A stretch of DNA of 64,000 nucleotides from Bacteroidales bacterium (lineage in GTDB: Bacteria; Bacteroidota; Bacteroidia; Bacteroidales; UBA12077), in NCBI GenBank assembly GCA_016342685.1, contig JAEINU010000009.1, positions 62,001-126,000 on the forward strand. The letters run 5' to 3'. Below are positions 1-64,000 of the stretch, piece after piece (the first letter of the stretch is position 1; every line of letters begins with the position of its first letter). Made by a program: the position numbers and the translations under genes. The notes under the pieces were generated by a model. It was given only the letters and a program-made list of their open reading frames with translations, was not told where the DNA came from and made no database searches.

Positions 1-125
1 ACAATCTATATCGCTACAACAACTCCAACTTCTACAGCAAGAATTCTCGTTTTGTATTTTGATTGCCTTACAATTCATCCATACTTCTCTTTAACAATAT
101 CTTTTATATCTTTCTTTAAGTTCAT
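1..125 (-). pseudogene. arsM-like arsenite methyltransferase start, frame broken (partial at window edge)
   Basis: The arsC stop overlaps an ATG (ATGA, 122-125), a layout typical of translationally coupled genes. From that ATG the frame reads 16 codons ending in EIV-type KEKYG and then meets TGA at 77-75. From 78 an overlapping frame (ATG overlapping the TGA) stays open to the window edge and encodes NENSCCRSWSCC. From memory, arsenite S-adenosylmethyltransferases begin with a KEKYG segment followed by a Cys-Cys-rich patch, so both halves look like one ArsM N-terminus split by a stop and a frame change. The residues between (IVRQSK) fit the family in the first frame, so more than one lesion may be present. 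It could be a real pseudogene, a sequencing error, or a 16-codon upstream frame with a separate downstream gene. Only 125 bases are visible. Confidence 0.45.
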
Positions 126-544
126 GATCCGATCTCTTTTTTGTAAAATTCAAAAAACGCTTCTTTTATCTCATCCCGAACACGATAAAATTCACTCATA
201 ATAAACTCATCAGAACCTTGTGCATGAGATGGATCATCAAAACCAATATGCAATCTGTTCTTTACGTTCCCAATAAAAGCTGGACAAGCTTCATTTGCTC
301 CACCACAAACTGTTATTACAAAATCCCACTCTTCATTTAAATACATATCGACAGAATCTGATGTATGCTCACTTAGATCGATTCCAATTTCCTTCATAAC
401 AGAAACAGCCTTTTCGTTTAATTTTCCAGAAGCTTCTGTACCTGCAGATCGAACTATTAGATCTTTATTGAAAGATTGCAAAAACCCATGGGCCATTTGA
501 CTACGACATGAATTTCCGGTACAAAGAATTAGTATTTTTTTCAT
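122..544 (-). CDS. arsC: Arsenate reductase, thioredoxin-coupled (low-MW phosphatase fold)
   Basis: A 140-residue protein of the low-molecular-weight tyrosine-phosphatase fold that reduces arsenate to arsenite in the cytoplasm. The phosphate-binding loop is CTGNSCR (Cys8, Cys13, Arg14). A second Cys pair, Cys80 and Cys87 (VCGGANEAC), gives the three-cysteine relay known from the thioredoxin-dependent ArsC family; Cys13 matches the non-catalytic Cys of the loop. Length and the late DPSHAQGSDE segment suit that family. It lies 3 bases after arsR and overlaps the next frame by 4 bases, so arsR-arsC-(arsM-like) is probably one transcript under the ArsR site at 901-920. Confidence 0.93.
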   Translation of the reverse strand: MKKILILCTGNSCRSQMAHGFLQSFNKDLIVRSAGTEASGKLNEKAVSVMKEIGIDLSEHTSDSVDMYLNEEWDFVITVCGGANEACPAFIGNVKNRLHIGFDDPSHAQGSDEFIMSEFYRVRDEIKEAFFEFYKKEIGS

Positions 545-547
545 AGT

Positions 548-886
548 TTAAATTTTACAAGTTATATCGGCCCCCTCAATTATTTCGTTAAAAAATGTCT
601 CAAAATTTGTTTTCAGATTATCAATACATGAATCACATAAGCAATAATTTACTTTCAATCCATCAATCTCCCCTTTTATTAAACCAGCTTTTTTAAGTTC
701 CTGCAAATGTTGAGAAACCGTTGTTCGACTTAAGGGAATTTCATTGCTTATATCTCCTGAGATACATGATTTACATTTTGCCAAATATCGTAATATAGCT
801 AAACGTGCAGGATGACTCATTACCTTAGCTATTTCTGAAAGTTTTTGTAAATCCGCATCAAACAAGTCTGTTTTTTTATATGCCAT
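548..886 (-). CDS. arsR: ArsR/SmtB-family arsenic-responsive repressor
   Basis: A 112-residue winged-helix repressor: helix-turn-helix around SRTTVSQHLQELKKAG (residues 53-68) with HPARLAILRYL before it. Known ArsR proteins release DNA when As(III) binds cysteines. Here the familiar ELCVCDL motif is absent; instead there are Cys38 and Cys41 near the start of the DNA-binding region, a CLCDSC cluster (Cys82, 84, 87) in the wing or following helix, and Cys110 near the end. These are plausible metalloid ligands, but which ones act is inference. It is the first gene of the ars transcript and has a dyad operator 15-34 bases upstream of its start. Confidence 0.9.
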   Translation of the reverse strand: MAYKKTDLFDADLQKLSEIAKVMSHPARLAILRYLAKCKSCISGDISNEIPLSRTTVSQHLQELKKAGLIKGEIDGLKVNYCLCDSCIDNLKTNFETFFNEIIEGADITCKI

Positions 887-900
887 AACTACTATGTTTT

Positions 901-920
901 ATGTCGTAAACATACGGCAT
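901..920 (-). promoter_or_regulatory. ArsR operator overlapping the promoter
   Basis: The sequence ATGTCGTA-AACA-TACGGCAT is an 8-4-8 dyad with 7 of 8 positions matching, 15 bases before the arsR start codon. On the minus strand it contains TATGTTTA, close to the Bacteroidota -7 consensus TAnnTTTG, so a repressor bound here would cover the promoter. ArsR-family sites have this size and symmetry. Binding by this ArsR is inferred from position. Confidence 0.65.
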
Positions 921-932
921 TTGTTTTAATAA

Positions 933-1070
933 AAAAAGAGCGTGTCCAAAAAGTAAGTTTTCTATGAAAATATCATATTGAACCTGTCGAAATATCTTAT
1001 TATTAACAAAGTAAACTCTTCGACAAGCTCAGAATGACAACTACTTAATCTTGTTGGACACCCTCTTTTT
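933..1070. mobile_element. MITE-like element, 138 bp, 17-bp terminal inverted repeats
   Basis: The left end AAAAAGAGCGTGTCCAA (933-949) and right end (1054-1070) are inverted copies with one mismatch. The interior holds no gene but carries a CTTCGACAAGCTCAG-type dispersed repeat at 1018-1039 and a degenerate inverted partner at 973-991. A short, non-coding, inverted-repeat-bounded unit of this kind fits a MITE. The GTGTCCAAAAAGT end resembles ends of Bacteroidota insertion sequences as I recall them, but no parent transposase is in the window. I see no obvious target-site duplication. It could also fold as a long hairpin and end transcripts. Confidence 0.5.
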
Positions 1071-1084
1071 GATTTATGATTAAT

Positions 1085-3154
1085 TTATAATCCTATGGAT
1101 TTTAAAAATGCAGCTTCGTTTGGTTCTCTTCCCAGAAATTCTTTTACAATTTCCATTTCCTCAATTGTTGAACCACGTTCCAAAACAATTTCTTTTAACT
1201 TTAATCCAGTTGCTTGATCCATAATTCCATTTTGTTCGAAAACAGAAAACATATCATCGGCAAAAACTAAAGCCCACAAGTAACTGTAGTAACCTGCTGC
1301 ATAACCATTCAAATGACCAAATCCTGCTTCGAAATGAGTCCCTTCCTGAAACTTGAACATGGTAATATCGTTTTGCAAGTCTTCAACTAAACTAGATGTG
1401 TTTTTTGATCCATTTGCATCGTATTTATCATGATAAGTCATATCTAATGAGCCATAAAAAACTTGTTGCAACACTTGTAAGCCAGATCCAACGTTTTTAG
1501 CAGCAAGCATTTTTTCGTGAAGTTCCTTTGGAAGTAAATCTCCCGTTTTATAATGATTTGCAAAAAGTGATAAAGCTTCGTAATCCCAGGCCCAGTTTTC
1601 GAAAATCTGGGAAGGCATTTCAACAAAATCTCTTGCTACGTTTGTTCCTGCTTGAGAAGCAAGTTCTGCCTTGGTTAACAGATCGTGCATTAAATGACCG
1701 AATTCGTGAAAAAACGTTTCTACATCGTTATGAGGCATTAGGGCTGGCATATCTTCGGTAGCTTTTGGGAAATTACACACCAAACTTGCAGTTGGTATTT
1801 GATAATCGTCATTTACTTTTTTCCCTGGAATCATTCCAAAGCAAGCAGCATGATTGTATTTATTCTCTCGTGGATATAAATCCAAATAAAAACGAGCAAT
1901 TAATTTATCGTTTTCTTTCACTTCGTAAAACAATACATCTTTATGCCATACAGATGCATTTTCGACTTGCTCGAACTTTACACCATATAAATGCTGCGAA
2001 ATTTTAAATAATCCATTAATTACATTCCCTACTTCGAAATATTCTTTCAACTTTTGATTGTCAAGTTCATATTTTTCTTTTAAAAGGATGTTGTTATAAA
2101 ATGAGGCTTCCCATGCTTCAATTGTTTTAACAGTATTATCCTTTGTATAAGCACGTTTAACTTCAAGCAACTCATTATAATCGCGTTCTGCCTTCGCACG
2201 TACTTTTTCTTTTAGACTATTCTCGAAATCCCAAACATTTTGAGGATTTTTAGCCATTCTATTTTCTGTTCTGTACTCAGCAAACGTTTTATAACCTAAA
2301 AGAAGCGCTAGTTTTTCTCGCTCGATTAAGATCTGTTTTAATACATCAAGATTTTTATCGGCTGCTGTATTCTTATATTTCTTTGTAAGTTCTTTTCGTG
2401 CTTCATCCGACGTTGAATATTTCATGAAAGGCACATACGATGGATATTCCAATCCAATTTTATACGTTCCATCTTCTTGACGGTGTGATTTTTTATAATC
2501 TTCTGGTAAGCCTTCCATTTGCTCTTCAGAGGCAATTAAAAAATCCTGATACGAGCTAATATTAGAATCGAACTGAATTCCTAAATCAGATAACTTATCC
2601 TGAATTACTTTTAACTCAGTCCTTTTTTCTTTTGGCAAGGCAAAACCATTTCTTTCAAACTCCTCGACAGTTTCTTTCAAATATTTTTTTTCTGGCCCAA
2701 TCAAGTTTTGAGCTTCAGCTGATTTAGAATAATCTTTTATTGCTCCATATAAATCATCACTTAACGAAATTTCATTAAAGAATTTCCCAAAAACACCAAT
2801 GCTATTTAAACACTCATTTCTAATTTCGTCGTTTGGATGAACATATGCCAATAATGACACTACCTCATTAACCTTAAGTAGGTTGTTATAAACATCATCA
2901 AGTGCACGAACAGTATTCTCAAAAGTTCTTTCTTCGGATTTAATAGTATAAATCTTAGACAATTCTTCTTTTCCCGAAGTAAGAGATTCTGCAGTTGCAT
3001 TAGTCACATTTTTTGCTGTAATATGCTCAAAATCTATTACTTGATTTAAATCATTAAAGAATGGATTCTTCATTTTTTCATCATTTTTATTACAAGAAAC
3101 TAATCCTGCTACAATTAACAATATTGCTAATAAATGGTTTAGTTTTTTCATCAT
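1085..3154 (-). CDS. M3-family metallopeptidase, lipoprotein (oligopeptidase/Dcp-like)
   Basis: A 689-residue zinc peptidase of the M3 (thimet/peptidyl-dipeptidase) family. The active site HEFGH is at residues 483-487 with the usual preceding NDVETFF. The N-terminus is a lipoprotein signal peptide with lipobox LVSC, so the enzyme is likely anchored in the cell envelope facing the periplasm, where it would trim oligopeptides. Length matches the family. It stands alone after the MITE-like element; a possible -7 box (TAATTTTG, 3194-3201) lies 40 bases upstream. Dcp-type dipeptidyl carboxypeptidase and oligopeptidase A cannot be told apart here. Confidence 0.9.
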   Translation of the reverse strand: MMKKLNHLLAILLIVAGLVSCNKNDEKMKNPFFNDLNQVIDFEHITAKNVTNATAESLTSGKEELSKIYTIKSEERTFENTVRALDDVYNNLLKVNEVVSLLAYVHPNDEIRNECLNSIGVFGKFFNEISLSDDLYGAIKDYSKSAEAQNLIGPEKKYLKETVEEFERNGFALPKEKRTELKVIQDKLSDLGIQFDSNISSYQDFLIASEEQMEGLPEDYKKSHRQEDGTYKIGLEYPSYVPFMKYSTSDEARKELTKKYKNTAADKNLDVLKQILIEREKLALLLGYKTFAEYRTENRMAKNPQNVWDFENSLKEKVRAKAERDYNELLEVKRAYTKDNTVKTIEAWEASFYNNILLKEKYELDNQKLKEYFEVGNVINGLFKISQHLYGVKFEQVENASVWHKDVLFYEVKENDKLIARFYLDLYPRENKYNHAACFGMIPGKKVNDDYQIPTASLVCNFPKATEDMPALMPHNDVETFFHEFGHLMHDLLTKAELASQAGTNVARDFVEMPSQIFENWAWDYEALSLFANHYKTGDLLPKELHEKMLAAKNVGSGLQVLQQVFYGSLDMTYHDKYDANGSKNTSSLVEDLQNDITMFKFQEGTHFEAGFGHLNGYAAGYYSYLWALVFADDMFSVFEQNGIMDQATGLKLKEIVLERGSTIEEMEIVKEFLGREPNEAAFLKSIGL

Positions 3155-3245
3155 TGTTGTTTTATTTACGAATTATTTTAAATTTTAAGATAACAAAATT
3201 AATATTTTATAAATTAGTCTGAATTATTAAACGCTATTTCTTTAG

Positions 3246-4025
3246 ATGAAGATAAATAATATACTAAAACAGCTTAAAGAAACTGTAATGCTAAGACAAA
3301 TGCAATACATTCAAGATCAAAAAGGTATTGCACGAAGATATCAAGGTGAAAAACAAAATTGGGATTTGCATTTTAAATCTTCGAAAGAATTTATTTTAGA
3401 ATCTGCCAAAACTAAAAACAAAGGAAAATTAGTTGTTTTAGGAAGTGGCTGGTTGTTCGATCTTCCCATGAATGAATTATCTAATCAGTTTAAGGAAATT
3501 GTTTTAATCGATATAAATCATCCCAAACAAGTTTTACATCAAATTAAAAAGAGTCCGAATGTAACAACTATAAAAGCAGATATAACCAATGGTTTAATTG
3601 ATTACTTTTACAAAAAAGCAAAACAAAAATCTTCGATCGACCTGAACGATTTTTCGTCTTTTGCATTTCCTGTTCCTGAAGCCGATTTCGTAATTTCTTT
3701 AAATATTATGTGTCAGCTTCATATTATTTTAATTGATTATCTCAAGAAATTTAATAAATATTCGAACACCGACTTAAATAAAATTGAAGAACAAATTCAG
3801 CAATCGCATTTAAATATATTACCTAAGGGAAAATCTTGCTTAATTAGCGATTATGAAGAAGAGATTTATGACGAAAATGATAATTTAATTGGAGTAAATC
3901 CTTTAATTAAGGTAGATTTACCTTCTGAGAATTTTAAACGCACCTGGCAATGGAAATTTGATTCGAACATGACTTACAGGGAAGATTCTAAAACTTTTTT
4001 TAACACAATGGGCCTAGATTTTTAG
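3246..4025 (+). CDS. Uncharacterised Rossmann-fold (methyltransferase-like) protein
   Basis: A 259-residue soluble protein that I do not recognise by name. Residues about 60-90 read KLVVLGSGWLFDLP followed by KEIVLIDINHP, the pattern of a GxGxxxD nucleotide loop and an acidic residue at the end of the second strand, as in SAM-dependent methyltransferases. The middle contains ADFVISLNIMCQLH, similar to the motif-IV strand of that fold. No signal peptide or membrane segment is visible. It ends 6 bases before the HAD phosphatase gene, so the two are probably co-transcribed. The substrate is unknown. Confidence 0.7.
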   Translation: MKINNILKQLKETVMLRQMQYIQDQKGIARRYQGEKQNWDLHFKSSKEFILESAKTKNKGKLVVLGSGWLFDLPMNELSNQFKEIVLIDINHPKQVLHQIKKSPNVTTIKADITNGLIDYFYKKAKQKSSIDLNDFSSFAFPVPEADFVISLNIMCQLHIILIDYLKKFNKYSNTDLNKIEEQIQQSHLNILPKGKSCLISDYEEEIYDENDNLIGVNPLIKVDLPSENFKRTWQWKFDSNMTYREDSKTFFNTMGLDF

Positions 4026-4031
4026 CAGAAA

Positions 4032-4865
4032 ATGGATAAGGAAACATTCAAAATAGTAATTACCGATTTAGATGGCACTTTATTGAATAACAATAGAGAA
4101 GTTAGTTTAACCGACATGAAATCGCTTTATTGGCTGGGCGAAAATAATATAGTTCGGGTAATTGCTACTGGCCGAAATTTTTTCTCAGCACTCAAAGCTT
4201 TAAAAGATAATTTCCCTATTGATTATCTTATATTTTCTTCGGGAGCAGGAATTTTCGATTGGAAAAGAAAAAAACTTATTCATTCGCAATTTTTGCCTGA
4301 AAATGAGGTTAGCCAAATTTCCCAAATCTTAATTAATCATGAAATTGATTTTATGATTCACGAAATGGTTCCTGAAAACCATAAGTTTCTTTTTCATAGA
4401 ACAAATAAAAAGAATCCAGATTTCGAAAGACGTATTGATGTGTATAAGGAATTTGCTATTGAATTAAATCCTGGCAAAGAGAAGTTTGATCATGCTAGTC
4501 AGATTCTTGCAGTATTTCCAAATGACATTAGCCTTTTCGACGAAATAAAAAACAAATTCAACGATATAAAAATTATTAGAACCACATCGCCTATAGACGG
4601 GGATTCTATCTGGATGGAAATCTTTCCTGAGACTGTTTCGAAAGGTCATGGAATTGAATGGCTTTGCAAAAAAATAAAGATTGCTCAATCGGAAACAATA
4701 AGTGTTGGCAATGATTACAACGACATTGATATGCTTGAATATACCGCCGAAAAGTATGTTGTTTCGAATGCACCAGACGATTTAAAAGAAAGATTCCCAG
4801 TTTGTAACAGCAATCAACAAAATGGATTTACAAGCGCTCTTGATCTTTATTTTGATTTTATTTAA
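4032..4865 (+). CDS. Cof-type HAD-IIB phosphatase
   Basis: A 277-residue haloacid dehalogenase-superfamily hydrolase. Motif I is DLDGTLLN near the N-terminus, motif II is around VIATGRN, the conserved Lys lies in the SKGHGIEW segment, and motif IV is GNDYNDIDML. The large middle cap is that of the Cof/IIB subclass, whose known members remove phosphate from sugar phosphates, nucleotides or cofactors. It is cytoplasmic. It follows the Rossmann-fold gene by 6 bases and overlaps the convergent minus-strand gene at 4858-5457 by 8 bases, so no room is left for a terminator between them. Confidence 0.88.
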   Translation: MDKETFKIVITDLDGTLLNNNREVSLTDMKSLYWLGENNIVRVIATGRNFFSALKALKDNFPIDYLIFSSGAGIFDWKRKKLIHSQFLPENEVSQISQILINHEIDFMIHEMVPENHKFLFHRTNKKNPDFERRIDVYKEFAIELNPGKEKFDHASQILAVFPNDISLFDEIKNKFNDIKIIRTTSPIDGDSIWMEIFPETVSKGHGIEWLCKKIKIAQSETISVGNDYNDIDMLEYTAEKYVVSNAPDDLKERFPVCNSNQQNGFTSALDLYFDFI

Positions 4866-5457
4866 GACTTGTTTGTTGCTTTTTAAATCGATACCGAACT
4901 CCAAAAGACAACTCCAATAATTTAGGATATCCGGGAATAAATGTAGTTGATAGATCTAAGCGGTTAGTTAGTTGATAATTAAATTCTAACTCTCCACCAT
5001 ACCATAAGAATTTATATTGCCAAAAATCGGTTTCGTTTCCATTGTAGAATCCTGAATTAACGTAATCGTCGAATTTTGAATACCAACTTCGTCGATAAAT
5101 GAAGGTTGGACCCAATCCTCCGTTTATTGAAAAGCGATCGAATTGCACAATTACACCCCGAAATCCAACATGAACCAAACCTGAAAAAAGTCCACCGCAA
5201 TCGGAATAAAAAGCCACTGCTGTTTTTATCGACAACTTATCTTTATGCACAAAATGCTCGTAGCCAAAATACATCCCGATATTTACAACCAGCACACCAT
5301 TCTTATCAATCTTTGTGGGCATATTGTCGGCATTTACATCGCCATCGGGATGAAAACTAAAACCAAAAAACTTTGCTGAGAAGTTATCTTGAGCAATTCC
5401 CAAAAATGGAAGCATTGCCAAAAACAGACATAAGATAAGATTTCTCATAAATACCAT
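4858..5457 (-). CDS. Small outer-membrane beta-barrel-like protein
   Basis: A 199-residue exported protein. A signal peptide (MRNLILCLFLAMLPFLGIAQ) is followed by alternating hydrophobic/polar strands rich in aromatic residues and Gly (for example GGLGPTFIYRR, YGGELEFNYQLTN) and a C-terminal strand ending GVRYRFKKQQ, the look of an outer-membrane barrel. The ORF can start at the first Met or at Met4; Met4 gives the more typical signal peptide. No family name is supported. The gene converges with the HAD phosphatase gene and is preceded by a repeat-bearing gap. Confidence 0.65.
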   Translation of the reverse strand: MVFMRNLILCLFLAMLPFLGIAQDNFSAKFFGFSFHPDGDVNADNMPTKIDKNGVLVVNIGMYFGYEHFVHKDKLSIKTAVAFYSDCGGLFSGLVHVGFRGVIVQFDRFSINGGLGPTFIYRRSWYSKFDDYVNSGFYNGNETDFWQYKFLWYGGELEFNYQLTNRLDLSTTFIPGYPKLLELSFGVRYRFKKQQTSLK

Positions 5458-5502
5458 TTTAAGGATTCAAATATAATCGAAGAATCTGATACAAAACAGA
5501 AG

Positions 5503-5600
5503 AAGGTGTCCAAAAAGTAGAAAGCTTGTCTATGCTTCGACAAGCTCAGCATGACAACTTTCTGTTATTCGACTTGTCACACTGAGTTTATAGAAGTGTT
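5503..5600. repeat. Truncated relative of the MITE-like element with dispersed repeat
   Basis: The sequence GGTGTCCAAAAAGTAG near 5505 matches the left end of the 933-1070 element, and CTTCGACAAGCTCAG plus CATGACA follows at 5535-5556, with a degenerate inverted copy (TGTCACACTGAG) from about 5575. No matching right terminal repeat is present, so this looks like a decayed or half copy. Confidence 0.5.
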
Positions 5601-5650
5601 TTTATTTTAAAACCCGTTTTTTAAACAAGCTCGTAAATACAACATGATTT

Positions 5651-6130
5651 CTAATCTTGTTCAAAGAAATTCTCGATACCAGGATAATTATATTTGCGTT
5701 TAGCTATTTCGGCTGGAAAAATGAAATACTTAACTTCTGCTTCGGAACAAACATTACCCTCATGATCTAACAACTCCGCATGTATGGTGGCGAATTTTCT
5801 ATTTTGATCAATTAATTTTGCCCTCACCTCAAGCATCCCTTTATCGGTATACACCGCGCTTTTATACTTTACATTTAAATTTGCTGTTACCCCAGCTGTT
5901 CCAACTTTTGTATAAACAACCCAACTTGCAATCTCGTCTAAAATGGTTGATTGTATGCCTCCATGCAAAATATTCCCATAACCTGCCAAATGCTTTTGCG
6001 GTTTCCAGTTACTTTTTACGTACTCTTCATCTTCGAAAAACTCCATTTGGAGTCCGAGCTTATTATTCGATGAACAACCAAAACAATTATACCCTTCCAA
6101 ATTAGTATATGGATTAATAATTTTTCTCAT
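5651..6130 (-). CDS. PaaI-type hotdog thioesterase
   Basis: A 159-residue hotdog-fold acyl-CoA thioesterase. The core carries GNILHGGIQSTILDE, the conserved HGG helix of the PaaI/4HBT group, and LNVKYKSAVYTDKG, the following strand. An N-terminal NCFGCSSNNKLGL segment, with two Cys, is typical of the subgroup. I chose the Met at 6130: the longer frame to 6169 would overlap the upstream gene, whereas 6130 leaves 4 bases between the genes. The partner gene encodes a flavin-reductase-like protein. The acyl substrate is unknown. Confidence 0.82.
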   Translation of the reverse strand: MRKIINPYTNLEGYNCFGCSSNNKLGLQMEFFEDEEYVKSNWKPQKHLAGYGNILHGGIQSTILDEIASWVVYTKVGTAGVTANLNVKYKSAVYTDKGMLEVRAKLIDQNRKFATIHAELLDHEGNVCSEAEVKYFIFPAEIAKRKYNYPGIENFFEQD

Positions 6131-6134
6131 ACTT

Positions 6135-6608
6135 CTAATATTCAAATGATCTTCCGGTAATTGATTCAATTGGAACTTTAATTATTAAAATATTGTCTAC
6201 CGAAGGTTTCGAATATTCAAAATCACGATCCGAATAATTTTTCATAAAAATATTCAGGCCTTTTAATTTTTCTTCATAATCGTCGACAAACAGAGCATTT
6301 CCTCTAATAAGTACACTTCTGTATGCCATTCTCCAAGAACAAGCAACATGCTCGTGCCGAGAAAATAATTTATGATCGGTATCGAACTCTAAACACACTT
6401 TATTGTTTCTTTTTAGAATCTCAACTTTTTTCCCTTCTTTAGCACAATGCAACCAAACCGTTTGATCTTCATAACCAAAGTTCATCGCTAATACATAAGG
6501 ATCATCAAAATCGACCATTCCTACTCTGCAAACTTTACATTCACTAAGAATACTTTCGAGTTTGCGTAATTCTGTTATATCTTTTATCGCATTATCTCTC
6601 TTTTTCAT
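6135..6608 (-). CDS. Pyridoxamine 5'-phosphate oxidase-like (NimA/flavin-binding split barrel) protein
   Basis: About 157 residues with the FMN-binding split-barrel fold. Visible features are the N-terminal helix (ITELRKLESILSECKVCRVGMVDF), a strand with PYVLAMNFGYED, and the HCAKEGKKVEILKRN segment typical of NimA-like proteins; CSWRMAYRSVLIRG follows. Relatives include 5-nitroimidazole reductases and heme- or flavin-binding oxidoreductases; resistance should not be assumed from this family alone. The start at 6608 (MKKRDNAI) is preferred to the longer frame at 6638, whose extra ten residues look unlike the family. It forms a two-gene unit with the thioesterase downstream. Confidence 0.8.
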   Translation of the reverse strand: MKKRDNAIKDITELRKLESILSECKVCRVGMVDFDDPYVLAMNFGYEDQTVWLHCAKEGKKVEILKRNNKVCLEFDTDHKLFSRHEHVACSWRMAYRSVLIRGNALFVDDYEEKLKGLNIFMKNYSDRDFEYSKPSVDNILIIKVPIESITGRSFEY

Positions 6609-6697
6609 ACAAATAGGTTTTATCTCAATTAAAAACAAATTTCAGCTAAATATATGAAAATCGAATATTCAAAATAAAATATTTTGTTGATTTAATC

Positions 6698-6727
6698 AAA
6701 AAAAGCTGCTTGCGTAAAAAAACAGCT
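6698..6727 (-). terminator. Weak intrinsic terminator downstream of the TPR kinase
   Basis: On the minus strand AGCTG, a 14-base loop and CAGCT are followed directly by a run of T residues (A run at 6698-6703 on the plus strand). Only five base pairs, so it is weak, but it sits 25 bases after the small frame ending at 6752. Confidence 0.4.
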
Positions 6728-6751
6728 ATGAATAAACTATTACGGATCGTA

Positions 6752-6880
6752 TTAATTACCTCCGCTGTCCGTTGATTTTAGTGGATCATCATCTATAGGA
6801 GTATCAGAATTTAATAAGCCCAGATCTCTCCCTTAAAAACTAGCATTTCTTCTATTGCCAATTTTAAAGCTGTATTTCAT
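6752..6880 (-). pseudogene. Small frame interrupted by an in-frame TAA
   Basis: From ATG at 6880 the frame reads 15 basic codons (starting MKYSFKIGN), then TAA at 6835-6833, then continues in the same frame for 26 codons ending LLNSDTPIDDDPLKSTDSGGN and a TAA at 6752-6754. The acidic, Asp/Pro/Gly-bearing tail and the terminator-like hairpin that follows resemble the layout of the intact mini-gene at 9173-9271. It may be a decayed relative or chance; support is weak. Confidence 0.25.
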
Positions 6881-6979
6881 TTTAAGCTTAAAAAATAGAT
6901 TATTTAACTTGATTATACTGAGATTTTATTTTTTTTGCATGAGAAATTAAGGAAGAAAATATCCGATTTTATTAAAAAA

Positions 6980-9094
6980 TCATAAGGTGGTATTGCTATT
7001 TAAGGGTAGTGTAAAAGAAATTGTGGTTCCTTGTTCTGGTTCGCTTTCGATTGAAACATCACCATTATTTAAGTTTACAAACTCCTTGCAAAAGAATAAA
7101 CCAAGTCCTTTTCCAACCTCACCTTTTGTTCCTTCGGCTCCTCCGTTTGCCAATTCAAAAATCTTTTCCCTTTTATCGGCAGGTATTCCAATTCCCGAAT
7201 CTTTTACCCAAATACGAGCAAAATCGCCTTCGTGTTCAGCACCGATTTCGATTTTTCCTTTTTCTGGAGTAAATTTTATAGCATTATTTAAAATGTTTCG
7301 AATTATTGTTAGAAACATATTTCTATCTGCAAAAACTCGGATTTCTATAGCCGAATGAACACTTACTCTAATATGTTTTACATCTGCAACCGGCGCATAT
7401 ACTTTTATGGCATTTTCTAAAGCTTCGTTTATCTCAAAACTCTCAGGATTGAAAGGAAATTTCCCTTGCTGATTAAGTGCCCATCCCAATAAATCGTCGA
7501 TTAAGGCAAGTATATTATCAACCGATAGTTCCATTGTTTTAGCCATTTTCCCCAAAGATTCATAATCTTGTTCCTCAATCCAATACGGAATCAATTGGGT
7601 TAAACTATCGATAGAAACAAGCGGGCTGCGTAAATCATGGGCAATTATCTGAAACAATTTATCTTTTGTTCGGTTCGATTCCAGCAGTTCGTCGTTTTGG
7701 CGAACAATTTCGGTTCTTTGATCAAAAATTGTTCTGTTTTGCTTAAGAAGTAATTTATTTCTTTGTTTTCTTTTTTTATTATCAGAACTTACAAATACCA
7801 AAACCACTACAATCAATAGAACCACCATAACTAAGAAATTTCGTTGCAAGTTTTTTTGTCTTGCTTCGGTTGTTTTCTTTTGTAAATCGAGAATCTGAAC
7901 CTGTTTCTCTTTTTCTAAAAATGCTATTTGCTGTTCTTTTTTTTCGACTTCGTATTTTTGCTCAACTTCTGTTAGTCTTCTTATTTTTTCGATTCCGATT
8001 AAACTATCACTCACTTGTTGGTACATTTGTTGATAAAACAAAGCACGTTTATAATCTTCGCGATACTTATAAAACCATACCAGGCTTTTTGCCGCACTTG
8101 TAGCATTTTTATATTTACCTTTCTCTTTCGAAAAATTATATGCCTTTAATAAATATTCTTCTCCTTTTTCATAATCTCCCAACATTATTAAAGCTGTACC
8201 CAAACCATTCCAAGAACTCGCCTTACTATCTTCACCTCCAATACCCTCTTTCATCTCAAGGGATTTTAAATAATAATTCTTGGCTAAATTATATTTCCTA
8301 AGACGATGATATGTAGCTGCCATATTGTGCAATAATTTTGCCTGAAGTACTTTATTGGTATTGTCATCAACTAAGTTAATTGCTTCCTGATAATATTGCA
8401 ATGCTTTATTATGCTCTTCTTTGCAGCCATATACTATTCCAATATTCATTAAATTAGTACAAATAAGCTTATCTTCTATATTAGGTCGCCTTCTTATTTC
8501 TAAGGCTTGAAAATTGTATTGCAAAGATTTATCGTACTCTCCCATTTGCGAATATAAAATTGCCAAATCACCAATTAGCCTTGCTAAACCTGTTGAATCG
8601 TTTATTTCGGAATAAATTCTATGGCTAGTTAACAAACTCTCCATAGCCTTTTCATAATTACCTATTCTTTTATAGACATTACCTAAGGAGTTCAATATTT
8701 CAGCTTTCTCTCCTAGTTTTCCCATTTTATCGTATAATTTAAACGATAGTTCTGAATATTCTATGGCCATTTCGTAATTTGCCTGATACCGAAAAACTAC
8801 TCCCAACTGATCCAAACTTTTTGCTATTCCATATTCGTAGCTCAGTTTTTCTGACAAATCGAGCGCCTTTTTACCTAATATATATGCAGTATCTAATTGT
8901 TCATTTAAATATCCAAGCGATAAACGACTAAGCTCCAACACCTTTAGAGTGTCGTTTGGCATTGCAGTAACAGTATAGAAAAGACTATCGCGTTTGTAAT
9001 TTATACTAACATCATCGCAATAGGCCTTGGGTAAAGGAAAAAAATTAGTTGCTATAAAAAAGAAAATAACTAGTCTCACTGTATAAAATTTCAT
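6980..9094 (-). CDS. TPR sensor histidine kinase
   Basis: A 704-residue membrane kinase. In order: signal peptide or signal anchor (residues 1-27), a periplasmic array of tetratricopeptide repeats (about 60-370, with many A-x-x-Y-x-x-A-L units such as YEKAMESLLTSHRI), a charged coiled coil, one membrane segment (about 420-438), a second coiled coil, HisKA with phospho-acceptor His near 485 (IIAHDLRSPLVS), and HATPase_c with NILNNAIKFTPEKG, DSGIGIP and GKGLGLF. No receiver or DNA-binding domain is fused and no response regulator is adjacent, so the partner is elsewhere. The frame extends 9 bases further to a TTG, but the ATG at 9094 gives a normal signal sequence. A proline-rich mini-gene with its own terminator lies just upstream. 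Confidence 0.92.
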   Translation of the reverse strand: MKFYTVRLVIFFFIATNFFPLPKAYCDDVSINYKRDSLFYTVTAMPNDTLKVLELSRLSLGYLNEQLDTAYILGKKALDLSEKLSYEYGIAKSLDQLGVVFRYQANYEMAIEYSELSFKLYDKMGKLGEKAEILNSLGNVYKRIGNYEKAMESLLTSHRIYSEINDSTGLARLIGDLAILYSQMGEYDKSLQYNFQALEIRRRPNIEDKLICTNLMNIGIVYGCKEEHNKALQYYQEAINLVDDNTNKVLQAKLLHNMAATYHRLRKYNLAKNYYLKSLEMKEGIGGEDSKASSWNGLGTALIMLGDYEKGEEYLLKAYNFSKEKGKYKNATSAAKSLVWFYKYREDYKRALFYQQMYQQVSDSLIGIEKIRRLTEVEQKYEVEKKEQQIAFLEKEKQVQILDLQKKTTEARQKNLQRNFLVMVVLLIVVVLVFVSSDNKKRKQRNKLLLKQNRTIFDQRTEIVRQNDELLESNRTKDKLFQIIAHDLRSPLVSIDSLTQLIPYWIEEQDYESLGKMAKTMELSVDNILALIDDLLGWALNQQGKFPFNPESFEINEALENAIKVYAPVADVKHIRVSVHSAIEIRVFADRNMFLTIIRNILNNAIKFTPEKGKIEIGAEHEGDFARIWVKDSGIGIPADKREKIFELANGGAEGTKGEVGKGLGLFFCKEFVNLNNGDVSIESEPEQGTTISFTLPLNSNTTL

Positions 9095-9121
9095 CTTACA
9101 CAAACATACTTAATTAATATT

Positions 9122-9155
9122 AAAAAAATAACTGTTTGTACATCCAAACAGTTAT
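9122..9155 (-). terminator. Intrinsic terminator of the proline-rich mini-gene
   Basis: An 11-bp perfect stem (ATAACTGTTTG at 9128-9138, inverted at 9145-9155) with a 6-base loop, followed on the minus strand by seven T residues. It lies 17 bases after the stop of the 32-residue frame and before the TPR kinase, so it separates the two as transcription units. Confidence 0.75.
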
Positions 9156-9172
9156 CATAAAAATTTCAAGAA

Positions 9173-9271
9173 TTATTTACCTTCTCCTGGATCTGGAGGA
9201 GGAGGTGGTGGTGGTGGTGGTGGATCATCACCAGGCACTCTGCTTAAAATAAAATACTTAAATAGTTTCAT
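9173..9271 (-). CDS. Proline-rich mini-protein, 32 residues
   Basis: A 99-base frame with ATG start. It begins MKLFKYFILSRV, a short basic and hydrophobic stretch, then GDD, ten consecutive prolines and a DPGEGK tail. The proline codons are mixed (six CCA, three CCT, one CCA), and an intrinsic terminator follows 17 bases after the stop, which argues for a genuine short gene. The sequence GTAGGTAT-type Shine-Dalgarno is not visible; the leader is AT-rich as in its neighbours. The N-terminus is too short for a classical signal peptide plus cleavage site. Position beside an orphan TPR kinase suggests, but does not show, a functional link. I do not recognise the family. The GGT-repeat DNA could also expand or contract. 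Confidence 0.5.
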   Translation of the reverse strand: MKLFKYFILSRVPGDDPPPPPPPPPPDPGEGK

Positions 9272-9376
9272 ATAATTATTATTTTAGTTAATTCATTTAA
9301 AGTTAACATTAAAATCTGAGTGTTCCTAGAAATTGTTAATAAATAGCGTGTTTTATTTTGCTGATTATCAGATGTG

Positions 9377-9895
9377 TTACAAACCCGTAATCCGTTTTTG
9401 CCATTCGAATAATGAAATAGCCAAAGCATGTGAAACATTCAAAGATGTATTTTTTCCATAAACTGGAATGTGAACAATTTTGTGGCATTTCGTAAGAAAC
9501 TCAGAATCAATTCCATTTATTTCGTTGCCCACAACAAAGGCAATTTTTTGTGGTAAATCTGTTTTATAAATATTGGAAGAGTCGCTTGCTGTTTCAATTG
9601 CGACTAGCTGGTAATCTTCAGGAATTTCATTTTCTAAGACCTTGTGCGAACAAAAACTCCAGTTAACGGAGTTGTAACTCGAAGCTGCTGTTTTTTTTAT
9701 TTTCGATTCGCGCAATTGCCTTTCTTCTGTTATAAAAAGAACTTTTTTGCAAGCAATATTATCTGCCAATCGAATAATACTTCCTATATTCTCAGGAGTG
9801 CGTATATCATACGCAATAATAATTGGAGGACAATATTCCTTCGGAAGTTGCGAATTTTCAAAGAGATATTTTGAATGTGTAGTTCTTTTTTTCAT
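9377..9895 (-). CDS. TrmH/SpoU-family RNA 2'-O-methyltransferase
   Basis: A 172-residue SPOUT-fold methyltransferase. The three conserved blocks are present: AYDIRTPENIGSIIRLAD (motif 1, with Asn and Arg), FVVGNEINGID (motif 2) and IPVYGKNTSLNVSHALAISLFEW (motif 3, SAM-binding knot). It lacks the N-terminal RNA-binding extension of larger RlmB/TrmH proteins, so the target (tRNA or rRNA ribose) cannot be named. It ends the minus-strand run with the MTHFS gene, 5 bases upstream. Confidence 0.88.
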   Translation of the reverse strand: MKKRTTHSKYLFENSQLPKEYCPPIIIAYDIRTPENIGSIIRLADNIACKKVLFITEERQLRESKIKKTAASSYNSVNWSFCSHKVLENEIPEDYQLVAIETASDSSNIYKTDLPQKIAFVVGNEINGIDSEFLTKCHKIVHIPVYGKNTSLNVSHALAISLFEWQKRITGL

Positions 9896-9900
9896 TGCTA

Positions 9901-10440
9901 TTAATCACATAATACTTTATCCATTTTAACATCGAAGCGATCGGTAGGAACAGAATCTACAATCTGAAAATCGAAGCAAATTCCTACTTTTACGGCTTTC
10001 GACGTTTTTAGTAGTTTATCGTAATACGCTTTACCACGCCCTAAACGATTCAGGTTAGTATCAAATGCTACGCCAGGAACTAGTATCATATCAATGCTTT
10101 CAACATCTTGAAAAACTTCTCCTGTTGGTTCTTCAATTCCAAAAACACCCTCTTTTTTCAAATTTGATAAACCCGCAAATCGTTTTAGTTCCAAAACATC
10201 ACCTTTAACTACAGGCAAAATTATTTGCTTTTCTTTACAATACTTTAAAACAAAGTCGTGAGTAAAAACCTCATCGTCCATTGACCAATATGCCATAATA
10301 ACTTTCGAATTAACAAACTCAGGCAATTGTTCCAGTTTTTCGAAAATTTTATTGGACTTCGTTTTCTTTTGATCCAAACTAAAATTCTTTTTTAAAGATC
10401 TAATTTTCTTACGAAGTTCTTTTTTTTGTTCATTTATCAT
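9901..10440 (-). CDS. 5-formyltetrahydrofolate cyclo-ligase (MTHFS)
   Basis: A 179-residue enzyme that converts 5-formyl-THF to 5,10-methenyl-THF with ATP. The N-terminal basic helix (KKELRKKIRSLKK) and the signature VPGVAFDTNLNRLGRGKAYYDK near residue 125-147 are clear. Length is normal. It is cytoplasmic and feeds the folate pool used by PurN and MetH encoded elsewhere in the window. It lies 22 bases after the response regulator gene and 5 bases before the methyltransferase gene, so a common transcript is likely. Confidence 0.93.
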   Translation of the reverse strand: MINEQKKELRKKIRSLKKNFSLDQKKTKSNKIFEKLEQLPEFVNSKVIMAYWSMDDEVFTHDFVLKYCKEKQIILPVVKGDVLELKRFAGLSNLKKEGVFGIEEPTGEVFQDVESIDMILVPGVAFDTNLNRLGRGKAYYDKLLKTSKAVKVGICFDFQIVDSVPTDRFDVKMDKVLCD

Positions 10441-10462
10441 AATTACACTATTGCATACCTAT

Positions 10463-11155
10463 TTAGACAATTAACTTGTAACCTTTCCCGTGAATATTCA
10501 GAATCTGTATTGAATCATCTTCCTTTAAATACTTTCTTAGCTTTGTAATGTATACATCCATGCTTCTTGCATTGAAATAACTATCTTCTTGCCAAATCGT
10601 TTTTAGAGCAAAGTTTCTTTCTAAAACATTATTCATGTTATTACAAAGCAATTTTAACAACTCAGATTCTTTGGTTGTTAATTTTTGTGTCTTTTCGTTT
10701 ACTGAAAGAATTTGCTTTTGCGAATCAAAACTGTATTTCCCGATGGAATAGAACTCATTCTGATCAGAAGCACTATTGTTATTACTTCTTCGTAAAATTG
10801 CTTTTATTCTGAACAACAATTCTTCCATACTAAAAGGCTTTGTCATGTAATCGTCGGCTCCAACCGTAAAGCCTTCTATTACATCATCTTTTAATGATTT
10901 TGCTGTAAGAAAGATAAATGGAATATTACCATTTATTTTTTTGATTTCACGAGCTAAAGTAAAACCATCCATCTTAGGCATCATAACATCAAGTATACAA
11001 ATACTATAAGGACTTTGCTTAAATCCATTAAGAGCCAGCTCTCCATTTATAAAAAGATCTGTTTGTAAACCTTTTGCTATTAAATATTCACGAAGTAGAG
11101 ATCCTAGATTTTCATCATCTTCTGCTAATAATACCTTTATGTTACTTTCTTCCAT
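10463..11155 (-). CDS. OmpR-family response regulator (RprY-like)
   Basis: A 230-residue regulator. The receiver domain has acidic pocket EDD (residues 12-14), phospho-acceptor Asp56 (CILDVMMPKMDG) and the conserved Lys in FLTAKS; the C-terminal half is a winged helix ending DVYITKLRKYLKEDD and GKGYKL. It overlaps the upstream kinase gene by 14 bases, so the pair is co-expressed and translation probably coupled. Architecture and kinase pairing resemble RprX/RprY of Bacteroides; the regulon is unknown. Confidence 0.93.
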   Translation of the reverse strand: MEESNIKVLLAEDDENLGSLLREYLIAKGLQTDLFINGELALNGFKQSPYSICILDVMMPKMDGFTLAREIKKINGNIPFIFLTAKSLKDDVIEGFTVGADDYMTKPFSMEELLFRIKAILRRSNNNSASDQNEFYSIGKYSFDSQKQILSVNEKTQKLTTKESELLKLLCNNMNNVLERNFALKTIWQEDSYFNARSMDVYITKLRKYLKEDDSIQILNIHGKGYKLIV

Positions 11156-12734
11156 TACTTAATTGGTTTTTGGGAATAAAAATTTCAAAAGCTGTTCCTT
11201 TATTATATTCTGATTTTATTTTAATTCTACCATTGTGCGCATCAACAATTTTCTTAACATAACTAAGACCTAATCCAAAGCCCTTAACATCATGCAGATT
11301 TCCTGTTGAAACTCTATAAAATTGATCAAATATTCTTTTCTGATCCTGTTTTTTTATTCCAATGCCTTTATCGGAAACTAGAATATACGTTCCTGCCTTA
11401 TCGCTTTTTGTCGAAATAGTAATTATGGGATCGTTTTTTGAATATTTTACTGCATTATCGAGCAAGTTAAAAATAATATTTGTAAAATGGACTTCGTCGA
11501 TTAAAGAAACAGGATTCTCAGCCTCAAGCAGTTTAATTAGCTCTCCGTTTTTTGATTTTACCTGAATTTCGAAATTCTTAACAACACTTTCAATAAGACT
11601 GTGCACATTTATTTCTTTCTTCTTCAACTTAAAATGCCCTTGTTCAAACAAGGCTGTTTTCAAGACTTTTTCAACCTGATAGCTTAGTCTTTTACTTTCA
11701 TCATCGATAATATTAGAAATATGACCAATATTTTTTGATTCCATTGGAATACTATCATCTTTCAGCATTTGCGATGCCAAGGATATTGTCGATATAGGGG
11801 TTTTTAATTCATGTGTCATGTTATTCACAAAATCGTTTTTAACTTGAGATAAACGTTTTTGCTTAAACATAATATGTATTGATACAGAGAATCCCAAAAT
11901 CATTATTAACATTAATAGACTCGATAAGAATGTCATTAAACCTGTAGATCTGAGTATAAAGTTCCGTTGCTCTGGAAAATAGACATGCAAGAAGTTATCT
12001 TTCGAAAAAATATCGTTTGGGAACAACCTCCCCGTGAAGATTTTAAAATCTGATTTTTCATCAAAATTATTCGATTCATATACTCTACTAACATTGTTTT
12101 TTGTTACGGAATATTCATAACTAATATCAATCCCCAAACTATTAAATGTTTTTTTAAGTATCTGCTCTATTACATCCTTCTCGATTCGATCTTCCAGCTC
12201 TACATCGATTTGAATTAGTTTATTTACAACATTCTCGACAAATACAGTTCTATTGTTAAGCTTCTCGTTAAAATCACTTTTCAATTTTAAGTTTCCAAAC
12301 GAACTCTGTTTTCCGCGTTCACTTAGCTGTAAGTTTGACTTATTACCCAACTGCATAATATTGTTGCCCAATAATTGTAATTGTGCACTTATATTTAATG
12401 AGTCAGATTGATTTATAACAAATATCTCTTTCTCTTCATTTGTAGATGATAATTGAAATGTTTTCTGATTAAGCTTATTTGATGTGTAGTTTACTGAAGG
12501 AGCGCCCGTAGCTGATATGTCGTGAAAAGGTTCCATTTCGTTTACCACCTGATAAACCATTTCTCTATTTTCAATTTCGTCGATAATATTTGCAATTGCT
12601 TTATTAACTGATTGATCAAATTGATCCTCTTTAATTTCTATCGCATTTTTTATCCAATACGATTGCACCACAATTAATCCAACCAGACTGATTGATAAAA
12701 ATACAGTAATAATCCAGAGTATATTTTTTTGCAT
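11142..12734 (-). CDS. Sensor histidine kinase (RprX-like), partner of the adjacent regulator
   Basis: About 530 residues: TM1 at 4-26, a large periplasmic sensor region of unknown fold rich in Asn/Gln/Ser (about 30-260), TM2 at about 266-288, HisKA with His near 307 (NMTHELKTPISTIS) and HATPase_c with NIIFNLLDNAVKYS, DKGIGI and GFGLGLSYV. I use the ATG at 12734: the longer frame to 12842 adds 36 residues ahead of a typical signal anchor. The 14-base overlap with the regulator marks a two-gene operon. Confidence 0.92.
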   Translation of the reverse strand: MQKNILWIITVFLSISLVGLIVVQSYWIKNAIEIKEDQFDQSVNKAIANIIDEIENREMVYQVVNEMEPFHDISATGAPSVNYTSNKLNQKTFQLSSTNEEKEIFVINQSDSLNISAQLQLLGNNIMQLGNKSNLQLSERGKQSSFGNLKLKSDFNEKLNNRTVFVENVVNKLIQIDVELEDRIEKDVIEQILKKTFNSLGIDISYEYSVTKNNVSRVYESNNFDEKSDFKIFTGRLFPNDIFSKDNFLHVYFPEQRNFILRSTGLMTFLSSLLMLIMILGFSVSIHIMFKQKRLSQVKNDFVNNMTHELKTPISTISLASQMLKDDSIPMESKNIGHISNIIDDESKRLSYQVEKVLKTALFEQGHFKLKKKEINVHSLIESVVKNFEIQVKSKNGELIKLLEAENPVSLIDEVHFTNIIFNLLDNAVKYSKNDPIITISTKSDKAGTYILVSDKGIGIKKQDQKRIFDQFYRVSTGNLHDVKGFGLGLSYVKKIVDAHNGRIKIKSEYNKGTAFEIFIPKNQLSNGRK

Positions 12735-12928
12735 ATGAGTACAAATATAGTCGCTTGATATCTTCTTACTTAATTCTTTAACATTATTTAACAAAGGTTT
12801 AAATAACTTAACCAATGTTTGCAATACTTTTGTCAATGACAATTAGAAGAACGCAAGAAAGATTGTCGCATAGGTTTAAATTTTAGGGTTAGGAAAGAGA
12901 GAGTAGGTTCTCTCTTTTCTTGTATAAT

Positions 12929-13357
12929 CTAGAATTCAAATATTTTCAAGGTCTTATCAGGAATGTTATCAATTACAAATGCTGTAATAATAATTTCGAC
13001 ACGTTTTAATTTAAAAAGCAATTGTTCCACTATATCTCCCTCAATATCCTGCGGAATCTTTAAAATAAAGTCAATATTGGTCATCTTAGGTAAAAGAAAA
13101 CCCATTTCCGACTTATTTGATATTAAATAACAATCTAAATCAAGATATTCATCGGAATAGTATGTCGAATAAGGAATTTCAACTTTGTGTTTAGGATGAT
13201 TAAGTATAAAGTCGTTTACTTTCGTAAAATTAAAGTTAAGTTCATTATTTAAAGCCCAACTTAATCTATAATCATTTTCGTGAGAAGCAATTCCGATAAG
13301 CATAAATTCATGCTTATAATCAATGTTTAATTTGTGTAGTTTTTTCTTTGCAAACAT
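12929..13357 (-). CDS. IPExxxVDY-family protein (function unknown)
   Basis: A 142-residue small soluble protein that I recognise as the IPExxxVDY family of Bacteroidota, which commonly sits beside rnc; here it follows rnc by 67 bases. The name-giving motif has drifted to IPYSTYYSDEYLD near residues 61-73. Other conserved traits are the NDYRLSWALN segment and a basic N-terminus (FAKKKLHKLNIDY). No enzyme motif, signal peptide or membrane segment is visible. No function is assigned to the family. Confidence 0.72.
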   Translation of the reverse strand: MFAKKKLHKLNIDYKHEFMLIGIASHENDYRLSWALNNELNFNFTKVNDFILNHPKHKVEIPYSTYYSDEYLDLDCYLISNKSEMGFLLPKMTNIDFILKIPQDIEGDIVEQLLFKLKRVEIIITAFVIDNIPDKTLKIFEF

Positions 13358-13424
13358 ATAGCTATCCTTCCGAAATAAAAATAAAACTATTTCTGAATCG
13401 ATACTAATAATTACTACAAAAAGA

Positions 13425-14156
13425 TTATTCGGAGTTTTGCACTAATTTTAAAAGAGCTTCTTTAGAGGCCTTTTGCTGTGCTTCTTTTTTTGAAAGACCT
13501 TTACCTTTTCCAAAAACACTTTCATTAATCACAGCCTCAGAAGTAAAAGACTGACTGTTATGATCGGTAGTTTCTATTTCCTCGTCGTTAAAATGAAGTT
13601 CTTCTTTATTTTTTTGAGCCCATTCAATCAATTGACTTTTAAAATCATTATCAGTACGCGACATTTTTTCGAGGTTAATATAGCCTTTAATCAATCGGTC
13701 TAAGATAAAACGCTTTGTTTTCACAAAGCCTTTGTCAATATAAACAGCACCAATAAGCGCTTCCAAGGCATTGCCATAAATATTCTTTGTGCCTGTAATT
13801 CGGCTCTGAGAAACAATATGAAATTGCAATCCCATTCCTAAAGCGATCTCATTTAATTGATCGCGGCTAACAATTCGAGCTCTTAACTTTGTAAGAAAAC
13901 CCTCCCTTTTGTATGGAAAATAAGTGAATAGAAAATCTGCAACAACCGCTGCCAATAAAGCATCCCCAAGAAACTCTAATCGTTCATTATTTAGATTCTT
14001 AGTCTTATCAAAATATCTTGAGGCTGATTTATGTGTAAACGCCACCTTAAAAACCTGTAGGTTCGAAGGGTATAATCCTGTTAACTGATAAACAAGCTTA
14101 TAAAACTTTTTATCGTTAGAAAAATAATATTTTAAAGGATATATATGCGTAGGCAC
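13425..14156 (-). CDS. rnc: Ribonuclease III
   Basis: A 243-residue double-stranded-RNA endonuclease. The catalytic signature NNERLEFLGDALLAAVVADFLF is intact (metal-binding Glu/Asp), a second catalytic Glu/Asp pair lies in NALEALIGAVYID, and the C-terminus carries a dsRNA-binding domain (FGKGKGLSKKEAQQKASKEALLKL). It processes rRNA precursors and structured mRNAs. It follows fabF by 8 bases in the standard Bacteroidota acpP-fabF-rnc operon. Confidence 0.96.
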   Translation of the reverse strand: MPTHIYPLKYYFSNDKKFYKLVYQLTGLYPSNLQVFKVAFTHKSASRYFDKTKNLNNERLEFLGDALLAAVVADFLFTYFPYKREGFLTKLRARIVSRDQLNEIALGMGLQFHIVSQSRITGTKNIYGNALEALIGAVYIDKGFVKTKRFILDRLIKGYINLEKMSRTDNDFKSQLIEWAQKNKEELHFNDEEIETTDHNSQSFTSEAVINESVFGKGKGLSKKEAQQKASKEALLKLVQNSE

Positions 14157-14164
14157 AAAGTTAT

Positions 14165-15418
14165 TTATTCTGAATATTTTTTTACAATAACAGAAGCATT
14201 ATGACCACCGAATCCAAAAGTATTACTTAAAGCAGCTCTAACTTCTCTTTTTTGAGCTTTATGCAAAGTTAGATTTAACTTTTCGTCAATATCTGGATCT
14301 AATTCGTGGTGATTTATTGTAGGAGGAATAACTCCATTCTGAATAGCACAAAGCGCGGCTAAAATCTCAACTGCACCAGCAGCTCCTAAAAGGTGACCGG
14401 TCATTGATTTTGTTGAGCTAATATTCATATTAAATGCATGTTCACCAAAAACATCTTTTATTCCTAACAATTCAGAAACATCTCCTCTTGGTGTAGCAGT
14501 ACCATGAACATTTACATAATCAATATCTTCCGGATTCATATTTGCATCTTTCAATGCATTTCTCATAACATTCATCGCACCTAGACCTTCTGGATGCGGA
14601 GCAGTTAAATGGTGAGCGTCAGCAGACATTCCACCACCAGCTACTTCAGCATAAATCTTAGCTCCTCTTTTCTTCGCATGCTCTAATTCTTCAAAAATTA
14701 AAGCAGCACCACCTTCACCCATAACAAAACCGTCACGAGTATTACAAAATGGACGAGAAGCAGATTCGAACTCATCATTTCTACTAGATATTGCTTGCAT
14801 TGAGCTAAATCCACCCATTCCAGCTTCATTAACGGAGGCCTCAGAACCACCTGTAATCATAATATTTGCTTTACCCAAACGTATGTATGTTAAAGCATCT
14901 ATCATTGCATTTGTAGATGAAGCACATGCAGAAACTGTTGTAAAATTAGGACCTCTAAAATGATATTTCATAGATATATGCCCCGATGCAATATCGGAAA
15001 TCATTTTTGGGATAAAGAAAGGACTAAATCTTGGTGTACCATCACCATTAACATAACTCCTTACTTCTTCCAAAAAGGTGTTAATACCACCTATTCCTGA
15101 TCCCCAAATAACACCAGCTTTATCATGATCAATTGTTTCTAAATCCAGCTTAGAATCTTTCATTGCTTGTTCAGCTGCAACTAATGCATATTGAGCAAAC
15201 AAATCAAGTTTCCTAGCCTCTTTTCTATCAAAATGATCAGCTGGATTGAAGTTTTTAACTTCACAAGCAAATCTTGTTTTAAATTTCGATGCGTCAAAGT
15301 GAGTAATAAGGTTTGAACCACTTACTCCATTCATTAAATTCTTCCAATATTCTTCAATATTGTTACCGATGGGCGTAATCGCTCCAAGACCTGTAATAAC
15401 TACCCGTTTGAATTCCAT
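14165..15418 (-). CDS. fabF: Beta-ketoacyl-ACP synthase II
   Basis: A 417-residue condensing enzyme of fatty-acid elongation. The catalytic Cys is in VSACASSTNAMIDAL, and the two histidines in VHGTATPRGD and GHLLGAAGAVE complete the Cys-His-His triad; the C-terminal FGFGGHNASVI is typical. It condenses malonyl-ACP with acyl-ACP. It lies between acpP and rnc, with a 43-base gap to acpP, in the usual order. Confidence 0.97.
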   Translation of the reverse strand: MEFKRVVITGLGAITPIGNNIEEYWKNLMNGVSGSNLITHFDASKFKTRFACEVKNFNPADHFDRKEARKLDLFAQYALVAAEQAMKDSKLDLETIDHDKAGVIWGSGIGGINTFLEEVRSYVNGDGTPRFSPFFIPKMISDIASGHISMKYHFRGPNFTTVSACASSTNAMIDALTYIRLGKANIMITGGSEASVNEAGMGGFSSMQAISSRNDEFESASRPFCNTRDGFVMGEGGAALIFEELEHAKKRGAKIYAEVAGGGMSADAHHLTAPHPEGLGAMNVMRNALKDANMNPEDIDYVNVHGTATPRGDVSELLGIKDVFGEHAFNMNISSTKSMTGHLLGAAGAVEILAALCAIQNGVIPPTINHHELDPDIDEKLNLTLHKAQKREVRAALSNTFGFGGHNASVIVKKYSE

Positions 15419-15461
15419 AACATTTAAATTTAAAACAAGATTTTAATTAAGATATCAAAAA

Positions 15462-15698
15462 TTACTTAGCGTGCTCTTCAATATAAGTAACAGCATCGCC
15501 AACAGTACCAATGTTTTCAGCTTGATCATCTGGAATAGAGATATTGAATTCTTTTTCGAATTCCATAATTAATTCCACAGTGTCAAGAGAATCAGCACCT
15601 AAGTCGTTAGTAAAACTTGCTTCTGGTGTTACTTCGTTTTCATCAACTCCTAACTTATCAACGATAATTGCTTTTACTCTTGATGCAGTATCAGACAT
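15462..15698 (-). CDS. acpP: Acyl carrier protein
   Basis: A 78-residue acidic carrier. Ser37 in [15 protein letters not shown] is the phosphopantetheine site. It carries acyl chains for FabF (encoded next) and for lipid A and phospholipid synthesis. Divergent from purN; the 199-base gap contains a possible -7 box for this operon at 15798-15805. Confidence 0.97.
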
Positions 15699-15797
15699 AA
15701 CTTTAAATTTTAATTAATAATTAAGTTTACTTTTTTAACAGTGCAAAGAAATATAATTAACTGAGATAAATCAAAAATATTTCTTTATTTTTTGTTA

Positions 15798-15805
15798 CAA
15801 AAATA
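15798..15805 (-). promoter_or_regulatory. Possible -7 box of the acpP-fabF-rnc operon
   Basis: On the minus strand TATTTTTG fits the Bacteroidota -7 consensus TAnnTTTG, about 100 bases upstream of acpP. No clear -33 TTTG is at the usual distance, so this is tentative. Confidence 0.35.
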
Positions 15806-15897
15806 GCTTTTTTTGAATTTTAAAAGCCATTTTTGCATTATATTTTTACTATTTACAGGTTAAACATCAGTTATTCAACCACAACAACAATCTAAAT

Positions 15898-16467
15898 ATG
15901 AACAAAATAGCAATATTTGCTTCTGGTTCTGGGACCAACGCCGAGAACATTATTAAGACATGCAAAGAAAATAAAAAAATTGAAATCACAACAATTTTTT
16001 CGAATAATAAAAACGCTTATGTACTGCAACGCGCTGTTAATCACAACATAAAACATTATATTTTTTCTCGAACTGAGTTCTTTGATTCTCAAGAAATTCT
16101 TGCACTACTTAAAGAAGATAACATCGATTTTATAGTTCTGGCGGGGTTTCTATGGTTAATTCCAGAATATTTAATAAATGCTTATCCAAATAAAATTATT
16201 AATATTCATCCTGCTTTATTGCCAAAATATGGCGGAAAAGGAATGTATGGGATGAATGTTCATAAAGCAATTGTCGAAAATAAAGAGAAAGAAACCGGTA
16301 TTACCATTCATTATGTAAATAGGGAATATGACAAAGGAAACATCATATTTCAGGCAAAATGCAATGTTCTTCCGACAGATTCAGCTAATGATATTGCCAA
16401 AAAAGTGCATGAATTAGAATACACACACTTTCCTAGAATTATTAATGATGTTGTATCTAAATTATAA
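15898..16467 (+). CDS. purN: Phosphoribosylglycinamide formyltransferase
   Basis: A 189-residue purine-pathway enzyme that transfers the formyl group of 10-formyl-THF to GAR. Substrate loop GSGTNAENIIK at the N-terminus; catalytic Asn-His in NIHPALLPKYGGKGMYG and catalytic Asp in the GNIIFQA-flanking segment (NREYDKGNI). Length is normal. Divergent from acpP, a conserved Bacteroidota arrangement. It overlaps by 6 bases the convergent gene at 16462. Confidence 0.96.
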   Translation: MNKIAIFASGSGTNAENIIKTCKENKKIEITTIFSNNKNAYVLQRAVNHNIKHYIFSRTEFFDSQEILALLKEDNIDFIVLAGFLWLIPEYLINAYPNKIINIHPALLPKYGGKGMYGMNVHKAIVENKEKETGITIHYVNREYDKGNIIFQAKCNVLPTDSANDIAKKVHELEYTHFPRIINDVVSKL

Positions 16468-17166
16468 GTCGATATATTTTCTTCCTAAGTTAAAATTAAG
16501 CCCGAAATTAAATATAAATCTCTGATGCTCATATGTTGGTGCTTGATCCCCAATAGGAATTGAAACACCAAACTGGGCAATAAATTTTACATACTTATAA
16601 CCTATTTTGGAAGTTATAACTGGCTCAAAAAAAGCGTCGTATTGAGTTGAAGGGTAATTAGCTCCCTTTGGATCCATTTGAACTAAAACAAATCGAGGAG
16701 AAAAACTACCATCAAATATACCGGTTGAAATTCCAATTCCCGGCTGCAAAAAGAATCGATTGTATTTAGCATCAGTTATTTGTTCATCAAAAAGGGCATT
16801 TTTAAAATATCCTTTTGCTTCTCCAAATCCATAACCACCATAGAATTCATATCTTCCATTTTCTCCTATTTTTTCATAATAGCCTATTCCTCCTTCAAGA
16901 AATGAATGCTTATGAAAGTCATCCGAAGAATCATTTGTTTCGTTTCCATAACTCCCGTTGACCATTATTCCAATATGGTCAGTTATAGCAAGTGCCGTTT
17001 GTGCATCAAAACTACTATTACCTGTAGCTATGGTTGCCTGAAATTCGCCCGCATTAGAAAACATTGGCGAATTTACCATATTGGGAATATACTCTGGACT
17101 ACAAGAACTTAGCGACCAGATTAAGACTAATATTGTTGTTATTTTAAAACAGGTAGATCTTTTCAT
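16462..17166 (-). CDS. Outer-membrane beta-barrel-like lipoprotein
   Basis: A 234-residue exported protein. The signal peptide ends in a lipobox-like LSSCS; the body alternates short strands with turns (GGIGYYEKIGENGRYEFYGGYG, FLQPGIGIS) and ends in a hydrophobic strand FIFNFGLNFNLGRKYIDL, as in small outer-membrane barrels. I use the ATG at 17166, since the 20 residues before it do not look like a signal peptide. A lipoprotein signal on a barrel is unusual, so the Cys may instead be part of an ordinary signal peptide. No family name is supported. Confidence 0.6.
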   Translation of the reverse strand: MKRSTCFKITTILVLIWSLSSCSPEYIPNMVNSPMFSNAGEFQATIATGNSSFDAQTALAITDHIGIMVNGSYGNETNDSSDDFHKHSFLEGGIGYYEKIGENGRYEFYGGYGFGEAKGYFKNALFDEQITDAKYNRFFLQPGIGISTGIFDGSFSPRFVLVQMDPKGANYPSTQYDAFFEPVITSKIGYKYVKFIAQFGVSIPIGDQAPTYEHQRFIFNFGLNFNLGRKYIDL

Positions 17167-17227
17167 TTGAGTTCGTTTTAGGTTAAAAAATGCATACAGA
17201 ATGTCAATATGCAAATAACAAGCCAAA

Positions 17228-18478
17228 CTAAGAATTTATTTTACTCAACTCTTTAAGGTATTCTTCTTTTATTGTCTCAAAAGCAGACTGATTATTCTCT
17301 AATATTGGCACTACAGGAGGGGCTTTTATTTTCAATGGATCGATTGCCTGACCATACTTCCATACTCTAAAATCCAAGTGTGGACCAGTCGCATAACCCG
17401 TACTTCCTACATAACCTATTACATCACCTTGAGTAACTCTTTGTCCAACTTTTATTCCTTTTGGATATCTCGACAAATGATTATATCCTGATGTATAAAC
17501 GCTATTATGCTTTACTTTTATGTAATACCCTGCACCCTTTGTGTAGCCTTTCTTATTAATCGTTCCATCTCCAATGGTATAAATTGGGGTTCCTTTTGGA
17601 GCAGCATAATCGACACCACTATGTGGACGCCGAATTTTTAATATTGGATGCATTCTACTTTTGGAAAAGCCAGAACTAATTCTAGAAAACTTTAAAGGAG
17701 CCTTCAGAAATTGTCTTCGTAAACTTTTCCCCTCTTTATCGAAAAAACTCTTAACTCCATTCTGCTCAAATTCAAATGCAAATAACTCTTCTCCTCTATG
17801 AGTAAAACTTACTGCATAAATATCTCCAATACCTATTGGGATACTATCAACCAACTGTTTTTCGTATATTACCTTGAACTTGTCACCTTCATCTAAACCG
17901 AAGAAATCAACTGTCCAAGCGTAAATTTCAGATAATTTTATCGACATCATAGGATCGATCTTATTTTCAATCATAGTTGTCCAAAGAGAAGAAGATATTG
18001 TACCTGAACATTCGGTTCTTTCACTTACTATTTCTTTTTCACCCTTTTCAGAAAATATATTATCGCCCAAATGAATTTTCAGATACTCAGTAGCACTATG
18101 CTTATACACAAAGTATTTAAGAGTTGTATCATCGGAATAATACAAATTATAATAATTTCCTGCTTTTATCCTTCTAATATCAAATGCTTTAGCAGAAGTT
18201 CTTGTTGCCTTTTCAATTTTTGAATAATCGACACCCTCATCTGAAAGCAATCGAGCAAGATTGTAATTTCTCTTTATTCTTTTTTGGGTAATTTTAAATG
18301 AATCTAAAACAATACCAAATTCCTTTTTAAGATCATGATATATAATATTTTGATCTATTCCAACAGCATAAATATTACTATTCCTGCTAAGAATACTACT
18401 TTGCGTTGATTTAAACAAACTAATTGATAAGAGTATAAATATTGAAACACTTATTACAATTATTCTTTTAACACGCAT
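17228..18478 (-). CDS. M23-type (LytM) peptidase, HxD variant
   Basis: A 416-residue envelope protein. One N-terminal membrane anchor (IIVISVSIFILLSI), a long middle region with RIKAGNYYNLYY and a LysM/OapA-like feel, then an M23 domain: zinc ligands in HSGVDYAAPKGTP, the core GYNHLSRYPKGIKVGQRV, and GPHLDFRVWK near the end. Most M23 enzymes have HxH at the last site; here it is HLD, a form I recall from other Bacteroidota members. It may cut peptidoglycan cross-links or serve as a cofactor like EnvC. It lies 22 bases upstream of nothing on its strand but 23 bases after the YitT gene, so may share a transcript. Confidence 0.85.
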   Translation of the reverse strand: MRVKRIIVISVSIFILLSISLFKSTQSSILSRNSNIYAVGIDQNIIYHDLKKEFGIVLDSFKITQKRIKRNYNLARLLSDEGVDYSKIEKATRTSAKAFDIRRIKAGNYYNLYYSDDTTLKYFVYKHSATEYLKIHLGDNIFSEKGEKEIVSERTECSGTISSSLWTTMIENKIDPMMSIKLSEIYAWTVDFFGLDEGDKFKVIYEKQLVDSIPIGIGDIYAVSFTHRGEELFAFEFEQNGVKSFFDKEGKSLRRQFLKAPLKFSRISSGFSKSRMHPILKIRRPHSGVDYAAPKGTPIYTIGDGTINKKGYTKGAGYYIKVKHNSVYTSGYNHLSRYPKGIKVGQRVTQGDVIGYVGSTGYATGPHLDFRVWKYGQAIDPLKIKAPPVVPILENNQSAFETIKEEYLKELSKINS

Positions 18479-18500
18479 ATTATAATCTATTTAAAAATTA

Positions 18501-19355
18501 TTAAGCTTTTATTCTATCAAACCCTTTTCCATAAACTCCCATAACATTATTCAAAGATATAAATGCCTCAGGGTCTATCCTTTTAATTATTTTTAACAAA
18601 CTGTTTGATTCTTGCTTTTTAACCAAAATCATTAAAATCTTTGATTCCTTTTTTGAATACCATCCTGTACCATCTATTAACGTTATTCCTCTATTAATGT
18701 TACCAGCAATTTCTTTTGCTATTTCATCGTATTTCTGCGAAAATATAAACAATTGAACTGTTCGCTTTGCACCGGTTAATATTAGGTCAATAGCATACGC
18801 AGTAACGGCCATTGTAACATAGCCATAAACAATTTTTTCTATCGATCTAAAAAGGATAAATGAGGAAGCAATAATCAATACATCAGCATATAAAATTGTT
18901 CTACCAGGGCTAACGTTTCGATATTTATTAATGATCATTGCTATAATATCTGTTCCTCCGGTACTTCCTCCCTGACTAAACACAATTCCAATACCCGAAC
19001 CAGCTAAAATCCCACCAATAACTGCCGACATGAAGTTCTCATTAACGATAGGTTCTTTAATTACACCTTGTAAAACTGAGAAAAATAGAGTCAATACTAA
19101 TGTTGCAAATACTGTTTTTATTCCAAAACTTCGCCCAAGGATTTTTACACTTATTAAAATAAGAAATCCATTTATAATTAAATAGGAAATCCATATAGGT
19201 ATTTCCGTTCCATAAAAGATAAGTGTTGCTATACCAGTTACTCCTCCACCCGTAATTTCAGCAGGAATAAGAAAGGCTGTCCAACCCAAAGCGTTTATGA
19301 AAAGACCTATTACAATAATTATATAGGCTCTGAGATTTTTAAAAATTTTATTCAT
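18501..19355 (-). CDS. YitT-family membrane protein
   Basis: A 284-residue inner-membrane protein: several hydrophobic helices in the first 180 residues (IIIVIGLFINALGWTAFLIP, the GIATLIFYG and SGIGIVFSQGGSTGGTDIIAMII segments) and a soluble C-terminal DUF2179 domain (ITLIDGTGWYSKKESKILMILVKKQE). The Gly-Gly-Ser-Thr-Gly-Gly stretch is family-typical. Function in this family is poorly known; transport is likely. It sits 17 bases after leuS and 23 bases before the M23 gene. Confidence 0.88.
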   Translation of the reverse strand: MNKIFKNLRAYIIIVIGLFINALGWTAFLIPAEITGGGVTGIATLIFYGTEIPIWISYLIINGFLILISVKILGRSFGIKTVFATLVLTLFFSVLQGVIKEPIVNENFMSAVIGGILAGSGIGIVFSQGGSTGGTDIIAMIINKYRNVSPGRTILYADVLIIASSFILFRSIEKIVYGYVTMAVTAYAIDLILTGAKRTVQLFIFSQKYDEIAKEIAGNINRGITLIDGTGWYSKKESKILMILVKKQESNSLLKIIKRIDPEAFISLNNVMGVYGKGFDRIKA

Positions 19356-19371
19356 TATTGCCTATTAGTAG

Positions 19372-22300
19372 TTATATTACAATATTAATAATCTTTTTTG
19401 GAACAAAAATAATTTTTCTTGGCGTTTTACCGTCAAGCCATTTAATAGCCTGTTCGTGAGACAAAACTATATCTTCGGCTTCCTTTGCCGAGATTTCCAT
19501 TGGCAACTCTAATTTGAATCTCATTTTTCCATTAAACGAAACAGGATATTCAAAAGAACTCTCAACCAAATACTTCGCTTCAAATTTTGGAAAACTAACG
19601 TATGTTATACTTCCATTATTTCCACATAATTGCCATAACTCTTCTGTAATGTGCGGTGCAAAAGACGATAACAAAACCAATAAAGGTTCTAGCACATCTC
19701 TTTTTTTACATTTTAGATCAGTTAACTCATTTACACAGATCATAAATGCACTTACCGAAGTATTAAAAGAAAAACGTTCAATATCTTCTTGAATCTTTTT
19801 AATGGTTTTATGCAACACTTTTAATTCATCTTTTGTTGGAGTTTCTTCAGTGATAGAAATATTGTTTTGATCGTCGTGAAACAACCTCCAAAATTTTCTT
19901 AGAAACTTATGTACTCCATCAATTCCATTAGTGTCCCAAGGTTTAGACATTTCTAGGGGACCAAGAAACATTTCGTACATTCTTAAAGTATCAGCTCCAT
20001 ATTGCTCAATTACATCGTCTGGATTAACCACATTATATAATGACTTAGACATCTTCTCAACAGCATGTCCACAATGATATTTTCCATCTTCTAAAATAAA
20101 CTCAGCATTTTTATATTCTGGATTCCAATTTTTAAATGCCTCTGTATCTAAAATATCGTTACTTACGATATTAACATCAACGTGAATTGGAGTAACATCA
20201 TACTCTTTCCTTAAATTAAAGGACACAAACGTATTTTCTAAATTCCCAACAGAAAGCTCTAACCCTTGTTTAAAAAAGTTATTAATTCGCTCATTGAATA
20301 TTACCTTATCCTTAATTTCCTTTTCTGATAATACTAGAAATTCATATTTATCTCTTAAATTTCCTTCTTCAATTTTTCGCTTTATTCGACTTGGAAGTTT
20401 TCTTGAAATTAAAACAATATTATTCTCCTCATCAAAATAAAAAACATCTCCCTTACGAAAATTCAAAAGATTTCTTAATTCCCTAACACTCGGGTTTTTT
20501 GTAAATTTTAGTTCTTTTTTATAATTCAAATATGGCACAAAATTAGATAAGATCTTTTTTGCATCATCCTTAAATTCATTATATTTAATTCTATACACAA
20601 AGCTTGATCGCCCTTGGATCATTCCTTGATTTATTAACTTTCGAAATGGTTCATCTTTACAAACCCATCCTATATCAAATAGAAATTTATTCCAAAATCG
20701 AGAATATATTAGATGTCCAGTGGCATGTTCAGTTCCACCAATATACAAATCAACATCTTGCCAATATTCATTTGCCTCCTCAGAAACTAAAGCCTCATTA
20801 TTTTTTGGATCCATATACCTTAGATAATATGCGGATGAACCTGCGAAACCAGGCATTGTGCTCAACTCGAAAGGATATCCATCCTCTGTAGTCCAATTTT
20901 TAGCTCGTCCTAATGGAGGTTCTCCATCTTCGGTAGGTAAGTATACATCAACCTTAGGAAGTTCTAATGGTAGCTTATCCTTCTCTAAAACATAAGGTAA
21001 CCCTTCTTTAAAATAAACTGGGAATGGCTCACCCCAATATCTTTGTCTACTAAAAATTGCATCTCGTAACCGAAAATTAACTTTTCTTTTTCCTATTCCC
21101 TTTTCTTCTATATATTGTATTGTTTGTTTAATCGCCGCATTTACATCAAGATCATTAATAAATCCTGAATTTATCATTTTACCCTCTTTAGAATCAATAG
21201 AATCATCCCAATCTTTTGGATCTGTAGGATTTTCTCCCTTTTTAACAACCACCTGAACTATAGGCAAATCGAAATGGCGTGCGAATTTAAAATCCCTAGT
21301 ATCATGTCCTGGTACGGCCATAATTGCCCCAGTTCCATATCCCATTAAAACATAATCACTTATGTAAATTGGAATTTCCTGGTTATTTAATGGATTTATA
21401 GCATAAGCTCCCGTAAATTGACCACTTACCGATTTTGCATCTGCCATTCGGTCGCGCTCTGAGCGTTTTTTGGTTTCAAGAATATACTCTTCAACTTTCG
21501 CTTTATGTTCCTCCGTTGTAACTTTCTGAACTAAATCACTTTCGGGTGCAAGAACCATAAATGTAACACCCCAACTTGTATCTGGTCGAGTAGTAAAAAT
21601 TTCCATTTCAAGATCTTGACCTTTAAGCTTGAAATTCATTTCGGCTCCTTCTGATCGTCCTATCCAATTCCTCTGAATCTCTTTTAAAGAATCTGTCCAC
21701 TCTAATTTATTTAGATCTTCCAACAAACGTTCTGCATAAGCCGAAATCCTAAGAGACCACTGTCTCATTTTTTTCTGAACTACAGGATGACCGCCTCTTA
21801 CTGACAACCCCTCCTTTATTTCATCATTTGCTAACACCGTACCTAATGCAGGACACCAGTTAACCATAGTATCTGCTAAATATGCGATTCTATAATTTAA
21901 TAAAATCTCTTGTTGCTGTTTTTCAGATTTATTATTCCAATCCTCTGCTGTAAAAACATCAATTTGATCCGTGGCTGCATTGATTTTTCCATTACCTTCA
22001 CGACAAAACACTTCAATTAGATCACGAATTGGTACCGATTTCTGATTTTCTTTATTATACCAATGTTCAAACAACTCGATAAAAACCCATTGAGTCCATT
22101 TGTAATAATCTGTATCACAAGTTCTAAATTCGCGATCCCAATCATACGAAAAGCCAATTTTAGAAAGCTGTTCCCTATATCTTTTAACATTTTTATCAGT
22201 AGTAACAGCTGGATGCTGTCCTGTTTGTATTGCATACTGTTCAGCGGGCAATCCAAACGCATCATATCCCATTGGGTGTAATACATTATGACCTTGTAAT

Positions 22301-22497
22301 CTCTTATATCTTGAATATATATCAGAAGCAATATATCCTAATGGATGACCAACATGTAAACCTGCTCCTGAAGGATAAGGAAACATATCTAATACGTAAA
22401 ACTTAGGTTTTGATTTATCTACATCAACTTTAAATGTATTATTATCGCTCCAAAATTTTTGCCATTTGCTTTCTATTGCCTTGAAATTGTATTCCAT
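19372..22497 (-). CDS. leuS: Leucyl-tRNA synthetase with a large internal insertion
   Basis: A 1041-residue class I synthetase that charges tRNA-Leu. HIGH motif HVGH at 48-51, editing (CP1) domain with [13 protein letters not shown] and [14 protein letters not shown], and KMSKS near residue 815, followed by the anticodon-binding domain. Typical Bacteroidota LeuS is about 920-945 residues; the excess is an in-frame Lys-rich block of about 117 residues (638-754, bases 20236-20586) between SSFVYRI and NTFVSFN, which are contiguous in relatives as I recall. Flanking motifs are intact, so the enzyme should be active. The block has no recognisable motif. It is the first gene of a run with the YitT and M23 genes. 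Confidence 0.96.
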
Positions 22498-22628
22498 AAT
22501 TGTTTTAATTGAAAGTTAATTTTCAACTTGCGAAATTATAAAAAGTTTAGGAATAATTGGTGCTTAGATTAAATTATTACTTTTTTGACTTATTTTTTAA
22601 AAAGATTCGAAGGGAGAAATAATTTTTA

Positions 22629-22636
22629 TACATTTG
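22629..22636 (+). promoter_or_regulatory. -7 promoter box of tRNA-Arg
   Basis: TACATTTG matches the Bacteroidota -7 consensus TAnnTTTG exactly, 10 bases before the mature tRNA. No convincing -33 box was seen. Confidence 0.5.
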
Positions 22637-22646
22637 CAAACCTATT

Positions 22647-22720
22647 GGCCCAATAGTTCAATTGGATAGAATATCAGATTTCGGCTCTGAGGGTTGGGGG
22701 TTCGAGTCCTCCTTGGGTCA
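22647..22720 (+). tRNA. tRNA-Arg (anticodon UCG)
   Basis: A 74-base cloverleaf. Acceptor stem GGCCCAA pairs with TTGGGTC (one G-U pair), anticodon stem TCAGA pairs with TCTGA around the loop TTTCGGC, giving anticodon TCG, and the T arm contains GGTTCGAGTCC. Discriminator is A; the 3' CCA is not encoded. A strong terminator follows five bases later. Confidence 0.93.
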
Positions 22721-22724
22721 CAAA

Positions 22725-22760
22725 GAAAAAGCTTGGTTAAAACCAAGCTTTTTCTTTTTT
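22725..22760 (+). terminator. Intrinsic terminator after tRNA-Arg
   Basis: A 14-bp perfect stem (GAAAAAGCTTGGTT at 22725-22738, inverted at 22741-22754) with a tiny loop, followed by six T residues. It serves the tRNA on the plus strand; the A run on its other side may also end the convergent minus-strand gene at 22764. Confidence 0.9.
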
Positions 22761-22763
22761 ATA

Positions 22764-23159
22764 TTATTGAACTAAGAATAACTTAATTAGAGATGATCCT
22801 AGTTTATTATCTTCGTAGTGAATTAACACATCGTAAAATCCTGTTTTAGTGCACTTAAATAAAAATCTCTCATAATACTTACTACCAACATAGTTAGTAG
22901 CAACAATCTTATCATTTTCTAAAATCTCAATTATTGCATTGCCAGGAAAATCACCAATATGATTTAAGACTGTGAACTTATATAATGAATTCTTATTTAA
23001 GGTAACCGTAAGAAAATACTCATTTTCATATTGATTATCACTTATTTTTTTTAATTCAAACTGAAATTCTTTTATAAAGATATCCTTTTGAGAATAGGAT
23101 TCTTTTGAAATCAATTGAACAGAAATAAATACTATGAATAAAAATAATATTTTTCTCAT
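22764..23159 (-). CDS. Secreted protein of unknown function
   Basis: A 131-residue exported protein starting at the ATG at 23159 (the frame continues two non-ATG codons further). A signal peptide (MRKILFLFIVFISVQLISKESYSQ) precedes one small beta-rich domain, FQFELKKISDNQYENEYFLTVTLNKNSLYKF and a C-terminal YDVLIHYEDNKLGSSLIKL. This resembles a small beta-sandwich, but I recognise no family. It is monocistronic, ends right beside the tRNA-Arg terminator, and has AT-rich DNA upstream. Confidence 0.6.
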   Translation of the reverse strand: MRKILFLFIVFISVQLISKESYSQKDIFIKEFQFELKKISDNQYENEYFLTVTLNKNSLYKFTVLNHIGDFPGNAIIEILENDKIVATNYVGSKYYERFLFKCTKTGFYDVLIHYEDNKLGSSLIKLFLVQ

Positions 23160-23378
23160 CAGCAATTAGTTTATTTTTAAAAGAAACTGATGTAACTGTG
23201 ATGAAATCATTGTTTTAATCTATAAACTTCATCTTCGTTTCCAAAATTCTTTAAAATACAATGTATAAAAAAGTATACATTAATTTTTAATATACGCACA
23301 TTATTAATACAAATATAAGTTTTATTGTTAATTTCTATAAATTTTATTTCAATAATTCAAAATCTACAATATGAAAAT

Positions 23379-23412
23379 AAAAAAAGGAGATGAAAACTCA
23401 TCTCCTTTTTTA
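23379..23412. terminator. Bidirectional intrinsic terminator downstream of the ExbD genes
   Basis: AAAAAAGGAGATGA, a 4-base loop and its complement with a T run, at 23380-23411. On the minus strand it ends the exbB-exbD transcript 22 bases after the last stop. Confidence 0.85.
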
Positions 23413-23433
23413 ATATATAATAAAACATTTCTT

Positions 23434-23907
23434 CTAGTCAATCACTTCAACTTTGCGAGTAGAGTAATTAATTTTTAAAGCACTTGCTTTTCTTAACTCC
23501 TGCTTAACATCAATAACAATACCCATCTTAGTTTTATTATCGACTCTAAGAGAAACGGTCATTAAAGGTCGTTCTCTTTCGTCCATGTTTTCTCTTTCAG
23601 CAGTGATATAATCACGTATATCTGCTACTTTAGAATAAGAATCGTTAAGTTGAATTCTAGGTTCTGATCCATACATGCCTTGCAAAGCAAGGATGGGACT
23701 ACCAATACTAATTGAACTTACCAAAGATTTTCGTTCCATCTTCTTTACTTCAGTTGCTTTTGGTAACCTCTGCTGAACCATGATAGTAGTTTCACGCATA
23801 GTTGTACTTACCATAAAGAAGAATAATAACATGAAAATAATATCCGGTAAAGATGCCGTAGAAACTTCAGGTAATCCACCTTTTCCTTTTCTTCCAAATT
23901 TAGCCAT
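23434..23907 (-). CDS. ExbD/TolR-family proton-channel subunit (second copy)
   Basis: A 157-residue protein: basic N-terminus, one membrane helix (LPDIIFMLLFFFMVSTTM) with the conserved Asp of ExbD/TolR at its start, and a periplasmic domain (RIQLNDSYSKVADIRDYITAER). It forms the rotor part of the ExbB/ExbD energy-transducing complex that powers TonB- or Tol-like machinery. Two exbD genes in tandem (gap 1 base) point to a heteromeric complex, a common Bacteroidota layout. Confidence 0.9.
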   Translation of the reverse strand: MAKFGRKGKGGLPEVSTASLPDIIFMLLFFFMVSTTMRETTIMVQQRLPKATEVKKMERKSLVSSISIGSPILALQGMYGSEPRIQLNDSYSKVADIRDYITAERENMDERERPLMTVSLRVDNKTKMGIVIDVKQELRKASALKINYSTRKVEVID

Positions 23908-23908
23908 A

Positions 23909-24484
23909 TTAGTTTCCTCCTATATTTTTAGGTTCAGCTTCCGAAATAATCTGTGGATAATATTCCTTTACCGCATCCTGTTTATCTTCTGGTAACTTTT
24001 CATAATGCTTTCCAAATTCTCTCATTGCAGTCTCGTCACGAACTTCGTTATAAGCAGCAATTAATTCGTTTTGCACTTTGATATATATACCATAAGAAGT
24101 ACCTCTATCATTCATTAAAGAAATAATACCTTTCGGCGCCATTACTTCGCCAAAGTAGTCAATTTCACGTAAACTTTTTTCTGGCAATTCTTCTTTATTC
24201 GACGGATTAACAATAAACTCTTTTGCTTCCTTACGCAGATTATGCACGTCCATTGGTTTACCTTCAACCATTAATTGGTCGTTTGCATTAATAAGCACAA
24301 CAAAAACATTACGTTCTTTAATTTGCTTATCATCTTCTTGCGCACCAGGTTCTGGCATAGGAGGCAATTTTCTTGATAGCCCACTATCTACGTCCATTGT
24401 TGTAGCAACAAGGAAGAAAATGAGCAATAAGAATGCTATATCAGCCACCGAGCTTGCATTAACTTCTGACACTTTTCTTGCCAT
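23909..24484 (-). CDS. ExbD/TolR-family proton-channel subunit (first copy)
   Basis: A 191-residue ExbD-like protein: one membrane helix with conserved Asp (SSVADIAFLLLIFFLVATTMDVDSGL) and a periplasmic domain with an additional loop (KSLREIDYFGEVMAPKGIISLMNDRGTSYGIYIKVQNELIAAYNEV). The C-terminal tail is longer than in the second copy, which may mark distinct roles. It follows the 4-TM gene by 59 bases and precedes the second exbD with one base between them. Confidence 0.92.
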   Translation of the reverse strand: MARKVSEVNASSVADIAFLLLIFFLVATTMDVDSGLSRKLPPMPEPGAQEDDKQIKERNVFVVLINANDQLMVEGKPMDVHNLRKEAKEFIVNPSNKEELPEKSLREIDYFGEVMAPKGIISLMNDRGTSYGIYIKVQNELIAAYNEVRDETAMREFGKHYEKLPEDKQDAVKEYYPQIISEAEPKNIGGN

Positions 24485-24543
24485 AAACTTAAATTTTAAT
24501 ATGTTAAATAAAGCAATGCGGCATTACTACCGCATGGCTAATA

Positions 24544-24975
24544 CTATTTAAAGATTTTAGAAACCTCAGAATATACCATTGTAATGATTGCCAAAGCAGC
24601 CAATACATATATTGAATTAAGCATCATTCCGGCGTACTTTAATGTTGACGGTACGTCATAGTGTATTAATTCAGGGTCAATTATTCCTAATAATTCTCCA
24701 GATGCTAATGCATAAGAAACAACAACAACTGCTGCCAACGCAAGTACTCCTAATAAGCTTTTTTTCGCATTTTTAGGATTAGAAATCATCTGAATAACAG
24801 GAAATATTATAGTAAATCCAACGGCTAAACCTGTAAGAGCATACGCCCATAATATATATAGATTCGTAAATCTAGGTTGTCCGATCATATTCTCGCCACC
24901 TACATAAAATAAAACACATATAAATGCAGAGATAGCAAGAAGGACTATCAATGATATCCTTAATATTTTACTCAT
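24544..24975 (-). CDS. Four-helix membrane protein of the ExbB/ExbD cluster
   Basis: A 143-residue integral membrane protein with four hydrophobic helices: LIVLLAISAFICVLFYVGG, LYILWAYALTGLAVGFTII, SLLGVLALAAVVVVSYALA and YVLAALAIITMVYSEV. It is inserted between exbB and the exbD pair (6 bases after exbB), an arrangement I recall from other Bacteroidota, so it is probably a complex component or assembly factor. I recognise no named domain and no catalytic motif. Confidence 0.72.
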   Translation of the reverse strand: MSKILRISLIVLLAISAFICVLFYVGGENMIGQPRFTNLYILWAYALTGLAVGFTIIFPVIQMISNPKNAKKSLLGVLALAAVVVVSYALASGELLGIIDPELIHYDVPSTLKYAGMMLNSIYVLAALAIITMVYSEVSKIFK

Positions 24976-24981
24976 AATTTA

Positions 24982-25833
24982 TTATTTTTTTAAGTTGTAT
25001 TTTACTAAAATATCAATTAATGAAATTGAAGCATCTTCCATATCGTTTACGATACCGTCAATTTTAGAAATAATATAATTATAAAATACTTGTAAGATAA
25101 CAGCTACGATCAAACCTGATACTGTTGTAATAAGGGCAACTTTAATACCACCAGCAACAACTGTTGGAGAAATATCACCTGCAGCTTGAATAGAGTCAAA
25201 TGCGCCAATCATACCGATTACAGTACCCATAAAACCTAACATCGGAGCGATAGAAATAAATAAACCAATCCAACTAATACCTCTTTCTAATAATCCCATT
25301 TGAACAGATCCGTAAGAAACAACAGATTTCTCTACAACTTCAATACCTTCGTCCATTCTGTCTAAGCCTTGATAGAAAATACTAGCAACAGGCCCTTTTG
25401 TATTACGACAAACTTCTTTAGCAGCATCAACACCACCTTGACTTAATGCTTCTTCAACACTATTTAAAAGTTTTGTTGTGTTCGTTGAAGCTAAGTTTAA
25501 ATAAATAATTCTTTCAATAGCTAAAGCCAAACCTAAAATTAAACAAAGTAATACTGAACCCATAAAACCAGGACCACCTTCAATAAATTTAAGTTTAATC
25601 TGCTTGTGTAAAGACTTTTCCTCTACTACATCAGCTACTACGTCTTCAGTTTCAGTTACTTCTTCAGCCATTGCTTCTTCTTCAGCTACTGCTTCCATTT
25701 CACCTTCTTCTAAAGTTTCTTCAGTTGTTTGTTCAACAGCTGTTTCTTCAGTTCCCTCTTGAGCAACTGTGTAGAATGACGCTCCGAATAAAAGCATCCC
25801 AAAAACGGCTATAAATGCAAATAATTTTTTCAT
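24982..25833 (-). CDS. exbB: ExbB/TolQ/MotA-family proton channel subunit
   Basis: A 283-residue membrane protein. An N-terminal signal-like helix (MKKLFAFIAVFGMLLFGASF) precedes about 50 residues of Glu/Thr/Ala (TEETLEEGEMEAVAEEEAMAEE), then the TolQ core of three helices with GLFISIAPMLGFMGTVIGMIGAFDSIQ and TVVAGGIKVALITTVSGLIVAVILQVFY. It is the stator partner of the ExbD proteins encoded downstream. The acidic periplasmic linker is unusual in length compared with proteobacterial ExbB and may contact peptidoglycan or an outer partner; that is inference. Confidence 0.92.
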   Translation of the reverse strand: MKKLFAFIAVFGMLLFGASFYTVAQEGTEETAVEQTTEETLEEGEMEAVAEEEAMAEEVTETEDVVADVVEEKSLHKQIKLKFIEGGPGFMGSVLLCLILGLALAIERIIYLNLASTNTTKLLNSVEEALSQGGVDAAKEVCRNTKGPVASIFYQGLDRMDEGIEVVEKSVVSYGSVQMGLLERGISWIGLFISIAPMLGFMGTVIGMIGAFDSIQAAGDISPTVVAGGIKVALITTVSGLIVAVILQVFYNYIISKIDGIVNDMEDASISLIDILVKYNLKK

Positions 25834-25911
25834 GGTTTGTTTTCTGTTTAAATTATTAACGAAATTTATGTTTGTAAAATTATTAAAAAATTCACTAATT
25901 AAAAATTATTG

Positions 25912-25999
25912 CGGAGAAAGAGGGATTCGAACCCCCGATACCCTTGTGAGGTATACACACTTTCCAGGCGTGCGCCTTCGACCACTCGGCCATTTCTCC
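25912..25999 (-). tRNA. tRNA-Ser (anticodon GGA)
   Basis: An 88-base class II tRNA. Acceptor GGAGAAA pairs with TTTCTCC; D arm GCCGAGTGG; anticodon arm CACGC-CTGGAAA-GTGTG giving anticodon GGA; a long variable arm (ATACCTCACAAGGGTAT) confirms serine; T arm GGTTCGAATCC. Discriminator G. CCA is not encoded. It sits alone between exbB and ansA. Confidence 0.95.
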
Positions 26000-26059
26000 T
26001 CTTCACCTCATATAATTTTAGGGGCACAAAATACAAAAAAATAAGGAAAATCAAGCAAA

Positions 26060-27097
26060 TTATTTTGATATTTCACCACTTATTGATTGATTTAACATTA
26101 ATTTTACCTCTTCTATTTTATTACACCTTCCAAGTAAACACATCATTTTAACTACTGCTGCTTCTGTTGTTATGTCATAACCACTTAAAACACCAATTTT
26201 TAAAAGAGCATTACCAGTTTCATATTTTGACATATCAACAGTACCTGCAGAGCATTGTGTAACATTTAAAATTATTTTTCCCTGCGCGATCGAATTTTCA
26301 AGTTCGTTTAAAAACCATTTTTCGGTAGGAGCGTTTCCTGCTCCATAGGTTTCCAAAATAATCGCTTTTGTATTTTCTATATTCAATATTGAATGTAAAA
26401 CTTTTTTATTTATTCCAGGAAATATTTTTAGTATTACAACATTCTCATCAAGTATTGTATGTATCTCTAATTCTTTTTTTGTTGTTGCATAATGAATTGC
26501 CCCATAATTAAACTTTAAATTAATACCTGCTACTGCAAGTTCGGGGTAATTAGGTGATTCGAATGCATTAAAATGTTCTGCATTATATTTTGTGGTACGA
26601 TTTCCTCGCATTAATTTATTCTCAAAATAAACACAGACTTCTGGAGCAAGAGGTTGTCCATTTTTTTCTGTAGCAGCAATCTCAACAGCCGATATCAAAT
26701 TTTCTTTGCCATCGGTACGCAAAGTTCCTATTGGAAGTTGAGAACCTGTGAATATGATAGGCTTATCTAAATTTTCGAGCATAAAACTTAATGCTGACGC
26801 GGAATAAGCCATTGTGTCTGTTCCATGCAAAACAACAAATCCATCATAGGATTTATAATTCTCTTTAATTAGTTCAGCTAATTTAACCCAAACGTTTAGA
26901 TTTAAATTAGAAGAGTCAATTAATGGAGAAAAAGAAAATGTTGAAAGATTAAATCCAAATCTTTTTAATTCAGGAACCTCCACTAAAATTTGATCAAAAT
27001 CAAAAGGCGCTAATGCACCAGTTTCAGGATTTTTTACCATCCCAATTGTTCCACCGGTATATATTATTAGTATTGATTTTGTTTTATCCTCTCTCAT
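26060..27097 (-). CDS. ansA: Type I L-asparaginase
   Basis: A 345-residue cytoplasmic amidohydrolase converting asparagine to aspartate and ammonia. First catalytic Thr in YTGGTIGMV; second in LHGTDTMAYSASALSFM; GSQLPIGTLRTDGKENL is also typical. No signal peptide, as expected for the AnsA (type I) form. It starts 4 bases after the TatD-family gene. Confidence 0.95.
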   Translation of the reverse strand: MREDKTKSILIIYTGGTIGMVKNPETGALAPFDFDQILVEVPELKRFGFNLSTFSFSPLIDSSNLNLNVWVKLAELIKENYKSYDGFVVLHGTDTMAYSASALSFMLENLDKPIIFTGSQLPIGTLRTDGKENLISAVEIAATEKNGQPLAPEVCVYFENKLMRGNRTTKYNAEHFNAFESPNYPELAVAGINLKFNYGAIHYATTKKELEIHTILDENVVILKIFPGINKKVLHSILNIENTKAIILETYGAGNAPTEKWFLNELENSIAQGKIILNVTQCSAGTVDMSKYETGNALLKIGVLSGYDITTEAAVVKMMCLLGRCNKIEEVKLMLNQSISGEISK

Positions 27098-27100
27098 CCC

Positions 27101-27868
27101 TTACAATCTAAATAGGCCTTTTGCGTTTTTAGTTGTGACCTGTGCAACTTCACTTACAGAGATTTTTTTTATTTCTGCTAATTTTTGAGCTATATATATT
27201 ATATAAGAACTTTCGTTTCGTTTTCCTCGTTTTGGAACAGGTGCCAAATATGGTGAATCTGTTTCTAAAACGATATGATTAATATCAATATTATTCACAA
27301 CTTTATCTAAACCTGAGTTTTTAAATGTTAAAATACCTCCTAAGCCAATCTTAAAGCCCCATTCTGTAATTCTTTTAGCTTGCTCTTCGTTTCCTGTAAA
27401 TGCATGAAAAACTCCTGTTAATTTATCATCAATAAGCTCTTCCATTATTTTAAAAATCTCGTTAAATGAATCTCGAGCATGAATTACAACCGGTAAATCA
27501 TATTTTTTAGCTAATGAAATCTGATATCGAAAAGCTATTTCTTGTTCTTTTATAAATGTCTTATCCCAGTACAAATCAATCCCGATCTCTCCAATCGCAT
27601 ACGCCTTATTATCAGCCAGAAAATTTTCAACAATCTTCAATTCGCTGTTAAAATCCTCTTTTACCGATGTAGGATGCAATCCAATCATGGGCAAACAATA
27701 CTCAGGATACTTTCTATTTAACTCTAACAAACCACTTATTGTTGTACTATCAACATTTGGAAATAGGAGCTTCTCAACGCCTTCTCTTTGTGCATTTAAT
27801 ACAACTTGATCCCTGTCTGAATCAAATTCTGGCAAATACAAATGTGTATGAGTATCTATAAATTGCAT
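27101..27868 (-). CDS. TatD-family metal-dependent DNase
   Basis: A 255-residue TIM-barrel hydrolase: metal ligands in FIDTHTHLYLPEF, IGEIGIDLYWDK, VIHARDSFNEI, GVFHAFTGN and LETDSPYLAP. Family members are deoxyribonucleases with quality-control roles. I use the ATG at 27868, which gives the standard MQFIDTHTH start; the frame extends 13 codons further. The stop is 3 bases before ansA, so both are co-transcribed. Confidence 0.92.
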   Translation of the reverse strand: MQFIDTHTHLYLPEFDSDRDQVVLNAQREGVEKLLFPNVDSTTISGLLELNRKYPEYCLPMIGLHPTSVKEDFNSELKIVENFLADNKAYAIGEIGIDLYWDKTFIKEQEIAFRYQISLAKKYDLPVVIHARDSFNEIFKIMEELIDDKLTGVFHAFTGNEEQAKRITEWGFKIGLGGILTFKNSGLDKVVNNIDINHIVLETDSPYLAPVPKRGKRNESSYIIYIAQKLAEIKKISVSEVAQVTTKNAKGLFRL

Positions 27869-27987
27869 AATAAATCTTAAACGCTGCAAACATAAAAAAA
27901 ATCTCAATTAATAAATATGCTTGGCACTTAAATATATATGTCATAAAACATTTATACTTTAAAGATTATGTTTTGTTCATTTACCCT

Positions 27988-28020
27988 AAAAAAAAGGTGA
28001 GACAATCTTGCCTCACCTTT
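27988..28020 (-). terminator. Intrinsic terminator of the first glutamate dehydrogenase gene
   Basis: AAAGGTGAG and its inverted copy (27993-28001 and 28012-28020) with a 10-base loop, and a run of T on the minus strand after it. It lies 22 bases after the stop of the 28043 gene. Confidence 0.8.
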
Positions 28021-28042
28021 ATAATATTTAAAATAAATGTTT

Positions 28043-29383
28043 TTACACGGCACCTTGAGCTAACATAGCCTCGGCTACTTTCACAAATCCACCAATATTT
28101 GCACCATTTACATAATTAATAAATCCTTCAGAATCTTTTCCATATTTTTCGCATGTTGCATGAATATCCTTCATTATTTGATGAAGTCTTTGATCAACTT
28201 CTTCTCGTGTCCAGCTTAAACGCAAGCTATTTTGCGACATTTCAAGACCTGAAACTGCAACACCACCAGCATTAGCTGCTTTCCCAGGACCATAAAGAAT
28301 TTTATTTTCAAGATAAACTTCAACAGCTTCAGGTACCGAAGGCATGTTTGCCCCTTCGGACACAACAAAACATCCATTAGAAACTAAAATCTTTGCTTCG
28401 TTTTCATCAACTTCATTTTGTGTAGCACATGGAAGAGCAACATCGCACTTTATTCCCCAAGGGCGTTTACCTTCATAATACTCACAACCATATTTATCTG
28501 CATATTCTTTTATTCGTCCACGTTTTATGTTTTTCAATTCCATAACATATGCTAATTTTTCTGCATCAATTCCATTTGGATCATGAATAAAACCTGCAGA
28601 ATCTGACATTGTAATAACTTTACCTCCAAGCTCAGTTACTTTTTCAGTTGCATACTGGGCAACATTTCCTGAGCCAGAAACCGTAACTGCCTTACCCTTA
28701 AAACTATCACCACGTGTTTTAAGCATTTCTTCAGCAAAATAAACTGCACCATAACCGGTAGCCTCTGGACGAATCACACTTCCTCCATATTGAATTCCTT
28801 TACCTGTAAGAACTCCAACAAATTCATTTCTAATACGCTTGTACTGTCCAAACATAAATCCTATTTCACGTCCACCGACTCCAATATCGCCAGCGGGGAC
28901 ATCTGTATTTGCACCAATATGCTTGCAAAGTTCTGTCATTAAACTTTGGCAAAAACGCATTACTTCGTTGTCCGACTTTCCTTTTGGATCAAAATCAGAG
29001 CCCCCTTTACCACCTCCCATAGGTAGTGTAGTTAAACTATTTTTCAATACCTGTTCGAAAGCTAAAAACTTAAGAATACTTAAGTTTACTGTTGGATGAA
29101 AACGCATTCCACCTTTATAAGGACCTATTGCACTATTCATTTCGATACGATACCCTTTATTGATTTGAATTTCGCCCTTATCATCTAACCAAGGAACTCT
29201 AAAAAGAATTACTCTTTCAGGTTCAGCAATTCTCTCAAGTACTTTTGCATGCTTATACTTAGGATTTTCTTCGATAAAAGGAATTAGAGATTCGGCTACT
29301 TCTTGCACTGCTTGATGAAATTCATTTTCATGTGCATTTTTAGCAATAACTTGAGCCATAAATTGTTCAACTCGTGGATCCAT
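28043..29383 (-). CDS. gdhA: Glutamate dehydrogenase, NADP(H)-type
   Basis: A 446-residue hexameric glutamate dehydrogenase linking 2-oxoglutarate, ammonia and glutamate. Catalytic Lys in PMGGGKGGSDFDPKG, catalytic Asp in DVPAGDIGVGGREIGF, nucleotide loop SGSGNVAQY. After the second strand of the cofactor fold it reads MSDSAGFI, the Ser-Asp-Ser pattern of NADP-specific E. coli GdhA. A tentative promoter (TATGTTTG) lies 46 bases upstream, and a terminator follows. It has a paralogue with a different cofactor motif at 30807. Confidence 0.93.
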   Translation of the reverse strand: MDPRVEQFMAQVIAKNAHENEFHQAVQEVAESLIPFIEENPKYKHAKVLERIAEPERVILFRVPWLDDKGEIQINKGYRIEMNSAIGPYKGGMRFHPTVNLSILKFLAFEQVLKNSLTTLPMGGGKGGSDFDPKGKSDNEVMRFCQSLMTELCKHIGANTDVPAGDIGVGGREIGFMFGQYKRIRNEFVGVLTGKGIQYGGSVIRPEATGYGAVYFAEEMLKTRGDSFKGKAVTVSGSGNVAQYATEKVTELGGKVITMSDSAGFIHDPNGIDAEKLAYVMELKNIKRGRIKEYADKYGCEYYEGKRPWGIKCDVALPCATQNEVDENEAKILVSNGCFVVSEGANMPSVPEAVEVYLENKILYGPGKAANAGGVAVSGLEMSQNSLRLSWTREEVDQRLHQIMKDIHATCEKYGKDSEGFINYVNGANIGGFVKVAEAMLAQGAV

Positions 29384-29428
29384 AATTTTTTTAGTTTTTA
29401 GTTTGTAATTTTATGGTTTATGTATAAA

Positions 29429-29436
29429 CAAACATA
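29429..29436 (-). promoter_or_regulatory. Possible -7 box of gdhA
   Basis: TATGTTTG on the minus strand fits TAnnTTTG. A TTTG at 29451-29454 could be the -33 box, but the spacing (14) is shorter than usual. Confidence 0.4.
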
Positions 29437-29602
29437 TGTAAAAAAAAAACCAAAGAAAATAGGCTCGAATTAAAAAATTTACTGTTAATAAATTAACACA
29501 ACAATCTACAATACTGCACTTTAGAAACAATGGAGGTTTTAAGAATCAAAAACAACATCACATGTTTAACAACAGTCCTGATTTTTATCATTTTTATATT
29601 CG

Positions 29603-30709
29603 TTAAATAAGCTGGTATATTTTACCTGGCAATGGTCTTACAAGCCCTTTAAACTCAAGACTGAGAAGAATTGGTGACGCTTTACTAGTTGGCATATTGG
29701 ACTTTACACAAATAAGATCAATAGACAAACCCTCTTTATTGGATAAAATATCAACAATACGTTTCTCTTCATTCGTTAAGTCAACAAATAAATTTCGCTG
29801 AACAACTTCTCTATTCTTCTCTTCGACATCCCATCCTAACAAATATTCGACATCCTCAATTGAGGTTAACATTGCAGCTTTGTTTGATTTTATAAGATTA
29901 TTACAACCGATAGAGCTTTCATCTGTTATGCGTCCGGGAACAGCAAAAACATCTCTATTGTATGAATTTGCAATATCAGCAGTTACCAAGGATCCTCCTT
30001 TACCTCCTGATTCAATTACAATTGTAGCATCGGCCAAACCTGCAATTATTCTGTTTCGCTTAACAAAGTTATTTTTATCGCGGATTGATTTGCTAGGAAA
30101 ATCAGTTACCAAAGCACCGTTACTTATAATATCTTTAGCAAGTTTTTTATGTGATGCCGGATAAATAATATCTAAACCATGCCCCAGAACTGCCACTGTT
30201 TGTAAGTTATTAGCCAAAGCTGCGCTATGTGCTGCTGCATCGATTCCATAGGCCAATCCACTTACTATTAAAGGGGCATGATTCCTTTCGGCAAACTTTT
30301 TTACCAACTCCTCGCAAAAACCAATTCCATTTAAAGTTGCCTTTCTAGTCCCAACAATGCTAATTACTTTTTTTGTATTAAAATTTGCAATCCCTTTTGT
30401 ATATATAAGGATTGGTGAATCATCACAATACTTCAATCGCTCGGGATATTCCTTATCTAAATAAAACGTAGTAGTTAAATTATTCTTTTGTATAAATGCA
30501 ACTTCCTCATCAGCTTTTAAAAGAGCATCTGTATTTGTAATTGAGTTAGCCAAAATCTGCCCTATGCTGGGAATCTTTAAAAGATTGCTCTTTGATTCTT
30601 TAAACACTCCTTCAAAGCTTCCTATGTGGGACACCAATTTTTTAGCAATTACATGACCAACCTTAGGAACCAGACTTAGAGCTATTTTGTATTTTAAATC
30701 TTCAGTCAT
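29603..30709 (-). CDS. dprA: DNA-processing protein A (competence RecA loader)
   Basis: A 368-residue protein with a Rossmann-like DprA core: VGTRKATLNGIGFCEELVKKF, SGLAYGIDAAAHSAAL, GHGLDIIYPASHKKLA and GKGGSLVTADIANSYNRDVFAVPGR. An N-terminal SAM-like and a C-terminal winged-helix domain (LLSLEFKGLVRPLPGKIYQL) flank it. It protects incoming single-stranded DNA and loads RecA during transformation. It lies between two glutamate dehydrogenase genes and has its own gaps on both sides. Confidence 0.95.
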   Translation of the reverse strand: MTEDLKYKIALSLVPKVGHVIAKKLVSHIGSFEGVFKESKSNLLKIPSIGQILANSITNTDALLKADEEVAFIQKNNLTTTFYLDKEYPERLKYCDDSPILIYTKGIANFNTKKVISIVGTRKATLNGIGFCEELVKKFAERNHAPLIVSGLAYGIDAAAHSAALANNLQTVAVLGHGLDIIYPASHKKLAKDIISNGALVTDFPSKSIRDKNNFVKRNRIIAGLADATIVIESGGKGGSLVTADIANSYNRDVFAVPGRITDESSIGCNNLIKSNKAAMLTSIEDVEYLLGWDVEEKNREVVQRNLFVDLTNEEKRIVDILSNKEGLSIDLICVKSNMPTSKASPILLSLEFKGLVRPLPGKIYQLI

Positions 30710-30748
30710 TTTTCAAATTTTCACATGAAATTAGCTAAAAATTTATCA

Positions 30749-30781
30749 CAAAAAAAGAGAGCACCTTAAAAAGATGCCCTC
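30749..30781 (-). terminator. Intrinsic terminator of the second glutamate dehydrogenase gene
   Basis: GAGAGCACCTT (30757-30767) pairs with AAGATGCCCTC (30771-30781) with two G-U wobbles; the minus strand continues with seven T residues. Confidence 0.75.
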
Positions 30782-30806
30782 TAATTACAAACTAAAACTA
30801 ATATTT

Positions 30807-32141
30807 TTAGATCACACCTTGATCCATCATTGCATTAGCTACTTTTAAGAAACCAGCAATGTTTGCTCCTTTTACGTAATCTACATGTCCGTCGTTAGTG
30901 CCATACTTAACACAAGCTTCATGAATGTTAATCATAATTTGATCTAACTTTTCATTAACTTCTTCAGCTCCCCAATTTAATTTCATTGAGTTTTGTGACA
31001 TTTCAAGACCAGAAACAGCAACACCACCTGCATTAACTGCTTTACCAGGACCAAAAGGAATTTTAGTTGAATGAAATGCTTCAACAGCTTCAGGAGTACA
31101 ACCCATATTAGAAACTTCAGCTACAAACTGAACGCCATTAGCGATTAACTGTTTAGCATCGTCACCATTTAACTCATTTTGAGTAGCACAAGGCATAGCG
31201 ATATCACATTTTACTTCCCAAGGTTTTTTACCTGCGAAGAATTTAGCACCTTTAAATTTATCAGCATATGGAGCAACAACATCGTTGTTAGAAGCTCTTA
31301 ATTCTAATAAATAATCAATTTTTTCACCAGAAATACCAGCTTCATCATATACATAACCATCAGGTCCAGAAACAGTAACAATTTTTGCTCCTAATTCAAC
31401 TGCTTTAAGTGCAGCTCCCCAAGTTACGTTACCAAAACCAGAAAGAGTAACTATCTTTCCTTTGAAAGTGTCATTTTTAACAGCTAACATTTCACGAGTA
31501 AAATATACTCCACCAAAACCTGTTGCTTCTGGACGAACTAAACTTCCACCCCAATTACGACCTTTTCCGGTTAATACACCTGTATTTTCTCTAGCTAATT
31601 TTCTGTACATTCCATATAAGAATCCGATCTCACGACCACCTACTCCGATATCACCTGCTGGCACATCAGTTTCTGGGCCTATTAGTCTCCATAATTCCAT
31701 CATGAAACCTTGGCAAAAACGCATTACCTCTGCATCAGATTTTCCTTTAGGATTGAAATCAGAACCACCTTTACCACCACCCATAGGTAGAGTTGTTAAT
31801 GAGTTCTTAAAGATTTGTTCGAAACCTAAGAATTTAAGAATACTTAAATTTACACTTGGGTGAAAACGTAAACCACCTTTGTAAGGTCCGATAGCGTTGT
31901 TGAACTGTACTCGGTAACCTAAGTTAACGTTTACTTTTCCATCATCACCTACCCAAGGCACTTTGAATGTTAAAATTCTGTCTGGCTCAACTATTCTTTC
32001 AATAATTCCAGCGCTTTCGAATTGAGGATTTTGGTTATAAATCTCTTCAATTGATTCTAAAACTTCTCTTACAGCTTGCAAGTATTCACCCTCACCAGGA
32101 TGTTTTTGCTCTAACTGAATCATTAATTTATCTACGTTCAT
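30807..32141 (-). CDS. Glutamate dehydrogenase, NAD(H)-type paralogue
   Basis: A 444-residue glutamate dehydrogenase paralogous to the gene at 28043. Catalytic Lys in PMGGGKGGSDFNPKG and catalytic Asp in DVPAGDIGVGGREIGF are present. The cofactor region reads SGFGNVTWGA and VTVSGPDGYVYD; that SGPDG pattern is the one of NAD-specific clostridial GDH, against the SDS of its paralogue. So this copy is likely catabolic and the other anabolic. C-terminal sequence FVAEVSNMGCTPEAVE also differs. It has its own terminator and faces a long AT-rich gap upstream. Confidence 0.92.
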   Translation of the reverse strand: MNVDKLMIQLEQKHPGEGEYLQAVREVLESIEEIYNQNPQFESAGIIERIVEPDRILTFKVPWVGDDGKVNVNLGYRVQFNNAIGPYKGGLRFHPSVNLSILKFLGFEQIFKNSLTTLPMGGGKGGSDFNPKGKSDAEVMRFCQGFMMELWRLIGPETDVPAGDIGVGGREIGFLYGMYRKLARENTGVLTGKGRNWGGSLVRPEATGFGGVYFTREMLAVKNDTFKGKIVTLSGFGNVTWGAALKAVELGAKIVTVSGPDGYVYDEAGISGEKIDYLLELRASNNDVVAPYADKFKGAKFFAGKKPWEVKCDIAMPCATQNELNGDDAKQLIANGVQFVAEVSNMGCTPEAVEAFHSTKIPFGPGKAVNAGGVAVSGLEMSQNSMKLNWGAEEVNEKLDQIMINIHEACVKYGTNDGHVDYVKGANIAGFLKVANAMMDQGVI

Positions 32142-32335
32142 TTTTTATATAGTTTAATGTGAACACTTAACTTGTTTATTGAACAATTTTTAAAATAATG
32201 GGTCAAATGTATATTTTAATATTCAAAAAATCCAAAATTAACTCATAAGATTATTATGATATTAAACACATTTTTAAAATCAGCTTAAACAAAACATTTA
32301 GGTAAAAAAACAATTATTCTATGAAGTAGTTTAAA

Positions 32336-32824
32336 TCAGGTTAAAACTTTTGAATCTTGAGTATTAAGTGACATCTTGAGTATCTTTATATATTTACTTT
32401 CTACGGCAGAAATGCTTATTGCAGGATAAGGAATTTTACCTTTATTCGTTTCAACAAACAGGATTAATTCCTGTTTTAAACCAAACAAACTTTTTCGAAT
32501 CTCAAAGCCTCTAAAATTTCCTTTTTTAATAACAATTGATTTCTTAGTATTATCGAATGGTCGTAACGAGACAAATCTAAATATGAACTCATCGCCCTCA
32601 TCGTTATACGAGAAAAAATTAAAATTCATCAAATAAGCATAAATTACATAACTTAAATAAACTGCACTAATCAATATAACATAAATTATTTTGTTATATC
32701 CTAAAACCGGTTTATCAAACCACCCCGAAAAAAATATAATTCCCATAGATACTGCACAAGATATAAATGCAATGTATCTTCTCATATTTAACTTTATAAG
32801 CTTTTGTCTATTATCGAAATACAT
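32336..32824 (-). CDS. Membrane protein, PH-like domain, function unknown
   Basis: About 162 residues from the ATG at 32824; the longer frame to 32941 adds a poor hydrophobic stretch and would run into the aroB upstream region. Two membrane helices (YIAFISCAVSMGIIFFSG and IIYVILISAVYLSYVIYAYLM) are followed by a soluble tail (FRFVSLRPFDNTKKSIVIKKGNFRGFEIRKSLFGLKQELILFVETNKGK) that has the strand pattern of a PH-like domain. Divergent from aroB. No family name is supported. Confidence 0.65.
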   Translation of the reverse strand: MYFDNRQKLIKLNMRRYIAFISCAVSMGIIFFSGWFDKPVLGYNKIIYVILISAVYLSYVIYAYLMNFNFFSYNDEGDEFIFRFVSLRPFDNTKKSIVIKKGNFRGFEIRKSLFGLKQELILFVETNKGKIPYPAISISAVESKYIKILKMSLNTQDSKVLT

Positions 32825-32960
32825 AGGTCTATAGTTTAATAACAAAGATAAGGAAGTTTCCTTTTTAAGAACAACTATTACAGATAGATTTAAACGTATT
32901 GGAGGTATTAACACAAAATAAATTAGTAATTTTAAACTCAAATTTTCAAGACTTTACAAA

Positions 32961-34025
32961 ATGAAAATCAATACTGCATATTCTTCAATATTTATAACCA
33001 CTGAGATTCAAACAATACTTTCAGATATATCTAAGAATATTGGAAATAATAAAGTGTTTATATTGGTAGATGAAAACACAAGAAAACATTGCTTACCCAA
33101 AATAAATAATTATGAGTTAATATCTAATGCAGAAATAATTGAAATAAGAAGTGGTGAAAAGAATAAATCAATAGAGACAGTAATAAATCTTTGGCAACTA
33201 TTCAAAGAAAAGGGGGCAAACAGGTCATCTTTATTAATTAATTTAGGGGGAGGAATAATTTGTGATTTAGGAGGATTTGCTGCCTCGACTTTTAAAAGAG
33301 GAATGCGTTTTTTAAATATCCCAACAACTCTTTTATCACAAGTTGATGCATCGGTCGGCGGTAAAACAGGATTGAATTTTGGTGGATTGAAAAATGAAAT
33401 TGGTGTATTTAGTCATCCAGAAAGTGTAATAATTGATAGTTCATTCATTCGTAGCTTAGACAAAAGGAATATTCTATCGGGGTGGGCAGAAATGATCAAA
33501 CACGCTCTTATTTTTGACGAAAAAGATTGGACTAATCTTTCTTCACAAAACATTAATCAAATTGGGTTTAAAGAATTGAATCAACTAATTGCCAGATCGG
33601 TTAATATTAAAAAGCATTTCGTAGAGAAAGATCCTAAAGAAAAAAACATCCGAAAGGCATTAAATTTTGGTCACACAATCGGACATGCCTTCGAGAGTCT
33701 GCTTATGAACTCTACAGAAAATATTTTTCATGGAGAAGCAGTAGCACACGGAATGATTTGTGAGCTGTATTTATCAAACAGAATTTGCAAATTCCCAATA
33801 GAACACATTAATGATATTGCAGCATATTTACTCTCAACATATCCGAAGCTAAAAATTAACACTTCTGAGTTTGATGAAATATTTGATCTTATAGGTCATG
33901 ACAAAAAAAATTCTGAAGAACAATTAAATTTTACTTTGCTGGAAGATTTTGGAAAAATTAAAATCAACCAGAACTGTGATAAAAAACTTATAATTGAAGC
34001 CTTAAACTGGTATAGAAAATTATAA
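32961..34025 (+). CDS. aroB: 3-dehydroquinate synthase
   Basis: A 354-residue shikimate-pathway enzyme (NAD- and Zn-dependent). NAD-binding INLGGGIICDLGGFAASTFKRGM, DASVGGKTGLNFGGLKNEIG, and metal-binding His residues in LNFGHTIGHAFESL and GEAVAHGMICEL are present. It precedes aroA by one base, so the two steps are co-translated. Confidence 0.96.
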   Translation: MKINTAYSSIFITTEIQTILSDISKNIGNNKVFILVDENTRKHCLPKINNYELISNAEIIEIRSGEKNKSIETVINLWQLFKEKGANRSSLLINLGGGIICDLGGFAASTFKRGMRFLNIPTTLLSQVDASVGGKTGLNFGGLKNEIGVFSHPESVIIDSSFIRSLDKRNILSGWAEMIKHALIFDEKDWTNLSSQNINQIGFKELNQLIARSVNIKKHFVEKDPKEKNIRKALNFGHTIGHAFESLLMNSTENIFHGEAVAHGMICELYLSNRICKFPIEHINDIAAYLLSTYPKLKINTSEFDEIFDLIGHDKKNSEEQLNFTLLEDFGKIKINQNCDKKLIIEALNWYRKL

Positions 34026-34026
34026 T

Positions 34027-35253
34027 ATGAAGATTAAAATTTCATCTCCAAATAAAGAAATTAGTAGTTTTATATCTTTACCTGCATCAAAAAGCATATC
34101 GAATAGAATGCTTATAATTCGGGCTTTATGTGATGAAAGAATTCGCCTTAAAAATATCTCGACAAGTAGAGATAGTGAAGTTTTAATTGATGCTTTTAAA
34201 AACTTAAGTAACGCTACTATTGACATTGGAGCAACAGGAACGGCAATGAGATTCTTAACTGCTTTTCTTTCAATTAAATCAGGTGATAGAGTTCTAACTG
34301 GCAGCAAAAGAATGAAACAGCGACCAATTCATGAACTTGTCAATATTCTTAAAGAGCTTGGTGCACAAATTGAATACACAGACAAAGAAGGTTATCCCCC
34401 AATAAAAATTACAGGAACTACACTTACTGCTAAACCAATTAGTATAAAAGGAAATATAAGCAGTCAATATATTAGTTCATTACTAATGATTGCTCCTTAT
34501 TTAGATAATGATCTTGATATTCAAATAACAGATAAAATTCTTTCTAGGGATTACATTTGGATGACCGTTAAATTAATGCAGCAATTTGGTATTGATATTG
34601 AATGGTATAAAAACATTATTAAGGTAAAATCTGGCAAGTACAAAGGCGGAGAAATAATTGTTGAATCTGATTGGTCGTCGGCATCGTATTGGTTTGAAAT
34701 TATTTCTTTAAGCAAGACATCAATGGTTGAATTAACTGGATTAAAACCAAACAGCTTACAAGGAGATTCTATTCTTACGGAACTTTACAAAACAATTGGT
34801 GTTGATTCTGCTTTTACAAATTTTGGCATTCGTATTAAAAATATTCCTACAACTTGCGCCTATTTTGAATATGATTTTACTAATTGTCCTGATTTAGCTC
34901 AAACACTGGCAGCTACTTTAGTAGCAAAACAAATTCCTTTTAAATTAACCGGATTGGATAATCTTTCGATAAAAGAAACTGACAGAATACTGGCACTTAT
35001 TACTGAATTTGAAAAAGTAGGAATTCATTTAAATTCAGAATCGAATTGCAGTCTGGAATGGAATGGAAATGAATCAATTGTTGTTCCTGAGAATCATATT
35101 GTAGAAACTTACAAAGATCACAGAATGGCTTTAGCCTTTGCTCCACTTTCGATAGTCACAAAGGAATTAGTAATTAGTAATCCTGACGTTGTTGTAAAAA
35201 GTTATCCTAAATATTGGGGTGATTTAAAAAGCGTAGGATTTAATATTAAATAA
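34027..35253 (+). CDS. aroA: 5-enolpyruvylshikimate-3-phosphate synthase
   Basis: A 408-residue enzyme condensing shikimate-3-phosphate with PEP. Substrate-binding LPASKSISNRML (residues about 18-29), IGATGTAMRFLTAF, and DHRMALAFAPL near the C-terminus are in place, with the KETDRILAL catalytic segment before it. Co-transcribed with aroB. The region after it holds a hairpin (35251-35281) that better serves the convergent gene. Confidence 0.96.
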   Translation: MKIKISSPNKEISSFISLPASKSISNRMLIIRALCDERIRLKNISTSRDSEVLIDAFKNLSNATIDIGATGTAMRFLTAFLSIKSGDRVLTGSKRMKQRPIHELVNILKELGAQIEYTDKEGYPPIKITGTTLTAKPISIKGNISSQYISSLLMIAPYLDNDLDIQITDKILSRDYIWMTVKLMQQFGIDIEWYKNIIKVKSGKYKGGEIIVESDWSSASYWFEIISLSKTSMVELTGLKPNSLQGDSILTELYKTIGVDSAFTNFGIRIKNIPTTCAYFEYDFTNCPDLAQTLAATLVAKQIPFKLTGLDNLSIKETDRILALITEFEKVGIHLNSESNCSLEWNGNESIVVPENHIVETYKDHRMALAFAPLSIVTKELVISNPDVVVKSYPKYWGDLKSVGFNIK

Positions 35254-35281
35254 AAAAGCCCGACAATACTTTTGTCAGGCT
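35251..35281 (-). terminator. Terminator between aroA and the SH3 lipoprotein gene
   Basis: On the minus strand AGCCTGACAA, a 5-base loop and TTGTCGGGCT (one G-U pair) are followed by TTTTTTA. It ends the lipoprotein gene; on the plus strand the stem has a C-A mismatch and weak T tail. Confidence 0.7.
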
Positions 35282-35303
35282 ATATAAATGTCTAAGATTT
35301 TTT

Positions 35304-36047
35304 CTATTCTTCAACAACTTCAGCTGTTTCAGTATCTTCAGAATTCTCTTCCATTACTGCCTCTCCAACAACTTCCTCAACAACAACCTCTTCTTCAATA
35401 ATTTGAGACCTTATATACTCGTTAAAAACCGAATTCTTGTACGGTAAATTCTCTAGAAACTCTTCTATTTTCTCAGGAATAATTTCACCATTTTTCATTA
35501 ATTGCTTCGATGCCAAAATTGCTACAGCAACATCTTCTTTGTTTTCTGTTACAACTTCCTTCTTGATCCAACCTTTAATCTTTTTTTCTTGACCAATAAC
35601 TTTGATCCAATCTTCTTTAACTTCTTCAATCGCAAGGATATTCATTTCCTTAAATTCCTTCTTAGTTAAAGTTAAAAGATCAGGTCTTTCATAAACTGGA
35701 ACACCTTTTTTAATAGCTGCAATTTTACCATCAATAACTAGCCCATAACTTCTTGCCCATGCAATTTTACCATCAGACAATTCAATTTTAATATACTCAT
35801 TATTTCTATCCGTGCTATCAATTGCAGTTTCTCCAAGGAAAAATAAGGTTTCTCCTAAACTTATCTTGGAAATCCATTTCCCATCTTTTGAAGGAGCTTC
35901 TCTTACCGGAACACCATCCCAAATACAAACTGTCTGCTGTTTTTCAAAATTCCTGCTCACTTTAGCCGTTTGATTTTCATCTGTACTTCCGGTACATGAA
36001 ATTAAAAAAGAAGCAAAAATTAATAATAGGTAGTTAATTTTTTTCAT
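35304..36047 (-). CDS. SH3-domain lipoprotein
   Basis: A 247-residue lipoprotein: signal peptide with lipobox ISC, a basic tail, then two SH3b-like segments (VPVREAPSKDGKWISKISLGETL and GVPVYERPDLLTL.. GWIKKE) and a strongly acidic C-terminus (IIEEEVVVEEVVGEAVMEENSEDTE). Bacterial SH3b domains often bind peptidoglycan. It would sit in the envelope. The acidic tail is long and low-complexity. It stands alone, with terminators on both flanks. Confidence 0.8.
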   Translation of the reverse strand: MKKINYLLLIFASFLISCTGSTDENQTAKVSRNFEKQQTVCIWDGVPVREAPSKDGKWISKISLGETLFFLGETAIDSTDRNNEYIKIELSDGKIAWARSYGLVIDGKIAAIKKGVPVYERPDLLTLTKKEFKEMNILAIEEVKEDWIKVIGQEKKIKGWIKKEVVTENKEDVAVAILASKQLMKNGEIIPEKIEEFLENLPYKNSVFNEYIRSQIIEEEVVVEEVVGEAVMEENSEDTETAEVVEE

Positions 36048-36121
36048 TCTATATAATATTAGGGTTAATTAAATTATGTAATTATAAAGGTGTGAAAAAT
36101 ACCCTAGAAAACAAAGTAAGA

Positions 36122-37258
36122 TTATTCGAAAAATCTTCTTATTCTTTTTATTCCTTCGTCAATTTCTGACTTTTCTCTTGCAATATTCAATCGAACATAG
36201 TTTTTGGTCTTATCAGAAAAATGTTCTCCAGGAATAACAGCAACTTTTTCTTGATCGTACAAATCAATTGCAAACTTAAATCCATCCGAATACTTCTCAG
36301 GAAGTTTTGCCCATACAAAATACCCCCCTTTTGTTTCGGGGATTTCAAATCCAAGTTTCTTAAGTTCTGTTGATAAATGGTAAAACGAATCTTTTAATTT
36401 ATTTCTAAGACTTGACACATAATCAATCCCAAAATCATGTTTCCTTAAATACTCTACAACAGTCTGTTGCAAAATTGACGAAGCACACAATCCAGTATAA
36501 TCGTGAATGGATTTTATTTGTTGCATATGATCCTGATGCGCAATTAAATAACCAATTCGCCACCCTGTAATTGAAAATAATTTCGAAAAACTATTTGTGT
36601 AAAATATATTGGAGTTAAACTGATCTATAGGAACGTATGGTTTTTGATCGTAATACAACTCTTTATAAACTGCATCAAGAATAATGTATACATTTTCAGA
36701 TATACTTAACTCTAGTAAATTATTTATTTCTTTTCTAGACCAAACTTTTCCAAAAGGATTTCCTGGAGAGCCAAGAAAAATAATTTTCACATTATTTTCA
36801 ATACACGTTTTTTTTAATTTCTCAAAATCTATTGAAAAATCATCTTCGAAAGAAAAAGAAACAAAGTCGGTATTAAATATGCCGGGTAAATATTTATAGC
36901 TTTCGTAAACAGGATCGAAAGCCAGAGCTGAAAATGGTTTTGGAAGTATTTTATTAAAGTATGTGTATAATAAAGATAAGGCTTCAGTTCCGCCTTGCGT
37001 AATTAAAAAATCATCTTTAGCAAATGGGAATTCTGCTTGGTATTTCTCTAAAAGCAAGTCTAACAATTCATTATTACCATTCCCCGGAGCATATTGATGA
37101 ATTTTCTCATTCGTAATACTACTTAAAATATCGGTAAGCTCTTTTGGCGGATCAAATCCCGGAATTCCTTGAGCTAAATTTATACCACCCTGAGATTTTA
37201 CTTTATTGCTCATAAAACTGATGTATGAGCCAGTAGGTTTTTGATATTTATTTTGCAT
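36122..37258 (-). CDS. PLP-dependent aminotransferase class I/II (methionine/kynurenine type)
   Basis: A 378-residue PLP enzyme. The catalytic Lys is in TNSFSKLFSITGWRIGY, and GNPFGKVWS and FLGSPGNP are typical substrate and cofactor segments. I use the ATG at 37258: the longer frame to 37342 would add 28 odd residues and a large overlap with the CDF gene, while 37258 overlaps it by 11 bases. Closest recalled groups are methionine aminotransferase YbdL and kynurenine aminotransferase; the exact amino acid is not settled. It is coupled to the CDF transporter gene. Confidence 0.88.
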   Translation of the reverse strand: MQNKYQKPTGSYISFMSNKVKSQGGINLAQGIPGFDPPKELTDILSSITNEKIHQYAPGNGNNELLDLLLEKYQAEFPFAKDDFLITQGGTEALSLLYTYFNKILPKPFSALAFDPVYESYKYLPGIFNTDFVSFSFEDDFSIDFEKLKKTCIENNVKIIFLGSPGNPFGKVWSRKEINNLLELSISENVYIILDAVYKELYYDQKPYVPIDQFNSNIFYTNSFSKLFSITGWRIGYLIAHQDHMQQIKSIHDYTGLCASSILQQTVVEYLRKHDFGIDYVSSLRNKLKDSFYHLSTELKKLGFEIPETKGGYFVWAKLPEKYSDGFKFAIDLYDQEKVAVIPGEHFSDKTKNYVRLNIAREKSEIDEGIKRIRRFFE

Positions 37259-38210
37259 TTCTTTTCTTCTTACTACATTCATCTTCAATATTCTCGCGAG
37301 ACAAGCCAAATTTTTCTTTTTCAACGTTGCCTTCTGGCTCAATATGGACTAAAACATCGTATACATTTTCGACTCTCTTTCTAATATTGATTTCGACATC
37401 TTTAGAAATTTCATGCCCTTCTTCAATGCTTAACTTTCCATCAACTTCTATATCTAAATCAATTGTATATAAATTTGAATGCTTTCTTATTCTCACTCTA
37501 TGCGGATTTGCTCCTCCTACTTCTTCAACAGCATCAAAAACTTTATAATATAACTCAGGATTATTAGTTCCATCCATAAGTTCGAGACTTGTTTCCATAA
37601 AGATATCAAAACCTGCTTTCATAATCCAGATTCCAACTGCTAGTGCTGTAATCATATCCAAAACAGGAAGTTTAAATAACTGTGTAAATACTAACCCCAC
37701 TAAAACTGAAACCGATATTAAAATATCATTTCGCATGTTTTTTGCATTAGCAATTAACATATTACTTTCTATTTTCCTGCCAATTCTGAATTGATAAAAT
37801 GCTAATCCAGCTTTCGATAAGATTGAGATAATCGTAATATATATTGCTAGTAAAGCAGGGATTTCGTGTGGTTCATTTTTAATTAATCGTAAAAGAGTAG
37901 ATAAAAACAACTGTGCTCCAGCGAAAAAGATTACAAAACTTAATGCCTTTGTCGCAACTGCCTCCGCTCTATTATATCCGTATGGATATTTATAGTTTGG
38001 TGGCTTATTCATTATTCGAGCAGCAACCAATGTAATCATGTAAGTTAATATATCTGTTGCCGTATCAATTCCATCACCAATAACCGCCAAACTTCCTGAT
38101 ATAAACCCTATTGCAATTTTTGCAATCGCCAAGATTGAGTTTCCTATAATTCCAATCCACGAAGCTTTCTTTATACTCTGATTTCTATATTTTGAATTAA
38201 TTTTTGACAT
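37248..38210 (-). CDS. Cation diffusion facilitator (CDF) metal transporter
   Basis: A 320-residue inner-membrane transporter for divalent metals (Zn, Fe, Co or Mn). N-terminal membrane domain with GDGIDTATDILTYMIT (Asp-rich metal site) and YGYNRAEAVATKALSFVIFFAG, six helices in total, then a C-terminal cytoplasmic domain with IRKHSNLYTIDLDIEVDG and EEGHEISKDVE. A C-terminal His-rich loop is not seen, so the ion cannot be named. The stop codon overlaps the start of the aminotransferase gene by 11 bases. Confidence 0.93.
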   Translation of the reverse strand: MSKINSKYRNQSIKKASWIGIIGNSILAIAKIAIGFISGSLAVIGDGIDTATDILTYMITLVAARIMNKPPNYKYPYGYNRAEAVATKALSFVIFFAGAQLFLSTLLRLIKNEPHEIPALLAIYITIISILSKAGLAFYQFRIGRKIESNMLIANAKNMRNDILISVSVLVGLVFTQLFKLPVLDMITALAVGIWIMKAGFDIFMETSLELMDGTNNPELYYKVFDAVEEVGGANPHRVRIRKHSNLYTIDLDIEVDGKLSIEEGHEISKDVEINIRKRVENVYDVLVHIEPEGNVEKEKFGLSRENIEDECSKKKRNAK

Positions 38211-38277
38211 AAAACAAAGTTAGAATAAATATTAAATAAGAACCAATTGAAAAAATAGATTCCAGCACTGCCTTATT

Positions 38278-38369
38278 TGTCATTCCGGGCTTGACCTGGA
38301 ATCTATTGAATTAAAAAAAAATTCCCGCGTTACTCACTTTATTCGTGAAAGAAGTTCGCGGGAATGACA
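38278..38369. repeat. REP-like palindromic intergenic element
   Basis: TGTCATTCC (38278-38286) pairs with GGAATGACA (38361-38369), enclosing two inner hairpins: ATTCCGGG-CTTGA-CCTGGAAT and ATTCCCGCG (38321-38329) with CGCGGGAAT (38357-38365). No gene is inside. Dispersed palindromes of this look are common in intergenic DNA. It lies between lepA and the CDF gene. Confidence 0.65.
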
Positions 38370-38393
38370 GTATTATTTTACTTATATTTCTTT

Positions 38394-40181
38394 CTAATCT
38401 AATTTAAGTACAGCTAAAAATGCTTGTTGTGGAACTTCTACATTACCAACCTGACGCATTCGTTTCTTTCCTTTTTTCTGTTTTTCAAGAAGCTTACGCT
38501 TACGCGTGATATCGCCACCATAACATTTTGCAGTAACATCTTTACGTACCGCTTTAACTGTTTCACGAGCAATAATTTTTGCTCCAATTGCTGCTTGAAT
38601 TGCAATATCAAATTGTTGACGTGGAATTAATTCCTTCAGCTTTTCGCACATTCTACGTCCAAAATTGTATGCATTATCCTTATGGATTAATGTTGATAAA
38701 GCATCAACCATTTCTCCATTTAATAATATGTCTAATCTTGCTAAAGTGGCTCTTTCGTATCCTGTTTGGTGATAATCGAAAGAAGCATATCCACGAGAAA
38801 TACTTTTTAGTTTATCATAAAAATCAAAAACAATTTCCGCTAAAGGCATTTCAAATGCTACCTCAACACGATCGTTTGGTAAATAAACCTGATTTTTAAG
38901 TACACCACGTTTATCTATACACAGTTTCATTATTTGTCCAACATATTCTGTTTGAGAAATAATTTGTGCTCTTATATAAGGTTCTTCGATATAATCCAAT
39001 TGTGTAACATCAGGTAATCCAGAAGGATTATGAACGTCCATCAATTCACCTTTTGTAGTATATGCTTTATACGAAACGTTAGGAACTGTTGTAATAACAT
39101 CCATGTCGAATTCACGATCGAGACGCTCCTGAATAATTTCCATATGTAATAATCCCAGAAATCCACAACGGAAACCAAAACCTAAAGCTGCAGAAGATTC
39201 AGGTTCAAATGTTAAAGAAGCATCATTTAATTGAAGTTTCTCCATTGATTCACGAAGATCCTCATAATCATCGGCATCGATTGGATAAATACCTGCGAAA
39301 ACCATCGGTTTTACATCTTCGAAACCGTCAATTGCTTTTTCGCAAGGGTTTATTTTATTCGTTAAAGTATCTCCTACTTTTACTTCCTTCGCAGTTTTTA
39401 TTCCTGAAATAATATATCCAACATCACCCGCCTTTAATACTTGACGAGGTTCTTGCTTATATTTCAACATCCCTATTTCTTCAGCAGAATATTCCTTTTC
39501 TGTAGCAAAGAACTTTACCAAATCACCTTTTCTTATTGATCCATTCTGAATTTTAATATAAGCTTCAATACCGCGATATTGATTAAAAACAGAATCAAAT
39601 ACAAGTGCTTGCAAGGGAGCTTCTGGATCACCTTTTGGCGCTGGAACTTTTTTAACAACAGTTTCTAATATTTTATCAATACCAATGCCTGTTTTCCCAC
39701 TTGCACTAATAATATCTTCTGGAGTACCTCCAATTAATTCAATTATCTGATCTGTTACTTCTTCGGGCATTGCTGCATCTAAATCCATTTTATTTAAAAT
39801 AGGAATGATCTCGAGATCATGTTCCATGGCTAAAAATACATTGGAAATAGTTTGTGCTTGCACACCTTGTGTTGCATCTACAATCAATAATGCACCTTCA
39901 CACGCAGCGATTGATCGAGATACTTCGTAAGAAAAATCAACATGTCCAGGAGTATCAATTAAGTTCAAGACATAATCTTTGCCTTCATACTTATAATCCA
40001 TCTGAATGGCATGACTTTTAATCGTAATCCCACGTTCTCTCTCTAAATCCATGTCATCCAACATCTGATCTTGGTAATCGCGATCGGAAACAGAACCTGT
40101 AGCTTGTAAAAGCCTATCTGCCAACGTACTCTTCCCATGATCGATATGAGCTATTATGCAAAAATTTCTTATGTTATCCAT
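38394..40181 (-). CDS. lepA: Elongation factor 4 (back-translocase)
   Basis: A 595-residue ribosomal GTPase. G-domain motifs: [15 protein letters not shown] (P loop), DTPGHVDF (G3), NKMDLDAA (G4); then the EF-G-like domains and the LepA-specific C-terminus ending [20 protein letters not shown]. It acts on stalled ribosomes. Usual length. Monocistronic; upstream lies a gene-free stretch before the four-helix-bundle gene. Confidence 0.97.
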
Positions 40182-40299
40182 AAAAGTATAATATATTAAC
40201 TTCCACTATTTTACAATCAAGAATCCAAAAAGTTCCTGAATTTGCAAAGATAATTAATAAATGAAACCTACTACCAACAATTTACGAATTGTTTCTTGA

Positions 40300-40326
40300 T
40301 ACTGGTTTCTCGTTGCTGGTTAATTG
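40300..40326. repeat. Left mosaic flank of the four-helix-bundle gene
   Basis: TACTGGTTTCTCGTTGCTGG and on to GTTAATTG. Its TACTGGTTTCT unit is inverted at the right flank (40711-40724) and its GTTGCYGGTTA unit is also present there, but permuted. Confidence 0.5.
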
Positions 40327-40694
40327 TTGAACTTGTTCCAATTATTCTGGACATATTGAATAAACTTATTGATCTTTTTTCCCAATATATTATATTGTTC
40401 AATTAAATCAGTTAATGGTTTGTCGCTAAAGTGTATATCGCTTATCATACTTATCTGTGAAATTGCTTCATCGCAAGAACTTTGAGAATAAGTTAAAAAC
40501 CGAATAAAATCATCTTTATAACGTTTTCTACCATATCCTTCAACAATATTATCTTTAATACTTTTAGTTGATCTTCTAACCTGACTGCCTTGTTCATAAA
40601 GCTCATATTTGGGCAAAGTAAGAGTTATTTTATGAACTTTTATTGCTAAATCATAAGCTGTCTTATAAACATCTAAATCTTTATAACTTTTCAT
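40320..40694 (-). CDS. Four-helix-bundle protein (23S rRNA intervening-sequence type)
   Basis: A 124-residue all-helical protein: KSYKDLDVYKTAYDLAIKVHKI, EQGSQVRRSTKSIKDNIVEGYGR and a middle FIRFLTYSQSSCDEAISQI match the family often called four helix bundle or S23. Relatives occur in rRNA intervening sequences and as Avd proteins of diversity-generating retroelements; function here is unknown. Inverted mosaic repeats flank the gene, typical of its dispersal through Bacteroidota genomes. No reverse transcriptase is nearby, so a retroelement role is not supported. Confidence 0.85.
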   Translation of the reverse strand: MKSYKDLDVYKTAYDLAIKVHKITLTLPKYELYEQGSQVRRSTKSIKDNIVEGYGRKRYKDDFIRFLTYSQSSCDEAISQISMISDIHFSDKPLTDLIEQYNILGKKINKFIQYVQNNWNKFNN

Positions 40695-40707
40695 TCTATC
40701 AATTTAA

Positions 40708-40736
40708 TAAACAAGAAACCAGTAACCGGCAACCAA
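40708..40736. repeat. Right mosaic flank of the four-helix-bundle gene
   Basis: TAAACAAGAAACCAGTAACC and GGCAACCAATT, an inverted and permuted version of the left flank. The complement reads GTTGCCGG-TTACTGGTTTCTTG. Confidence 0.5.
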
Positions 40737-40747
40737 TTATTTGTTTG

Positions 40748-42322
40748 TTACTTTTTCTTCTTCAACTTATAAGCATTATGATCTTTACCTAAATAATAAT
40801 TTGACCATCCGGAAGTATCTTGTAGCTCACTGTTTTTTATAACAGGCTGCTCAGGTAAGAGTTCAACATTTGCGCCATCAAAATATCTATTTCGCGAATA
40901 TGCTTTAACCCAAATACAATCCTTATTGCGTTCCGACACCTCGCAACGATCATCTGAGCTTCCACCACAAGGACCATTCCTCTGATTTTTTGCACATTGC
41001 GACTGTGGACATAAATAAGTAATATCGGGTAAAGAACAATCGCCGCATTCTCTGCAATTAAATAATGCAGCTTTAATCATTCTTTCGTTAAAGTATGTAA
41101 ATCGTTTTAATCCTTTAAATGATTTCTTTTCTAAAGTCTTATACTTGAATACATTTAATCCAAATCCGGGAGATTTCTGATTAAAAAGCATGGTATGAAC
41201 CAAACGATTAAATCTGTAATTCAGGTTTACATGCTTTTTAGATTTTCTTTTTTTATATGTAGTAATTTTAGGATTCAAATTCTTCGAATCGGCTAAGTTT
41301 GTTTTAGAATCTTCATTATATAAATAAAACTCTTTAGGAGCTGGATTTGTAAGTTCTGGAACGAAATCATGCCAGTTGGAATTTTTTAATTCATTCGCTC
41401 TTTCGAGTATTGCAGCAAAATCTTCAAACTTCTCTGTACCACCTATATATGCTCCTTTATAGCCCATTTGCTTAAAGGCAACATACTGCATTGCTGCTAA
41501 TTCAATAAAATATTTTTTCCCTTTATCTTCTGATTTTTTTTCTTTATTAATTCGAGCTAAAAACTCATCTGAAACTTTACATCCAGGAATTAATCCTTTA
41601 TTGAAAATATTTGCAACTCCTCCGGTTAACTTATATATATTCCCAATAACTGGAACTGACAGATTATTTTCTTGTAACCAAGTAATTAATTCATGCGATT
41701 TTCGAATATCATAACCTAATTGCGGAATAATGTAATTTGCTCCTGCTTCTATTTTCATTTTCAACTTTGCATATTGCATCATTTGTTCTGCTTCGGTTGT
41801 TTTAAAAGGAGAAACAGCACAACCTAAGAAGAAATTTGTTTTATCAAGATCAATATGAGAACCAGGTTTCCGTCCATTTACCTGAAGCCCACTATTCATG
41901 TTAGATAGCATTTTAAGCAATGCTACAGAATCAAGATCAAAAACCGGCTGAGCAACTCCGTTGTAACCATCGATCGGATAATCGCCGGTAAGTGCTAATA
42001 AATTATCGAAACCATCGTTAGCATATTTCCAAGCAACACTCTCCAAAGCATTGCGATTCATATCTTTACAAGTGATATGAATAATCGCATTCTTTTTCTT
42101 TTCCTGAATTAATTTACCTAAACCATCGGGTGCAGACATAATATTTCCACCTGCATTCTCAGTTACCGAAATCCAATCCACTCTTTCATCAGCAATTAAA
42201 TCTTCGGTATATCTTACAATCTTTTTACTGCCTTCTTGTTGCAATATTCCTCTTGTAGTAACTAATTCAGCTCCAATTAAAAATTTATCTTTATCCTCAA
42301 ATAATTCTTTAAGTTTTTTCAT
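40748..42322 (-). CDS. Methylenetetrahydrofolate reductase with Cys-rich C-terminal domain
   Basis: About 524 residues from the ATG at 42322, 5 bases after metH (the longer frame to 42355 would overlap it). Residues about 20-320 form an MTHFR (MetF) TIM barrel; the segments LALTGDYP and NYIIPQLGYD fit its flavin and folate sites. Residues about 400-480 carry a dense Cys cluster NCRECGDCSLPD, LCPQSQCAK, GPCGGSSDDRCEV, the MTHFR_C domain found as MetV in acetogens. Fusion of both in one chain is the notable feature. It makes 5-methyl-THF for the adjacent MetH. Confidence 0.88.
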   Translation of the reverse strand: MKKLKELFEDKDKFLIGAELVTTRGILQQEGSKKIVRYTEDLIADERVDWISVTENAGGNIMSAPDGLGKLIQEKKKNAIIHITCKDMNRNALESVAWKYANDGFDNLLALTGDYPIDGYNGVAQPVFDLDSVALLKMLSNMNSGLQVNGRKPGSHIDLDKTNFFLGCAVSPFKTTEAEQMMQYAKLKMKIEAGANYIIPQLGYDIRKSHELITWLQENNLSVPVIGNIYKLTGGVANIFNKGLIPGCKVSDEFLARINKEKKSEDKGKKYFIELAAMQYVAFKQMGYKGAYIGGTEKFEDFAAILERANELKNSNWHDFVPELTNPAPKEFYLYNEDSKTNLADSKNLNPKITTYKKRKSKKHVNLNYRFNRLVHTMLFNQKSPGFGLNVFKYKTLEKKSFKGLKRFTYFNERMIKAALFNCRECGDCSLPDITYLCPQSQCAKNQRNGPCGGSSDDRCEVSERNKDCIWVKAYSRNRYFDGANVELLPEQPVIKNSELQDTSGWSNYYLGKDHNAYKLKKKK

Positions 42323-42327
42323 TCTAT

Positions 42328-45300
42328 CTAATAATTCAAATTCGTAGCCAACCATTTTTCCACTTCTTCCACACTCATATTTTTTCTTTGGGCATAATTT
42401 TCAACCTGATCTTTACTAATTTTCTGAACACTAAAATATTTTGATTCAGGATGAGCAAAATACAATCCACTAACAGATGCACCAGGGTTCATCATAAAGC
42501 TTTCAGTTAATTTAACTTGTATATTCTTTTCTGCTTTTAATAGTTCAAAAATGGTTTTTTTCTCGGTATGATCAGGACAAGCAGGATAACCAGCAGCAGG
42601 TCTAATTCCGCTAAAATTTTCTCGAATTAGCTCTGTTACATCCAAGTTCTCTTTTGGAGCATAGGCCCAATAATCTTTTCGTACTTTTTGATGCAACAAT
42701 TCGGCAAAAGCTTCGGCTAAACGATCGGCTAAAATCTTTAGCATAATTGCACTATAATCATCATTCTTTGCTTTAAACTTTTCAACATGCTCTTCTATTC
42801 CAATTCCACATGTTACAGCAAAAACTCCAATGTAATCTTTAATTCCAGTTTCTTTTGGGGCAATAAAATCGGAAAGGCAAGCATTACTTTCTTCTTCTTT
42901 TAATTGCTGATTTCTTAAATGATATAGAACTTTAGCAACATTCTCTCTGCTTTCATCTTCGTACACTTCAATATCATCGCCAATAGAATTTGCAGGATAA
43001 ATCCCGAACACGGCACTCGCTGTTAGCATCTTATTATCAATAATTTGATTTAACATTTCCTGTGCATCATCGTATAATTTTTTAGCTTCTTCGCCTTTAA
43101 CAGGATCATCAAAAATCTTAGGATACTTTCCACTAACCTCCCAAGCATGGAAAAAGAATGTCCAATCGATATATTCTGCAATTTCTTTTAAAGAATAATC
43201 TGTTAAAACGTTATTCCCTATAGCTTTAGGTGAAGCAATAAGTGACTTCTCCCAATTGATATTCATTTTATTTTTTCTTGCTTGATCAAGATTAACATGC
43301 GTTTCTCCAGCTTGCTTAGCCTGATTTCTCTCTCTTAGAACACGATACTCTTCAATAAGCTCTTTTAAATAATCTTGTTTTAAAGTTGCAGAAAGTAAGT
43401 TGCGAACAACACCCACGCTTTTTGAAGCATCCTTAACATGAATAGGAGGCACATCAAGTTCTGGGGCAATTTTCACTGCTGTATGAATTTTCGAAGTTGT
43501 TGCTCCTCCAACCATTAATGGAATATGAACATTTCTTCGTTTCATTTCTTCAGCTACATGAACCATTTCTTCTAATGATGGAGTAATTAATCCACTTAAT
43601 CCAATCACATCGACATTTTCTTTGATTGCAGTATCAATAATTTTTTCGGCAGAAACCATTACTCCTAAATCAATAATTTCGTAATTATTACACGCCAAAA
43701 CAACACCAACAATATTCTTTCCAATATCATGAACATCACCTTTAACTGTTGCCATCAAAACTTTTCCTGCAGCACTTGTTTTACCCGAAAGTCTTTTTTC
43801 TTCTTCAATAAATGGCAACAAATAAGCAACGGCTTTTTTCATTACACGAGCACTTTTTACAACCTGTGGTAAAAACATTTTTCCCGATCCAAATAAGTCA
43901 CCCACAGTATTCATTCCATCCATTAAAGGCTGTTCAATAATCTCCAATGACTGATTGAAAAACTTTCTGGCTTCTTCAACATCCACATCAATAAAATCGG
44001 TTATTCCTTTTACCAATGCATAAGATAATCGTTCTTGAACAGGTTTTTCTCTCCACTCATCTTTCTTTTCTTCCTTTTTATCAGTAGCAACTATCTTTTC
44101 GGCAAAAACAATTAAACGTTCGGTTGCATCTTTCCTTCTATTCAAAACAACATCTTCAATTAACTGAAGTAAATCTTTTGGAATATCATCGTAAACTTCT
44201 AACATTCCGGGGTTTACAATTCCCATATCCATCCCTTCATTTATTGCATGAAATAAGAACGCTGAGTGCATTGCTTCACGCACAGTATTATTTCCCCGAA
44301 ACGAAAACGACAGATTACTTACTCCACCACTAATCTTTGCATGTGGTAAGTTTTCCTTAATCCATTTTGTAGCTTTAATAAAATTAACCGCATAATTATT
44401 ATGTTCTTCGATTCCGGTAGCAACAGCTAATACATTCGGATCAAAAATGATATTTTCAGGTGCAAAACCAACTTTCTCTGTAAGTATTCGATATGATTTC
44501 TCTGCTATCTCAATTTTACGTTCATAAGTATCTGCTTGTCCTTTTTCGTCGAACAACATCACAACTGTTGCTGCCCCATATCTACGAATAAGTTTAGCAT
44601 AGCGCATAAATACCTCTTCGCCTTCTTTTAAACTTATTGAGTTTACAATAGATTTTCCTTGTACACATTTAAGTCCTGCCTCGATCACACTCCATTTCGA
44701 AGAATCGATCATGATAGGCAGTTTAGAAATATCTGGTTCGGAAGCAATCAAATTCAGAAATTTTGTCATTGAAGCTTCAGAATCTAACATACCTTCATCC
44801 ATACAAACATCAATAACCTGAGCTCCATTTCCAACCTGATTTCGAGCTATTGATAATGCTTCATCGAATTTTTTTTCTTTTATTAATCGTAAGAACTTTC
44901 TTGATCCGGATACATTGGTTCTCTCACCAACATTAACAAAATTACTTTCTTTAGAAACGGTTAAAGGTTCTAAACCACTTAAACGAGTCAAAGCTTCTAT
45001 TTTAGGTAACTTCCGTGGCGGATATTTTTCGGCAATCTCGGCAATTTTCTTTATATGCATAGGATTTGTACCACAGCAACCACCAATGATATTTATAAAA
45101 CCATCTTTTAAATATCCTTCAACTATATCAACCATTTGCTGAGCAGATTGATCGTACTCACCAAACTGATTTGGCAACCCTGCATTTGGATGTGCACTAA
45201 CATGGAATTTTGAGATCCTCGATAATTCTTCAACATGCTGTCGTAATTGCTCAGCTCCAAAAGCACAATTTAATCCTACACTCAACAAATCAACATGCGA

Positions 45301-46002
45301 TACTGAATTATAAAATGCTTCTAAAGTTTGCCCGGAAAGAGTTCTTCCACTGACATCAGCAAGTGTACCTGAGATCATTACCGGAAATATTATTCCCTTA
45401 TTTTCGAATAGCTCTTCGATCGCAAATAAAGCAGCTTTTGCATTTAGGGTATCAAAAATAGTTTCAACAATAAGAACATCTACGCCACCATCTATTAAAC
45501 CTTCAGCTTGTTCGTAATATGCTTCTTTCATGTCGTCGAAATTAACAGCACGAAACCCGGGATCATTTACATCAGGAGACATTGATGTAGTGCGATTTGT
45601 TGGTCCCATTGAACCCACAACAAACTTCTCTTTACCAGGATTTTGCTTCATAAAATCAGCAACAGCTTTTTTAGCAATTTTTGCCGATTCGAAGTTTATC
45701 TCATAAGCAAGACTTTCCATATGATAATCTGCCATTGAGATTTTATTTGCATTAAAAGTATTTGTCTCAATTAAATCGGCTCCGGCTTCAAGATATTCTG
45801 TATGAATATTCTCAATGATTTTCGGATTTGTTAATGATAGTAAATCATTATTACCTTTAACCTCAAAATCGTAATCTTTGAAACGTACCCCTCGATAATC
45901 TTCTTCTTTTAATTTATGCCGTTGGATCATTGTACCCATTGCACCATCAAGTACCAATATTCTTTTAGTAAGTTCTGTTTTTATTCTTTCAACATGATTC
46001 AT
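42328..46002 (-). CDS. metH: Cobalamin-dependent methionine synthase
   Basis: A full-length 1224-residue enzyme in four modules: homocysteine-binding barrel (1-320, Zn cysteines in GLNCAFG and [10 protein letters not shown]), pterin-binding barrel (350-620, [13 protein letters not shown]-like), B12-binding domain (about 650-890, [14 protein letters not shown] with the cobalt-ligating His near 759) and the SAM-dependent reactivation domain (to the end, with [15 protein letters not shown]). It methylates homocysteine with 5-methyl-THF. Downstream and 5 bases away is its reductase. No cobalamin riboswitch is visible in the gap upstream. Confidence 0.97.
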
Positions 46003-46423
46003 TTTCTTATTTTTAAACTTGTCCTTCTTTGATAAACTTAGAATGACAATGATTACTAAATTAAATTGCTGGTCACACTGAGCCTGTCGAAGTGTGATTT
46101 TTATGATTTGATAATCTTTTATTTATAATACCTGTATAATATGATTTATCTGAGCATTTTAAAATATAAACATAATATGTTTTCATAGTTATATTTATTT
46201 ATGTCTATCCTTCGACAAGCTCAGGATGACAGCAAGCTTACAATTCAGTCAACATTCTTCAATAGATTCAGAATAGCACTTTATTTTTTCTTCCATGTTC
46301 ATTCTTCGACAAGCTCAGGATGACATTACTTTCTATTATTAATCTTAGGTTATCAGAATAAGCCTGTCAAAGTTTTAAAAACTTCCATCCGAATTTACAA
46401 AATACTTATATATTATCAACAAA
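46003..46423. other. 421-bp gap with four dispersed-repeat copies
   Basis: Between hom and metH. Copies of the CTTCGACAAGCTCAG-type repeat lie at 46023-46048 (degenerate), 46071-46092 (inverted), 46210-46231 and 46304-46325. No frame, tRNA, riboswitch or clear promoter was recognised. It may hold structured RNA inside the met transcript. Confidence 0.6.
46210..46325. repeat. Two direct copies of the dispersed 22-bp repeat
   Basis: 46210-46231 and 46304-46325 share CTTCGACAAGCTCAG then GATGACA, 94 bases apart in the same direction. Confidence 0.7.
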
Positions 46424-47611
46424 TTAATTTCTGATATAAGCCAGAAAAACATCCAATTTGGTTAAAATTGACTTAAGTTTTAACAAGTTTGATAACTTTA
46501 TTTTACCAATAACATAATTACTATTTTGACCTGAATATTTTTCTGTAATATTTTCAAATTCAAAATGTGAGAAATCTACCATATTTTTGTAACGCAAATA
46601 GATTTCAATTTCATGATCGATTTTGTATTCGAGCTTTTTAAAATACTTCTGTTTCTTATACTCGTATTTATAATTATGCGATCGTGCAGTGATATCGGAT
46701 AAAACAGCTGAACCCGTTGGAAAACCGCCAGCTCCTTTCCCAAACATAAATTGTTTGTCGTAGAACTCACCTTGAATAACTACACCATTATACTCATCTT
46801 CCACATTATAAATATATTTATCTGGGCGTACCAATCGTGGAATTACAAACATCGTAAACGATTCTTCGTCCAATTTAATTAATTGTGCAACCAGTTTAAT
46901 TTTCAGATTCTTCTCTCGTGCATATTGAATATCTCCCTCCTGAATATTTGAGATACCATAGTTAAAAACTTCGTCAGGCTTAACAAACGTTCCTAATGCG
47001 TGTGTTGCTATAATAATCAACTTATATAAAGAATCGAATCCATCGACATCTAGACTTGGATTACTTTCAGCAAATCCTAAATCTTGAGCTTGTTTTAAAG
47101 CTATTTCATAGCTTAATCCTTCGTTAAAAATCTTCGAAAGAATATAATTCGATGATCCATTTAAAATCCCCGTTACAGATTTTAATAAATCGTTATCATA
47201 ATATTCTTCAATGTTTCGAATAATTGGAATACTTCCACAAGCTGATGCATCATACAATAAAGATGTGTTTGTTTCTTCTTGAAGATCAATTAATTCATCT
47301 AAATGGTGAGCTAACATCTTTTTATTCCCAGACACAACGCTCTTTTTATTTTGCAAACAGCGTTTAACAATATCATAAGCTTCCTCAGCATTATCAATCA
47401 ACTCAACCACCAAATTAATTTCTGGATCGTTAATGATATCATCTTTATTGTATGTAAACTGATTTTCAGCTAATGATCTCTTCTTATCTTTTTGTCGCAC
47501 ACAAATTTTGCTAATACCTGCATCGACTGTTTTGCTATGTTGAAGCACATGGTAAAGACTTTCGCCTACAACTCCATAGCCGAAAAGTCCAATATTTATT
47601 TTTTGATTCAT
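46424..47611 (-). CDS. hom: Homoserine dehydrogenase
   Basis: A 395-residue NAD(P)-dependent enzyme that reduces aspartate semialdehyde to homoserine. The N-terminal Rossmann fold (IGLFGYGVVGESLYHVL) is intact, as is the dimerisation/catalytic part with YDASACGSIPIIRNIEEYYDND and KGAGGFPTGSAVLSDI. A short C-terminus suggests no ACT regulatory domain. It is monofunctional (no aspartokinase part). It precedes metH in the methionine cluster, after a 421-base repeat-rich gap, and shares the direction of metX and metY. Confidence 0.94.
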   Translation of the reverse strand: MNQKINIGLFGYGVVGESLYHVLQHSKTVDAGISKICVRQKDKKRSLAENQFTYNKDDIINDPEINLVVELIDNAEEAYDIVKRCLQNKKSVVSGNKKMLAHHLDELIDLQEETNTSLLYDASACGSIPIIRNIEEYYDNDLLKSVTGILNGSSNYILSKIFNEGLSYEIALKQAQDLGFAESNPSLDVDGFDSLYKLIIIATHALGTFVKPDEVFNYGISNIQEGDIQYAREKNLKIKLVAQLIKLDEESFTMFVIPRLVRPDKYIYNVEDEYNGVVIQGEFYDKQFMFGKGAGGFPTGSAVLSDITARSHNYKYEYKKQKYFKKLEYKIDHEIEIYLRYKNMVDFSHFEFENITEKYSGQNSNYVIGKIKLSNLLKLKSILTKLDVFLAYIRN

Positions 47612-47656
47612 TTTTTTATACTCTATGTCTTTAATTTATCAAATACTTCAGCCACC

Positions 47657-47726
47657 CTTCGACAGGCTCAGGATGACATTAATTGCAGATAGCAATCAAG
47701 AGATTGTCATGTTAAGTTTATCGAAA
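47657..47726. repeat. Inverted pair of the dispersed repeat between hom and metX
   Basis: 47657-47678 (CTTCGACAGGCTCAG then GATGACA) and a degenerate inverted partner at 47705-47726 (TGTCATGTTAAGTTTATCG). Confidence 0.65.
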
Positions 47727-47749
47727 CATAGACAATAGATTCTAAGTAT

Positions 47750-48766
47750 TTAATTTTCTAAAAACTTGTTAATGATTTTTGTTAATTGTTCTGTTTCAAT
47801 TAAAAAACCATCATGACCATAAAGCGAATCAATTTCAATGAATTTGGAATTTGGAATGTATTTTTGTACCTCACTGATCTCATCAGGGAAAAACAAAATA
47901 TCGGAAGATATTGCTATTAGTAATGACTTAGCTTTAATTCCTGCCAACGCTTTTTCTATACCTCCACGACCTCGACCCACATTATGTGTGTCGAAAGATT
48001 TTGTGATGGAATAGTATGAATAAGCATTAAATCGTTTTACTAATTTTTCGCCTTGATATTGCTGATACGAAATCGCCCTGAAATTTTCTAGTTTTTCTTT
48101 TTCAGGATCTTGCTGAGTTTTGTTATACGTTGCTGCATTTCTATAACTCAATAAAGCTATTGATCGTGCAGCTTTTAATCCATTTAAACCAGCTTTTTCG
48201 TGATTATTTTTAAATGTAGGATCAGCATTTATAGCTAATCGCTGTGATTCATTAATTGCAATATTCCAAGGTGAAGCAAATGCTCCGCTACCAATAAAAA
48301 CCAAATTCTCAATCAAAGAAGGATTTATAATACTCCATTCCAGTGCCTGAAAGCTACCGATTGATCCGCCAGTAATCATAAAGATTTTCGAAATACTCAA
48401 ATGTTCTCTTAACAAGTCATGAGCATTTACCATATCTCTAATGGTGATTAATGGGAAATCGTGATAATATGGTTCGTTCGTTTTAGGATTTATTGATAAA
48501 GGTCCTGTGGTACCATAACAAGAACCTAAAAAATTCGCACATACAATAAAATATTTCGATGTGTCGAACAATAATCCATCTCCAACCATATTTGGCCACC
48601 AGTCAGCAACATCGGAATTGGCAGTTAAGGCATGACAAACCCAAATAACATTATCTTTTGCTTCATTTAAATTACCTGTGGCATGATATGAAATTTGAAT
48701 GTCGTGCAATGATTGCCCGTTTTCAAGTTTTAATTCTCCTTTGTATTGAAATTGATGTTCTGTCAT
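47750..48766 (-). CDS. metX: Homoserine O-acetyltransferase
   Basis: A 338-residue alpha/beta hydrolase acetylating homoserine. Nucleophile elbow GGSIGSFQALEW with the catalytic Ser, Asp in SDILFFPDE, His in YGHDGFLIE, plus GTTGPLSINP and RDMVNAH. I use the ATG at 48766, since the 16 residues upstream in the frame do not resemble the family. Length is slightly short but usual. Acetylhomoserine goes to MetY, encoded upstream, so the pathway uses direct sulfhydrylation. A gap with hairpin repeats separates it from metY. Confidence 0.95.
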   Translation of the reverse strand: MTEHQFQYKGELKLENGQSLHDIQISYHATGNLNEAKDNVIWVCHALTANSDVADWWPNMVGDGLLFDTSKYFIVCANFLGSCYGTTGPLSINPKTNEPYYHDFPLITIRDMVNAHDLLREHLSISKIFMITGGSIGSFQALEWSIINPSLIENLVFIGSGAFASPWNIAINESQRLAINADPTFKNNHEKAGLNGLKAARSIALLSYRNAATYNKTQQDPEKEKLENFRAISYQQYQGEKLVKRFNAYSYYSITKSFDTHNVGRGRGGIEKALAGIKAKSLLIAISSDILFFPDEISEVQKYIPNSKFIEIDSLYGHDGFLIETEQLTKIINKFLEN

Positions 48767-48923
48767 AATAGTTTTTATTAAGCGGATGCTACTTTTCGAT
48801 GTTACAAATAACAATAAACAATTATCAAATAAATAACATTTTTAGCTGTTTTGAAAATTGATTTGAATTTTGAATTTTGCTATTCCTAAATATTCGAATA
48901 AATAGCTTTCCGCTTATTTTTAA

Positions 48924-48955
48924 ATTCCGGGTCTTCATTTCATTTCGCCCGGAAT
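48924..48955. repeat. Hairpin repeat, type A
   Basis: ATTCCGGG, loop TCTTCATTTCATTTCG and CCCGGAAT. A compensated relative occurs at 50402-50433: the stem is changed in both arms while the loop is nearly identical. Confidence 0.7.
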
Positions 48956-48985
48956 GACAACATTATGTTTATGTTTTAAAAATGC

Positions 48986-49067
48986 TGTCATAATGAGCCT
49001 GTCGAAGTATGAACAGTTTTAGTTTGCTTAATTATTTTGTCTACCCTTCGACAAACTCAGAATGACA
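48986..49067. repeat. Inverted pair of the dispersed repeat between metX and metY
   Basis: 48986-49007 reads TGTCATAATGAG then CCTGTCGAAG; 49046-49067 reads CTTCGACAAACTCAG then AATGACA, giving an inverted pair around a 38-base spacer. Confidence 0.7.
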
Positions 49068-49074
49068 AAATATT

Positions 49075-50433
<1,359 letters not shown>

Positions 50434-50458
50434 GACAATTATTTCACTATCTACTAGA

Positions 50459-50486
50459 TTCGGAAAGACATTAATCTACTCTCCGA
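50459..50486 (-). promoter_or_regulatory. Candidate attenuation hairpin after the leader frame
   Basis: On the minus strand TCGGA begins at the base right after the leader stop and pairs with TCCGA at 50459-50463, with AG/CT inside. No T run follows, so it is more likely a structural switch than a terminator. Confidence 0.3.
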
Positions 50487-50564
50487 CTAGCGCATGCACA
50501 TAGGCAAAAGCGGCATCGTGAAATTGTTAAACCAAAAATGATTAGCAATTACAAAACCTAACAC
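50487..50564 (-). CDS. Candidate Met-rich leader peptide of the methionine cluster
   Basis: A 25-codon frame from GTG (50564-50562) to TAG, with AGGAG (complement of 50572-50576) seven bases before it, a strong Shine-Dalgarno that most genes here lack. Its last ten residues read TMPLLPMCMR: three Met and one Cys. It lies between the SAM riboswitch and metY and is followed directly by a hairpin. Leader frames rich in the regulated amino acid are known from attenuation systems, so starvation for Met may stall ribosomes here. Overlapping frames in this stretch are closed. The role is inference. Confidence 0.5.
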   Translation of the reverse strand: MLGFVIANHFWFNNFTMPLLPMCMR

Positions 50565-50605
50565 GGAATTACTCCTACAAAAAAATTCTTTAATCATGAT
50601 TTTTT

Positions 50606-50739
50606 GCGTTTAGTTTATAATTTCCCGTCTGACTATTTCAGACCCTGGGTTAGGTATTAGCACCATGGAACATATTTTGTTCCGGTTGCTAGAGGTTCTC
50701 AGAGCCTAATCTCTCCCCTCTTCTTTATAAATCAAACGC
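50606..50739 (-). ncRNA. SAM-I riboswitch
   Basis: On the minus strand the core reads GAGGGGAGAG, CTCTGAGAACCTC, TAGCAACC, a P3 hairpin GGAACA/TGTTCC, GGTGCTAATACCT and ACCC, a close fit to SAM-I as recalled from Bacteroidota. P1 pairs GCGTTTGATTTATAA (50725-50739) with TTATAAACTAAACGC (50606-50620), 15 positions with two mismatches. A GTCTGA-AATAG-TCAGAC hairpin fits P4. It lies 238 bases before metY and in the expected orientation. The expression platform was not identified. Confidence 0.85.
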
Positions 50740-50768
50740 CCTTGGAAAGGATGTTTGAAATGATGACA

Positions 50769-50801
50769 CAAATATAAGAACAAATTTTTGTGATTTCCAA
50801 A
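50769..50801 (-). promoter_or_regulatory. Promoter of the methionine cluster
   Basis: On the minus strand a TTTG (-33, 50798-50801) and TATATTTG (-7, 50769-50776) are 21 bases apart, matching the Bacteroidota consensus TTTG/TAnnTTTG. Transcription would start about 25 bases before the riboswitch. Confidence 0.6.
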
Positions 50802-50830
50802 CAGAAAATAAAAACAACTTTATCTTAAAC

Positions 50831-50858
50831 TAAAAAATCCGACATGAAGCCGGATTTA
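50831..50858 (-). terminator. Intrinsic terminator of the DUF4412-like gene
   Basis: On the minus strand AAATCCG, a 9-base loop and CGGATTT are followed by TTTA, 26 bases after the stop of the 50884 gene. Confidence 0.6.
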
Positions 50859-50883
50859 ATTACAAAATAGATATTTTATTTTT

Positions 50884-51699
50884 TTATTCACGTTCGCCCA
50901 AACCCATTTCGACCAGGCGTACTTTTTTGTACTCAACTGGAACTTCAAATTCAGAAATATCTATACTTTCTTTTTCGAGATTAGTTACTTCGCTAATTGA
51001 TTCGTAGCCTCCATTATAATTTATTGATTTTAATGGGAATCCTTTTTTAGAGAATTCAATATATTTTTCATTTGCCTGATAAAATGCCATTGTTCCTGCC
51101 TGACTTATAAAATCACCAAATACAAGATGAAACTTTTCAGAATCAAATTCTGCATTTGCTCTGTCCGATTCAGACAACCAAGCCTCTTCCTTTAATGAAC
51201 CATTTACCGAGATTTTATATTTTGTTGCCATTCGCCCAGCAATTCTATCTCGGTCTCCTGTTTTTTCAATCTGCAAATTGTATTCTTCTGGTTCTTCACC
51301 AGAAAATTTTGATGGGTCATCAATACTTTCCATCATTCCTTGATACATTTTTCGAATCATTTCTTTTTGAGCATCTGCAGCATTAGCCAACTGCTCATCC
51401 ATAGCAGATTGCATTGCATTTTTAATTTCTACTTTATACGCAGCAACATCTCCTGTCCAGAAAACTTTTTTTGAAGGACTCATAATTGTCATAGTCTCCT
51501 TATTCAAATCAAAAGTAGTAATCATATCAGCTTGGACAACTTTCATAACGCCATCTTGCAAATACACAGTTTCAATTAATGCCGTTTCAACTCCTTCGTC
51601 GGAATCATAACTTTGCTGTGTAATTACCCAACCAGCATTTACATTAACACTTAGAATTATACCTACAACTAATAGAAGAATATATTTTTGCGTTTTCAT
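50884..51699 (-). CDS. Secreted DUF4412-like protein
   Basis: A 271-residue exported protein. Signal peptide MKTQKYILLLVVGIILSVNVNA is followed by a beta-rich domain (WVITQQSYDSDEGVETALIETVYLQDGVMKVVQ, FDLNKETMTIMSP) and YNLQIEKTGDRDRIAGRMATKYKIS, which resemble DUF4412, whose known members are of unknown role. The middle contains a Met-rich helical stretch (MRKMYQGMMESID-like). It sits before the methionine control region and has its own terminator. Confidence 0.65.
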   Translation of the reverse strand: MKTQKYILLLVVGIILSVNVNAGWVITQQSYDSDEGVETALIETVYLQDGVMKVVQADMITTFDLNKETMTIMSPSKKVFWTGDVAAYKVEIKNAMQSAMDEQLANAADAQKEMIRKMYQGMMESIDDPSKFSGEEPEEYNLQIEKTGDRDRIAGRMATKYKISVNGSLKEEAWLSESDRANAEFDSEKFHLVFGDFISQAGTMAFYQANEKYIEFSKKGFPLKSINYNGGYESISEVTNLEKESIDISEFEVPVEYKKVRLVEMGLGERE

Positions 51700-51856
51700 T
51701 TGTTTTTTTATTTCTGGTTAATCTAAAATCATACCAAAATGGTATAATATTGCTTAAATCAATATCAAAAATAAGAATTAATTTGTTATAAAGCCTATTA
51801 TTCAGAGTAAAGCAGGTTAAAAATTACAAATGGATTCCTTTAAGAATCTTTGTTTA

Positions 51857-51893
51857 AAATAAAAGGAGTGCCAAAATATGGCACTCCTTTTAT
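51857..51893 (-). terminator. Intrinsic terminator of the C25 protease gene
   Basis: AAAAGGAGTGCCA (51861-51873) and its inverted copy (51879-51891) around a short loop, with T/A-rich ends on both sides. It follows the 51912 gene's stop by 18 bases. Confidence 0.85.
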
Positions 51894-51911
51894 TCATATG
51901 ATCAAAATCTT

Positions 51912-54900
51912 TTATCTCTTAATAAATTTAGTTACTAAGGATTCTTTTTCATCATCAACAGATATAAAATACACTCCAACAGGAATATCCGAAATCTGAA
52001 TTTCTTGTTCTTGTCCATTCATATCAACAACTTTAATTAGATTACCAGTTACGCTATAAATACTAATAGTACCTATTCTGTTACCGTTGCTAACCATTAC
52101 ATTTATATGATCTTCAGCTGGGTTAGGATAAATGCTTATTGAAGTTGGGTCTTCATTTCCAATCTCAGTTCCATCTAAATTAATCCTATTATCGTTCCTA
52201 GCTGTAGTTACGTTAACTGTATAATCTTCAACTTCTCCATAAGAGAATGTTTCACATGACGTTGCTGCAGCATTATATTTCATTGTAACGCGCATTCTAG
52301 TTGTACCTAATACAGCATCTGAAGGAACTGTAAAAGTACCTGATAGATTTGCAGAACTGCTAGATGAACCTGTTGCCATTTCTTCATCAGAATCAAATGT
52401 TCCACTATGATCCCAATCAATCCATGCGTGCCAGTATTCGGTATACGTACTACTACTGAATCCACAGCTAAAATATATTGTTTGACTTGAACCTAAAGCC
52501 ACATTTGCAGTCATGCTTGTAAAATCTGAGTATGAAGCTCCAGTTGAAGTATTTGCTATTTCGCCTAGAGCAACGTAATCGATCCATTCGTAAGAGTAAT
52601 TGTTACCTTGTGATGCACAGTAAGTAACTTGATTCTCTAATGTTGTTACATTTAATGTATTACTTGCCAAAGAAACATTTCCTGCAGCATCTTTAGCTTT
52701 TACATAAAATGTATACGTTGTATTTGCTGAAAGTCCTGATACACCATAACTAGTTGATGAAATTGACGCTAAGAAACTTCCATCTTTATAAACATCGTAT
52801 TCAGTTACACCAATATTATCTGTTGATGCATTCCAACTTAACGAAACAGATGACGATGTAATACTTGAAGTACTTAAATTACTAGGAACTGTTGGAGCCT
52901 CGGTATCAACAACACCTTGAGATATTACAACAGTATAATCTTCAACCTCACCATAAGAAAATGATTCGCAAGCAGTTTGAGCTCCATTATATTTCATAGA
53001 AACTCTCATGCGTGTTGATTTCGAAGAAGTTCCAGCAGGAATTGTTGCTGTTCCTGTTACTGCAGTTTTACTTAAAGCACCTGCATCAAAAACAAGTTCG
53101 TCCGTATCATCAAAATCACCATCGGCATTTAAATCAACCCAGATTTTCCAGTACTCATTGTAAGTTGAACTCTTAAAGCCTGGAGTTAATGAAACTGCAT
53201 AATCAGTACCAGCTGTCATGTTCACAGTTTTACTTGTAAAATCAGAATATGCTGTTCCTGTAGATGTATTTGTAAAATCACCAATAGTTACACCAGCTAT
53301 CCATTCATAACTGAAGTCGTTTCCTTGTGAAGTACAATATGTTGGCACATAATCTTGAACTGTAATATAATCCGTTTTAGTTTCTGTATCGTTTCCTTCA
53401 CTGTTAGTTACTGTTAAAGAAACATTATAAGTTCCAATTGTACTATAAGTAACTGTTGGATTTTGGGCTGTACTTGTTGCAGGTGTACCTCCTTCAAATG
53501 TCCAAGAATAACTTGTTGGACTGCCTGTTGAAGTACTTGTAAAATTAACAGATCCGCTTTCAGAAACTGTTGTTGATGAAGCAGAAAAATTAGCAACCGG
53601 TACAGTAGGAACAGCTCCTGCTGGACCATCTGGTTGACCTGGAGTACGCATTTGTAAAGATGGATCACCAAACACTGTCCATGTATCGGCCATATTTACA
53701 CCATCAGTTCCGTATTCATCAATCATTTGGAACATTCCATTAACAAACATTCCACCATAATTTATATAAGTATTGGCAACCAATAAATCATTCATTTCGT
53801 CTTGAGCACACATTGGAGAAGCCCAAGATTGATTAATCGTTGATCCACAAAATACAATTGCTCCTGTTGGATTACCATTATTTGTTGCACGAAGCCAAGT
53901 CTCTGCAAAACATGTAATTCCAGTAAAATTACCTACAACGCAAGCAACAGAAATTACAAATGGTAATTTATTTTCATTGGTTAATGAATTTACATTTGTT
54001 TGTGTGTAAACCATAGATGCCCATGTTGTATTACTTCCATGACCAACATAATTTATAATTCCTCGTCCACTATTTAAAGCTGTTGAAAGTTGAGAAGCAC
54101 TTCCTCCATCTTGATACACTCTATCCATAGTATAACCAAAACCTTCTAAATCATTCTCAATATTATTCATGTGAACTTCGTCGCTTTCGCCATCGTCGCC
54201 ACCAGAACCACCTTCATTAGAAGCAACTCCTACACCTTTTTTAAACCAAGTATCACTTGAATTAAGATCACGTTCATAATATATTGTTCTATCGATTTGA
54301 GTTTGTAATTGAGTTGCATTCTCTGCAGAAAAACGACCTACAAAAATATCAAGGTAATGATCTGAACCTGCAGTGTATCCATAATTATTATCTGAATCTC
54401 CAGCTGAAGTGCTAGAACTAGAAACCTGAGCATCATCACCAACTAATAGTAAATAACTTATTCCATTTTGGTCATATTGATTTTGCACATATGTCTTCAA
54501 AGCAGAAGCGCTTCCTATAGTAGAATAATTTACTAGACTTACTGTATAACCTATAGATTCTTTCCAAGCTACAAAACTAGCCATCTCATCCATAAAATCG
54601 GAATAACAAACAATTAGCATTTTCTTTCCACTCTCACTAACTGGAGTATATTTTGTAGACGATTTTGTGTAATTAATAAAATGATTTGTCAAAACTTTAT
54701 CGAAAACCACATCATTTTCGATTTTTGAATTAACGTTTAGTGTGTTTTTACTTCCTTTACCTTTTTCTACTAACTCAACAGTTAAATGGGTGTAAATTCT
54801 CACTTTTTTTGTAACGGGATTATATTGAACTGGATATACAGTTACATTCTGACCACGAACATTTCTAATAATATAAGGATCAGCTGTTTTTGCAATATTT

Positions 54901-55361
54901 GATGGATAAAATTCATCTTTCGAATAAACATCCCCATAAACAAAAGGAATTGTTTTAGGATCCTTATCTCTAGTAATAACACCTTTTGATGGAGCTAAAT
55001 CAACATCGTCAATCTCCACAAATTTACTGTCGATAATTTTTAATTCCATACCCGCATTATTTGGAATGGCCAAGGCTTGTGAAATCTTAGGTAAATCTGG
55101 TGTTCCTTTGATTTTTGTTCTAGAACAATTAGGGATATTAATTAGATTAACTTCTCCCTTAGAAGTTGAAACCTTTTCCATTGCATAAGCATCAAATACA
55201 AACTCTAAACGAATTTGATTCTCGCCAGATGATAAAAGATTGATTTTAGTTTCTACGGACGTTTTTTGCCCATCTAACATTTGCCAGTCTTGACTTTTTG
55301 CATTGAAACATACAAACATAAAAATCAGACCAAGCATTACACTTAGTAAATTTTTCTTCAT
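51912..55361 (-). CDS. Gingipain-like C25 cysteine protease with T9SS sorting domain
   Basis: A 1149-residue secreted enzyme. In order: signal peptide and N-terminal propeptide (1-200), Peptidase_C25 (about 230-560) with catalytic His441 (YVGHGSN) and Cys474 (VACVVGN), a PKD-type domain (about 590-645), two GEVED domains (about 660-815 and 915-1060) separated by an Fn3 domain (about 820-905), and a T9SS type A sorting domain (about 1075-1149, with [10 protein letters not shown] and a VTKFIKR end). It would be exported across the outer membrane by the type IX system and attached or released. A lysine- or arginine-specific gingipain role is likely, but specificity cannot be read here. Confidence 0.93.
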
Positions 55362-55493
55362 AATTAGGTTAATTTAAATTAGATGTTTAGATTTTAAAAA
55401 CCGCAAATTAACTTTTTTTGTTTAACAATAAATCTTTTTCGACAAACAACCTATTTGTGCCAACAAAAAACAAATATCAACGCTAATTATGAG

Positions 55494-55532
55494 ATCAAAA
55501 AAAAGCCCTTTGTGCAAATGCAACAAAGGGCT
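55494..55532 (-). terminator. Intrinsic terminator of the groS-groL operon
   Basis: AGCCCTTTGT (55504-55513) and ACAAAGGGCT (55523-55532) with a 9-base loop; on the minus strand eight T residues follow. Confidence 0.9.
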
Positions 55533-55560
55533 GAAATTATATGGTTTGATGATTGATTTC

Positions 55561-57240
<1,680 letters not shown>

Positions 57241-57264
57241 TTATAATTTACAAATTTCAACTAA

Positions 57265-57543
57265 TTACTCTACTAAAAGAATATCATCTTCGCGCATGAT
57301 TAGATAATCTTTGCCCTCAATGTTAATTTCAGTTCCTCCATATTTGCCATAAATAACAACATCACCAACTTTTAAAGACATTGGTTCATCTTTTTTTCCT
57401 TCGCCTATAGCAATAACAGTTCCTTTTTGTGGTTTTTCTTGAGCTGAATCTGGAATGATAATTCCGCTAGCAGTTTTTTCTTCGGCTTTATGTGCCTCAA
57501 CTAAAACTCTATCTTTTAATGGTCTGTACTTAAATTCTGACAT
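57265..57543 (-). CDS. groS: 10-kDa co-chaperonin
   Basis: A 92-residue cap of the GroEL ring: [45 protein letters not shown] and [25 protein letters not shown] are standard. First gene of the groS-groL transcript; the 250-base gap before it holds only AT-rich DNA and the secG terminator. Confidence 0.97.
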
Positions 57544-57731
57544 TGTTCTTATATTTAAAATGTTTAACTTATCTATATTTAGAATTGATTTTTACATAAT
57601 TTATGCCAAAACTCTTTTTGATTAAAAACCTGACAGTTTTTACCTTTCAAAAAGAGATGTGTTTTTCCAAACACAACCAATCAACATATAATACACTGAT
57701 TGTCTTTACTCTAGTTCAAAATTACGAATAC

Positions 57732-57768
57732 AAAAAAAGTGCCCGTCTTTTTGTCAGACTGACACTTT
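57732..57768 (-). terminator. Terminator downstream of secG
   Basis: AAAGTG (57736-57741) pairs with CACTTT (57763-57768), with an inner GTCT/AGAC stem, and on the minus strand a T run follows. Imperfect but positioned 26 bases after secG. Confidence 0.6.
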
Positions 57769-57794
57769 AATATCTTGTATAAATTAAATCTTTA

Positions 57795-58139
57795 TTACTC
57801 TGCGTTTTCTGCTGGTTGTTCGCTATCAGGAACTGATGTAGGGAATTCTGGCATTTGAGTTGGGTCAATCGCTTGATTAACTTCTTGCTCAATTCTTGAC
57901 CTTTCTTCAACCTGTCCTCTTGGAATTGTCATACTTGCAGCTATGCTTAAAATAACTAATGCTATAGCTAATGTCCAAGTCGCTTTCTCAAGGAAATCAG
58001 TTGTTTTTCGAACACCCATTACTTGATTCGACCCTGAAAAATTCGCTGCTAATCCTCCACCTTTCGAGTTCTGAACTAAAACAATTAATGTTAGTAATAT
58101 ACTCGCAATAATGATTAATACTGAAACTAATACGTACAT
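57795..58139 (-). CDS. secG: Preprotein translocase subunit SecG
   Basis: A 114-residue inner-membrane protein with two helices (LVSVLIIIASILLTLIVLVQNSKGGG and TLAIALVILSIAASM) and the conserved GGLAANFSGSNQVMGVRKTTDFLEKATW segment. The Glu/Pro-rich tail is longer than in E. coli. It assists SecYE. It lies 11 bases after the TPR protein gene and shares a transcript with the lptE group. Confidence 0.95.
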   Translation of the reverse strand: MYVLVSVLIIIASILLTLIVLVQNSKGGGLAANFSGSNQVMGVRKTTDFLEKATWTLAIALVILSIAASMTIPRGQVEERSRIEQEVNQAIDPTQMPEFPTSVPDSEQPAENAE

Positions 58140-58150
58140 ATTAAAATATT

Positions 58151-59155
58151 TTATTGTTTATTTATTTTTTCTTCTAGTATCTCAATTTGACTCGCAAAGT
58201 AAACATTTTTTTCTGGATATTTCAAACTTAATTTCTCATAAGATTGAATTGCTTTTTCAAATAAACCTTGCTTTATATAAACTTTAATTAATGTTTCCGA
58301 CAATAACTCGCCATCTTCTTTTATACTATCTCCTGAAATATCAACATTTTCCTTTTTATTTTCTTGCGGTTTAATTCTTGGACGTTCCTCTATAAATCTC
58401 GAAATTAAATCCTCGCTTTCGTTTAATACTGATTCGTCAGCATAATTTTTTATGTCAAAATGATTATTCTTTTCAGAACTCTTCCCTTTTACTATTTCAT
58501 TTCCTTCAACTTCTATCAGTTCAAATGAATCTTCCGAATCTTTTTCAAGTTCCACCTCATCATTTTTACTTTGCGTAGTATCTGACTCATCAATTTGTAG
58601 GATATCCTTTTTCTTTTTAATTGCTTTTATATCATCAGGATCTGCATCAATCGTAACAACATTATTTTTCCCATTTCTTTCCTCATCAATAAAATAAATT
58701 TCTGAAGAATATTCCAATTTACTTTCGTTCTTTAGTACAGAAAATTCTAATTGACTTGTAATAGTTTCTGAAATATTTTCACCCATTCCTTCGAAACTAT
58801 TGTTAATCTTTCTTTTTACATTTTTATTTCTTAGAAGATTCTTTTTTTCCTTTACCTCTAATTTATTGTCTTTCTTTTCTTCTAATTGTTCTGCCTCAAA
58901 CTTTTTACCCAAAGATTTTTCGGCTCTAGTATTTAGATACTTTAAAAGAATATCTCGATCGGAAATATAGATAGACGATTTTGCCAGCTGTGAATTAAAC
59001 TCTGATGATTCTTTCTCTTTTAAGCTTTTTAATAATAATATATGTGAGGTCTGATAAAATGGAAATTCATTGACTAAATTAAACAATTCATTTACATCAG
59101 AATCTTGCAACAGCTCTGGAGACTCAATATATTTTATTATATCCGATTCTTTCAT
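58151..59155 (-). CDS. Acidic protein with C-terminal TPR-like helices
   Basis: A 334-residue cytoplasmic protein. The N-terminus is helical (KESDIIKYIESPELLQDSDVNELFNLVNEFPFYQTSHILLLKSLKE), the middle is a charged low-complexity linker of Lys, Glu, Ser and Asn (about 90-260), and the C-terminus has a TPR-like pair (LSETLIKVYIKQGLFEKAIQSYEKLSLKYPEKN). I do not recognise a named family, but this gene commonly sits between lptE and secG in Bacteroidota. The TPR helices suggest a partner-binding role. Confidence 0.75.
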   Translation of the reverse strand: MKESDIIKYIESPELLQDSDVNELFNLVNEFPFYQTSHILLLKSLKEKESSEFNSQLAKSSIYISDRDILLKYLNTRAEKSLGKKFEAEQLEEKKDNKLEVKEKKNLLRNKNVKRKINNSFEGMGENISETITSQLEFSVLKNESKLEYSSEIYFIDEERNGKNNVVTIDADPDDIKAIKKKKDILQIDESDTTQSKNDEVELEKDSEDSFELIEVEGNEIVKGKSSEKNNHFDIKNYADESVLNESEDLISRFIEERPRIKPQENKKENVDISGDSIKEDGELLSETLIKVYIKQGLFEKAIQSYEKLSLKYPEKNVYFASQIEILEEKINKQ

Positions 59156-59166
59156 TTATTATAAAC

Positions 59167-59670
59167 TTACCAGTTTACAACTGATTTATTAAATATATCT
59201 TCGATTAATTTTTCTACGATCTCATCTACCAATTCTTGTTCCACAGAAGATAAATCTGAGTTACTATCATAATCGGCAAACTGCGAAAAGTTTTGATCAA
59301 AATTATATTGAGGCTCGATTTCATTTGTAAATTTCACATGGATCTCAATTGTTAATCTATTTTGCGCCGCTACTTCGTCTCCTGTAATTGCCATTGGTTT
59401 TGTAAAATACTGTGTAATTTCTCCTGAGAAATCTAAATGCCCCATTTCGTCAACCCGTTTCAACTTCGTTTGCGACTTAAACTTATCTTTTAGATTATCG
59501 GTAATAATTTGTTCAAGATTCGACATTGCTAAAGGTGCTCTATTGGTAAAATATTGTATAGAAACAGTTTTAACCTCTGGAGCAATCGACGCTCCATTTA
59601 GCTTATAACTTATTGTACAAGATTGACTTATAAATAAAAAGGTTAATAATAGTATTGTTAATTTCTTCAT
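59167..59670 (-). CDS. lptE: LptE-family LPS assembly lipoprotein
   Basis: A 167-residue outer-membrane lipoprotein: signal peptide with lipobox SQSC, then NGASIAPEVKTVSIQYFTNRAPLA and LEQIITDNLKDKFKSQTKLKRVDEMGHLDFSGEI, the LptE pattern of Bacteroidota. It would plug the LptD barrel and deliver LPS to the surface. It lies 11 bases after the TPR gene and 5 bases before the AAA+ regulator. Confidence 0.85.
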   Translation of the reverse strand: MKKLTILLLTFLFISQSCTISYKLNGASIAPEVKTVSIQYFTNRAPLAMSNLEQIITDNLKDKFKSQTKLKRVDEMGHLDFSGEITQYFTKPMAITGDEVAAQNRLTIEIHVKFTNEIEPQYNFDQNFSQFADYDSNSDLSSVEQELVDEIVEKLIEDIFNKSVVNW

Positions 59671-59675
59671 AACTC

Positions 59676-60905
59676 CTAATTAATATCGTATTCTTTAATC
59701 TTTCTGTAAAGCGTTCGTTCAGAAATACCTAATTCTTGCGCGGCATATTTTCTTTTTCCATTGTGTTTGTCAAGAGCTTTTTTAATTAGCTCTATTTCTT
59801 TATCTTCCAAAGATAGAGACTCTTCAACAAACTCTTCTGTATCCTGAATATTTGAGCCTTCAATTTTATTTATGGGTGTTTGTTGATGATCGTTTGCATT
59901 AAGAATTGCTGCTGAATTATTTTCGAAACTTTGTACAATCTGATCGGCATGCTGAACATTTTCTGCAGTTCCTCCTTTATGCATAACCTCATTTACAATT
60001 TTTTTAAGGTTATTTAAATCAGCTTTCATATCAAAAAGAAATTTATATAAGATTTCTCTCTCTGAAGAAAACGTTTTTTCATCAACTAAATCTTTCTTAT
60101 AAATAGCTGGTAATTTATTCGGATAATAATCAGGCAGATATTTTTTCAACACATCTACATCAATAACACGTTCTTCTTCAATAACCGATAATTGTTCTGT
60201 AATGTTTTTTAACTGCCGCACGTTTCCGGGCCACTCATAATTATCAAGTATTCTACGCGCTTCTTCATTTAAACTAATCGGTGGCATTCTATATCTTTCG
60301 GCGAAATCTGTTGCAAACTTCCTAAATAATAAATAAATATCACTCCCTCGTTCTTTAAGAGTTGGGATAAGAATGGGTACTGTATTTAACCGATAATAAA
60401 GATCTTCTCTGAACTTGTTATCTTCAATTGCTCTTACTAAATCAACATTGGTAGCTGCTATTATTCGAACATCTGTTTTTTGAACTTTTGATGATCCAAC
60501 CCTTAAATACTCCCCTGATTCTAAAACTCTTAACAATCTAGCTTGAGTGGGTAAAGGTAATTCGGCAACCTCATCTAAAAAAATAGTCCCCTCGTTTGCT
60601 TCTTCAAAATACCCTTTTCGACTTTCGTAAGCGCCGGTAAAAGAACCTTTTTCGTGCCCAAACAATTCAGAATCAATTGTTCCATCTGGTATAGCTCCGC
60701 AGTTTACAGGAATGTACTTTCCGTGCTTTCGTGAACTAAAATTATGAATAACTTGAGGGAAAACCTCTTTTCCAGTTCCACTCTGTCCAGTAATTAAAAC
60801 TGAAAGATCGGTAGGAGCAACTTGTGTTGCAATATCAATTGCACGATTTAGGCCTGGAGAACTACCAATAATACTAAATCGTTGTTTTATTCTTTGAACA
60901 TCCAT
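59676..60905 (-). CDS. Sigma-54-type AAA+ transcriptional activator without receiver domain
   Basis: A 409-residue regulator that starts directly with the AAA+ core: Walker A GQSGTGKEVFPQ, the sigma-54-contact loop GSFTGAYESRKG, Walker B GTIFLDEVAEL, RIIAATN and arginine finger segment REDLYYRLN. The C-terminal ends with a Fis-type HTH (KRKYAAQELGISERTLYRKI). There is no receiver or sensor domain at the N-terminus, so control is not by phosphorylation of this chain. It precedes lptE by 5 bases and may regulate envelope genes; that is inference. Confidence 0.93.
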   Translation of the reverse strand: MDVQRIKQRFSIIGSSPGLNRAIDIATQVAPTDLSVLITGQSGTGKEVFPQVIHNFSSRKHGKYIPVNCGAIPDGTIDSELFGHEKGSFTGAYESRKGYFEEANEGTIFLDEVAELPLPTQARLLRVLESGEYLRVGSSKVQKTDVRIIAATNVDLVRAIEDNKFREDLYYRLNTVPILIPTLKERGSDIYLLFRKFATDFAERYRMPPISLNEEARRILDNYEWPGNVRQLKNITEQLSVIEEERVIDVDVLKKYLPDYYPNKLPAIYKKDLVDEKTFSSEREILYKFLFDMKADLNNLKKIVNEVMHKGGTAENVQHADQIVQSFENNSAAILNANDHQQTPINKIEGSNIQDTEEFVEESLSLEDKEIELIKKALDKHNGKRKYAAQELGISERTLYRKIKEYDIN

Positions 60906-61069
60906 TTATATCTTATTTTTCTAAGAATTGTTCCTATTAAAGATATGACAAAATTACAAATTAATCTCTTAACCTCCTTGCATTTTAACAATAATTAAGA
61001 AAAAGCATATGCCATTAAGGCAGAATTAATAGTTGAAAATTTCGAGTTCCAAGTTCCAAGTTTAAATTG

Positions 61070-61077
61070 TATTTTTG
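61070..61077 (+). promoter_or_regulatory. Possible -7 box of kdsB-dinB
   Basis: TATTTTTG fits TAnnTTTG. It puts the transcript start close to 61083, which favours the ATG at 61100 over that at 61085 (which would leave almost no leader). No clear -33 box was found. Confidence 0.4.
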
Positions 61078-61099
61078 CTATTAAATGAATTTAAAGATT

Positions 61100-61846
61100 A
61101 TGGATTTTATTGGTATCATACCTGCAAGATTTGCATCAACACGTTTTCCTGGCAAACCATTAGTTAATATTAATGGTAAATCGATGATACAAAGAGTATA
61201 CGAACAGGTAAAATTGGTTTTAGATGATGTTTATGTTGCTACCGACGATAATAGAATTGCAGATGAAGTGATAAAATTTGGCGGCAAAGTAGTAATGACA
61301 TCAGAAAATCATCAGAGTGGAACAGACCGAATTTCCGAAGCCATTAATAACATTACTAAAGATACTAAAAAACAATACGATATTGTAATTAATGTACAAG
61401 GAGATGAACCCTTTATTCAACCAGAACAAATACAACAAATAGTATCCTGTTTTGAAAATAAGAATACTCAAATAGCAACTCTGGTAAAAAAGATTGAAAA
61501 TAACGAAGAAGTATTTGATGTTAATAAACCGAAAGTTATTTTCGATAAGAACATGAAAGCAATATACTTTAGCCGATCACCTATTCCTTTTGTACGAAAT
61601 GTCGAAAAGCAAAAGTGGCACTTACATTCTGATTTTTACAAACACATTGGAATGTATGCCTATAAAGCTAATATCCTAAAAGAATTAACTCAATTACCCC
61701 AATCAAAATTAGAGCTCGCAGAATCGCTTGAACAACTTCGCTGGCTTGAGAATGATTATACTATATCGGTAGCCATTACGCAATTTGAAAGTTTCGGGAT
61801 TGATACTCCTGAAGATTTAGAAAAAATCGTTGAAAACAAGTCCTAA
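61100..61846 (+). CDS. kdsB: 3-deoxy-manno-octulosonate cytidylyltransferase
   Basis: About 248 residues from the ATG at 61100 (the frame also starts at 61085, five codons earlier). Activates Kdo with CTP for lipid A attachment. The N-terminal GIIPARFASTRFPGKPLV, catalytic VINVQGDEPFIQPEQI and ERLRWLEN-like end (EQLRWLENDYTI) are typical. Cytoplasmic. It fits the LptE-bearing neighbourhood on the opposite strand. dinB follows after 31 bases. Confidence 0.95.
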   Translation: MDFIGIIPARFASTRFPGKPLVNINGKSMIQRVYEQVKLVLDDVYVATDDNRIADEVIKFGGKVVMTSENHQSGTDRISEAINNITKDTKKQYDIVINVQGDEPFIQPEQIQQIVSCFENKNTQIATLVKKIENNEEVFDVNKPKVIFDKNMKAIYFSRSPIPFVRNVEKQKWHLHSDFYKHIGMYAYKANILKELTQLPQSKLELAESLEQLRWLENDYTISVAITQFESFGIDTPEDLEKIVENKS

Positions 61847-61877
61847 TTTATCTGTCGCATATATTTAAAACCATAAA

Positions 61878-62972
61878 ATGTCTGACTTGCCAATAAAAAA
61901 GATAATTCATGTCGACATGGATGCTTTTTATGCGTCGGTTGAACAATTGGATAATCCACAATTAAAGGGAAAGCCAGTTGCTGTTGGTGGGGGTTCAGAA
62001 AGAGGCGTTGTAGCTGCTGCTAGCTACGAAGCCCGAAAATATGGAATAAAATCGGCTATGCCCGGAGTTATTGCAAAACGGTTGTGTCCCGAATTAGTTT
62101 TTATTAGACCCCGATTCGAAAGATATAAAGAAATCTCAATTAAGATACGAGAAATATTTTTTGAGTATACCGACTTAGTTGAACCTTTATCATTAGACGA
62201 AGCTTTTTTGGATGTAACAGAAAACAAAAAAAATATTAGCTCTGCTACTCGATTAGCCAAGGAAATACGAACCCGAATATTTAATGAGATTGGACTAATC
62301 GCTTCGGCAGGAATCTCAATTAACAAATTCACTGCGAAAATTGCATCAGACATAAATAAACCTAATGGGCAAAAAACTATTTTACCAGAAGACGTTATAC
62401 CATTTTTAGAAAACTTACCGATTCAAAAATTCTTTGGAATAGGAAAAGTAACCGCGCAAAAAATGGTTGGTCTGGGAATATTTAACGGGAAAGATCTAAA
62501 GAATCAAAGTTTAGAGTTCTTAAATCGGAATTTTGGTAAATCAGGAAATCATTTCTATCACATTGTAAGAGGAATACAGGATAGCGAAGTAAAACCAAAT
62601 AGAATTAGAAAATCGATAGCTGCTGAACATACATTTACAAACGATCTATATAGTATAGAACAAATTAAGGAGAAGCTAGATTCTATATCAGATGAACTTG
62701 AAAGAAGAATAAAAAAAAGTGCCACTAAAGGTAAAACGATTACCTTAAAAATTAAGTTTAATGATTTTACAATTCAAAGTAGATCAAAAACAACTAATTA
62801 CTGGATTACAACAAAAAAAGAAATAGCGGAAGTAATAATCGGACTTCTTGAACAAAAGGAAATAGAAAAACCAGTACGATTGCTTGGAATTTCATTAAGC
62901 AATCTATTTAATTCTGAAAAACATCCAGATATTGCTATTCAGTTAAAGATTGATTTTGAAGGATATATTTAA
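61878..62972 (+). CDS. dinB: DNA polymerase IV
   Basis: A 364-residue Y-family polymerase: catalytic Asp in HVDMDAFYASVEQLDNP, steric-gate region YEARKYGIKSAMPG, SLDEAFLDVTEN, then the helix-hairpin-helix thumb (LGIFNGKDL) and little-finger domain. Translesion and mutagenic synthesis. No LexA box was recognised upstream. It ends before the bidirectional terminator at 62998. Confidence 0.95.
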   Translation: MSDLPIKKIIHVDMDAFYASVEQLDNPQLKGKPVAVGGGSERGVVAAASYEARKYGIKSAMPGVIAKRLCPELVFIRPRFERYKEISIKIREIFFEYTDLVEPLSLDEAFLDVTENKKNISSATRLAKEIRTRIFNEIGLIASAGISINKFTAKIASDINKPNGQKTILPEDVIPFLENLPIQKFFGIGKVTAQKMVGLGIFNGKDLKNQSLEFLNRNFGKSGNHFYHIVRGIQDSEVKPNRIRKSIAAEHTFTNDLYSIEQIKEKLDSISDELERRIKKSATKGKTITLKIKFNDFTIQSRSKTTNYWITTKKEIAEVIIGLLEQKEIEKPVRLLGISLSNLFNSEKHPDIAIQLKIDFEGYI

Positions 62973-62997
62973 CAGCTTATAATAAATTGATTTGATC

Positions 62998-63032
62998 AAA
63001 AAAAACCCGAAGCAATTGCTTCGGGTTTTTTT
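62998..63032. terminator. Bidirectional intrinsic terminator
   Basis: A perfect palindrome: A run, ACCCGAAGCAATTGCTTCGGGT and a T run. It serves dinB on the plus strand and the partial gene at 63048 on the minus strand. Confidence 0.95.
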
Positions 63033-63047
63033 ATCATTTAGTATTTT

Positions 63048-64000
63048 CTATAAATCTGCAATCTTGATATTATCTACACGGTATTTTGTAGTTAATGTGT
63101 TGCTTCCATTATACTTAAAGGCAATATAAACACCAGCTGATTTATATGCAGATAAATCTACATTTCCAGATTCTGTATAATTGTATCCTGAATCTCCATC
63201 TACAGGATCGCTTGTAGTAACAATATCTGCTCCCGTTAACTCAGTCCAAGTTGCAGTTTGTGGAGAATCGCCCCCATCATAATCTGTTGAAACATGAACA
63301 GATAATATATCACCTGCATGATATTTTAATGCAGAATAAAAACTTAAATAAGGTGATGTTGTAGCACTTAAATCAACAGCTGGTGTAATTAACCAAGCTA
63401 TATTACTAGCTTCTCCACTTTCATAAGCAGAAATTTCTGCTGCCTGTCCATTGTATCCATCTCCCTGCCATGTTTTTGTTCCAGCTTCCATTACTATTTT
63501 CCATCCTGCAATATTAATTGGATCATACGGATTTGCGATTGAAGAGAAGTCTTCATACAAAATTGCTTCAACATCAGTTGTTTCACCATATTCAGTATCA
63601 TCTATAATACAACCAATTGTTTCTTTCATTCCTGGCTGGCCGAAGTAATTTTCAAGATTACCTCTTACCATAACTTCTTTATCTTTATTCCCTGTATTAT
63701 CGACCAAATTTAAGATATTGCGTACAACGCCACTCGGTAATTGAACAATTAATACATTAGCTGAGTTAGTTTCATTAACATTATCAGCAATCATAATATT
63801 TGTATTTTCACTTCCATATGGAGAATCAAAATGGAATACATTTCCAGTACCATCAACATATTCAGCAGCACCAACAATATATCCTTTTACCCATTGCTTA
63901 ACACCAGTATTATTTAAAATTCCACTAGCCACATCGTAAGGATCATCAAGAGTACCAGTTCCAGAACCTGTTCCACCGCCATTTACATCAAATCTAGTAG
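63048..64000 (-). CDS. Secreted DUF6359 / cleaved-adhesin-type protein (partial, runs off the window)
   Basis: The frame is open to base 64000, so the start is outside. The visible 317 codons begin with FDVNGGGTGSGTGTLDDPYDVAS, then a DUF6359-like OB-fold (TGVKQWVKGYIVGAAEYVDG, YGSENTNIMIADNVNETN, VMVRGNLENYFGQPGMKE, about the first 140), then a cleaved-adhesin/choice-of-anchor J jelly roll (ILYEDFSSI, WKIVMEAGTKTW, IAWLITPAVDLSAT, ending YRVDNIKI). Such proteins are surface-exposed; no T9SS tail is present, as the gene ends at IADL. Usually a lipoprotein in this family, but the signal peptide is not visible. Confidence 0.75.
   Translation of the reverse strand, partial: TRFDVNGGGTGSGTGTLDDPYDVASGILNNTGVKQWVKGYIVGAAEYVDGTGNVFHFDSPYGSENTNIMIADNVNETNSANVLIVQLPSGVVRNILNLVDNTGNKDKEVMVRGNLENYFGQPGMKETIGCIIDDTEYGETTDVEAILYEDFSSIANPYDPINIAGWKIVMEAGTKTWQGDGYNGQAAEISAYESGEASNIAWLITPAVDLSATTSPYLSFYSALKYHAGDILSVHVSTDYDGGDSPQTATWTELTGADIVTTSDPVDGDSGYNYTESGNVDLSAYKSAGVYIAFKYNGSNTLTTKYRVDNIKIADL

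Follow-up and report, generated by a model that had tools for sequence, protein, structure and literature searches.

A methionine-rich leader reading frame behind SAM-I riboswitches of Bacteroidales and its candidate role in a two-input gate

We analyzed a 64,000-nt stretch of a Bacteroidales genome (the window; contig JAEINU010000009.1, positions 62,001 to 126,000) and found on its minus strand a 36-codon leader ORF that starts right behind a SAM-I riboswitch, ends in a cluster of Met codons and precedes metY. Leaders of this kind recur at many SAM-I loci of the order, and comparison of their sequences makes it very probable that they are a real, protein-coding element in the translational slot of the riboswitch and that they are translated. 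We also consider it probable, with considerably less assurance, that SAM gates initiation at the leader and that Met supply is read by ribosome stalling at its end. If this is true, bacteria can chain two sensors of one pathway such that the first gates the second, with the product SAM sensed through an aptamer and the precursor Met through the ribosome.

A conserved leader ORF lies between the SAM-I riboswitch and metY

The original prediction described a 25-codon frame with a GTG start, a strong Shine-Dalgarno sequence and a Met-rich end, situated between a SAM riboswitch and metY and directly followed by a hairpin. The frame is present on the minus strand (50564-50487) and reads VLGFVIANHFWFNNFTMPLLPMCMR up to its stop, with AGGAG at 50576-50572, 7 nt 5' of the GTG. 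Its neighbors are those described (Table 1), and the hairpin pairs 50486-50479 with 50467-50460, beginning at the first nucleotide past the stop. The start, by contrast, was misplaced: AGGAG and GTG occur in one of ten aligned genus genomes, the present one, and we conclude from this alignment that the strong Shine-Dalgarno sequence ahead of the GTG is a coincidence. Organisms of this kind are said to use Shine-Dalgarno sequences little. The GTG was rejected in favor of the ATG at 50597, 33 nt (11 codons) upstream, which is present in all ten genomes.

The aptamer is the sole SAM-I match in this genome. Behind the leader, metY, metX, a homoserine dehydrogenase gene and metH follow one another on the minus strand (42328-50367), and the pathway as a whole may thus be under the control of this leader. 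The tail pattern matches once in the window at up to three mismatches, with 0.01 matches expected. Upstream of the aptamer lies a promoter-like pair, which presumably matches the Bacteroidota-type consensus; TAnnTTTG occurs within 70 nt 5' of the aptamer at 56 of the 73 loci surveyed below, where shuffled sequences give 5.0 on average and 9 at most. The inverted repeat between leader and metY is particular to this genome and probably stands outside the control system. ATTCCGG hairpins with other loops were seen in other leaders and flanks, for example at L003.

Table 1. Features of the leader region, in window coordinates
Feature	Position	Strand	Evidence
Promoter-like pair: TTTG, 21 nt, TATATTTG	50769-50801	-	TTTG half by eye
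SAM-I riboswitch aptamer (RF00162)	50612-50733	-	66 bits; gathering score 44.4
Extended P1; arms 50739-50725 (5') and 50620-50606 (3')	50606-50739	-	Read from sequence
Leader ORF, 36 codons, MIKEFFCRSNSVLGFVIANHFWFNNFTMPLLPMCMR and stop	50487-50597	-	ATG in 10 of 10 genus genomes; codon comparison
Met-rich end, MPLLPMCMR	50490-50516	-	Pattern with SAM-I aptamer in 16 of 44 collection stretches
8-bp hairpin straight after stop	50460-50486	-	95.8% of cells paired, nine chosen sequences
Inverted-repeat hairpin ATTCCGG...CCGGAAT between leader and metY	50402-50433	-	Single genome copy at up to 3 mismatches
metY, O-acetylhomoserine sulfhydrylase, controlled gene	49075-50367	-	TIGR01326, 674.6 bits; cut-off 495.1

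A search of 20 genomes of the genus, this one included, located the aptamer in 11, and ten of these (this genome and nine others) were aligned; G007 was left out because the first-ATG rule picks another frame there. Read from its sequence, the G007 leader (L013) has the tail TMPHMPMCMCKKKD before its stop, and its aptamer-proximal ATG lies in a different frame. Counted from the ATG equivalent to 50597, the ten leaders comprise 36 to 40 codons, and both the TMPLLPMCMR end and the hairpin behind the stop are kept in the genus. In the L009 and L010 leaders, loss of the stop lengthens the frame by four codons, which counts against a gate that depends on stalling near the stop.

Pairwise comparison across the genus gave 13 synonymous and 252 non-synonymous differences in the first 12 leader codons and 95 and 30, respectively, in the last ten, which bears out the synonymous bias that had been anticipated for the end of the frame. 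The synonymous fraction was 0.327 in frame versus 0.115 and 0.127 in the two other frames, and 9 of 300 column shuffles reached the observed value, which is modest support for coding. An end conserved as protein behind a beginning that is free to change would be as expected for a leader and would not fit a working small protein. That the ORF nonetheless encodes a functional small protein, or is a frame open by chance in RNA whose conservation has another cause, strikes us as very improbable: the modest shuffle result speaks for this option, whereas the freely changing first 12 codons speak against it, as do two results of the survey below. Pfam and NCBIfam contained no match for four leader peptides, a result that weighs for neither reading. 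Two losses had been named in advance as evidence against the frame, and only that of the GTG with its Shine-Dalgarno sequence was observed; the Met codons were kept. The Cys codon of the tail, which had also been expected to persist, reads Gly or Ser in a sister genus (L041, L004).

Two further candidates were rejected by eye. Pairing between ACCUAAC in the aptamer and GUUAGGU in the leader, suggested by a single-sequence fold, meets UUGGAU in G022 and AUAAGU in G006, and a second small ORF at an ATG in the hairpin loop lacks this ATG in G006, G018 and G021.

Met-tailed leaders recur at SAM-I loci across the order

SAM-I was found in 55 of 198 order genomes searched, with 62 matches. We surveyed 73 loci, made up of the 60 order matches outside G000 and G006 and 13 family loci that include these two genomes, and took as the ORF start the first ATG, at most 60 nt from the aptamer, with an open frame of at least 12 codons; a small ORF has up to 60 codons. 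By this rule, 56 loci have a small ORF, six run straight into a long gene and 11 have neither. The long gene is metH by motif in five of the six cases, and the sixth, at L140, reads like metH. The rule is conservative, in that L126 was scored as lacking tail Met because an earlier ATG masks an ORF ending SMRMRPCAQ.

Met is concentrated at the ends of these ORFs. In the first listed ORF of each of 32 families, Met accounts for 57 of the 384 residues in the last 12 positions versus 4 of the 526 residues before them (Fisher p about 3e-18); two or more tail Met occur in 21 families, at least one in 25 and M-x-M in 18. With close kin included, 40 of the 56 ORFs carry at least two tail Met (1.3 in shuffles, maximum 5). 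Since selection for Met inflates a count of reading frames, this count was redone on 43 order-level ORFs unselected for Met, whose last 13 codons contain 78 ATG in frame and 11 out of frame. Such clusters, here of Met, are a feature of attenuator leader peptides, in which codons for the regulated amino acid gather toward the end of a short ORF. Recurrence in 25 of 32 families is a further argument against a small protein or chance frame, and so is the range of 14 to 47 codons among the order ORFs with at least two tail Met. At 39 Met-leader loci, 54 of the 84 codons that follow a tail Met begin with C and 20 are CGC, which yields a recurrent ATGCGC.

Among the 60 order loci, two or more tail Met are present at 28 and one or more at 36; the frame behind SAM-I riboswitches, for which a search in related genomes had been proposed, thus recurs across the order. 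Seven loci with a small ORF that lacks tail Met and 11 without an ORF by the rule count against a Met-sensing leader as the general arrangement. The 28 loci precede metY (13), metH (7), aspartokinase (5) and a DUF39-type gene (2), with one unassigned; these and related genes, as judged from sequence, are amino-acid genes of the kind found behind attenuator leaders. None of the five metB-type order loci has a leader with at least two tail Met. Outside the order and within the same phylum, where SAM-I occurs in 314 of 395 genomes, 46 loci picked for variety among the best matches contain 12 small ORFs, which have four tail Met in total and never two or more in one ORF. The same rule applied to 30 TPP loci inside the order returned six small ORFs without tail Met.

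The leader start occupies a slot within predicted reach of the aptamer stem

At 46 of the 60 order loci (6.7 expected), 9-16 nt separate the aptamer from the first ATG, and all 28 ORFs with at least two tail Met start in this interval. At six order loci, the leader slot holds the start of a metH-type gene, 12-20 nt from the aptamer and without a leader, which provides a natural argument that SAM acts on the slot. With P1 free to extend, its predicted end falls a median of 5 nt ahead of the leader AUG (49 loci, without shuffle control, leaving out L013 and loci with an AUG beyond 25 nt) and a median of 7 nt before the start of the long gene (6 loci); in the window, the extended P1 read from the sequence closes about 8 nt ahead of the leader AUG. 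These models place the leader start within reach of the aptamer stem, as would be the case for a riboswitch-gated uORF. TAnnTTTG lies 27-30 nt before the aptamer at the leaderless loci L101, L102 (also at 59), L103, L112 and L113 and mostly 37-55 nt before it at leader loci, as if sparing room for a longer P1.

A slot common to leaders and directly preceded metH genes would also suit a relay in which SAM is the only input, leader translation keeps the RNA open or shields it from Rho or nucleases, and the Met codons have another use. A precedent is the Mbox riboswitch, which is reported to regulate a uORF along with Rho termination; the portion of PMC12810186 drawn on here states no amino-acid sensing for it. 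We regard such a relay as distinctly unlikely because it leaves unexplained both the in-frame excess of Met in the tail (57/384 versus 4/526 in the body) and the existence of Met-tail ORFs without a SAM-I match (L309, L311 and L025, described below).

The Met-rich end recurs in a riboswitch-blind search

A DNA-level search for MPxxPMxMR and a following stop, made without regard to riboswitches, covered a collection of 84,980 species and matched 44 stretches, of which 16 contain an Rfam SAM-I aptamer and the other 28 contain none. Eight of the 16 are genomes already in the genus search, and the other eight include two pairs of near-copies, L033/L046 and L040/L056. The matching stretches come from Bacteroidota or Bacteroidales-type MAGs, with one labeled 'Chlorobiota', and the genes read behind them include metY, metH, metX, aspartokinase and the DUF39-type gene, whose product scored 123.8 versus a TIGR03287 cut-off of 363.95 and which we take to bear the name DUF39. 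A strict phylum-wide pattern matched 1 of 395 genomes, this one, and proved too strict for variable tails, which is why the aptamer-anchored searches were adopted.

The extended end NF(T/I)MPLxPMxMR was found again beyond the genus, and within the genus the tail Phe, Asn, Pro and Arg are conserved amid synonymous changes (the 95 versus 30 given above). Conservation of residues other than Met counts against a pure reading of Met codons and suits an arrest peptide as well, that is, a finished MPLLPMCMR-like end that halts the ribosome making it, at the stop or close to it. The signal for such an arrest would be a ligand in the exit tunnel, whether Met, SAM or another molecule, and Met would be needed as a residue rather than as a hungry codon. 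TnaC, which arrests the ribosome in response to Trp, is the model for this mechanism. The neighbors of Met differ across families (MPRMR, MRMR, MDMRGMRM, MGMH, MCMCWRY), and in eight chosen related pairs, with L115 used twice, Met columns are kept in 16 of 21 cases versus 40 of 90 for other columns; both results argue against arrest, which we consider unlikely.

The RNA after the stop suggests a gate that is attenuator-like at most

The hairpin comparison in Table 1 omits L008 (other register) and L010 and L012 (repeats of L009 and L006). Its nine sequences contain no double changes by which covariation could be seen, which counts against the gate proposed below. At the 39 loci that have one tail Met or more, folding around the stop is modestly stronger than in shuffles at start positions -20 to +30 (mean z -0.4 to -0.8), and past +30 it is weaker. 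A terminator-like site of -8 kcal/mol or below is present at 6 of the 35 loci with a Met leader, as against 5 of 10 ORF-less order loci and 17 of 43 from outside the order (each comparison giving p of about 0.05). Sites at Met-leader loci are also slightly stronger than in shuffles (-2.8 versus -1.5 kcal/mol), and some Met leaders may be classical attenuators. A strong intrinsic terminator was not found at 29 of the 35 Met-leader loci, and a search for terminator and antiterminator structures identified none in the window leader and no enriched alternative pairing. Pairing of the Met codons with downstream RNA was rejected as a candidate; its motifs are not enriched, and duplex energies exceed those of shuffles only slightly in strength (mean z -0.47, with 3 of 39 loci below -1.5). 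We therefore call the leader attenuator-like at most and do not claim membership among classical attenuators.

The sequences themselves establish the ORF, its place behind the aptamer, the in-frame Met cluster, the association with SAM-I and with methionine genes and, within the genus, the hairpin. From these features we infer translation of the leader, stalling, an AND logic and an involvement of Rho, which would act together as follows. At high SAM, the extended P1 would close a few nucleotides before the AUG, leaving the leader untranslated and the met genes off. At low SAM, the leader would be translated. If Met were short as well, the ribosome would halt on Met codons near the stop, methionyl-tRNA being scarce, and would cover the 5' arm of the post-stop hairpin such that the downstream gene is expressed. 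With ample Met, the ribosome would depart, the leader RNA would be exposed and expression would end early. As a guess, this early end would most likely come about through Rho, which we propose because most loci are without a strong intrinsic terminator. Our preferred interpretation, held with some reserve, is that the SAM-I platform through much of the order is a Met-codon leader ORF that works as a gate for SAM and then for Met-tRNA, built from separable modules.

Relation to known systems

Ribosome-mediated attenuators of the trp, his and leu types have short leaders that gather codons for the regulated amino acid toward their end.

The comparisons that follow rest on excerpts of the cited papers. 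The Cys leaders of Actinobacteria are without terminators, and Rho has been suggested for them (PMC1262725). The present leader resembles both groups in its clustered codons for the regulated amino acid near the leader end and differs in that it starts right behind a riboswitch and that no antiterminator pairing was found. A further likeness is to metL, a Met leader proposed before metNIQ in Streptomyces lividans (PMC8079986), which is also short, has an end rich in Met, Cys and Arg (CMCRRMCAF before the stop), precedes a methionine gene set and, according to the same paper, has hairpins and no typical Rho-independent terminator. In contrast, metL is described as a leaderless transcript and belongs to another phylum with another target (import), and the excerpt places no riboswitch before it and a SAM riboswitch at a different locus.

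In Mycobacterium tuberculosis, riboswitch-gated uORFs are described for B12 (PMC11260477) and Mbox (PMC12810186). As proposed for the present case, an aptamer governs translation of a short ORF upstream of the gene under control, to which Mbox adds Rho-dependent termination; the ligands are different, and the excerpts do not describe these uORFs as amino-acid sensors. Expression of PPE2 depends on translation of its uORF, whereas here the gap between leader and gene is tens to hundreds of nt. The aptamer itself belongs to the same family as other SAM-I (S-box) elements, RF00162, and serves the same pathway, and the two inputs recall the tandem of SAM-I and an AdoCbl switch before Bacillus clausii metE (PMC2258182). 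That tandem consists of two aptamers, unlike an aptamer and an ORF, and the present loci have a Met-codon ORF where SAM-I usually has a terminator or gene start. Platforms that fit none of the criteria in PMC2258182 were assumed there, in the part drawn on, to be translational. The leader would equip SAM-I of this order with a concrete platform of the translational kind. The open-access literature within our scope, which also takes in PMC9373788, PMC7366714 and PMC2864571 and has subscription papers and preprints outside it, yielded in its excerpts no SAM-I followed by a Met leader. The 28 of 60 order loci with at least two tail Met and the six leaderless metH-type loci supply a test set.

Aptamer and leader also occur apart

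Upstream of metY, 40 chosen loci, close kin included, were searched for leaders without SAM. A Met-tail ORF was present at 12 of 15 loci with a SAM text motif and at 2 of 23 without it, and no start could be read at the remaining 2 of the 40; at least one genuine aptamer escaped the text motif (that of L314, in genome G474). A Met-tail leader lacking a SAM-I match was seen at L309 and L311, the former before metY, and at L025, before metH; no Rfam match at the gathering score was found for L309, L025 or L026. The L309 leader (G460) is rich in Met and Cys, reading MNATTLHTPLSAPATMPMCMCCCGNHS before its stop, with the end TMPMCMCCCGNHS. The SAM-less metH copy in G020 (L026) is frame-broken, which counts against a Met sensor that works apart from the aptamer.

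As for the two stacked sensors of the original prediction, one for SAM and one for Met or Cys supply, the SAM and Met part is well supported by the comparison and recurs across the order, and Cys is reduced to a minor theme. In the SAM-I slot before metY at L136 (G579), the leader ends SSCCCFCCC, and that of its family-mate L147 ends YMRMQ; a switch of the sensed amino acid is a possible explanation of the Cys run.
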